Of a DNA stretch of 35,494 nucleotides, positions 1 through 35,494 are shown piece after piece. The position numbers were made by a program, and so were the translations under genes. The stretch spans positions 1 to 35,494 of the forward strand of contig NZ_AKJF01000030.1 in NCBI RefSeq assembly GCF_000282475.1, read 5' to 3'. The notes below the pieces were generated by a model. The model ran no database searches, was not told where the DNA came from, and saw only the letters and a program-made list of their open reading frames with translations. This DNA comes from Pseudomonas sp. GM78. GTDB taxonomy: Bacteria; Pseudomonadota; Gammaproteobacteria; Pseudomonadales; Pseudomonadaceae. The first letter of the stretch is position 1. Each line of letters begins with the position of its first letter.

Positions 1-360
1 GGCGCCCTGCCGATGCCGCTGTCGCTGTACGGCCAGTACGTACACAACGCCGAAGCCAGCAACGATCAGGACACTGGCTGGCTGGCCGGCGTCAAGACCA
101 AGATCTACGGCTTCGGCCTGGACTACAACTACCGCGACGTGCAGCAGAACGCGGTGGTGGGTGCCTTCACCGACTCCGACTTCGCCAACGGCTTCACCGG
201 TTCGCGCGGCAGCAAGCTGAAAGTCAGCTACGAGCTCGACAAGAACTTCACCCTGGGTGCGACGTACTTCATGGCTAACTCCGACTACACCAACGCCAGC
301 GTCAACCTGAAAGACTCCGACATCAACACCCTGCAACTGGATGCCGAAGCGAAGTTCTGA
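1..360 (+). CDS. Outer-membrane porin, C-terminal fragment
   Basis: The reading frame is open from the first base, so this is the 3' end of a longer gene; the ATG at 13 is internal. The visible ~119 residues alternate polar and hydrophobic positions with many Tyr and Phe, as in beta-barrel strands (for example LYGQYVHN, FGLDYNYRDV, KLKVSYELDK, TLGATYFMAN). The protein ends in LDAEAKF; a terminal Phe is the usual signal for outer-membrane barrel assembly. The style resembles the 'putative porin' family of Pseudomonas (about 400 residues) more than OprD or OprF, but the N-terminal part is missing, so substrate and subfamily cannot be set. A strong terminator follows. Confidence 0.75.
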   Translation, partial: GALPMPLSLYGQYVHNAEASNDQDTGWLAGVKTKIYGFGLDYNYRDVQQNAVVGAFTDSDFANGFTGSRGSKLKVSYELDKNFTLGATYFMANSDYTNASVNLKDSDINTLQLDAEAKF

Positions 361-408
361 TTTTCCCGCTGCACGACTCCAGTATGGACGCCTGAGTCGC
401 TTTTACAC

Positions 409-466
409 ACTCGCGTTGCCGTATCGGTCCCCATCATCCGTCCGATACAGCAACGCGAGTTTTTTC
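409..466 (+). terminator. Rho-independent terminator after the porin gene
   Basis: The arm ACTCGCGTTGCCGTATCGG at 409 pairs with TCCGATACAGCAACGCGAGT ending at 460, with one mismatch, and a run of T follows at 460-465. It lies about 50 bp after the porin stop codon. Confidence 0.9.
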
Positions 467-478
467 TGCGCAAAAAAA

Positions 479-549
479 ATCGCAGCCTGCGGCAGTTCCT
501 TCAGGGTATTACATAACCCTGTAGGAGCTGCCGCAGGCTGCGATCTTTT
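479..549. repeat. Inverted repeat element, GCTGCCGCAGGCTGCGATC family
   Basis: ATCGCAGCCTGCGGCAGTTCCT (479-500, one mismatch) is inverted at 523-544 and followed by the typical extension ATCTTTT. The same arm, GATCAAAAGATCGCAGC, begins again at the right edge of the window (35477-35494). It belongs to a different family from the GTGGGAGC REP pairs found elsewhere here. It sits between the porin terminator and the 3' end of the FabH-like gene, so it could also form a hairpin at the ends of both transcripts. Confidence 0.8.
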
Positions 550-560
550 AGCGGGCGAAA

Positions 561-1682
561 TCAGCGTTTGCGCAACAGCACGCTACCGATCGAATAACCG
601 GCGCCGAACGAGCTGAGCACTGCCAGCGAGCCGGCGGCCAGGTCATCCTGGTGCTTGTGGAACGCAATCACCGAACCTGCCGAACTGGTGTTGGCATAGG
701 TATCGAGAATCACCGGCGCTTCCTGCTCGGTGGCTTCACGGCCCAGCAGCTTCCTGACGATCAGGTGGTTCATGCTGAGGTTGGCCTGGTGCAGCCAGAA
801 GCGCTTCACGTCGCCGACGTTGAGTTGATTCTCTTCAAGATGAGCAGCGATCAGCTCGGCGACCATCGGGCAAACTTCCTTGAACACCTTGCGGCCTTCC
901 TGCACGAACAGTTTGTCCTTGGCACCGATGCCCTCTTCCGCCGCGCGGTTGAGGAAACCGAAGTTGTTGCGGATGTTGTTGGAGAACTTGGTCAGCAGCT
1001 TGGTGCTGACAATGTCGAACTGGTGACTGGAAGTGGCCAGGTCAGCGCGCTCGATGATCACCGCGGTAGCGGCATCGCCGAAGATGAAGTGGCTGTCGCG
1101 GTCGCGGAAGTTCAGGTGACCGGTGCAGACTTCCGGGTTGACCATCAGGATCGCCCGGGCCTGGCCCAGCTGGACGCTGTTGGCCGCAGCCTGGATGCCG
1201 AAGGTGGCCGAGGAGCACGCCACGTTCATGTCGTAACCGAAACCCTGGATGCCCAGCGCTTCCTGGACTTCGATGGCAATCGCCGGGTAGGCGCGTTGCA
1301 GGTTGGAGCAGGCGACGATCACGCCGTCGATGTCCGCGGCGGTCTTGCCCGCACGTTGCAGGGCTTGTTCGGCTGCACCGATGGCCATCTGGCAAAGCAC
1401 CGACCATTCGTCGTTGGAACGCTCGGGCAAGCGTGGCGCCATGCGTTGCGGGTCGAGAATGCCCTCCTTGTCCATGACAAAGCGGCTTTTAATACCGGAG
1501 GCTTTCTCGATGAACGCTGCGCTGGACTCGGTCAACGCCTCGACTTCACCGCGGGCAATGGCCTGGGCGTTGTCGGTGTTGAATTGGGCTACATAAGCAT
1601 TGAAAGACTGCACCAGCTCTTCGTTGGAGATGCTGTTGGCCGGGGTGTACAGGCCGGTGCCGCTGATGACGACGTTATGCAT
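561..1682 (-). CDS. FabH-like 3-oxoacyl-ACP synthase III (beta-oxidation shunt type)
   Basis: This 373-residue thiolase-fold condensing enzyme has the FabH catalytic triad: Cys156 in NVACSSATF, His298 in FWLHQAN and Asn331 in TYANTSSAG. Starting at MHNVVISGTG gives the usual FabH N-terminus, with a GAGA-type ribosome site upstream; a longer frame to 1733 would add 17 unlikely residues and run through a palindrome. The protein closely resembles, from memory, P. aeruginosa PA3286. That enzyme condenses medium-chain acyl-CoA (octanoyl-CoA) with malonyl-ACP, feeding beta-oxidation products directly into fatty acid synthesis. The cytoplasmic role here is inferred from that likeness. The gene appears monocistronic, and the two perfect dyads upstream suggest dedicated control. 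It is not the housekeeping FabH/FabY. Confidence 0.88.
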   Translation of the reverse strand: MHNVVISGTGLYTPANSISNEELVQSFNAYVAQFNTDNAQAIARGEVEALTESSAAFIEKASGIKSRFVMDKEGILDPQRMAPRLPERSNDEWSVLCQMAIGAAEQALQRAGKTAADIDGVIVACSNLQRAYPAIAIEVQEALGIQGFGYDMNVACSSATFGIQAAANSVQLGQARAILMVNPEVCTGHLNFRDRDSHFIFGDAATAVIIERADLATSSHQFDIVSTKLLTKFSNNIRNNFGFLNRAAEEGIGAKDKLFVQEGRKVFKEVCPMVAELIAAHLEENQLNVGDVKRFWLHQANLSMNHLIVRKLLGREATEQEAPVILDTYANTSSAGSVIAFHKHQDDLAAGSLAVLSSFGAGYSIGSVLLRKR

Positions 1683-1712
1683 GGTCGTGTCTCTAATCTG
1701 TTCAGGCAGAAA

Positions 1713-1736
1713 GTATTGGTACAGTCGTACCAATAC
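1713..1736 (-). promoter_or_regulatory. Perfect palindromic operator upstream of the FabH-like gene
   Basis: GTATTGGTAC-AGTC-GTACCAATAC is a perfect 10-bp inverted repeat with a 4-bp spacer, centred about 43 bp before the start codon at 1682. There is no T-run after it and it lies in a 5' leader, so an operator, probably for a TetR-type dimer, is more likely than a terminator. It does not resemble the PsrA consensus as I recall it. The regulator is not in this window. Confidence 0.6.
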
Positions 1737-1828
1737 ACAAAGGGTCTATTCCCATCCTGGGGACGCAAACCTGGCATCGCTTGATCCGTCGCGCAACTTG
1801 GCCGAAGGCTCTAGGCCGCGAAACCGGC

Positions 1829-1856
1829 GTTTATGGTCGCGAAGTTTGCCATAAAC
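1829..1856. promoter_or_regulatory. Second perfect dyad upstream of the FabH-like gene
   Basis: GTTTATGG at 1829-1836 is exactly inverted as CCATAAAC at 1849-1856, with a 12-bp spacer. It lies about 150 bp before the FabH-like start codon and outside the REP pair at 1911-2003. It may be a regulator site or part of the promoter; I could not place convincing -35 and -10 boxes. Confidence 0.4.
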
Positions 1857-1910
1857 CTTGGATTTTCGCCCCTTTTGCTGGAGCAAACACCCACTGACAC
1901 AACACCTGAC

Positions 1911-2003
1911 CTGTGGGAGCGGGCTTGCCCGCGAAGGCGTCAGCACATCCAACATTGATGTGACAGAAACGCCGCATTCGCGGGCAAGCCCGCTCCCACA
2001 GGG
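1911..2003. repeat. REP pair (REPIN), GGGCTTGCCCGC type
   Basis: Two inverted REP copies face each other: CTGTGGGAGCGGGCTTGCCC from 1911 and the mirrored arm CGGGCAAGCCCGCTCCCACA ending near 2000, separated by about 35 bp. It lies between the 3' end of hrpA and the promoter of the FabH-like gene. Confidence 0.9.
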
Positions 2004-2022
2004 TATTGCACCAGCCTCGGGC

Positions 2023-5000
2023 CTACGGCTCGACCTGGCTCCACTGCTTGCTCAGGCGCTTGTCGGAGATCGGCACCTTGGTTCCCAGTTGCTGGGCAAA
2101 CAGCGACACCCGGTATTCCTCCAGCCACCAGCGATACAGCTCCAGCTGCGGATCGCGCTTGCCTTCCTGGGCGTGTTTGTTGGCGCGGGTCTGGTATTGC
2201 GTCCAGAGGCCGGACAACTCGCCGCTCCAGACCCGATCCCGTTGCACCTGGGCACCGATTTTTTCGAAACGCTGTTCGATGGCCTTGAGGTAGCGCGGCA
2301 GTTCCTTGAGCCACTGCATCGGCGTTTCCCGGACAAACCCCGGGTACACCAGGTGGCTGAGCTGCTGCTTGATGTCGTTCAGGGCCACGGCTTGCGCCAG
2401 GTCGATCTTACCCTTGAAGCGTTTTTGCAGGCCGTGCCAGTGCTTGAGGATTTCCAGGGTCAGCCTGGCCACGCGTTCGGCATGTTCGGTCCAGGCGCCG
2501 CGCTTGCGTTCAGCCAACGATGCCAGGCCGGCACCGTCGCGTGGCAGAGGGTCTTCACCCTCGAGGATGCAGCTGTCGAGGCTGGCCAACAGAATGTCTT
2601 CGACCAGCGCATCGACACGCCCCAGGTCGCGATACAGCAGGCCCAGTTCGGTCAGGCCCGGCAACTTGCCGCGCAGGAACTTCGCCGGTTCCGCCAGTTG
2701 CTGCATCAGCAGGCGCTGCAGGGCGCGGCGATGCTGGAACTCGGCTTCGGCCGGTGTAGAGAAACGTCCTTCCTTGACCGTGCCCGCCTCTTCCACCAGC
2801 GCCGGATAGACCGTCATCGACAAGCCGGCGATCTTCTGCTGGGTTTTCTCGGCGACGGCGGCGAACACTTTCGGTTCCACCGGCTGCTGGCTTTTCGCGG
2901 TTTGCGGTACGGCCAGGGCGGCCTGGCTGGCCTCGGCGAAACGGGCCGTCAGCTCGGCCAGGTCGCGCCCTTCGCCGAGGAACTTGCCCTGGGCGTCGAC
3001 GATTTCCAGGTTCATCCGCAGGTGGCTTTCGACCTGCTGGGCCGCCTCGCTCCAGGCTTCATCGCTGACGCGGGCGCCGGTCATGCGCAATAACTCGCGA
3101 CCCAGGGCCTGGGGCAACGAGCCTTCGGCGAAGGTCATGCGCTGCAACGCGGCCTTGACGAAATCCGGCACCGGCACGAAATTCTTGCGCAAGGCCTTGG
3201 GCAGGTTGCGCACCAGCGCAATGCACTTGGCCTCGATCACCCCCGGCACCAGCCACTCCAGGCGTTCCGGCGGCAGCATCGGCAACAGCGGTGCCGGCAC
3301 ACGCAGGGTCACGCCGTCGCGCGGGTGGTTCGGTTCGAAGTGGTAGCTCAGGGCCAGCTCCAGATCGCCGATGTGCAGCGTGTCCGGATAATGCTGGGCG
3401 GTGACTTCACTGGCTTCGCGGGCCAGCACGTCTTCTTCACGCATGATCAGCAATTGCGGGTCTTTCTGGCTGTTGATCCGGTACCAGCTGTCGAAGGTCG
3501 CGGTCTGGTGGATCTCTGCCGGAAGGCGCGCATCGTAGAAGGCGTAGAGGGTTTCTTCGTCAGCCAGGATGTCCCGGCGACGGGCCTTGGCTTCCAGTTC
3601 GTCGAGTTGTTCAAGCAACTGCTTGTTGGCCGTCAGGCACTTGGCTTTCGACTGGATCTCGCCACGCACCAAGGCTTCACGGATGAACAGTTCACGGGAC
3701 ACCACCGGATCGACCGGGCCGTAATGCACCGGCCGGCGGCCAACCACGATCAGCCCGAACAGGGTGATCTGCTCGAAGGCCACGACCTGGCCACGCTTCT
3801 TCTCCCAATGGGGTTCGAAGTGGTTTTTCTTGATCAGGTGCCCGGCCAGCGGCTCGATCCAGTCGGCATCGATCTTGGCCACCATCCGTGCATACAGCTT
3901 GGTGGTTTCCACAAGTTCAGCGGTCATCAACCATTGCGGGCGCTTCTTGCCGATACCTGAGGAGGGGTGAATCCAGAATCGTCGCTGACGCGCGCCGAGG
4001 TAGTCGCCCTCTTCGGTTTTCTGCCCGATCTGGCTCAGCAACCCCACCAGCACCGCTTTGTGCAGCTTCGGATAGTCCGCCGGCTCTTTGTTGAGGCTCA
4101 ACTGCATGTCGCGGCAGATCAGGCTCAATTGGCGATGGGAATCACGCCATTCGCGCAGACGCAGGTAATTCAGGAAATTCTTGCGACACCAGTTGCGCAG
4201 CGGGCTGGCGGTCAGCGCCTGGCGTTGCTCTTCGAACCCTCGCCACAGGTTGACCAGCCCGGCGAAGTCCGAGTCGGCGTCTTTCCATTGCGCATGGGCC
4301 TGATCCGCCGCTTGCTGGCGCTCAGGCGGTCGCTCGCGCGGGTCCTGGATCGACATGGCGCTGGCGACGATCAGCACTTCCTGCAGGCTGCCGAGCTTCG
4401 CCGCTTCCAGCAGCATGCGGCCCATGCGCGGGTCCACCGGCAGCCGCGCCAATTGACGACCGAGGGGGGTCAATTGGCTGTTGCGGTCCACTGCCGAAAG
4501 TTCTTGCAGCAGATTGAAACCGTCGCTGATCGCCTTGCCGTCCGGCGGTTCGATAAACGGGAACGCGGTGATCTCGCCGAGGCGCAGATGCAGCATCTGC
4601 AAGATAACGGCGGCCAGGTTGGTGCGCAGGATTTCCGGATCGGTGAACTCCGGACGCCCGAGGAAATCTTCTTCGCTGTAAAGGCGCACACAGATGCCTG
4701 GCTCGACACGTCCGCATCGGCCTTTGCGCTGGTTGGCGCTGGCCTGGGAAATGGCTTCGATGGGCAGGCGCTGGACCTTGGCGCGGTAGCTGTAGCGACT
4801 GATGCGCGCGGTGCCGCTGTCGATCACGTAACGGATGCCCGGCACGGTCAGCGAGGTTTCCGCGACGTTGGTCGCCAGCACCACGCGACGGCCCGGGTGC
4901 GACTGGAAGATCCGCTGCTGCTCGGCCGGCGACAGGCGCGCGTACAACGGCAGGATCTCGGTGTGCTTGAGTTGGGCCTTGCGCAGCATGTCGGCGGCGT

Positions 5001-5934
5001 CGCGAATCTCGCGCTCGCCGGGCAAGAACACCAGCACGTCACCGGGACTGCGGCGCTCGCTGCGCTCGTAGGCGGCGATTTCGTCGAGGGTGGCAAGGAT
5101 CGCCTGGTCCACCGTCAGGTCGTCCTCGACCCGGTTGCCTTCCTCGTCCTGTTCCAGGGTCAGCGGGCGGTACCAGGTGTCCACCGGGAAGGTGCGACCG
5201 GATACTTCGACAATTGGCGCATCGTCGAAATGCTTGGAGAAGCGCTCCAGGTCGATGGTCGCCGACGTTATGATGACCTTCAGGTCCGGCCGACGCGGCA
5301 ACAGGGTTTTCAGGTAGCCGAGCAGGAAATCGATGTTGAGGCTACGTTCGTGAGCCTCGTCGACGATGATCGTGTCGTAGCGTTCCAGATAACGGTCGTT
5401 CTGGGTTTCCGCCAGCAGGATGCCGTCGGTCATCAACTTGATCAGGGTATTGGAATCGCTCTGATCCTCGAACCGCACCTGATAGCCGACCAGGGCACCC
5501 AACGGCGTGCCGAGCTCTTCCGCCACCCGGGCGGCCACGCTGCGTGCGGCGATTCGGCGCGGTTGGGTGTGGCCGATCAGGCCATGCTGGCCACGCCCGA
5601 TTTCCAGGCAAATCTTCGGCAGCTGGGTGGTTTTACCCGACCCGGTTTCGCCGGCGATGATCAGCACCTGGTGCTTTTCCAGCGCCTTCTTGATTTCGTC
5701 GCGCTTGGCGGCGATCGGCAGGCTGTCGTCGTAACGAATCACCGGCAGGCTGGCCTTGCGTGCCAGCACCTGGTCACAGGACGCCTGCATTCGCGCCACC
5801 CACTGGGCCAGCTTGGCCTCATCGGGTTTCTTGCGCAGCTCAAGCAACTGCCGCCGCAGCCGGTGGCGGTCGGCGAGCATGGCGTGATCGAGGTTTTTCA
5901 GCAGTTTGTCGATGGAGGGCGATTCGTCGGTCAT
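2023..5934 (-). CDS. hrpA: ATP-dependent RNA helicase HrpA
   Basis: This is a 1303-residue DEAH-box helicase, the usual HrpA length. Motifs in order are GETGSGKT (residues 95-102, motif I), DEAH (192-195, motif II), SAT (224-226, motif III) and QRKGRCGR (motif VI). These are followed by the helicase-associated domain and the long C-terminal region (DUF3418-like) typical of HrpA rather than HrpB. HrpA unwinds RNA and in E. coli acts in mRNA processing and in rescue of stalled or collided ribosomes. The start at MTDESPSIDK is the first Met of the frame. The gene lies downstream of aceK on the same strand, separated by a 167-bp gap holding a REP pair, so independent transcription is likely. Confidence 0.95.
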   Translation of the reverse strand: MTDESPSIDKLLKNLDHAMLADRHRLRRQLLELRKKPDEAKLAQWVARMQASCDQVLARKASLPVIRYDDSLPIAAKRDEIKKALEKHQVLIIAGETGSGKTTQLPKICLEIGRGQHGLIGHTQPRRIAARSVAARVAEELGTPLGALVGYQVRFEDQSDSNTLIKLMTDGILLAETQNDRYLERYDTIIVDEAHERSLNIDFLLGYLKTLLPRRPDLKVIITSATIDLERFSKHFDDAPIVEVSGRTFPVDTWYRPLTLEQDEEGNRVEDDLTVDQAILATLDEIAAYERSERRSPGDVLVFLPGEREIRDAADMLRKAQLKHTEILPLYARLSPAEQQRIFQSHPGRRVVLATNVAETSLTVPGIRYVIDSGTARISRYSYRAKVQRLPIEAISQASANQRKGRCGRVEPGICVRLYSEEDFLGRPEFTDPEILRTNLAAVILQMLHLRLGEITAFPFIEPPDGKAISDGFNLLQELSAVDRNSQLTPLGRQLARLPVDPRMGRMLLEAAKLGSLQEVLIVASAMSIQDPRERPPERQQAADQAHAQWKDADSDFAGLVNLWRGFEEQRQALTASPLRNWCRKNFLNYLRLREWRDSHRQLSLICRDMQLSLNKEPADYPKLHKAVLVGLLSQIGQKTEEGDYLGARQRRFWIHPSSGIGKKRPQWLMTAELVETTKLYARMVAKIDADWIEPLAGHLIKKNHFEPHWEKKRGQVVAFEQITLFGLIVVGRRPVHYGPVDPVVSRELFIREALVRGEIQSKAKCLTANKQLLEQLDELEAKARRRDILADEETLYAFYDARLPAEIHQTATFDSWYRINSQKDPQLLIMREEDVLAREASEVTAQHYPDTLHIGDLELALSYHFEPNHPRDGVTLRVPAPLLPMLPPERLEWLVPGVIEAKCIALVRNLPKALRKNFVPVPDFVKAALQRMTFAEGSLPQALGRELLRMTGARVSDEAWSEAAQQVESHLRMNLEIVDAQGKFLGEGRDLAELTARFAEASQAALAVPQTAKSQQPVEPKVFAAVAEKTQQKIAGLSMTVYPALVEEAGTVKEGRFSTPAEAEFQHRRALQRLLMQQLAEPAKFLRGKLPGLTELGLLYRDLGRVDALVEDILLASLDSCILEGEDPLPRDGAGLASLAERKRGAWTEHAERVARLTLEILKHWHGLQKRFKGKIDLAQAVALNDIKQQLSHLVYPGFVRETPMQWLKELPRYLKAIEQRFEKIGAQVQRDRVWSGELSGLWTQYQTRANKHAQEGKRDPQLELYRWWLEEYRVSLFAQQLGTKVPISDKRLSKQWSQVEP

Positions 5935-6005
5935 CGGGTACGCAATTCAGTCGTCTAGTGGCGCAGGTCGGGGATTGTCGCAGATTTTACGACCGCTGCG
6001 CGGCC

Positions 6006-6102
6006 GATCGCGAGCAGGCTCGCTCCCACAGTGGACCTGCGGCGTCCACACAATTGGGTGCACCACATTCAAATGTGGGAGCGAGCCTGCTCGCGATGGC
6101 GT
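6006..6102. repeat. REP pair (REPIN), GAGCCTGCTCGC type
   Basis: GATCGCGAGCAGGCTCGCTC at 6006 is mirrored by GAGCGAGCCTGCTCGCGATG ending near 6098. The loop-side bases differ from the 1911 pair in a way that keeps the small palindrome. The element abuts the stop codon of aceK (6102-6104), so it forms the 3' end of that transcript. Confidence 0.9.
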
Positions 6103-7814
6103 CAGTCCAGACCCTTGCGCCGATACGGGAACACGTCGATCACCTTGCCGGCGCGGATGGCCTCCTGCAGGCTCTTCCAGTAATCGGCGTTGTACAACTC
6201 GCCATGTAGCTGATCGAACAACTTGCGCTGCCCCGAATCGGCAAAGAGAAACGGCGGGAATTCCTCGGGGAACACATCCAGCGGCCCGATCGAATACCAC
6301 GGCTCGGACGCCATTTCATCTTCCGGCGTACGCGGTTGCGGGATATGCCGGAAGTTGGCTTCGGTCAGGAAGCAGATCTCGTCATAGTCATAAAACACCA
6401 CCCGCCCATGCCGCGTGACGCCGAAGTTCTTCAGCAGCATGTCACCGGGAAAAATGTTCGCCGCCGCCAGTTGCTTGATCGCCAGGCCGTAATCCTCCAG
6501 GGCCTCGCGCACCTGCGCCGGGCTGGCGTTTTCCAGGTACAGGTTCAGCGGCGTCATCCGCCGCTCGGTCCAGCAGTGACGGATCAGCACCGTGTCGCCT
6601 TCCACCGACACCGTGGACGGCGCGACTTCCAGCAGTTCCTCCAGGCACGCCGGGTCGAACTTGCCCAGCGGGAAGCGGAAGTCGGCGAACTCCTGGGTGT
6701 CGGCCATGCGCCCGACACGGTCGACGCTCTTCACCAGCCGGTACTTCTCGATCACCGTGGCGCGATCGACGTTTTTCGACGGCGAGAAACGGTCCTTGAT
6801 GATTTTGAACACGGTGTTGAAACCCGGCAGGGTGAACACGCTCATGACCATGCCGCGCACGCCGGGGGCCATGATGAACTGGTCGTCAGTGCTGGCCAGG
6901 TGGTTGATCAGCGCCCGGTAGAACTCGGACTTGCCATGCTTGTAGAAACCGATCGAGGTGTACAGCTCGGCGATGTGCTTGCCCGGCAAAATACGCTTGA
7001 GGAAGCCGATGAACTCCGCCGGCACCGGCACATCCACCATGAAATACGAACGGGTGAAGGAGAAGATGATCGACACGTCCGCCTCGTCGGTGATCAGTGC
7101 ATCGATCTGGATGCCCCGCCCCTCGAGGTGCAGCAGCGGGATCGCCAGCGGCCATTGCTCATCGGCGGTGTAGATGCGCCCCACCAGGTAGGCGCCCTTG
7201 TTGCGGTAGAGCACCGAGGAAAACAGTTCGACGCTGAGCTGCGGGTCCTTGCACACCCAGTCCGGCAGGTTCTCGCGCAGCTGCGCTTCAAGGCGGCGCA
7301 GGTCGCCGGGCAGGTCGGCATACTCCTCGCTGAAGCGATAATCGGCAAAGATGCTCGCCAGCATGCCCGACAGCTGGCCCTGGGGCTTGTAGGTGCGGGT
7401 TTGCGCGGCGCGGGCCCGGCGCAGGCTCGGCCGCGTGGTGTGGATGAACATGCAGCCGTCGCTGATCAGGTCATGGCTGAACAGCCCGCAGAAAATCGAG
7501 TTGTACCAGGTCTCAGACAATTCATCGTCGAAGCGCAGGTCGATCAAGGTGATGTACGCGCTCTTGACCAGCGGCCAGCAACTGACGTCCAGCGTGTCGG
7601 TGTCAAAGGCGGTGTGCAGGCGCGCCACCGTTTCACTGACCTTTTCTTCGTAGAGATTGATCCGCGCCGCCGACGCCGACTGCGTCTCCTGCCACTTGGC
7701 CTGCTCGAAGCGGGCCCGGGCGCCGTCGGTGATCTGGCGAAAATGCTCGCGGTAATCGTCAAAGCCATCGAGGATCAGGCGGGCGATGTCGGCGGCTGGC
7801 CATTGCTGCGGCAT
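6102..7814 (-). CDS. aceK: Isocitrate dehydrogenase kinase/phosphatase AceK
   Basis: The 570-residue protein matches the AceK family in length (E. coli 578) and sequence. AceK both phosphorylates and dephosphorylates isocitrate dehydrogenase, which shuts the enzyme down on acetate or fatty acids and sends isocitrate to the glyoxylate shunt. Visible hallmarks are the central stretch beginning [20 protein letters not shown] (nucleotide-binding region), the catalytic segment [12 protein letters not shown], and the C-terminal block with [20 protein letters not shown]. The start [15 protein letters not shown] fits the family. As elsewhere in Pseudomonas, aceK is not linked to aceA or aceB, so its control must be separate. 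A REP pair begins right at its stop codon. Confidence 0.97.
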
Positions 7815-7971
7815 GGTGAGACCTCTGCGGGAATTCGTGAGCCCTGAGCTTAGCCAGTGAAGCGGGTGCAGGAGAAGTGTAATTTTGTGCGGGGGTTATT
7901 TGCCCGTTTTCCGGTTGCCATTGATCAGGCACTCGGCAACACTCTCGTCCCGATCAAGGAAGGAGAGCACC

Positions 7972-8871
7972 GTGAACCCCGTCGATATTGTCCGTTTACT
8001 GTCACTGGCGGCCATCTGGGGTGCGAGCTTTCTGTTCATGCGCATCATCGCCCCGGTGATCGGCACGATCCCCACGGCCTTTTTTCGCGTGTCGATTGCG
8101 GCGGTCGGGCTGTTGGTGATACTCGCGCTGATGCGCATCAGTTGGGACTTCAAGGGCAAGCTCAAGACCGTGATGCTGCTGGGGGTGATCAACTCTGGGA
8201 TCCCGGCAACGCTCTACTCGGTGGCCGCACAAGTGCTGCCGGCCGGTTACTCGGCGATTTTCAATGCCACCACGCCGCTGATGGGCGTGTTGATCGGCGG
8301 CCTGTTCTTCCATGAAAGACTCTCGGGCGCCAAGCTCGGTGGCGTGTTCCTCGGGCTGCTCGGCGTCGGCGTGCTGACCCGCGCCGGTCCCGTGGCCTTC
8401 GATCTGCAATTGCTGATGGGCGCCCTCGCCTGCCTGCTTGCTACCACCTGTTATGGCTTTGCCGGTTTTCTTGCCCGCCGCTGGCTCGACCAGGCCGGTG
8501 GGCTCGACAGTCGCCTGTCGGCGCTGGGCAGCATGCTCGGCGCCACGCTGTTCCTGCTGCCGTTGTTCGGCTACAGCGTGATCAGCCAGCCGCCGGCGAG
8601 CTGGGGCGGCTGGAATGTCTGGTTGTCGCTGTTGGGATTGGGGCTGGCGTGTACCGCCTTTGCCTACATCATTTACTTCCGCTTGCTCAGTGCGATCGGC
8701 CCGGTGAAGTCCTCGACCGTGACCTTCATGATCCCGCCGTTCGGGGTGTTGTGGGGGGCGCTGTTTCTCGATGAACCGCTGTCGATGGCGCATGTGTATG
8801 GCGGGGTGTTGATTGCGGCGGCGTTGTGGTTGGTGTTGAAGCCTGGGGTGGTGAAGGTGGCTCACAAGTAA
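7972..8871 (+). CDS. DMT-superfamily permease with two EamA domains
   Basis: This hydrophobic protein of about 299 residues has around ten membrane segments in two EamA repeats; the second half ends in VKSSTVTFMIPPFGVLWGALFLDEPLS, typical of RhaT/YdcZ-like exporters. Start choice: GTG at 7972 is preceded by AAGGAGAG (7959-7966) at good spacing and gives MNPVDIVRLLSL. The upstream ATG at 7885 would add 29 residues that do not look like a membrane protein. Family members move amino acids, metabolites or drugs across the inner membrane; the substrate cannot be read here. It is divergent from aceK with a 157-bp gap and converges on the semialdehyde dehydrogenase gene. Confidence 0.85.
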   Translation: MNPVDIVRLLSLAAIWGASFLFMRIIAPVIGTIPTAFFRVSIAAVGLLVILALMRISWDFKGKLKTVMLLGVINSGIPATLYSVAAQVLPAGYSAIFNATTPLMGVLIGGLFFHERLSGAKLGGVFLGLLGVGVLTRAGPVAFDLQLLMGALACLLATTCYGFAGFLARRWLDQAGGLDSRLSALGSMLGATLFLLPLFGYSVISQPPASWGGWNVWLSLLGLGLACTAFAYIIYFRLLSAIGPVKSSTVTFMIPPFGVLWGALFLDEPLSMAHVYGGVLIAAALWLVLKPGVVKVAHK

Positions 8872-8889
8872 ATTTGTGCTGCCGCTGAT

Positions 8890-8992
8890 GACGCCATCGC
8901 TGGCAAGCCAGCTCCCACAGGGTTCGGCGTCGAATACAGAATATGTGTACAACACGACTCACTGTGGGAGCTGGCTTGCCAGCGATGGCGTC
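8890..8992. repeat. REP pair (REPIN), GCTGGCTTGCCAGC type
   Basis: GACGCCATCGCTGGCAAGCC at 8890 is mirrored by GGCTTGCCAGCGATGGCGTC ending at 8992. It lies between two convergent genes, where it could serve both 3' ends. The central palindrome differs from that of the other REP pairs. Confidence 0.9.
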
Positions 8993-9002
8993 GGCCCGAA
9001 CG

Positions 9003-10583
9003 CTACAAAGCTGAATCACTCACCTCCCCATCCACCAACCGCCGAATCCCCAGCGGATTGCCATTCTGCAAAGCCTCGGGCAACAACGCATCCGGATAAT
9101 TCTGGAAGCACACCGGGCGCAGGAAGCGGTCGATGGCCAAGGTGCCGACCGACGTGCCCCGCGAGTCGGACGTCGCCGGATACGGCCCGCCATGCACCAT
9201 CGCGTCGCACACCTCGACACCAGTCGGGTAGCCATTGAGCAGAATCCGCCCGACCTTTTCCTGCAACATCTCCGCCAGCCAGCGGTACTCCAGCAACTCG
9301 TCAGCCTCGCCGATCAAGGTCGCCGTCAACTGCCCGCGCAGGCCCTGCAGCGCCGCCGCCAACTGCGCGCGGTCCTCGACTTCGATGACGATGGTGGTCG
9401 GCCCGAACACTTCTTCCTGAAGCAGTTCATCACCCTTGAGCAACAGGCTGACATCGGCCTTGAACACTTGCGGCTGTGCCTGGTTACCCTGCTGCGGCTT
9501 GCCCGCCAGATGGCTCAGGCCCGGATGTTCGTGCAGTTCACCCAGGCCTCGGCTGTAGCTGGCCAGCGCCGGGGCATTGAGCATGGTTTGCGCAGGTTGC
9601 TGGTTCATGCTCGCGCAAAAGGTTTCGAGAAAGCTGCTGAACTGCGGTGAGCGCAGGCCGATGACCAGGCCCGGGTTGGTGCAGAACTGCCCGCACCCCA
9701 GGGTCACGGAACCGGCGAGCTGCGCCGCGATCTGTTCACCGCGCACGGCCAGCGCCTCGGGCAGCAGGAACACCGGGTTGATGCTCGACATCTCGGCGAA
9801 CACCGGGATCGGCTGGGGCCGGCTCGCGGCGATGTGGCTCAGGGCATTGCCACCTTTGAGCGAGCCGGTGAAACCCACCGCCTGGATCGCCGGGTGCTTG
9901 ACCAGCCACTCACCGACACCAGCGCCATAAATCATGTTGAACACCCCGGCCGGCATTTCTGTACGCTCGGCGGCGCGGATGATGGCGTCCGCCACCCATT
10001 CGGCGGTTGCCATGTGCCCGCTGTGGGCCTTGAACACCACCGGGCACCCGGCGGCCAGGGCCGAGGCGGTATCGCCGCCGGCCGTGGAAAATGCCAACGG
10101 AAAGTTGCTCGCGCCGAACACCGCCACCGGCCCCAGGGCGATGCGGTACTGCCGCAGATCCGGGCGCGGCAATGGCTGGCGCTCCGGCAACGCGCGGTCG
10201 ATGCGTGCGCCATAGAAATCACCGCGACGCAGCACCTTGGCGAACAAGCGCAACTGGCCGCTGGTGCGACCGCGTTCACCCTGGATACGCCCGGCGGGCA
10301 ACGCGGTTTCGCGGCACACGGTGGCGACGAAGTCATCGCCCAGCGCATCGATTTCATCGGCGATGGCATCGAGGAACGTCGCGCGTTTTTCCGCGCTCAG
10401 GCTGCGGTAGATCGGGTACGCCGCCGCGGCGGCATTGGCGGCAGCGTCCACTTCGGCTTCGGATGCCTGGAGGAAGGTGCAGGGCAATGGTTCCCCGGTG
10501 GTCGCATCGAGACTTTGCAGTTGCAAGGTGCCGTTGGCGCTGCGGCCGCCGCCGATGTAGTTGTGTCCAAGTGGCAATGTCAT
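9003..10583 (-). CDS. Alpha-ketoglutarate semialdehyde dehydrogenase (2,5-dioxovalerate dehydrogenase)
   Basis: This 526-residue aldehyde dehydrogenase carries the oxyanion Asn160 (GASNFP), general base Glu264 (FAEMSSINP) and nucleophile Cys301 (CGQFCTNPG). The EMSSINPVF and GQFCTNPG signatures are those of the NAD(P)-dependent KGSA dehydrogenase group used in non-phosphorylating sugar-acid pathways. It oxidises alpha-ketoglutarate semialdehyde to alpha-ketoglutarate, the last step before the TCA cycle. Start MTLPLGHNYIGG is preceded by AAGGAAA; a longer frame to 10643 would overlap the preceding gene's 3' end and has no ribosome site. It is the third gene of the lyxonate operon, 19 bp after the FAH-family gene. 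Function is well supported by motifs and by operon order. Confidence 0.9.
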   Translation of the reverse strand: MTLPLGHNYIGGGRSANGTLQLQSLDATTGEPLPCTFLQASEAEVDAAANAAAAAYPIYRSLSAEKRATFLDAIADEIDALGDDFVATVCRETALPAGRIQGERGRTSGQLRLFAKVLRRGDFYGARIDRALPERQPLPRPDLRQYRIALGPVAVFGASNFPLAFSTAGGDTASALAAGCPVVFKAHSGHMATAEWVADAIIRAAERTEMPAGVFNMIYGAGVGEWLVKHPAIQAVGFTGSLKGGNALSHIAASRPQPIPVFAEMSSINPVFLLPEALAVRGEQIAAQLAGSVTLGCGQFCTNPGLVIGLRSPQFSSFLETFCASMNQQPAQTMLNAPALASYSRGLGELHEHPGLSHLAGKPQQGNQAQPQVFKADVSLLLKGDELLQEEVFGPTTIVIEVEDRAQLAAALQGLRGQLTATLIGEADELLEYRWLAEMLQEKVGRILLNGYPTGVEVCDAMVHGGPYPATSDSRGTSVGTLAIDRFLRPVCFQNYPDALLPEALQNGNPLGIRRLVDGEVSDSAL

Positions 10584-10602
10584 GAGGGTTTCCTTAGCTG
10601 GC

Positions 10603-11598
10603 TCACAGCGTCCGCACCTGACCGATGGGCAACGGCTGGGCACTTTCGCCGATGCCGTTCACCAGTGGCGCACCGAACTCTTCCAGGCTGATCTGGAAGC
10701 GATCCCCCGGCTGGGTCTTCACGCCATCGGCAAACGACAGCGTGGCGGTACCGAAGTAGTGCACATGAACATCACCGGGCCGCAAGAACTGCGCGTACTT
10801 GAAGTGGTGGAACTCGAGGTTGGCCAGGCTGTGGCACATGTTGTCCTCGCCGCTGAGAAACTCCTTCTCCCAGATCGTTTCGCCATTGCGCTTGATGCGG
10901 CTGGTGCCCACCAGGTGCCGGGGCAATTCACCGACGCGCAGCTCCGGCCCATACGCGCAGCAGCGCAGTTTCGAGTGGGCCAGGTACAGGTAGTTTCGCC
11001 GCTCCATGACATGGTCGGAGAACTCATTGCCCAAGGCATAACCGACGCGATACGGCTGGCCGTCGTCGCCGATCACGTAGAGTCCGGTCAGCTCCGGTTC
11101 TTCACCGGCGTCTTCGGCAAAGGGTGGCACCGGGAAGTCCGCGCCGGGGCGCACGACGATGCTGCCGTCGCCCTTGTAGAACCATTCCGGCTGCGCACCG
11201 ACCTGCCCGGCCGCTGGCTTGCCGCCCTCCAGGCCCCATTTGAACATGCGCATGGTGTCGGTCATGCCGGCTTCGACGGCGCCCTCCTGCTGGTGCATTT
11301 TGTCCCGCGTCGAAGCGCTGCCCAGGTGGGTCAGGCCGGTGCCGCTGATCAGGCAATGGGCCGGGTCTTCGTGGTCCAGCGGGGGCAGGACCTGGCCCTG
11401 CTGCAACAACTGTGCGTAGTCCGGGCCCGGCTCGGTGCCGCGTAAGGCGACTTCTTCTTGCAGGCTGCGCTGGGTGCGGATCGCCGCGAGTGCCAGTTCG
11501 CGGGTGTTGCGGGTGCCCTTGAGCACCTGGACTTGTGCCCCGTCGACGAGCCCGACCTGGCGTTCACCGGCAGTGTTTTCGAATTGAATCAGGCGCAT
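10603..11598 (-). CDS. FAH-family 2-keto-3-deoxy-L-lyxonate dehydratase (AraD1/GguC type)
   Basis: This 331-residue protein has the fumarylacetoacetate hydrolase fold, seen in the C-terminal block VGYALGNEFSDHVMER (185-200). It resembles the AraD1/GguC family, as I recall it. FAH-family dehydratases of this kind turn 2-keto-3-deoxy-pentonates into alpha-ketoglutarate semialdehyde. Placement between the lyxonate dehydratase (42-bp gap) and the semialdehyde dehydrogenase (19-bp gap) makes that the natural role. The start MRLIQFENT has a strong GGAGG ribosome site about six bases upstream. The exact stereochemistry of the substrate comes from the neighbouring dehydratase, not from this sequence alone. 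Confidence 0.82.
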   Translation of the reverse strand: MRLIQFENTAGERQVGLVDGAQVQVLKGTRNTRELALAAIRTQRSLQEEVALRGTEPGPDYAQLLQQGQVLPPLDHEDPAHCLISGTGLTHLGSASTRDKMHQQEGAVEAGMTDTMRMFKWGLEGGKPAAGQVGAQPEWFYKGDGSIVVRPGADFPVPPFAEDAGEEPELTGLYVIGDDGQPYRVGYALGNEFSDHVMERRNYLYLAHSKLRCCAYGPELRVGELPRHLVGTSRIKRNGETIWEKEFLSGEDNMCHSLANLEFHHFKYAQFLRPGDVHVHYFGTATLSFADGVKTQPGDRFQISLEEFGAPLVNGIGESAQPLPIGQVRTL

Positions 11599-11640
11599 GT
11601 CGCCCTCCGGAAAGTCGTGGATAAGTGGCTCACCACAGGG

Positions 11641-12816
11641 TCACTCGATGATGTTGAAGTCGCTCAGGTACTCATCGGAGATTTCCAGGCCCAGGCCCGG
11701 TTTGTTGTCGTCGAGCTGGATGTAGCCGTTGACCGGTTGCGGCTCGCCCTTGAACACGTAGTAGAAGAGTTCGTTGCCGACCTCGACGTCGAACACCGGG
11801 AAGAACTCGGCCATCGGCGAGGCGGTGGTGGACATGGTCAGGTGGTAGTTGTGCATCTGCCCGGCGTGGGGGATGACAGGCACTGACCAGGCCTCGGCCA
11901 TGGCGTTGATCTTGCGCGCGGCGGTGATGCCGCCGACGCGGTTGGTGTCGTACTGGATCACGTCGACAGCGCGACGTTCGAGCAGGTCCTTGAAGCCGTA
12001 GGAGGTGAACTCGTGCTCGCCACCGGAGATCGGCATGATCCCCATTTTTTTCAGCTCGATGTAACCCTCGATGTCGTCGGCGATCACTGGCTCTTCCAGC
12101 CAGCGCGGCTCGAATTCGGCCAGCTTGGGCAACATGCGCCGGGCATATTCGAGGGTCCAGCCCATGTAGCATTCGAGCATGATGTCGACGTCGGGGCCGG
12201 CCAGGTTACGCAAGGCGCGCACTTGTTCGATGTTCTTGCGCATGCCCGCCGGGCCGTCTTTGGGACCGTAGCCGAAGCGCATTTTCAGCGCGGTGAAGCC
12301 CTGGTTCAGATAGCCCTGGGCTTCTTCGAGGAACAGGTCGAGGTTGTCGTTGGCGTAGAGCTTGGAGGCGTAGGTCCAGATCTTCTCCTTGGTACGGCCG
12401 CCGAGCAGTTTGAACACCGGCTTGTTGACCGCCTTGCCCATGATGTCCCAGATGGCGATGTCGATCGCCGAGATGGCCGCCATGCCGATGCCTTTGCGCC
12501 CCCAGGCGTGGCTCTGGCGGTACATTTTCTGCCAGATGTATTCGTTGTCGAACGGGTCTTCGCCAATCGCGATAGGGGCCAGGTAAGTGTCGATGATTTC
12601 CTTGGCCACCCGCGGCGCCAGGGCGCAGTTGCCGATGCCGACAAGGCCGTTGTCGGTCTCGACTTCCACCACCAGCCAGCCGTGGAAACGGAACGAGCCC
12701 ATGGCGTCGCCGCGCTCGAACAGGATGTCGCTGGCGTTGGTGCAGAAGTGCGCCTGAGGTGGGACGACTTTGCCTTTCCACTCGAAAACGCGGGTACGGA
12801 TCGCTTTGATTTTCAT
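11641..12816 (-). CDS. lyxD: L-lyxonate dehydratase (enolase superfamily)
   Basis: The 391-residue protein is a mandelate-racemase-type enolase-superfamily enzyme. Visible residues are a KxR motif (Lys178-Met-Arg180) at the second barrel strand, metal-ligand candidates Glu215, Glu241 and Glu267, Asp290 on strand six and His317 on strand seven. From memory, characterised L-lyxonate dehydratase (Labrenzia) uses Arg179 of a KxR motif and His316 with a His-Asp dyad; the near-identical positions strongly favour this isofunctional family over L-rhamnonate dehydratase. It removes water from L-lyxonate to give 2-keto-3-deoxy-L-lyxonate. Start [11 protein letters not shown] was chosen on family N-terminus, with AAGGAA upstream. 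It is first in a three-gene operon and preceded by a LysR-type box at 12961-12975. Activity on related pentonates or L-rhamnonate is possible. Confidence 0.85.
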
Positions 12817-12909
12817 GAATACAGTTTCCTTGCGCTGCCGGCTTCTTGTCATTGTTGTGTCGCTGCCTGGAGCCGCTCAGGTGAGCGGTGCCAGGCATTC
12901 GATGGAGCG

Positions 12910-12975
12910 ACTGTAGCCAGCGCCCGGGGGCTGCGGATAATCACTTATGCGTATCCGGCGATAACCTGGGGTGAT
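12910..12975 (-). promoter_or_regulatory. Predicted LysR-controlled promoter of the lyxonate operon
   Basis: Read on the minus strand: the box ATCACCCCAGGTTAT (12975-12961), a 13-bp gap, the block TAAGTGATTATCCGC (12947-12933), and a -10-like TACAGT (12915-12910). The box is a T-N11-A dyad (ATN-A-CC...GG-N-TAT). The same three-part layout at the same spacing precedes the MFS operon (16567-16503) and the tripartite transporter operon (16728-16792). The start codon lies 94 bp beyond the -10-like hexamer. Confidence 0.65.
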
Positions 12976-13026
12976 GGCAGAAACGGGATATCTGCCAGGT
13001 CGGGTTATCAGCCGCGCCGCAAAAAA

Positions 13027-13118
13027 CTGTGGGAGCGGGCTTGCCCGCGATAGCGATCTGACAGTCACTTTCAACGTGTCTGTACTGGCGCCATCGCGGG
13101 CAAGCCCGCTCCCACAGG
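13027..13118. repeat. REP pair (REPIN), GGGCTTGCCCGC type
   Basis: CTGTGGGAGCGGGCTTGCCC at 13027 is mirrored by CGGGCAAGCCCGCTCCCACA ending at 13116. It separates the 3' end of the pdxA-like gene from the promoter of the lyxonate operon, consistent with two separate transcripts. Confidence 0.9.
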
Positions 13119-13145
13119 GGATTTATACAGTTTTCGAAATCGAGG

Positions 13146-14150
13146 TCAGTAGCTGTTGCCACCCATTCGGCAAGCAATCTCGAACGCCTGGCGCGTCGCA
13201 CCGACGTTGGCCTTGCCCTGCCCCGCGATGTCGAATGCGGTGCCATGGGCCGGGGTGGTGATCGGGATCGGCAAGCCGCCCTGCACCGTGACGCCACGGG
13301 AGAAGCCCATCAGCTTGATCGCGATCTGCCCCTGGTCGTGATACATCGTGACGACCGCGTCAAAGGCGCTGGCATCGCCCTGGACCTTGAGGAAAATCGT
13401 GTCGCCCGGGTACGGTCCTTCCGCCGCGATGCCCAGCGCCTGAGCCTTGCGCACCGCAGGGCCGATGATGTCCAGTTCCTCGCGACCGAACGAGCCGTTG
13501 TCGCCGTTGTGCGGGTTCAATCCGCAGACGCCGATGCGCGGTTTCTCCAGGCCATTGCGCTTCAACGCGGTGTCGATCAGTTGAATCGCTTCCACCACCC
13601 GCTCCTGGCTGAGCAGCCCCGAGACTTCGGCCAACGCCACGTGAGACGTCACCCGTGAAGTCCAAAGGTTGTCGAGCACGTTGAATTCGCAGAACGGCCC
13701 GTGGAAATCCAGCAGCTCGGCGAACCAGTGCAACTCATCGTTGTGGGCCATGCCGGCCATGTGCAGCGAAGTCTTGTTCAACGGCCCGAACAGCACCGCG
13801 TCGGTGGTCCCGGCCTCGGTCAGGCGCAGGGCGATTTCCAGGGTGTCGAGGCTGTAGCGACCGCCAATGACACTGGCCTCGCTGCGGGGAAATTCACCCA
13901 CAGTGTCACCGCGAAAATCGTAGAACAGCGGTGTGTCATCGTCGAACGACAGCTGCTCCAGCGACTCCACCCGGCGATAGGGAAACTCCACCCCGGCGAT
14001 GCGCATGCCGCGGCGCATTTCCGCTTCGTCGGCAATCAGGATCACGTTGGCCTGGCCGCGTACATCGGGCTCGCCGAGCAAGCGCGCGATCAGTTCCGGG
14101 CCGATGCCCGCCGGGTCACCCAGGACCATCGCGATGGTTGTCTTGTTCAT
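13146..14150 (-). CDS. PdxA-family 2-carboxy-L-lyxonate decarboxylase (predicted)
   Basis: This 334-residue PdxA-family protein keeps GDPAGIGPE at the N-terminus and three metal-binding His, His170 (VTSHVAL), His214 (NPHNGDNG) and His271 (MYHDQGQI), matching the spacing of E. coli PdxA. It is unlikely to be the vitamin B6 enzyme. It sits in a sugar-acid operon, its start overlaps the amidohydrolase stop by 4 bp (ATGA), and the promoter is shared with the lyxonate genes. In the L-ascorbate pathway described in Cupriavidus necator, a PdxA-family protein decarboxylates 2-carboxy-L-lyxonate to L-lyxonate using NAD catalytically, which fits this neighbourhood. The alternative, phospho-threonate or phospho-erythronate oxidation by PdxA2, normally needs a DUF1537 kinase, and none is present here. 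Confidence 0.8.
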   Translation of the reverse strand: MNKTTIAMVLGDPAGIGPELIARLLGEPDVRGQANVILIADEAEMRRGMRIAGVEFPYRRVESLEQLSFDDDTPLFYDFRGDTVGEFPRSEASVIGGRYSLDTLEIALRLTEAGTTDAVLFGPLNKTSLHMAGMAHNDELHWFAELLDFHGPFCEFNVLDNLWTSRVTSHVALAEVSGLLSQERVVEAIQLIDTALKRNGLEKPRIGVCGLNPHNGDNGSFGREELDIIGPAVRKAQALGIAAEGPYPGDTIFLKVQGDASAFDAVVTMYHDQGQIAIKLMGFSRGVTVQGGLPIPITTPAHGTAFDIAGQGKANVGATRQAFEIACRMGGNSY

Positions 14151-15103
14151 GCTTCACTCCTCAAGGATTCAGGCAGCGCCCGGTCAATGGCGCAAGGTTC
14201 GCAGCGATAGATTCGCTGCGCGTTGCTGTAGAACAGTCGCTCCTGATCGGCCAGTGGCAGATCGGCGACGATGAATTTGAAACCGCTGTAGATGTCGTCG
14301 AACGAGCCACACAGGCTGTCCACCGGGAAATTGCTGGCAAACATCGCTCGCCTGGTGCCGAACATCGCGATGATTTCGCGCACGATCCAGGCGTTGTCGA
14401 TGGCACGCCACGCCCGGCCCGCCTGGCCCAGGCCGGAGATCTTGACCTGCACGTTCGGCCACTGCGCCAACCGCGCCATCGCCGCTCGCCACCCCGCCAA
14501 ACCTTCGGCGCTGCGGTCGTTGGGCAACCCGGCGTGATTGAGAATCAGGGTGATGCCGGGGAAGTCCCGGGCCAGCCGTTCGGCCTCGGGCAGGTTCCAC
14601 CAGGGGGTCTGCAAGTCAAAGTGCAGGCCCAGCCCCTCCAGCGCGGCGTAACTGCGCCGCCAGTGCTCGTCGCTCATCAGGCTGCGCACCCGCCCGAACT
14701 GTTCGGGTGACGTCGGCCCGCCGGGTTTGTGCCGCACGCTGCGCACGCACTTGTAGCTGGCCTGCTCGGCCAGCACCGCGATGGCGTCCGGGTGGTCGAG
14801 CCAGGCTTGCGCGACGATCGCATTGGGTACCCCGTAACGGGCGGCCAGTTGCTCGATGAAACGGGTTTCGCCAATCGGGTCCTGGGGGTTCCATTCGGTC
14901 TCGACATACACCGTTTGCACCACCCGATGTTCACCGGCATCGGCGAAGTAATCCTCGGGAAAATAGCGGCGCTTGATCGCGGTGTAATCGCCGTAGCGAA
15001 ACGCAATATTGGCTTCGGGCGCCAGCCACGGATGGTCATTGACCGTTGGGTCCCAGAAGTGATGATGGGCATCGATGATCGGTCCATTCCAACGCTCAGC
15101 CAT
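14147..15103 (-). CDS. Amidohydrolase-superfamily lactonase, predicted 2-carboxy-L-lyxonolactone hydrolase
   Basis: A 318-residue COG3618-type amidohydrolase. The N-terminal metal site is DAHHHFWD (His13-x-His15), with further conserved blocks LNHAG and SNFPVDS late in the barrel. Relatives hydrolyse sugar lactones such as L-fucono- and L-rhamnono-lactone. L-lyxonate has the same configuration at C2-C4 as L-rhamnonate, so a lyxono-type lactone is plausible. In the ascorbate pathway of Cupriavidus an amidohydrolase opens 2-carboxy-L-lyxonolactone just before the PdxA step, the same order as here. Start MAERWNGPIID overlaps the transporter's end by 8 bp, and its stop overlaps the pdxA-like start, so all three are translationally coupled. 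The longer frame to 15193 lies inside the transporter gene and is rejected. Confidence 0.78.
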   Translation of the reverse strand: MAERWNGPIIDAHHHFWDPTVNDHPWLAPEANIAFRYGDYTAIKRRYFPEDYFADAGEHRVVQTVYVETEWNPQDPIGETRFIEQLAARYGVPNAIVAQAWLDHPDAIAVLAEQASYKCVRSVRHKPGGPTSPEQFGRVRSLMSDEHWRRSYAALEGLGLHFDLQTPWWNLPEAERLARDFPGITLILNHAGLPNDRSAEGLAGWRAAMARLAQWPNVQVKISGLGQAGRAWRAIDNAWIVREIIAMFGTRRAMFASNFPVDSLCGSFDDIYSGFKFIVADLPLADQERLFYSNAQRIYRCEPCAIDRALPESLRSEA

Positions 15104-16436
15104 AACGCACCTCGTCGAGACTGATGAACAACGTCGCCAGTACAAACACTGCCGAGCACGCGGCAAAGAACCCGAGCACAGGGGCGAAGCCACCGCTCAT
15201 TTGCAGGATCACCCCCACCAGGATCGGCACCGCGATACCGCCGGTGCTACCGGCCATGTTCATCACACCGCCGATCAAACCGACCCGCGCCGGTGCTGCC
15301 AGCAACGCCGGGAAGCTCCAGTAGAGGCTGCCCCACATCAGGAAAAACGCGGTCATGGCCAACAGCGCCACGGCCGCAAAAGGATCGCTCAGGGTCGGCA
15401 ACAACAGGAACGCGCCGAGGGCCACCAGGCCGGAAAACGCCAGCAGGCTCTTGACCGCCACCCCGCGACGCACGCCCTTGCGGATCAAGCCATCGCAAAG
15501 GAAACCACCGGTCAACGAACCCAGTGCGCCGCAGACGAAAATCACGAAGGTCGCCGCGCCAATGCCCTTGATATCAAAGCCCCGGGCTTGCGCCAGATAG
15601 CTCGGCCCCCAGGTCAGCAGGCCGAAATACACCATCGCCCAACTGGCACGACCGATCAGCAAGCCGCTCAGGGAACGGGCGGCGATGCCCAGGCCCTTGA
15701 CCGGTGCCCGGGCGGCTTCAGCGGCCGGCGTGGCGCGCCCGGCGTTGATCTTCGCCAGCTCCAGGGCATTGACCTGCGGGTGAGCGTTCGGGTCATCCCG
15801 CAGATAACGCCGCGCCAGCCAGGCCAGCAACAGGGTCGCCACACCGGCGATCACGAAGGCCAGGCGCCAGGAGTCCAGCGACGCAATCAGGTAGGCAATA
15901 ATCAACCCGCCGAGCGCCACACCCAACGGGCTGCCGCTGTCCATCAACACCGCACCGCGACTGCGTTCGCTGGGTGCCAGCCATGAGGAGATCAGCTTGC
16001 CGCCAGACGGAAACAGCGGCGCTTCCGAGGCCCCCAGGGCCACGCGGGCAAACAACAAAGACAGGCCGCCCGTGGCGAACGCCGCCAGCACCTGGAACGT
16101 GCCCCACAACCCCGTGGACCAACTGATGACCCGATGCGGTCCGAAGCGATCGATCAACCAGCCGCCAGGAATCTGCAACAGTGCGTAGGCCCAGAAGAAG
16201 CTGCTGAGGATCAGGCCCTGCATGCTCGGGGTGAGGGAAAACTCATGGGCGATGGTCGGCATGGCGATGGACAGCGATACCCGATCGATCAGGTTGACCA
16301 TGGTCAGCGCAAAGATGATCGCGAAGATCCGCCAACGCACGTTGCTGGCCTTGGCAGTACCCGCTTGGGGCATTGCCGCGGCGGCGGTCGGAGCACCTGC
16401 GCCAGGCAGATGCAGGGAAGCACTGGGACGAGCCAT
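15096..16436 (-). CDS. MFS transporter, sugar-acid (anion:cation symporter) type
   Basis: This 446-residue protein has about 12 membrane segments. The first helix pair, MVNLIDRVSLSIAMPTIAHEF, and the WLIDRFGPHRVISWST loop resemble the ACS family of glucarate, galactarate and tartrate symporters. The N-terminal 30 residues are a polar, Ala/Pro-rich cytoplasmic tail. The start at MARPSASLHL has GAGGT about eight bases upstream. It is first in the operon with the amidohydrolase and PdxA-like genes and carries its own LysR-type promoter. It probably imports an acid feeding that pathway (2,3-diketogulonate, a lyxonolactone derivative or lyxonate); which one cannot be read from sequence. A second, unrelated transporter is encoded divergently under a matching promoter. 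Confidence 0.87.
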   Translation of the reverse strand: MARPSASLHLPGAGAPTAAAAMPQAGTAKASNVRWRIFAIIFALTMVNLIDRVSLSIAMPTIAHEFSLTPSMQGLILSSFFWAYALLQIPGGWLIDRFGPHRVISWSTGLWGTFQVLAAFATGGLSLLFARVALGASEAPLFPSGGKLISSWLAPSERSRGAVLMDSGSPLGVALGGLIIAYLIASLDSWRLAFVIAGVATLLLAWLARRYLRDDPNAHPQVNALELAKINAGRATPAAEAARAPVKGLGIAARSLSGLLIGRASWAMVYFGLLTWGPSYLAQARGFDIKGIGAATFVIFVCGALGSLTGGFLCDGLIRKGVRRGVAVKSLLAFSGLVALGAFLLLPTLSDPFAAVALLAMTAFFLMWGSLYWSFPALLAAPARVGLIGGVMNMAGSTGGIAVPILVGVILQMSGGFAPVLGFFAACSAVFVLATLFISLDEVRYG

Positions 16437-16502
16437 GGTGCGTACCTCGTTTTTTTATTGTTGTGGTTGCAAGCGCGTCGCTTCGTGGCGACCTGTGTGG
16501 GC

Positions 16503-16567
16503 ACTATCGAAGGCCCGGTGATAACCGTCTAATCAAAACTTGAAATCAGGTGATAGCTTCGGGTTAT
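16503..16567 (-). promoter_or_regulatory. Predicted LysR-controlled promoter of the MFS-amidohydrolase-pdxA operon
   Basis: On the minus strand: box ATAACCCGAAGCTAT (16567-16553), a 13-bp gap, block GTTTTGATTAGACGG (16539-16525), then -10-like GATAGT (16508-16503), 17 bp after TAGACG. The block differs from that of the divergent promoter (GTTTTGACTAGACGC) at only two of 15 positions, at identical distance from the box. Confidence 0.72.
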
Positions 16568-16614
16568 GGCATGCCCCGCTTTCAATGGGCTTTCAACGTC
16601 GGCACGCATTTCTT

Positions 16615-16717
16615 CTGTAGGAGCGAGCCAGCTCGCGATGGTCGTCAACGAAAACCCGTGTTTCCTGAATAAACGTGGCGCCCTCGAGCCCATCGCGAGC
16701 AGGCTCGCTCCTACAGG
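16615..16717. repeat. REP pair (REPIN), GAGCNRGCTCGC type, in a divergent promoter region
   Basis: CTGTAGGAGCGAGCCAGCTC at 16615 is mirrored by GCGAGCAGGCTCGCTCCTAC ending at 16715. The outer arms read GTAGGAGC instead of GTGGGAGC, changed on both sides. Unlike the other REP pairs, which lie at gene 3' ends, this one lies between the operators of two divergent promoters. Confidence 0.88.
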
Positions 16718-16727
16718 AGTCCGAGCT

Positions 16728-16792
16728 ATAACCCCAGGCTATCGGTGTATGTATTGTTTTGACTAGACGCGGCGGCGGCGCCTTCCCACACT
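16728..16792 (+). promoter_or_regulatory. Predicted LysR-controlled promoter of the tripartite transporter operon
   Basis: Box ATAACCCCAGGCTAT (16728-16742) is a T-N11-A dyad (ATA-N-CC-NNN-GG-N-TAT). The block GTTTTGACTAGACGC follows 13 bp later (16756-16770), then -10-like CACACT (16787-16792), 17 bp after TAGACG. In LysR systems the distal dyad is usually the recognition site and the block near -35 the activation site, which fits this spacing. The start codon lies 72 bp beyond the hexamer. Confidence 0.72.
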
Positions 16793-16863
16793 CTGGCCAG
16801 GCTTGCAGCTTTCGAACGCCAACAAGTCACTCATAACAACTACAAAAACGAGGCTCTTCCATC

Positions 16864-17877
16864 ATGCGAAATGCATTCGTCCGTCGCACATCCCGTCTGT
16901 TTCTTGGTTGCACGCTGGTCGCCGCTGGCGCCCTCCCCGCTTTGGCCCACGCCTGGCAACCGGACAAGAACGTCGAAATCGTTGTCGCCGGCGGCCCCGG
17001 TGGCGGTACCGACCAGCTCGGTCGCCTGATCCAGTCGATCATCACCACGCACAAGTTGCTCGACGTCAATACCATCGTCCTCAACAAGGGCGGCGGCAAT
17101 GGTGCCGAAGCCTTTCTCGACATGAAGATGAACAAGGGCGATGCCGAGAAACTGGTGATCGGCACCAACAACATCTACCTGTTGCCGCTGGTGTCCAAGC
17201 TCGGCTATCAATGGCAGGAGCTGACGCCGATTGCCGCCGTGGCCGAGGATGACTTCATTCTCTGGAGCTACAAAGGCGCACCGTGGAAGGATGCGAAAAG
17301 CTTCTACGAAGCGGTCAAAGCCGACCCGTCGAAGCTGCGCATGGGGGGCAGCCAGTCCAAGGATGTCGACCAGACCCTGACCCTGCTGCTGAACCAGACC
17401 ACCAACAGCAAACTGGTGTACATCCCGTTCAAGAGCGGCAGTGAAGCAGCCACCCAGCTGGCCGGCAAACACATCGCCGCCAACGTCAACAACCCCAGCG
17501 AAAGCATCAGCCAATGGCGTGGCGATCAGATCGAACCGCTGTGCGTCTTCAGCAAGGAGCGCATGAGCTACACCGACAAAGTCGCCGGTGACAAATCCTG
17601 GGCCGACGTGCCGACCTGCCACGAACAAGGCCTGGGCATCGATCAATACCGCTTCCCGCGCACCGTGTTCATGCCCGGCGATATTTCCGCCGAGCAGCGC
17701 GCGTTTTATGTCGAGCTGATGCGCAAAGTCACTGAAACCCCAGAGTTCAAGGCCTACGTCAAGCAGAACGCGCTGGTGCCGACCTTCCTTGAGGGTGAGC
17801 CGCTGACCGCCTACATCGAAAAAGACACCGCACGCGTCACCCCGGTCTTCAAGGAAGCCGGGTGGTTGAAAAACTGA
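16864..17877 (+). CDS. Tripartite tricarboxylate transporter, periplasmic binding protein (TctC/Bug)
   Basis: A 337-residue secreted protein. The N-terminus has a classic signal peptide: RRTSR, then the hydrophobic run FLGCTLVAAGALPALAHA, with cleavage likely after AHA. The mature start WQPDKNVEIVVAGGPGGGTDQLGRLI is the Bug/TctC hallmark of ligand-binding proteins for carboxylates. It delivers substrate to the TctA/TctB-type membrane pair encoded next. A GAGG ribosome site lies about ten bases before ATG. It is first in an operon with a LysR-type promoter shared by the lyxonate genes, so the ligand is probably a sugar acid of that pathway; this is inference. Confidence 0.9.
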   Translation: MRNAFVRRTSRLFLGCTLVAAGALPALAHAWQPDKNVEIVVAGGPGGGTDQLGRLIQSIITTHKLLDVNTIVLNKGGGNGAEAFLDMKMNKGDAEKLVIGTNNIYLLPLVSKLGYQWQELTPIAAVAEDDFILWSYKGAPWKDAKSFYEAVKADPSKLRMGGSQSKDVDQTLTLLLNQTTNSKLVYIPFKSGSEAATQLAGKHIAANVNNPSESISQWRGDQIEPLCVFSKERMSYTDKVAGDKSWADVPTCHEQGLGIDQYRFPRTVFMPGDISAEQRAFYVELMRKVTETPEFKAYVKQNALVPTFLEGEPLTAYIEKDTARVTPVFKEAGWLKN

Positions 17878-17885
17878 CGTTGTCG

Positions 17886-17910
17886 CGGCCGCCCCGCCTG
17901 TGGGCGGCCG
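17886..17910 (+). other. Intercistronic stem-loop after the binding-protein gene
   Basis: CGGCCGCCC (17886-17894) pairs perfectly with GGGCGGCCG (17902-17910) around a 7-base loop, nine bases after the stop codon. There is no T-run, so full termination is unlikely. Such hairpins often protect the upstream binding-protein mRNA so that it outnumbers the membrane subunits. Confidence 0.65.
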
Positions 17911-17931
17911 TCATCTGCTGGAGGTGTCTGC

Positions 17932-18465
17932 ATGTCCCATTCTTCGGATTCACCCGCGCTGGTCGGCACCCGTTGGGTCGAACTCGGCCTGACACTCTTC
18001 ACCGCGCTGATCGGCGTGGTGGTGATGTTCGGCAGCGTCGAACAAGGTATCGGCTGGGGTGATGCCGGCCCCGAGCCGGGTTACTTCCCCTTCTACATCG
18101 GCCTGATGCTCAGCGCCGCGAGCGTGGCCAACGGCGTGTTGACCGTGGTGCGCTGGCAAGCGCTGAGCATTGCCTTTGTCAGTCGCGGTGCATTCAGGCA
18201 AGTGCTGTCGGTGTTCATCCCGATTGCGCTGTTTGTCGCTGCCATGCCGTTGACCGGCATCTACGTCGCTTCGGCGTGCTTCATCGCCTGGTTCATGTGG
18301 CGTGACAAGGTCCGCGCCAAGCCTTACGGCAAATGGATGATCGCCACGGTATCCCTCGGCGCGGTCCTGGCCAGCTACCTGATTTTCGCGCTGTGGTTCA
18401 AGGTCCCGCTGGATGCCGGCCCGTTGGGCGACTGGATTACCCTGGTCGGGAGAAATTTCAAATGA
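17932..18465 (+). CDS. Tripartite tricarboxylate transporter, small membrane subunit (TctB)
   Basis: A 177-residue protein with about four membrane segments: one starting near WVELGLTLFTALIGVVVMF, one around YFPFYIGLMLSAASVANGVL, one near VLSVFIPIALFVAAMPL, and one near the C-terminus. The GDAGPEPGYFPFYIG motif is a TctB signature. It pairs with the large TctA-type subunit. ATG at 17932 has GGAGG seven bases upstream. Its stop overlaps the start of the next gene by four bases (ATGA). Confidence 0.88.
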   Translation: MSHSSDSPALVGTRWVELGLTLFTALIGVVVMFGSVEQGIGWGDAGPEPGYFPFYIGLMLSAASVANGVLTVVRWQALSIAFVSRGAFRQVLSVFIPIALFVAAMPLTGIYVASACFIAWFMWRDKVRAKPYGKWMIATVSLGAVLASYLIFALWFKVPLDAGPLGDWITLVGRNFK

Positions 18466-19991
18466 GCGAATTCGATTCCCTGTTGCAAGGCATGAACCTG
18501 ATCCTGACCCCGGGCCACATCGGCTTGATGGTGATCGGCGTGCTACTGGGCATCCTGGTCGGCGTGTTGCCCGGCCTCGGCGCCCCCAATGGCGTGGCAC
18601 TGTTGTTGCCGCTGACGTTCACCATGTCGCCCGTGTCGGCGATCATCCTGTTGTCGTGCATGTATTGGGGCGCGCTGTTTGGCGGCTCGATCACCTCGAT
18701 CCTGTTCAACATCCCCGGTGAGCCCTCATCGGTGGCGACGACGTTCGATGGCTACCCAATGGCCCGCGAAGGCCGCGCCGCCGAAGCCCTGACCGCAGCG
18801 TTCAGTTCGGCGTTGCTGGGGGCACTGGCCGGGGTGTTGTTGCTGACCTTCCTGTCGACCAAGATTGCCGCATTCGCCATGTCGTTCAGCTCGCCGGAGT
18901 TCTTTGCGGTGTACCTGTTGGCCTTCTGCACCTTCATCGGCATGAGCAAGAACCCGCCGCTGAAAACCGTGGTGGCGATGATGATCGGTTTCGCCATGGC
19001 GGCGGTCGGCATGGACACCGTGTCCGGCAACCTGCGCCTGACCTTTGACCAGCCGATCCTGATGACCGGCATCAGCTTCGAAGTGGCGGTGATCGGCCTG
19101 TTCGGCATCGGCGAAATCCTCTGCACCGTGGAGGAAGGCCTGGTGTTCCGTGGCGAACATGCACGCATTACCCCGATGGTGATCCTGCGCACCTGGGCGA
19201 AACTGCCGCGCTACTGGTGGACCATCGTGCGCAGCACCCTGGTCGGTTGCTGGATGGGCATTACGCCGGGCGGGCCAACCGCCGCATCGTTCATGAGCTA
19301 TAGCCTGGCGCGACGTTTTTCGAAGAACCGCGACAACTTCGGCAAGGGTGAACTCGAAGGCGTGATCGCCCCGGAAACCGCCGACCACGCCGCTGGCACC
19401 AGTGCCTTGCTGCCGATGTTGACCCTGGGCATTCCCGGTTCGGCCACTGCAGCGGTGATGCTCGGCGGCTTGATGATCTGGGGCCTGCACCCGGGGCCAA
19501 CGCTGTTCGTCGAACAGCATGACTTCGTCTGGGGCCTGATCGCCAGCATGTACCTGGGCAACGTGGTGAGCCTGATCGTGGTGTTGGCCACCGTGCCGCT
19601 GTTCGCCTCGATCCTGCGCATTCCGTTCTCGATCATCGCGCCGATCATCATCATGGTCTGCGCCATCGGTGCCTACTCGGTGCACAACTCGTTCTTCGAC
19701 GTGGTGCTGATGCTCGGTTTCGGCGCGTTGGGTTATCTGTTCAAGAAGCTGGGCTACCCGATCGCGCCGCTGGTACTGGCGGCGGTACTGGGCGACAAGG
19801 CCGAGGACGCGTTTCGCCAGTCGATGCTGTTCTCGGACGGGCACCTGGGGATCTTCTGGTCCAACCCATTGGTGGGCGGCCTGACCACGGCGGCGCTGCT
19901 GATGCTGTTCTGGCCGTTGATTTCCAAGGCGCTGCAAGCCCTGATCGGCCTGCGCAAAGCCCCGGTCGCCAAGCCAAAATCGGTGCTGTGA
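18462..19991 (+). CDS. Tripartite tricarboxylate transporter, large permease subunit (TctA)
   Basis: A 509-residue permease with about 12 membrane segments. The N-terminal motif GVLVGVLPGLGAPNGVALLLPLT and the block WGALFGGSITSILFNIPGEPSSVATTFDG are the TctA family signatures; a second related motif, GITPGGPTAASFMSY, marks the internal repeat. It is the transport channel of the ion-driven three-part system. The start at MSEFDSLLQG overlaps the TctB stop by 4 bp; the longer frame from 18333 lies in the TctB gene and is rejected. A LysR regulator gene follows after 69 bp on the same strand. Confidence 0.92.
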   Translation: MSEFDSLLQGMNLILTPGHIGLMVIGVLLGILVGVLPGLGAPNGVALLLPLTFTMSPVSAIILLSCMYWGALFGGSITSILFNIPGEPSSVATTFDGYPMAREGRAAEALTAAFSSALLGALAGVLLLTFLSTKIAAFAMSFSSPEFFAVYLLAFCTFIGMSKNPPLKTVVAMMIGFAMAAVGMDTVSGNLRLTFDQPILMTGISFEVAVIGLFGIGEILCTVEEGLVFRGEHARITPMVILRTWAKLPRYWWTIVRSTLVGCWMGITPGGPTAASFMSYSLARRFSKNRDNFGKGELEGVIAPETADHAAGTSALLPMLTLGIPGSATAAVMLGGLMIWGLHPGPTLFVEQHDFVWGLIASMYLGNVVSLIVVLATVPLFASILRIPFSIIAPIIIMVCAIGAYSVHNSFFDVVLMLGFGALGYLFKKLGYPIAPLVLAAVLGDKAEDAFRQSMLFSDGHLGIFWSNPLVGGLTTAALLMLFWPLISKALQALIGLRKAPVAKPKSVL

Positions 19992-20003
19992 CACGGCAAT
20001 GCT

Positions 20004-20035
20004 GGCAACGCCTGGCATTTGTTGTCAGGCTTGCC
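20004..20035 (+). other. Stem-loop between the transporter and LysR genes
   Basis: GGCAA-C-GCCTG (20004-20014) pairs with CAGGC-TTGCC (20026-20035), with one bulged base and an 11-base loop. No T-run follows, so it may attenuate rather than end transcription into the lysR gene. Confidence 0.45.
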
Positions 20036-20060
20036 GCAGTCTTGATTGCGAGAACGGCCC

Positions 20061-21002
20061 ATGTCCCGAATTCCTGATGCCAATGTGATCCACAGTCGAC
20101 TGCGTCTGCGCCAGCTACGGCTGATGCTGGCGCTGGAGGAATTCGGCTCGTTGCGCCGTGCCGCCGACCACATCGGCATGACTCAACCGGCAGCGACCAA
20201 GATGCTGCATGAGGCTGAGGATTTGCTCGGCGTCGAGCTCTTTGAACGCCTGCCGCGGGGTATGCGCTCAACCCCTTTCGGGGAAACCGTCATCTACTAC
20301 GCCCGCATGGTCTTCGCCGAGCTCAGCGGCATGCGCGAAGAACTGGTGGCCCTGCAATCAGGCAACCTGGGGCGGGTCGCCGTTGGCGCGATTCCGGCGC
20401 TGGCCTCGGGGTTGTTGACCCGCACCATCGCGACCTTGAAGCAGAGCCATCCACGCCTGTCCATGAGCATCCAGGTCGACACCAGTGACGTGCTGGTGCA
20501 GGCGTTGTTGCAGGATCAACTGGACATTGTGCTGGGACGGATTCCGCCTGGAGCACGGGCCGAAGAACTGCTGTTCGACAGCCTGGGTGAAGAAGAGCTG
20601 TGTGTGATTGCCGGTGCGCAAAATCCGCTGGCGCAGGAGAAGCAACTGGGTTGGGCAGAATTGCAGAACATGACCTGGGTGCTGCAACAACAGCCAAGCC
20701 CGATGCGCGCGATCATCAATCAGGTGTTCCACAATGCGCGGGTCGATATTCCGAGCAGCATCGTCGAAACCACCTCGATCATGACCTTGCTCTCGTTGAT
20801 CCAGCAGACCGATATGCTCGGTGTCACGCCGGTGTCGGTGGTCGAGGATTATCCCGGTCGTGACCTGCTGGCGGTGTTGCCGATCAAGTTCGAAGCACGC
20901 TTGCCACCCTACGGGCTGATCACCCGCCGCCATCGCATCCAGTCGTCGGCGATGCAGGCGTTCATGAACTCGGTACGCGCCGAACATGCGCTGAGCAAAT
21001 GA
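20061..21002 (+). CDS. LysR-family regulator, predicted controller of the lyxonate/ascorbate-product regulon
   Basis: A 313-residue LysR protein. The winged helix-turn-helix spans about residues 13-72 (RQLRLMLALEEFGSLRRAAD, QPAATKMLHEAEDLLGVELF), followed by the effector-binding domain from about GRVAVGAIPALASGLL. ATG at 20061 is taken as start; TTG at 20046 in frame is possible. It sits downstream of the TctA gene in the same direction and may be co-transcribed; no copy of the shared box is seen before it. Being the only regulator in the island, it is the best candidate to bind the boxes at 12961, 16553 and 16728. The inducer is likely a pathway sugar acid (inference). Confidence 0.85.
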   Translation: MSRIPDANVIHSRLRLRQLRLMLALEEFGSLRRAADHIGMTQPAATKMLHEAEDLLGVELFERLPRGMRSTPFGETVIYYARMVFAELSGMREELVALQSGNLGRVAVGAIPALASGLLTRTIATLKQSHPRLSMSIQVDTSDVLVQALLQDQLDIVLGRIPPGARAEELLFDSLGEEELCVIAGAQNPLAQEKQLGWAELQNMTWVLQQQPSPMRAIINQVFHNARVDIPSSIVETTSIMTLLSLIQQTDMLGVTPVSVVEDYPGRDLLAVLPIKFEARLPPYGLITRRHRIQSSAMQAFMNSVRAEHALSK

Positions 21003-21055
21003 ACGGGCCTGGAGACATCCTTCAGGCCTTGTCGATATGAGCAAGGTTGCAGGCA

Positions 21056-21940
21056 TCAACCCGCTTGCAAAATTCGGTTGAGGTACTGGCCGTAACCATT
21101 TTTTGCCAAGGGGGCCGCCAGTTTTTGCAGCTGATCGGCATCAATCCATTTCTGCCGGAAGGCAATCTCTTCAGGACACGCGACTTTAAGGCCCTGGCGA
21201 CGCTCGAGCGTGGCAATGAACAGGCTGGCATCGAGCAGTGAGTCGTGAGTCCCGGTATCCAGCCAGGCGTAACCGCGCCCCATGATTTCTACCGACAGGC
21301 TGCCCTGCTCCAGGTAAAGGCTGTTGATATCGGTGATTTCCAGCTCTCCACGTGCCGATGGCTTGATGCTCTTGGCCATCTCGACCACGTCCTGGTCATA
21401 GAAATACAAGCCAGTGACTGCAAAGTTCGACTTGGGCTTGAGCGGCTTTTCTTCGAGGCTGATCGCCTTGCCCTGGGCGTCGAACTCGACCACACCGTAA
21501 CGCTCCGGGTCATTGACGTGATAGGCGAAGACACTCGCCCCAGACTGACGCGCCATGGCACTTTGCAGGATGTTGATGAAGTCGTGGCCGTGATAGATGT
21601 TGTCACCCAGGACCAGGGCGCTGGGGTCATTGCCGATAAAGTCTTCGCCGATGATGAAGGCCTGCGCCAGGCCATCGGGCGAAGGCTGCACGGCATAGGA
21701 AATGTTCAGGCCCCAACGGGCGCCATCCCCCAGCAGCTGTTCGAAACGCGGCGTGTCCTGTGGCGTGGAAATGATCAGGATATCGCGGATACCCGCCAGC
21801 ATCAGGGTGCTCAGCGGGTAGTAGATCATCGGCTTGTCGTAAACCGGCAGCAGCTGTTTGGAGATGGACAAGGTCGCCGGATGCAGTCGAGTACCGGAGC
21901 CGCCGGCAAGGATGATGCCTTTACGATTGAGCATATTCAT
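21056..21940 (-). CDS. rmlA: Glucose-1-phosphate thymidylyltransferase RmlA
   Basis: The 294-residue nucleotidyltransferase has the signature [11 protein letters not shown] (residues 13-23) and [20 protein letters not shown], with [12 protein letters not shown] as the metal-binding segment. It makes dTDP-glucose from dTTP and glucose-1-phosphate, the first step of dTDP-L-rhamnose synthesis for LPS, exopolysaccharide or rhamnolipid. ATG at 21940 overlaps the rmlD stop by four bases; an internal Met two codons later is the alternative start. It is the last gene of rmlB-rmlD-rmlA and faces the lysR gene; a weak hairpin (GGCCTG/CAGGCC, 21006-21028) lies between the two ends. rmlC does not follow. 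Confidence 0.96.
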
Positions 21941-22833
21941 TTCTCCAGTATTTCTGCGAGCATCCGTGTCACGCCGACTTTCCAGTCAGGCAAGCTCAGC
22001 GCAAAGGCCTTTTGCAGTTTTTGCGTATTGAGTCGGGAATTGCTTGGACGTCGTGCCGGCGTCGGGTATGCCTCGGTGCCGATCGCGTCGACCAAGGCCT
22101 GGGTAACCTTGAGGTTCATGCCTGCCCGCTCGGCGTGTTCGAGTACAAAACGAGCATAGCGACACCAGGTGGTTTCGCCAGTGGCGGCAAGATGGTAGAT
22201 CCCGCCCAATTGCGGGTCGGCCAATACGCTGCGGATGGCATGGGCGGTCACATCCGCGAGCAATTCGGCGCCGGTTGGCGCGCCGAACTGGTCATCGATC
22301 ACGGCAAGGCTTTCACGTTCACGGGCCAGGCGCAGCATGGTCGTGGCAAAGTTGTTGCCCCGTGCGGAATACACCCAGCTGGTTCGCAAGATCAGATGCG
22401 CGCAGCCGCTGGTGGCAATCGCCTGTTCGCCGGCCAACTTACTGGCGCCATAGACACTCAATGGCGCTACCGGATCGTTTTCCTGCCAGGGTCTGTCGCC
22501 AAACCCGGCGAACACATAATCGGTGGAGTAATGCACCAGCAGGGCGTTGAGCCTCAGCGCCTCTCGAGCCAGCACTGCCGGCGCTTGGGCATTGACCCGA
22601 TAGGCCTGCTGCGATTCGCTTTCGGCCTTGTCGACAGCGGTGTAGGCCGCTGCGTTGACGATAACGTCAGGCTTGATGCGCTGCACGGTGGCGGCCAGCC
22701 CCGGCAGATCATTCAGGTCGCCGCAGTATTCCTGGCTGGCGGAGTCGAGCGCCAACAGTTCGCCAAGAGGCGCAAGGCTGCGTTGCAGCTCCCACCCCAC
22801 CTGGCCGTTCTTGCCGAGCAATAGCAGTTTCAT
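21937..22833 (-). CDS. rmlD: dTDP-4-dehydrorhamnose reductase RmlD
   Basis: This 298-residue short-chain reductase has the nucleotide-binding GKNGQVG (residues 7-13), STDYVF (103-108) and the catalytic Tyr128-x3-Lys132 pair ([10 protein letters not shown]). It reduces dTDP-4-keto-L-rhamnose to dTDP-L-rhamnose, the last step of the route. Start [10 protein letters not shown] overlaps the end of rmlB by four bases (ATGA), and its own stop overlaps rmlA, so translation of the three is coupled. The longer frame to 22923 lies within rmlB and is rejected. Confidence 0.96.
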
Positions 22834-23900
22834 GCGCTGCGCCCGGCATAGTTTTTCTCGACCCATTCGCGGTAGGCACCGGACTGGATATTGCGCACCC
22901 AATCCTGGTTGTCCAGATACCACTGGACGGTTTTGCGAATGCCGGTCTCGAAGGTTTCTGCCGGCTTCCAGCCCAGTTCACGTTCGAGTTTGCGGGCATC
23001 GATGGCATAACGTCGGTCGTGCCCGGGACGATCGGTCACGTAGCTGATTTGTGCATGGTAGGGCTGGCCGTCCGCACGCGGACGTAGCTCATCGAGCAAC
23101 GCGCAGACGGTGTGCACGATCTCAAGATTGGTTTTTTCGTTCCAGCCACCGACGTTGTAGACCTCACCCACGCTGCCGGCCTCCAGCACGCGGCGGATGG
23201 CGCTGCAGTGGTCCTTGACATACAACCAGTCGCGGATTTGCTGGCCATCGCCATAGACCGGCAATGCCTGGCCGGACAGCGCGTTGACGATCATCAGCGG
23301 AATGAGCTTTTCCGGGAAGTGATAAGGCCCGTAGTTGTTCGAACAGTTGGTGGTCAGTACGGGCAGGCCGTAGGTGTGATGGTAGGCGCGCACCAGGTGG
23401 TCGCTGGCGGCCTTGCTGGCCGAGTAAGGGCTGTTGGGTTCATACGCATGGCTTTCGTTGAACGCCGCTTCGTCCTTGGCCAGCGAACCGTAGACTTCGT
23501 CGGTGGACACATGCAAGAAGCGAAAAGCCTGCAGCGAATCGCTCGCAAGCCCCTTGGCGTAGGCGCGCACGGCTTCCAGCAAGCGGAAAGTGCCCACGAT
23601 GTTGGTGTCGATGAAGGCTTGCGGTCCGTGGATGGAGCGATCGACATGCGACTCGGCGGCAAAATTGAGAATGGCTCGGGGCTGGTGCTCTTCGAGCAAG
23701 CGCTCGACCAAGGCACTGTCACCGATATCGCCCTGCACGAATACATGCTGCGTATTGCCCGTCAGGCTGCTGAGGTTATCCAGGTTGCCTGCATAGGTCA
23801 GCTTGTCCAGATTGACTACGGTTTCGTCGGAGTGAGCCAGCCATTCCAAGACGAAATTTGCCCCAATGAAGCCTGCACCGCCAGTTACCAGGATGGTCAT
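22830..23900 (-). CDS. rmlB: dTDP-glucose 4,6-dehydratase RmlB
   Basis: This 356-residue extended short-chain dehydrogenase has GGAGFIG (7-13) for NAD, the active-site STDEVYG (132-138, with the Asp-Glu pair at 134-135), and Tyr159-x3-Lys163 in [10 protein letters not shown]. It converts dTDP-glucose to dTDP-4-keto-6-deoxyglucose. The start [13 protein letters not shown] was chosen from the family N-terminus; the frame extends 24 codons further without homology. It is the first gene of the rml operon. The 267 bp upstream to the terminator at 24168 must hold its promoter; I see no unambiguous -35/-10 pair there. Confidence 0.96.
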
Positions 23901-24167
23901 TGATTCAGACCTTTTTTCAGTAAGGTTGCGAGGATCGGACCCCAGGTTCTCAAAGACGGATTGCCCATTCAAACCGGCATGCTTGAAACCCGCGCAGCCC
24001 GGTTAAACCCAATGGCGTTACGGCCAAGGCAATTGTGCTGTCGCAAGGGTTGAATAAGGTTTTGAGCATTCAGCGCACGCCAGTTCTGTGACTGGCTCCA
24101 TATACTCTCTCGACGCCCTGATGGCATTTACGGGCGACATTCGTAATATAGCAAAGCTCCCCGAAAT

Positions 24168-24200
24168 AAAAAAAAAGATCGCCTGATGGCGATCTTTTTT
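24168..24200. terminator. Bidirectional rho-independent terminator
   Basis: GATCGCC-TGAT-GGCGATC (24177-24194) is a perfect 7-bp stem, flanked by nine A at 24168-24176 and six T at 24195-24200. On the minus strand it ends the lpxO transcript; it would also stop plus-strand readthrough. Confidence 0.92.
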
Positions 24201-24224
24201 CCTGCCCTTGTGGCCTACAGGTGT

Positions 24225-25163
24225 TCAGCCCAGCAGCCAATGAACCAGCAAACCCAGCACGCCGATCGCCAATACCGGCCGCATTACCCGGTACGCCTTG
24301 GGAAAACGACGCTTCCACTGCTTGATCGCCCCACTGGACCTGTCGCTGAATTGCTTGCTCCAGGCATAGGCCTGGTTGATCCCGCCCACGCGTTCATCCG
24401 CAAGGTTCTGCGGCGCGGTGGCGCGTCCCAGCAGGCTGCTGATCCAGCGGTTGATGCCGGTGATCAAGCGGTTACTAAGCGGTCGCTCGATGTCACAGAA
24501 GAGGATGACCCGGGTCTGGTCGGTTTCGTTCTTGACCCAGTGCACGTAGGTTTCATCGAACATCACGTCCTCACCATCACGCCAGGCGTAGGCCTGACCG
24601 TCGACGTAGATGCGGCAAGCGTCGCTATTGGGCGTCGTCAGTCCCAGGTGGTAGCGCAGGGAGCCGGCGAAGGGATCGCGGTGCGGATTGAGATGACTGC
24701 CCCCCGGCAGCAAGGCGAACATGGCCCCCCTGACATTGGGAATCGCGCTGACCAGCGCCACGGTCTTCGGGCACAGCAGCTCGGCCGAGGGCAAGGGTTT
24801 GTCGTACCACTTGAGGTAAAACCGCTTCCAGCCCTTCTTGAAAAACGAACCGAACCCGGCGTCGTTGTTTTTTTCCGCGGCGCGGATGTAACCCTCGTCA
24901 AACAGGTGCATCGCTTCGTCGCGGATAACTTCCCAGTTGTCCTTGAGCACATCCAGTTCGGGAAACTTGCTGCGGTCCAGGTAGGGTTTTGAAGGCACGC
25001 CGGAGAACAGATACATCAAGGCGTTATAAGGTGCGAACAGGGCCGAATGGTTGACGAATTGGCGCAAGACCGGCAAGCGCGCCTTGCCACGCAAATGCAC
25101 ATAGAGGGTACTGCCCAGGAACAGCAGCAACAACGACGCTTTCGCGGCAACCGAAATGCTCAT
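24225..25163 (-). CDS. lpxO: Lipid A 2-hydroxylase LpxO (aspartyl/asparaginyl beta-hydroxylase fold)
   Basis: The 312-residue protein has a first membrane helix (ASLLLLFLGSTLYV) and a Fe(II)/2-oxoglutarate dioxygenase core. Iron ligands are visible as His161-x-Asp163 (NPHRDP) and His208 (TYVHWV), with Arg218 (TRVILF) as the likely 2-oxoglutarate anchor. A second hydrophobic stretch closes the protein (VLAIGVLGLLVHWLLG). LpxO hydroxylates the secondary acyl chain of lipid A at the inner face of the membrane, altering envelope stability and peptide resistance. Start MSISVAAK has a strong AAGGAG site; the longer frame to 25202 runs through it. It forms a single-gene unit closed by the terminator at 24168. 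Another membrane Asp-hydroxylase substrate cannot be excluded. Confidence 0.85.
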   Translation of the reverse strand: MSISVAAKASLLLLFLGSTLYVHLRGKARLPVLRQFVNHSALFAPYNALMYLFSGVPSKPYLDRSKFPELDVLKDNWEVIRDEAMHLFDEGYIRAAEKNNDAGFGSFFKKGWKRFYLKWYDKPLPSAELLCPKTVALVSAIPNVRGAMFALLPGGSHLNPHRDPFAGSLRYHLGLTTPNSDACRIYVDGQAYAWRDGEDVMFDETYVHWVKNETDQTRVILFCDIERPLSNRLITGINRWISSLLGRATAPQNLADERVGGINQAYAWSKQFSDRSSGAIKQWKRRFPKAYRVMRPVLAIGVLGLLVHWLLG

Positions 25164-25347
25164 CAACAACTCCTTGATCGATAGACATCTGCGCAACGCC
25201 ATTCCCCGACGCGGCCGTTGGCATGATAACCACTACCAATCACGGGAAAAACCCGTGTAACCCGAGATACAGTGTCAAGCAATGCGTAACAAAGCATTTC
25301 TTAACACAAGGTGCCTGAACACTTGCTGATCCGGGTCACTCACACCT

Positions 25348-25375
25348 GATGAAGAAGGGAGGCCCCCTCTCCATC
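25348..25375 (-). terminator. Hairpin after cysK, transcript-specific
   Basis: On the minus strand GATGGAGAGGGG-GCCT-CCCTTCTTCATC forms a 12-pair stem including two G-U pairs. On the plus strand the same positions would be A-C mismatches, so the structure belongs to the cysK transcript. It starts about 20 bp after the cysK stop. No T-run follows, so it may stabilise rather than terminate. Confidence 0.5.
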
Positions 25376-25395
25376 ATTTGAACCTTCGCCAGCGG

Positions 25396-26370
25396 TTACT
25401 GCTGATTCTCCTGCTCGGTAAACAGATCGCTGAACAGCATGCTCGACAAGTAACGTTCACCGGAATCCGGAAGGATCACCACGATAGTCTTGCCCTGCAT
25501 TTCCGGGGTCTCCGCCAGGCGTACCGCCACGGCCATCGCGGCGCCGCAGGAGATGCCGCACAGGATGCCTTCTTCCTGCATCAAGCGCAGGGCCATGGCC
25601 TTGGACTCCTCGTCGGTGACCAGCTCTACCCGGTCGACGATCGACAGGTCGAGGTTATTCGGCACAAAACCGGCACCGATGCCCTGGATCTTGTGCGGGC
25701 TCGGCTTGATTTCTTCACCGGCCAACTTTTGCGAAATCACCGGTGATACAGCGGGCTCCACCGCCACCGAGACGATTGGTTTGCCCTGGGTATTCTTGAT
25801 ATACCGCGAAACGCCGGTAATGGTTCCGCCTGTTCCGACACCTGCCACCAATACGTCCACGGCACCGTCGGTATCGTTCCAGATCTCGGGCCCGGTGGTT
25901 TTTTCGTGGATGGCGGGGTTCGCCGGGTTGTCGAACTGCGCCGGCATGAAATAGCGCGCCGGATCGCTGGCGACGATGTCCCCAGCCTTCTCGATCGCAC
26001 CTTTCATGCCCTTGGCCGGCTCGGTCAGCACCAGTTCCGCCCCCAGTGCCTTGAGTACCTTGCGCCGCTCGATGCTCATGGATGCCGGCATGGTCAGCAT
26101 CAATTTATAGCCACGGGCGGCGGCAACGAAGGCCAGGCCGATGCCGGTGTTGCCGGAGGTCGGCTCGACGATGGTCATGCCCGGCTTGAGCCTGCCGGTG
26201 CTTTCGGCGTCCCAGATCATGTTGGCGCCAATCCGGCACTTGACCGAGTAACCGGGGTTGCGCCCCTCTATCTTGGCCAGGATGGTGACGCCGCGCGGCG
26301 CGATACGGTTGATCTGCACCAACGGCGTGTTGCCGATGGAATGGGCATTGTCAGCGTAGATACGGCTCAT
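25396..26370 (-). CDS. cysK: Cysteine synthase A
   Basis: A 324-residue PLP enzyme of the O-acetylserine sulfhydrylase family. The Schiff-base lysine is Lys44 in [11 protein letters not shown]; the substrate loop TSGNTG is at 71-76 and the phosphate-binding GTGGTITG further on. It makes cysteine from O-acetylserine and sulfide. [10 protein letters not shown] instead of the more common NPGGSIKDRI is, as I recall, normal for Pseudomonas CysK. The start [17 protein letters not shown] was chosen by family; 13 further codons are open upstream. It is divergent from the DUF748 gene, with 129 bp between start codons. Confidence 0.96.
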
Positions 26371-26499
26371 GGCTGGGTCCTTAACGACAGCATTGAAATA
26401 GGGCATCAAGGTAAGCCTCTTGCCCTTGGGCGTCCAGTCAGGTCGAACGACCGGATGTGTGCGCAGTCAATGGCTATAGAACGCCAGAGAATTACCACC

Positions 26500-27576
26500 A
26501 TGAAACGTCGATACCGCTGGCCGTTGTGGAGCTTCGCCGGCCTCGTTGTGCTGCTGGTTGCCCTGCATTTCGCCCTGCCCTACCTGGTGCGCGACTACCT
26601 CAATGACCGGCTGGCGAACATGGGCGATTACCGCGGCCAGATAGCCGACGTGGACCTGGCCCTGTGGCGCGGTGCCTACAAGATCAACGGCCTGAAAATC
26701 GTCAAGGTCGAGGGCAAGGTACCTGTTCCGTTCGTCAATGCGCCGCTGATCGACCTCTCGGTCAGCTGGCACTCCCTGTGGTACGACCACGCGGTGGTCG
26801 CCGAAGTGAAGTTCGTCAAGCCCGAGGTCAACTTCGTCGACGGTGGGGCCAACAAGAAAAACTCGCAAACCGGCGAAGGCACCGACTGGCGCGCCCAACT
26901 GGGTAAATTGCTGCCGATCACCCTCGACGAAGTGCAGATCGACGATGGCAAGGTCAGTTTTCGCAACTTCAACTCCAAACCACCGGTGAACATGAATGCC
27001 ACCAAAGTCGACCTGAACATCTACAACCTGACCAACGTGGTCGATTCCAAAGGCAAGCGCGACGCCCGCTTCGAAGGCAAGGCACTGCTGCTGGGGCACG
27101 CCCCCCTGGAAACCACGGCCACGTTCGATCCACTGAGCAACTTCGAGGATTTCGAATTTCGCATGCGGGCCCGGGACATTCAGCTCAAACGCATGAACGA
27201 CTTCGCATCGGCCTACGGCAAGTTTGATTTCAATGCCGGCCACGGCGATGTGGTCATCGAAGCCGAGGCGAAAAAAGCCAAATTGACCGGTTACATCAAA
27301 CCGCTGCTCAAGGATGTCGACGTGTTCAACTGGCAACAGGATGTGGAAAACAAGGACAAAGGTATTTTTCGTTCCATCTGGGAGGCTCTGGTCGGCGGCT
27401 CTGAAACCGTGCTGAAAAACCAGGCCAAGAACCAGTTTGCCACCCGGGTTGAGCTACGCGGCAACGTCCATCAAAAAGATATCAGCGCGTTCGAGGCGTT
27501 TTTGCAGATTTTACGCAATGGTTTCATTCAGGCATTCAATGCCCAATACGAACGACCCAAGCCGGACGCCGGTTAA
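26500..27576 (+). CDS. DUF748 / AsmA-like envelope protein
   Basis: A 358-residue protein with a single N-terminal membrane helix (about residues 8-28, LWSFAGLVVLLVALHFALPY) and a periplasmic domain of repeated amphipathic beta segments, for example INGLKIVKVEGKVPVPFVN and VDLSVSWHSLWYDHAVVAEV. This fits the DUF748 family, related to AsmA and the bridge-like lipid transfer proteins. The function is not established; a role in envelope maintenance is inference. ATG at 26500 follows AGAGA by nine bases; ATG 26470 would put ten residues before the positive KRRYRW stretch. Its stop codon shares TTAA (27573-27576) with the stop of the convergent gene. Confidence 0.82.
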   Translation: MKRRYRWPLWSFAGLVVLLVALHFALPYLVRDYLNDRLANMGDYRGQIADVDLALWRGAYKINGLKIVKVEGKVPVPFVNAPLIDLSVSWHSLWYDHAVVAEVKFVKPEVNFVDGGANKKNSQTGEGTDWRAQLGKLLPITLDEVQIDDGKVSFRNFNSKPPVNMNATKVDLNIYNLTNVVDSKGKRDARFEGKALLLGHAPLETTATFDPLSNFEDFEFRMRARDIQLKRMNDFASAYGKFDFNAGHGDVVIEAEAKKAKLTGYIKPLLKDVDVFNWQQDVENKDKGIFRSIWEALVGGSETVLKNQAKNQFATRVELRGNVHQKDISAFEAFLQILRNGFIQAFNAQYERPKPDAG

Positions 27577-28073
27577 CGCTTGCGCGTGACGGTGTAGCGC
27601 CCGGTTTCTTCGGCTGCCCGTAGCGGACTGGCTTGCTGTTGCAGGAAGTCCCATCCCAGGCAGGCCAGGGCCAGTGAGCGCGGTACCGCCTCTCGGCCAC
27701 TACTGTAGCGGCTGATGCTGCGGGCGCTGACCCCCAGTGCCTCGGCGGCCTGATTGAGCGGCAATCCGGTGCGAGCACGCCAGTCGATGAAGATCCGGGT
27801 ATTTTCGTCCGAAGCGTTTTGCGCAAGCGCATCCAGGTACAAGGTGTCGGCACCGATCTGGATGTCCTGCCCGGGCCACTCCACACACCAGCCGTCATCC
27901 CCCAGCGTGGCACCCTCGAAAGCCTCTCCCTGCAAGGGTTGCAAGCCCGCAAAGGCCTGCAGGTCGCGACTCAGGTCCAGGGTAAGCTGTTGACCATCGA
28001 TGAACGTCAGCGCCAGCCGATAGTCCGGCAATACACCCACTGCCGATAGTCGTGGTCGCTTCATGGGTAACAT
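27573..28073 (-). CDS. DUF2442 protein fused to a Cro-like helix-turn-helix
   Basis: This 166-residue protein has an N-terminal DUF2442-type domain (about 15-85, GVLPDYRLALTFIDGQQLTL, then LDALAQ) and a C-terminal helix-turn-helix (about 95-140, GLPLNQAAEALGVSARSISRY). DUF2442 genes often follow DUF4160 genes, a pair that resembles a toxin-antitoxin or self-regulating module; the helix-turn-helix suggests DNA binding. ATG at 28073 has GGAGG ten bases upstream; ATG at 28064 gives a 4-bp ATGA overlap with the preceding gene and is equally possible. The partner upstream is frameshifted, so this gene may be the surviving half. No function is proven. Confidence 0.75.
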   Translation of the reverse strand: MLPMKRPRLSAVGVLPDYRLALTFIDGQQLTLDLSRDLQAFAGLQPLQGEAFEGATLGDDGWCVEWPGQDIQIGADTLYLDALAQNASDENTRIFIDWRARTGLPLNQAAEALGVSARSISRYSSGREAVPRSLALACLGWDFLQQQASPLRAAEETGRYTVTRKR

Positions 28074-28288
28074 CGTTTCCAATCCTCCAGCAATTGCACC
28101 TGATGGGACCTGACCCACTCCAGCGCTTCCTTGATAATCAGCGGCGGTGCCTTGCCACCATTACTTCGACGGTTTCCAGGCTCAGCATGACATCCAGCCC
28201 GCCACCGGTCAGATGAACGTGGGGGGGGATGATCTTTCTCGCGCAGTTGAATGCGATACGTATCTCGAAATCGATATTTAGTAGACAT
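28061..28288 (-). pseudogene. DUF4160 gene with two compensating frameshifts
   Basis: The open frame from ATG 28288 starts like a DUF4160 protein (MSTKYRFRDTYRIQLREKDH) and ends like one (GGKAPPLIIKEALEWVRSHQ), but its middle is nonsense. The missing core lies in another frame: dropping one C from the C8 tract (G8 on the plus strand, 28221-28228) gives DHPPHVHLTGGGLDVMLSLE, with the family HxH motif. That frame soon reaches a TGA; returning to the first frame near 28155-28165 restores the rest. So about 22 central codons are shifted, by +1 at the C-run and -1 (or +2) later. The remaining 75-residue product lacks the conserved core and is probably inactive. A tract-length error or slippage could explain one shift but not both. 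Confidence 0.75.
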
Positions 28289-28295
28289 GCCCGAC

Positions 28296-28322
28296 AAGCT
28301 ATCGCCAAAATGGCGATAGCTT
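28296..28322. promoter_or_regulatory. Perfect 12-bp inverted repeat before the DUF4160/DUF2442 pair
   Basis: AAGCTATCGCCA-AAA-TGGCGATAGCTT is fully symmetric with a 3-base loop and ends 8 bp before the start codon at 28288. No T-run follows. It may be an operator for the helix-turn-helix protein of the pair, or a hairpin masking the ribosome site. Confidence 0.5.
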
Positions 28323-28392
28323 AATACTGGCCAGCGGCCTCGACTGAGTCAAGATGTGACGCTCCATTCAGAGACTGAATAAGCCGTCTGCG

Positions 28393-28422
28393 TTCACAGT
28401 CGACCGGACACCGCGTTATAGT
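28393..28422 (+). promoter_or_regulatory. Sigma-70-like promoter for the moxR operon
   Basis: TTCACA (28393-28398), an 18-bp spacer, then TATAGT (28417-28422). Each hexamer has one mismatch to consensus. It predicts a leader of about 85 bases before the moxR ATG at 28517. Confidence 0.6.
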
Positions 28423-28436
28423 CAGACCTGACCATT

Positions 28437-28468
28437 TTATTGCACCTTATTGCACCTTTTATTGCACC
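28437..28468 (+). repeat. Three direct copies of TTATTGCACC in the moxR leader
   Basis: Copies lie at 28437-28446, 28447-28456 and 28459-28468: two exactly abutting, the third after TT. They lie just downstream of the predicted promoter, in the 5' leader. No function is known to me; a protein or RNA binding site is possible, as is simple tandem duplication. Confidence 0.8.
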
Positions 28469-28516
28469 CTGCGCCCTGCCTCGCTCAGGCCGGCGTTACC
28501 GTTCGAGGATTAGCAG

Positions 28517-29362
28517 ATGAAGTTCGAAGGCACCCAGGCCTACGTCGCCACCGATGACCTTAAACTGGCGGTCAACGCCGCCATCACCCTGGAGCGGCCG
28601 CTGCTGGTCAAGGGCGAACCAGGCACCGGCAAGACCATGCTCGCCGAGCAACTGGCCGATTCCTTTGGCGCCAAGCTGATCACCTGGCACATCAAATCCA
28701 CCACCAAGGCCCACCAGGGCCTGTACGAGTACGACGCGGTCAGCCGCCTGCGCGATTCGCAGCTCGGCACGGAAAAGGTCCACGACGTTCGCAACTACCT
28801 GAAAAAGGGCAAGCTCTGGGAAGCGTTCGAGTCCGAAGAGCGCGTGATCCTGCTGATCGACGAAATCGACAAGGCCGACATCGAGTTCCCCAACGACCTG
28901 CTGCAAGAACTCGACAAGATGGAGTTCTACGTCTACGAGATCGACGAGACCATCAAGGCCAAGAAACGTCCGATCATCATCATCACCTCCAACAACGAGA
29001 AAGAACTGCCGGACGCCTTCCTGCGCCGCTGCTTCTTCCACTACATCGCGTTCCCGGATCGCACCACGATGCAGCGGATCGTCGACGTGCACTACCCGGA
29101 CATCAAGAAAGACCTGGTCAGCGAGGCGCTGGACGTGTTCTTCGACGTGCGCAAGGTGCCGGGCCTGAAGAAGAAGCCTTCGACCTCCGAGCTGGTGGAC
29201 TGGCTGAAGCTGCTGATGGCCGACAATATCGGCGAAGCGGTGTTGCGCGAACGCGATCCGACCAAGGCCATCCCGCCGCTGGCAGGCGCGTTGGTGAAGA
29301 ACGAACAGGACGTGCAACTGCTTGAGCGCCTGGCGTTCATGAGCCGTCGCGGCAGTCGTTGA
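28517..29362 (+). CDS. MoxR-family AAA+ ATPase
   Basis: A 281-residue AAA+ protein. Walker A is GEPGTGKT (33-40), Walker B LLIDEID (112-118), sensor 1 TSNNEKELPD (157-166), followed by the arginine-finger region FLRRC. MoxR ATPases act as chaperones that load or activate partner enzymes, and their genes nearly always precede a VWA-domain gene, as here (18-bp gap). The start MKFEGTQAYV fits the family. The substrate complex cannot be told from this window, because no metalloenzyme or secretion gene is adjacent. Confidence 0.92.
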   Translation: MKFEGTQAYVATDDLKLAVNAAITLERPLLVKGEPGTGKTMLAEQLADSFGAKLITWHIKSTTKAHQGLYEYDAVSRLRDSQLGTEKVHDVRNYLKKGKLWEAFESEERVILLIDEIDKADIEFPNDLLQELDKMEFYVYEIDETIKAKKRPIIIITSNNEKELPDAFLRRCFFHYIAFPDRTTMQRIVDVHYPDIKKDLVSEALDVFFDVRKVPGLKKKPSTSELVDWLKLLMADNIGEAVLRERDPTKAIPPLAGALVKNEQDVQLLERLAFMSRRGSR

Positions 29363-29380
29363 TCATCTGGGGCAAATGCC

Positions 29381-30559
29381 ATGCTGCTCAATCTGTTCAA
29401 TGAAATGCGTGCAGCCAAGGTGCCGGTTTCGGTGCGCGAGCTGCTGGACCTGATCAACGCGCTTAAACAGCGCGTGACCTTCGCCGACATGGACGAGTTC
29501 TATTACTTGTCCCGGGCGATCCTGGTGAAGGACGAAAAGCATTTCGACAAGTTCGACCGGGCCTTCGGGGCCTACTTCAATGGCCTGGAAAAGCTCGACG
29601 ATCACCTCCAGGCGTTGATTCCGGAAGACTGGCTGCGCAAGGAATTCGAACGTTCCCTGACCGATGAAGAACGGGCGGCGATCCAGTCCCTCGGTGGCCT
29701 GGACAAGCTGATCGAAGAATTCAAGAAACGCCTGGAAGAACAGAAGGAACGCCATGCCGGCGGCAACAAGTGGATCGGCACCGGTGGTACCAGCCCGTTC
29801 GGTTCCGGCGGTTTCAACCCGGAAGGCATTCGGGTTGGCGATGCCGGCAAGCGCCAGGGCAAGGCCGTGAAAGTCTGGGACCAACGCGAGTACAAGAACC
29901 TCGACGACTCGGTGGAACTGGGCACGCGCAACATCAAGGTCGCCCTGCGCCGCTTGCGCAAATTCGCCCGCCAGGGTGCCGCCGAAGAACTCGATATCGA
30001 TGGCACCATCGACCACACCGCCAAGGATGCCGGGCTGCTGAACATCCAGATGCGCCCGGAACGGCGCAACACGGTCAAGCTGTTGCTGCTGTTCGACATC
30101 GGCGGCTCGATGGACGCCCACGTGAAGATCTGCGAGGAGCTGTTCTCGGCCTGCAAGACCGAGTTCAAGCACCTGGAGTACTTCTACTTCCACAACTTCA
30201 TTTATGAATCGGTGTGGAAGAACAACATGCGCCGCACCTCCGAACGCACCTCGACCATGGACCTGCTGCATAAATACGGCGCAGACTACAAAGTGATCTT
30301 CATCGGCGACGCCGCGATGGCGCCCTACGAAATCACTCAGGCCGGTGGCAGCGTCGAGCACTGGAACGAAGAAGCCGGCTACGTGTGGATGCAGCGGTTC
30401 AAGGAGAAGTACAAGAAGCTCATCTGGATCAACCCGTACCCGAAAGATACCTGGGGCTATACCTCGTCGACCAATATCGTTCGGGATTTGATTGAGGACC
30501 AGATGTATCCGCTGACCCTTCGGGGGTTGGAGGAAGGGATGCGGTTTTTGTCCAAATAA
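29381..30559 (+). CDS. VWA-domain (CoxE-like) partner of MoxR
   Basis: A 392-residue protein. The N-terminal half is helical and charged (EEFKKRLEEQKERHAGG), followed by a Gly-rich linker near 129-150. The C-terminal half is a von Willebrand A domain with the metal site Asp239-I-G-G-Ser243-M (LLLLFDIGGSMDAHVK) and the second metal-loop region near GADYKVIFIGDAAM. CoxE-like VWA proteins work with a MoxR ATPase to mature or remodel a target. It is co-transcribed with the preceding ATPase gene and has no membrane segment or signal peptide, so the pair is cytoplasmic. A REP pair follows it. Confidence 0.9.
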   Translation: MLLNLFNEMRAAKVPVSVRELLDLINALKQRVTFADMDEFYYLSRAILVKDEKHFDKFDRAFGAYFNGLEKLDDHLQALIPEDWLRKEFERSLTDEERAAIQSLGGLDKLIEEFKKRLEEQKERHAGGNKWIGTGGTSPFGSGGFNPEGIRVGDAGKRQGKAVKVWDQREYKNLDDSVELGTRNIKVALRRLRKFARQGAAEELDIDGTIDHTAKDAGLLNIQMRPERRNTVKLLLLFDIGGSMDAHVKICEELFSACKTEFKHLEYFYFHNFIYESVWKNNMRRTSERTSTMDLLHKYGADYKVIFIGDAAMAPYEITQAGGSVEHWNEEAGYVWMQRFKEKYKKLIWINPYPKDTWGYTSSTNIVRDLIEDQMYPLTLRGLEEGMRFLSK

Positions 30560-30580
30560 TCTCGGTTGCCTGGACTGGCG

Positions 30581-30675
30581 TCATCGCGGGCAAGCCCGCT
30601 CCCACAGGGTTAAAAGTTGATCACAGTAAGTGTGAACAATATTAATCCTTGTGGGAGCGGGCTTGCCCGCGATGC
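30581..30675. repeat. REP pair (REPIN), GGGCTTGCCCGC type
   Basis: TCATCGCGGGCAAGCCCGCT at 30581 is mirrored by AGCGGGCTTGCCCGCGATGC ending at 30675. It fills the gap between two convergent genes, ending three bases before the pxpC stop codon. Confidence 0.9.
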
Positions 30676-30677
30676 TT

Positions 30678-31604
30678 TTAGCGGTTCAAAAACCTGCGCA
30701 AGTACTCGACCTGCTCGCGATGCGCCACCTCCTGCACCACCGGCCGCAACCGCACCTGCGCCCCCGGCAGGCACTGCGCCAATCGCGCCAGCGCCAACGG
30801 CGTCAATGCCCCCAACCGCGGATAACCGCCAATGGTCTGCCGATCATTGAGCAGCACGATCGGCTGCCCGTCCGGCGGCACCTGTACAGCGCCCAATGGA
30901 ATCCCCTCGGAAATCATCGGCTTGCCCTGATACTGCAACGCCGTACCCAACAGGCGAATACCCATCCGGTCGGCACGGCTGTCGAGGCTCCACACGCTGT
31001 TGAAGGCATCGAACAGACTCTGCCCGCTGAACTCACCGATCTGCGCACCGAGCACCAGGTCCAACGGCGTATCAAGCTTCAAGTCCGGACGCTGATCTGC
31101 GCTCAATTCGCGCAGCAACATCACCGAGTTGCCCGAATAGCTCAAGCGTGCGCCTTTATCCAGCGCACGCCCCATGCCATCCAGTCCGCCGAGTTCCTCA
31201 CGAACCACCGTCGCGCTGCTGCCCAACACCTTTGGCGCATCGAAGCCACCCGGCGCGGCCAGGTAGGCCCGGGCGCCGAGCAATGGCTGGGTGAATTGCA
31301 ATTGCTGGCCCTTTTGCAGCCTGAAGCTGCGCCAAGGTGCCAGCGGCTCGCCGTCCACCTTCGCCCCCAGATCGGCCCCGGCCAACGCCAGTACGCAATC
31401 GTCTTGCGCCACGACGGTGAACCCGCCGAGGGTGATTTCGATCACCGGCGCATCCAGCCCGTTACCCAGCAACCAGTTGGCCCAGGACATCGAACGCCAA
31501 TCAGCCGCGCCGCCCTGGGTCACGCCCAGATGCCGCACGCCGAAACGGCCGGCGTCCTGCAACAGGCACAGCGGTGTACTCGCTTCAATCGTCAGACGGC
31601 TCAT
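30678..31604 (-). CDS. pxpC: 5-oxoprolinase subunit PxpC
   Basis: A 308-residue protein of the biotin-dependent-carboxyltransferase-like (KipA/AHS2) family. The N-terminal LLQDAGRFGVRHLGVTQGGAAD is the family hallmark, with APGGFDAPKVLGS later. PxpA, PxpB and PxpC together cleave 5-oxoproline (pyroglutamate) to glutamate with ATP. The start overlaps the pxpB stop by four bases. The order pxpA-pxpB-pxpC is the common one. It ends against a REP pair. Confidence 0.93.
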   Translation of the reverse strand: MSRLTIEASTPLCLLQDAGRFGVRHLGVTQGGAADWRSMSWANWLLGNGLDAPVIEITLGGFTVVAQDDCVLALAGADLGAKVDGEPLAPWRSFRLQKGQQLQFTQPLLGARAYLAAPGGFDAPKVLGSSATVVREELGGLDGMGRALDKGARLSYSGNSVMLLRELSADQRPDLKLDTPLDLVLGAQIGEFSGQSLFDAFNSVWSLDSRADRMGIRLLGTALQYQGKPMISEGIPLGAVQVPPDGQPIVLLNDRQTIGGYPRLGALTPLALARLAQCLPGAQVRLRPVVQEVAHREQVEYLRRFLNR

Positions 31605-32305
31605 GCCTGCGCCTCCAATGGCGTGTCGTCACCGCCCAGGTTGATGAACTCGGCGTGGCCGACCGCTTCGAAACGCACGGTGTCGCCCGGTTGCATCAGG
31701 CTGTAGCCGTCACGGTTGCGGTCGAACAATTTGGCCGGTGTGCGGCCGATCAAGTTCCAGCCGCCGGGGGATACCACCGGATAGGCGGCCGTCTGCCGTT
31801 CGGCGATACCGACACTGCCCGCGGCGACCTTCTTGCGCGGCGTGCTCAGGCGCGGTGCGGCGAGCAGCTCTTCCACCAGGCCCATGAAAGCGAACCCCGG
31901 TGCGAAGCCCAGGGCGAACACCTGATACTCACGTTCGCTATGACGGCGGATCACCTCTTCCACTGCCAGACCGCTACGTTGTGACAACAAGCTCAACTCC
32001 GGACCGACACTCAAGTCGTACCACACCGGCAGCACATGGCATTTGCCACGGGTGCGCGCATTCGGCGACAGGTCGATCAGCGCCTGGGCAATCAATTCCC
32101 GGGCCTGAGACGGACTGAGCGCGGTCAAATCGTAATGCACCATCAAGGTCGTGTAGGACGGCACCAGGTCGATCAGGTGTTCACCAAATGCTGCCCGCAG
32201 ACTTTCGCTGGCCGCCAGCATCCATGGCATGTTGGCTTCGGCGATTTCATCGAACAGACGCACCATCAGGCAATCGAGCGCGACCACTTCTACCCGCAGT
32301 TTCAT
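31601..32305 (-). CDS. pxpB: 5-oxoprolinase subunit PxpB
   Basis: A 234-residue protein of the KipI/AHS1 family, shown by [22 protein letters not shown], the block [15 protein letters not shown], and [21 protein letters not shown]. It joins PxpC in the ATP-dependent 5-oxoprolinase. ATG at 32305 overlaps the pxpA stop by four bases and its own stop overlaps pxpC, so the three subunits are made together. Old annotations call such proteins allophanate hydrolase subunit 1 or KipI; the neighbouring pxpA supports the 5-oxoprolinase role. Confidence 0.93.
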
Positions 32306-33054
32306 GACGCGCCCTGCTGATTCAAGGCTTCACGAATGCGCCGCACGGCGGCCACCGAACTGGCATTGTCGCCGTGCACGCACAGGGTGTTGGCCTGTAA
32401 GTGCAAGGCGCTGCCGTCACTGGCGGTGAGGTGATCGCCACGGGCAATGATCAACGCCTGCTCGATGATTTTCTCCGGATCGTGATGCACCGCCCCCGGC
32501 AGTTGCCGCGAGACCAGCATGCCAGCGCTGTCGTAGGCGCGGTCGGCGAAGGCTTCGAACCACAGGGTCACACCGTACTCCTCGCCCAACTGCTGCGCGG
32601 CACTGTTGTCGCGGGTGGCCATCAGCATCAACGGCAGGCTGCGGTCATAGGACGCCACCGCTTGCAGCACGGCGCGCAATTGCGCGGGGTTGGCCATCAT
32701 GTCGTTGTACATCGCGCCGTGGGGTTTGACGTAGCTGATCCGCCCGCCCTGGGCCCGGCAGATGCCGTCGAGGGCGCCGATCTGGTAATGCAGGATGTCC
32801 TGCAGTTCCTGGGCGGTATAGGCCATGGAGCGGCGGCCAAAACCGACCAGGTCCTGATAGGCCGGATGCGCGCCGATCTGCACACCGTGGCTGAGGGCCA
32901 GGCTGACGGTCTTGCGCATGATGCTCGGGTCGCCGGCATGGAAACCGCAGGCGATGTTGGCGCAATCGATGAAGGGCATGACCTCCGCGTCCAGACCCAT
33001 GGTCCAGTTACCGAAACTCTCGCCGATGTCGCAGTTCAATAGCAGGCGGCTCAC
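32302..33054 (-). CDS. pxpA: 5-oxoprolinase subunit PxpA (LamB/YcsF family)
   Basis: A 250-residue LamB/YcsF protein with the N-terminal signature [14 protein letters not shown] and [14 protein letters not shown], and [11 protein letters not shown] in the middle. The start is GTG at 33054, giving MSRLLLNCD, with CAGGAG about eight bases before it; an ATG at 33111 would add 19 residues foreign to the family. With PxpB and PxpC it opens 5-oxoproline to glutamate. It lies 73 bp after an MFS gene that may import the substrate, in the same direction, with a divergent LysR gene upstream of that. Confidence 0.92.
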
Positions 33055-33127
33055 GATGAACACTCCTGTAGGCTTTATTCTTTTTAGCTGCCGGACATAT
33101 CCGTAGGACATGCCCGCAGGTTATCAG

Positions 33128-34414
33128 TTACTGGGCGTCGAGTTGCTTGCCACGGGTTTCCGGCAAACTCAGGGCCGCGAGGATCACCACGCCGTAGGAC
33201 ACCGCCGCGAAGGCACCGATCCCGACGCTCAGTGGCACCGTCTGGCTCAGCAAGCCGATCAGCAGCGGGAACAACGCCGCCAACGCCCGACCGATGTTGT
33301 AGCAAAAGCCTTGGCCTGAACCGCGAATCCGCGTTGGAAACAGCTCGGTCAGGAACGAACCCATGCCGCTGAAAATCCCCGAGGCGAAGAAGCCCAGTGG
33401 GAAGCCCAGCCACAGCATCACGCCGTTGCTGACCGGCAATTGGGTGTACAGCAGCACAATGGTGAACGAGCCGACAGCGAACAGGATGAAGTTCTTCTTG
33501 CGACCGAGGATGTCGGTCAAATAGGCACTGATGACGTAACCGACGTAGGAACCGACGATCACCATCGCCAGATAACCGCCGGTGCCGAGTACGCTCAAAC
33601 CGCGTTCGTTCTTCAGGAAGGTCGGCAGCCAGGACGTAATCGCGTAGTAACCGCCCAGCGCACCGGTGGTCAGCAGCGAAGCGCGAATGGTGGTGAAGAG
33701 CATGCCGGGGGCGAAGATCTCGTAGAACTTCGACGGATTGCTCGGGGCCTCCTTGGCCTTGGCTTCACGGTAGATTTCCGGGTCCTTGACCAGGCGACGC
33801 ACGAAGATCACGAAAATCGCCGGCACGATGCCGAGGATGAACAGAGCGCGCCAGGCATCTTCCGGCGGCATGATCGAGAACAGCAGCGCGTACAGGATCG
33901 CGGTCAGGCCCCAGCCCAGCGCCCAGCCCGATTGCACCATGCCCACGGCCTTGCCGCGGTCCTGGGCGCGGATCACTTCGCCGATCAGCACCGCGCCGGC
34001 GGTCCATTCGCCGCCGAAACCGAAGCCCATCAGGGTCCGCGCAATCAGCAGTTGTTCGTAGTTTTGGGCGAAACCGCAAAGGAAGGTGAAGAAGGCAAAC
34101 CACAGCACCGTCAGTTGCAAAGTGCGCACACGGCCGATGCGGTCGGAGAGAATCCCCGCCACCCAGCCACCAATGGCCGAAGCGATCAGCGTGCTGGTGT
34201 GGATCAGCCCGGCCTGGCCGGTAGTGATGCCCCACATGGCAATCAGGGTCGGCACCACGAAGCTGAGCATCTGGGTGTCCATGCCATCCAGGCCATAGCC
34301 GATCTTGCAGCTCCAGAAGGTGCGGCGTTCCTGCTGATTGATGTTGCGATACCAGTCGAAAGGTCCGGGGCGAGCCGTGGCTTTCGGAATGGCGGTGGTG
34401 TCGGGCGCACTCAT
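33128..34414 (-). CDS. MFS transporter, first gene of the 5-oxoprolinase operon
   Basis: A 428-residue protein with about 12 membrane segments. The family motifs GWVAGILSDRIGRVRTLQLT (between helices 2 and 3) and YLTDILGRKKNFILF (between helices 8 and 9) are visible, as is the conserved GFGFGGEWTAGAVLIGEVI. These resemble the aromatic-acid or sialate:H+ symporter group. Placement before pxpABC suggests uptake of 5-oxoproline or a precursor; that is inference, since other bacteria use unrelated pyroglutamate transporters. The start has GGAG eight bases upstream. Confidence 0.87.
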   Translation of the reverse strand: MSAPDTTAIPKATARPGPFDWYRNINQQERRTFWSCKIGYGLDGMDTQMLSFVVPTLIAMWGITTGQAGLIHTSTLIASAIGGWVAGILSDRIGRVRTLQLTVLWFAFFTFLCGFAQNYEQLLIARTLMGFGFGGEWTAGAVLIGEVIRAQDRGKAVGMVQSGWALGWGLTAILYALLFSIMPPEDAWRALFILGIVPAIFVIFVRRLVKDPEIYREAKAKEAPSNPSKFYEIFAPGMLFTTIRASLLTTGALGGYYAITSWLPTFLKNERGLSVLGTGGYLAMVIVGSYVGYVISAYLTDILGRKKNFILFAVGSFTIVLLYTQLPVSNGVMLWLGFPLGFFASGIFSGMGSFLTELFPTRIRGSGQGFCYNIGRALAALFPLLIGLLSQTVPLSVGIGAFAAVSYGVVILAALSLPETRGKQLDAQ

Positions 34415-34493
34415 GGCAAATCTCCGCGCTGGTTTTATTGGTATTGTTCTGAGCCCCGACGACGCCTATCGTGGGAACCGGATGTGTCGATTC

Positions 34494-34520
34494 TTGGACG
34501 CGCCAGCCCTCTGCGTCCAA
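34494..34520. promoter_or_regulatory. Perfect dyad in the divergent lysR / MFS-pxp promoter region
   Basis: TTGGACGC (34494-34501) and GCGTCCAA (34513-34520) are exact inverted copies around 11 bases. It is the only strong symmetry in the 147-bp divergent region and lies 42 bp before the LysR start codon. The likely binder is the neighbouring LysR protein, controlling itself and the MFS-pxpABC operon. Confidence 0.6.
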
Positions 34521-34561
34521 CTAATAAAAACCCGCCCTAGCCATAAGAAAAACTTGATCAC

Positions 34562-35476
34562 ATGAACCTGAAGTTTCTCGAGACATTCGTCTGGGTCGCC
34601 CGGCTCAAGAGTTTCCGCCTCACCGCCGACAAGCTCTTCACCACCCAGGCGTCGATTTCCAGCCGCATCGCCGTGCTCGAAGGCGAGCTTGGGGTGAAGC
34701 TGTTCCTGCGCGACTCGCGCGGTGTGAGCCTGACGCCGGAAGGCTTGAAAGTGCTCGAATACGCCGAGCAGATGATGGACACCATGCAGGCACTCAAGCA
34801 GTCGATCGAGACCCGTTCGAGCAAGGCCGGGCGCGTGCGCATCGGCGTGATGGACACGGTGATCCACACCTGGCTGAGCCCGTTGGTGGCGCAGATGACC
34901 GATCACTACCCGCTGGTGGAAATCGAACTGGTGGCCGATACCTCGCTCAACCTCTGCGATCAGCTGCAAAAAGGCTTTCTCGATGTGATTCTGCAAACCG
35001 ATCTGCTGCGCCAGGAAAGCGTGCGCAGCCTGGAACTGGCCAGCCACCCCATGGGCTGGATCGTCGCCAGCAATTCGCTCTACAACCGCGACTACTCAGG
35101 CATCGCCGACCTGGCCAATGAACGGATCATTACCTACTCGAAAAACTCCCACCCGCATCAGGAAGTGCTCGCCCTGATGCAGGCCAACGGCGTGCTGGCG
35201 CCACGGCTGAACTGCGTGAACTCGGTCTCGGCGATCACCCGGTTGCTGCGTGACGGCTTTGGCATCGGTGCCTTGCCGCCGGTGCTGGTGGCCGAGGAGC
35301 TGGCACGGGGTGAACTGACCTTGCTGGACATCGACCAGCGACCACCGGACCTGCAAGTGGTGGTGTCGTGGCGGGTGGGCGTGGAATGGGTCGAGGAGAT
35401 CGTGACGTTGTGCCAGCAGGTGCTGGAGGGGTATGCGCGTCGGGTGGGTGAAAATTACATCGTTCTAAATCGTTGA
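34562..35476 (+). CDS. LysR-family regulator divergent from the MFS-pxpABC operon
   Basis: A 304-residue LysR protein. The helix-turn-helix spans residues 1-60 (KFLETFVWVARLKSFRLTAD, TTQASISSRIAVLEGELGVK), and the effector domain starts near GRVRIGVMDTVIHTWL. The divergent layout is the classic one for a regulator of the adjacent operon, so it probably controls pxpABC and its transporter in response to 5-oxoproline or a related compound (inference). No clear ribosome site precedes ATG at 34562. The gene ends 18 bp before the window edge, where a repeat element begins. Confidence 0.85.
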   Translation: MNLKFLETFVWVARLKSFRLTADKLFTTQASISSRIAVLEGELGVKLFLRDSRGVSLTPEGLKVLEYAEQMMDTMQALKQSIETRSSKAGRVRIGVMDTVIHTWLSPLVAQMTDHYPLVEIELVADTSLNLCDQLQKGFLDVILQTDLLRQESVRSLELASHPMGWIVASNSLYNRDYSGIADLANERIITYSKNSHPHQEVLALMQANGVLAPRLNCVNSVSAITRLLRDGFGIGALPPVLVAEELARGELTLLDIDQRPPDLQVVVSWRVGVEWVEEIVTLCQQVLEGYARRVGENYIVLNR

Positions 35477-35494
35477 AGATCAAAAGATCGCAGC
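35477..35494. repeat. Start of a repeat element, same family as 479-549
   Basis: GATCAAAAGATCGCAGC is the inverse of the GCTGCGATCTTTT arm seen at 537-549. Only the first arm is inside the window. Confidence 0.65.

Follow-up and report, generated by a model that had tools for sequence, protein, structure and literature searches.

Three transcription units in a 35,494-nucleotide stretch of the Pseudomonas sp. GM78 genome (the window), namely lyxD-gguC-aldehyde dehydrogenase, MFS-amidohydrolase-pdxA, and tctCBA-lysR, are preceded by sites that very probably act as canonical activator promoters of the LysR type (LTTR) and make up a single small local regulon under the control of the PcaQ-like LysR encoded behind tctA (Table 1). 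This supports the interpretation of the first-pass annotation, which had proposed that one LysR promoter layout drives the three units. The three-promoter find is real, but it is largely of a known type: a close relative of the regulator, PA2206 of P. aeruginosa, has already been shown to bind such a switch. What is new, judged from sequence comparison, is that putative sites are also located before the MFS-amidohydrolase-pdxA and tctCBA-lysR operons, including those of strain PA7.

Promoter layout and specificity in the window

The boxes, an exact 13-bp gap between box and second element, and the -10-like hexamers were all found at the positions claimed by the first-pass annotation. By hand count, the distance from the TATCCG/TAGACG hexamer to the -10-like hexamer was 18 bp for TACAGT, 17 bp for GATAGT, and 17 bp for CACACT. 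The three promoters had been described as carrying the same pattern, and this held for the boxes and the spacing, but it was looser at the second element because this comes in two versions, TTTTGANTAGACG at mfs/tct and AAGTGATTAKCCG at lyx. As a -35, TAGACG is weak, and CACACT makes a poor -10. The mfs and tctC sites resemble each other, and both flank repeat elements in the window.

Table 1. Promoter elements and genes of the three units in the window.
Feature	Position	Strand	Remarks
lyxD promoter, LysR box (recognition site)	12961..12975	-	ATCACCCCAGGTTAT, exact match; predicted centre ~-65
lyxD promoter, second element	12933..12947	-	TAAGTGATTATCCGC; overlaps -35 region; presumed activation site
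lyxD promoter, -10-like hexamer	12910..12915 (read 12915-12910)	-	TACAGT
MFS-amidohydrolase-pdxA promoter, LysR box	16553..16567	-	ATAACCCGAAGCTAT, exact match
MFS promoter, second element	16525..16539	-	GTTTTGATTAGACGG
MFS promoter, -10-like hexamer	16503..16508 (read 16508-16503)	-	GATAGT
tctC promoter, LysR box	16728..16742	+	ATAACCCCAGGCTAT, exact match
tctC promoter, second element	16756..16770	+	GTTTTGACTAGACGC
tctC promoter, -10-like hexamer	16787..16792	+	CACACT
Aldehyde dehydrogenase	9003..10643	-	PF00171; lyxD operon
GguC / AraD1-family protein, presumed 2-keto-3-deoxy-acid dehydratase	10603..11598	-	NF040903, 555 bits, above cut-off; lyxD operon
lyxD-like enolase-superfamily sugar-acid dehydratase (MR_MLE)	11641..12852	-	lyxD operon; internal ATG at 12816 is the possible true start
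PdxA-family dehydrogenase (catabolic PdxA2-like by context)	13146..14150	-	
Amidohydrolase-2 family protein (lactonase-like)	14147..15193	-	start = first GTG of the ORF, overlaps MFS gene
MFS transporter	15096..16436	-	first gene of MFS-amidohydrolase-pdxA operon
TctC-type solute-binding protein, tripartite transporter	16864..17877	+	
TctB	17932..18465	+	
TctA	18483..19991	+	domain scan on whole ORF from 18333; start taken as 18483
PcaQ-like LysR-type regulator	20061..21002	+	follows tctA on the same strand after 69 bp; corresponds by synteny to P. aeruginosa PA2206

At ≤2 mismatches, the box pattern had 5 matches in the window vs. 0.83 expected, a number that was reached by 0/100 shuffles; these matches consisted of the three sites and two more with 2 mismatches. 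Genome-wide, the box pattern built from the three sites had 3 exact matches, all inside the window. When 1 mismatch was allowed, 16 matches were obtained vs. 12 for the reversed control, and therefore the loose box by itself does no better than chance and is useless as a genome-wide predictor. The mfs/tct second element alone likewise matched about as often in the window as expected by chance (3 matches at ≤3 mismatches vs. 2.78 expected), and two of these matches, both exact, were the mfs and tctC sites themselves. The composite (box, 13 bp, and second element) at ≤3 mismatches matched three times in the 7.29-Mb genome, always in the window, and its reversed control matched once. At this threshold, the composite thus lacked in its own genome the many equal matches at random sites that had been named as an argument against the layout.

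Regulator and gene content

The LysR contained HTH_1 (PF00126, 59.6 bits) and LysR_substrate (PF03466, 141.3 bits) domains, both above gathering. Its best NCBIfam match was PcaQ (TIGR02424); however, the protein is not a true PcaQ because its score of 154.4 bits stays below the equivalog cut-off of 303.8. The genes of the three units suggest that L-lyxonate is taken up and degraded, probably along with its ascorbate-derived precursors; a sugar acid related to vitamin C is the probable substrate of the three neighboring gene sets. Ghasempur et al. reportedly described the L-lyxonate pathway of P. aeruginosa PAO1 in 2014, and Stack et al. are said to have described the ascorbate pathway in 2020. 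These pathways involve the same set of genes, an enolase-superfamily dehydratase, a GguC/FAH-type dehydratase, an aldehyde dehydrogenase, an MFS transporter, a PdxA-like protein, and an amidohydrolase. A literature search that extended to sources other than these 2014 and 2020 papers yielded no report of this LysR regulating three promoters. The box of the window is similar to the ATAACC-type site of PcaQ from Sinorhizobium meliloti, given as ATAaccgggggatTAT (PMC5002191, PMC3557286). PcaQ targets protocatechuate genes, whereas the LysR of the window would target sugar-acid genes.

Conservation across Pseudomonas

The composite was present in 30 of 199 same-genus genomes. All 30 belong to the 33 genomes with a gene for this LysR, and none of the 166 genomes lacking it had a match. 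Two mfs/tct-type matches each were found in 28/199 genomes and one lyx-type match each in 28/199, with a union of 30. The co-occurrence of motif and LysR is partly due to their location in one cluster. All 80 named Pseudomonas loci (80/80), a set that overlaps with the same-genus genomes, had one to three sites before cluster genes. Conservation of the boxes in orthologous promoters, which had been proposed as a check, was therefore observed in 80/80 named loci and in 30/33 LysR-encoding genomes of these overlapping sets.

In 81 loci, 214 sites were located before cluster genes in this layout, with the 13-bp spacing fixed in the scan. These included 205 distinct sites (59 lyx-type, 72 mfs-type, and 74 tct-type), and the T and A of the T-N11-A dyad that the first-pass annotation had recognized in the box were present in all 205, although the selection score included these columns. 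The box, spacer, and second element were conserved across loci, whereas the region from -60 to -1 was not. Mean box conservation was 1.59, 1.40, and 1.77 bits for lyx, mfs, and tctC, respectively, and that of the second element was 1.77 (59 distinct sequences), 1.81, and 1.68 bits. GATAGT occurred at the same offset in 56/72 distinct mfs-type sites and CACACT at the tct offset in 63/74 distinct tct-type sites; the lyxD -10 region was also kept across species, with a 1-bp shift in some. Chance, or the recent duplication of one promoter, for which the likeness of the mfs and tctC sites and their flanking repeats could speak, is almost certainly not the explanation, as the sites were kept across species despite changed flanks and a changed distance between the mfs and tctC box starts (161 bp in the window vs. 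22 bp in L065).

No separate lyx site was found in G043/L054 and G149/L065, where lyxD lies close behind pdxA. The composite was not detected at the distant LysR homologues L068 (75%), L069 (fragment), and L070 (44%). L070 has a box-like ATTACCTGAGGTGAT directly upstream of its lysR, which is too little to use. Outside the family, 4/368 other genomes of the class had LysR matches at E ≤1e-50, with 35-38% identity; these are not orthologues. A second dyad at the activation site was indicated for lyx, with a complementarity of 0.70 around centre 29.5 vs. 0.12-0.34 at six neighboring centres. We do not claim such a dyad for mfs (0.43, neighbors up to 0.42) or tct (0.32, neighbors up to 0.47).

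The P. aeruginosa counterpart PA2206

The PA7 locus (L165) encodes a LysR that is 83% identical to that of the window and has the order tctC-tctB-tctA-lysR, with mfs-amidohydrolase-pdxA divergent. This PA7 protein corresponds to PA2206, judged from synteny, the box, and the published description. EMSA and reporter evidence shows that PA2206 binds to ATTGCCTGGGGTTAT and that it activates PA2214-15, in E. coli as well (PMC3557286). The exact ATTGCCTGGGGTTAT box is located in PA7 upstream of the MFS-lyxD unit, in the layout of the window (box, 13 bp, GAAGTGATTATCCGC, and CTACAGT), and further sites precede PA7 mfs and tctC. The PA7 ATTGCCTGGGGTTAT box takes the same position in the layout as the lyxD box of the window, but it shares only 10/15 positions with that box; it is identical at 14/15 positions to the reverse complement of the tctC box. 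The likeness to PA2206/PA2214-15 thus includes a syntenic LysR that ends a tripartite transporter operon and an EMSA-tested box in the same layout. By analogy, the LysR binding proposed in the first-pass annotation appears better backed than that annotation knew. The experimental backing for one regulator of three units comes from the lyx unit only, via the PA2206 counterpart, and the LysR presumably also binds at the mfs and tctC promoters.

It is extremely unlikely that another regulator, such as a second LysR of the cell, recognizes the sites while the neighboring LysR does something else. The binding evidence does come from a protein and a promoter of another organism; however, the published EMSA used the syntenic protein PA2206, none of the 166 genomes without this LysR has the composite (which cluster linkage explains in part), and lysR adjoins a lyx-type site divergently in L058 and L067, which is the usual LTTR arrangement. 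Activation of the lyx unit only, with the mfs and tctC sites weakly bound or serving repression or tuning, is unlikely. Reen et al. (2013) observed an effect of PA2206 on PA2214-16, but no influence on PA2205 or PA2207-09 (data not shown), no autoregulation, and no binding of the PA2206 upstream fragment (PMC3557286). On the other hand, conservation of the mfs and tctC sites is close to that of the lyx site, all share one geometry, and PA7 has all three.

The published account of PA2206 describes a regulator of oxidative stress that has a single direct target in the cluster, whereas our analysis places a site at three cluster promoters in many species. A primary role in oxidative stress and iron, with metabolism secondary, is very unlikely for this regulator. 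The PA2206 mutant of PAO1 showed peroxide sensitivity, an oxidative-stress phenotype, with 58 genes changed, and PA2206 also binds pvdS and PA4881, but the published tests of pvdS and PA4881 showed no raised peroxide susceptibility (PMC3557286). Furthermore, the sites precede catabolic genes in 81 loci, and the composite was confined to this locus in the genome of the window at ≤3 mismatches. The conserved job of PA2206 looks catabolic.

Proposed mechanism and implications

Bprom had placed the PA2206 box next to or overlapping the -35 (PMC3557286), in contrast to the position near -65 predicted here. The exact PA2206 box lies in PA7 in the same layout, and so this appears to be an ordinary LTTR promoter, with the box predicted near -65. 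The conserved position of the -10-like hexamers predicts a recognition site near -65 and a second site near -35. By analogy with LTTRs in general, a LysR dimer would hold the 15-bp T-N11-A box centred at about -64/-65, and the second dimer of a tetramer would contact the conserved second element, which follows after 13 bp and overlaps the -35 (activation site). Binding of a pathway metabolite may then shift the tetramer and help RNA polymerase to start. Activation of tctC could raise the level of LysR itself, since lysR lies behind tctA.

A more far-reaching reading, which we consider possible but doubtful, is that PA2206-type LysR proteins have the sensing of spent vitamin C as their dedicated function. 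They would respond to a product of ascorbate oxidation, which could be 2-carboxy-L-lyxonate, L-lyxonate, or a related compound, by jointly activating uptake, the carboxy-lyxonate branch, and lyxonate breakdown, and tctCBA-lysR would provide positive feedback. If true, the peroxide and zebrafish phenotypes seen in the P. aeruginosa mutant would stem from oxidized-ascorbate handling rather than from a separate stress regulon.

The proposed regulon itself predicts direct targets beside PA2206, namely PA2207-09, published as unaffected, and the mfs-amidohydrolase-pdxA unit, which was unlisted there. It gives the catabolic locus a well-delimited set of three promoters and a possible explanation for the presence of a regulator known for oxidative stress in a sugar-acid cluster.

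Promoter layout in the window

The window spans one entire contig (35.5 kb) from a Pseudomonas genome of 7.29 Mb and contains three adjoining gene units, whose spacing and strand suggest that they are operons. As proposed in the first-pass annotation, the same three-part layout was seen upstream of all three units: a 15-bp box, followed exactly 13 bp later by a 15-bp second element, and then a -10-like hexamer 17-18 bp past TAGACG/TATCCG. When this hexamer was set as -12 to -7, the box centre would lie at about -64 before the MFS-amidohydrolase-pdxA and tctCBA-lysR units (the mfs and tct site classes), or at about -65 before lyxD (the lyx class). Recognition sites of LysR-type regulators are usually located near -65.

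Features of the window and of one related locus
Feature	Coordinates	Strand
lyxD-gguC-aldehyde dehydrogenase unit		-
MFS-amidohydrolase-pdxA unit		-
tctC-tctB-tctA-lysR unit		+
PcaQ-like LysR regulator	20061-21002	+
Inverted repeats in the MFS-tctC gap	16615-16716	
Inverted repeats in the pdxA-lyxD gap	13027-13117	
Box-like sequence, locus L070	8197-8211	

The exact box pattern had three matches in the whole genome, all in the window, and 16 matches with one mismatch vs. 12 in the reversed control. A genome scan for equally good matches found the composite (box plus second element) nowhere else: at up to three mismatches, only the three window sites were recovered, with one match in the reversed control.

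Inverted repeats of the forms CTGTAGGAGCGAGCC...GGCTCGCTCCTACAG and CTGTGGGAGCGGGCTTGCCCGCG...CGCGGGCAAGCCCGCTCCCACAG occur in two intergenic gaps, and these resemble Pseudomonas REP-type elements. At six other loci (L064, L065, L066, L142, L144, and L145), mfs and tctC have divergent boxes placed almost back to back, with 21-22 bp between box starts, so that two LysR complexes would be side by side; the wider gap between the two boxes in the window may be caused by the inverted repeats.

Conservation among Pseudomonas genomes

The LysR gene was encoded in 33 of 199 same-genus genomes, including the window's own (E up to 1e-60). The mfs/tct composite was detected in 28 genomes with two matches apiece, with zero matches in the reversed control of every genome listed, and the lyx composite in 28 with one match apiece. 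The union of 30 genomes fell entirely inside the LysR-positive set, and neither composite was found in the 166 genomes without LysR, although, with regulator and sites in one cluster, finding them together does not independently prove binding. Around LysR in the other 32 positive genomes, sites were located before lyx, mfs, or tctC units in 29; in a few genomes, a site was on another contig or more distant, which placed its gene context beyond the comparison. LysR was accompanied by no composite in three genomes: one encoded a 75% homologue, another a ~166-residue fragment, and the third a 44% homologue (L070), and no match to lyx, mfs, or tct genes was found in the 16 kb around each. A box-like ATTACCTGAGGTGAT lies within ~30 bases of the aligned start of the 44% homologue, on the divergent strand. 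In two genomes (G043 and G149), lyxD is close behind pdxA and the composite scan found no lyx composite, as expected if the mfs promoter reads lyxD.

The alignment of orthologous promoters covered the best 80 of 124 relatives, all Pseudomonas, which overlap the genome set (e.g., L144/G147 and L155/G053, pairs with equally long contigs), which means that neither set is independent of the other. In tblastn comparisons, the window LysR was 100% identical (rounded) to its counterpart in the P. putida 17522 locus, and 99% identical to the P. umsongensis and P. reinekei proteins. The layout was kept, with 214 sites before the expected cluster genes in 81 loci including the window (79 tct, 75 mfs, and 60 lyx) in a scan with the spacing fixed at 13 bp, to which other spacings are invisible. 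Six of the 75 mfs sites precede pdxA or amidohydrolase where MFS gave no match. Three sites were present in 59 loci, two in 15 loci, and a single site in 7 loci, several of which are on short contigs; among the matches listed, the further ones above the threshold were two cases in which the same box was read on the opposite strand (L162 and L165).

None of the 205 distinct sites lacked the T or the A of the T-N11-A dyad, the form claimed for the box. Mean information per column (lyx, mfs, and tct, respectively) was 1.59, 1.40, and 1.77 in the box and 1.77, 1.81, and 1.68 in the second element, values biased upward because the score chose the sites; the spacer, which lies outside the scoring, was conserved too (1.55, 1.05, and 1.48), compared with 0.48, 0.27, and 0.18 in the 60 bases upstream. 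The -10-like position was conserved as well: of the 72 distinct mfs sites, 56 had GATAGT at one offset, and of the 74 distinct tct sites, 63 had CACACT, with a variation of one base in its placement in the lyx class.

A second, PA2214-like MFS gene precedes lyxD at 17 of the 60 lyx-type sites (including L147, L155, L158, and L165), whereas in the window lyxD is directly behind the lyx promoter. At L058 and L067 (a contig also entered as L214), LysR adjoins a lyx-type promoter divergently, with no tct gene match in the 16 kb around LysR; this resembles what PMC3557286 mentions for P. fluorescens Pf-5.

Comparison with PA2206 of P. aeruginosa

The LysR of P. aeruginosa PA7 is syntenic, 83% identical, and located behind tctCBA, and its locus also contains a divergent mfs-amidohydrolase-pdxA unit and a further MFS gene followed by lyxD. 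It corresponds to the PA2206-PA2217 region described by Reen et al. (2013; PMC3557286). PA2206 bound PA2214-15 in EMSA, for which the complete ATTGCCTGGGGTTAT box was said to be needed, and activated this promoter in both P. aeruginosa and E. coli (PMC3557286). By itself, a fragment with the sequence that follows the box gave no binding (PMC3557286), consistent with the box being the primary site. In PA7, ATTGCCTGGGGTTAT occurs once in the locus, upstream of the MFS-lyxD unit, followed by CGACGAATGCGCA, GAAGTGATTATCCGC, 15 bases, and CTACAGT, which is the lyx layout of the window. The second elements are identical at 14 of 15 positions, whereas the PA7 box matches the window lyx box at 10 of 15 and the reverse complement of the window tctC box at 14 of 15.

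PA7 also has sites before mfs and tctC (scores of 25.0 and 31.4; threshold 16). Some published findings do not fit: PA2206 reportedly neither influenced PA2207-09 nor regulated itself, and pvdS and PA4881 were given as further targets in a peroxide response (PMC3557286). In our reading, activation at the sites before mfs and tctC would need a putative pathway ligand lacking in the published work, and the Results and Discussion mention none (PMC3557286). Autoregulation was tested with the fragment directly upstream of PA2206 (PMC3557286); read-through from tctC would therefore escape detection.

Pathway and regulator

The genes present suggest a role in breaking down L-lyxonate; ascorbate-derived precursors are implicated through the amidohydrolase, PdxA-like enzyme, and MFS transporter. 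The enzyme assignments of this cluster follow those reportedly made in Ghasempur 2014 and Stack 2020. Among the NCBIfam models, GguC scored above its cut-off, and the PdxA, MFS, and lactonase models were below theirs. PA2214 is a putative L-lyxonate transporter in one paper's listing, and ascorbate breakdown forms carboxy-lyxonolactone and L-lyxonate according to a review. No literature linking PA2206 with lyxonate was found in a search largely outside subscription papers, which is weak evidence of absence; a 2024 survey of P. aeruginosa LysR-type regulators still characterized PA2206 by pathogenesis and oxidative stress and noted its PcaQ-like motif.

The observation of a shared promoter layout was right, and the interpretation that the window LysR is the putative binder of all three promoters is supported. 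The system is of a known kind, with the regulator and one target already tested in a relative. As far as searched, what is new is the three-promoter regulon, how widely it occurs in the genus, a box proposed to lie near -65, and a different main job for the regulator.
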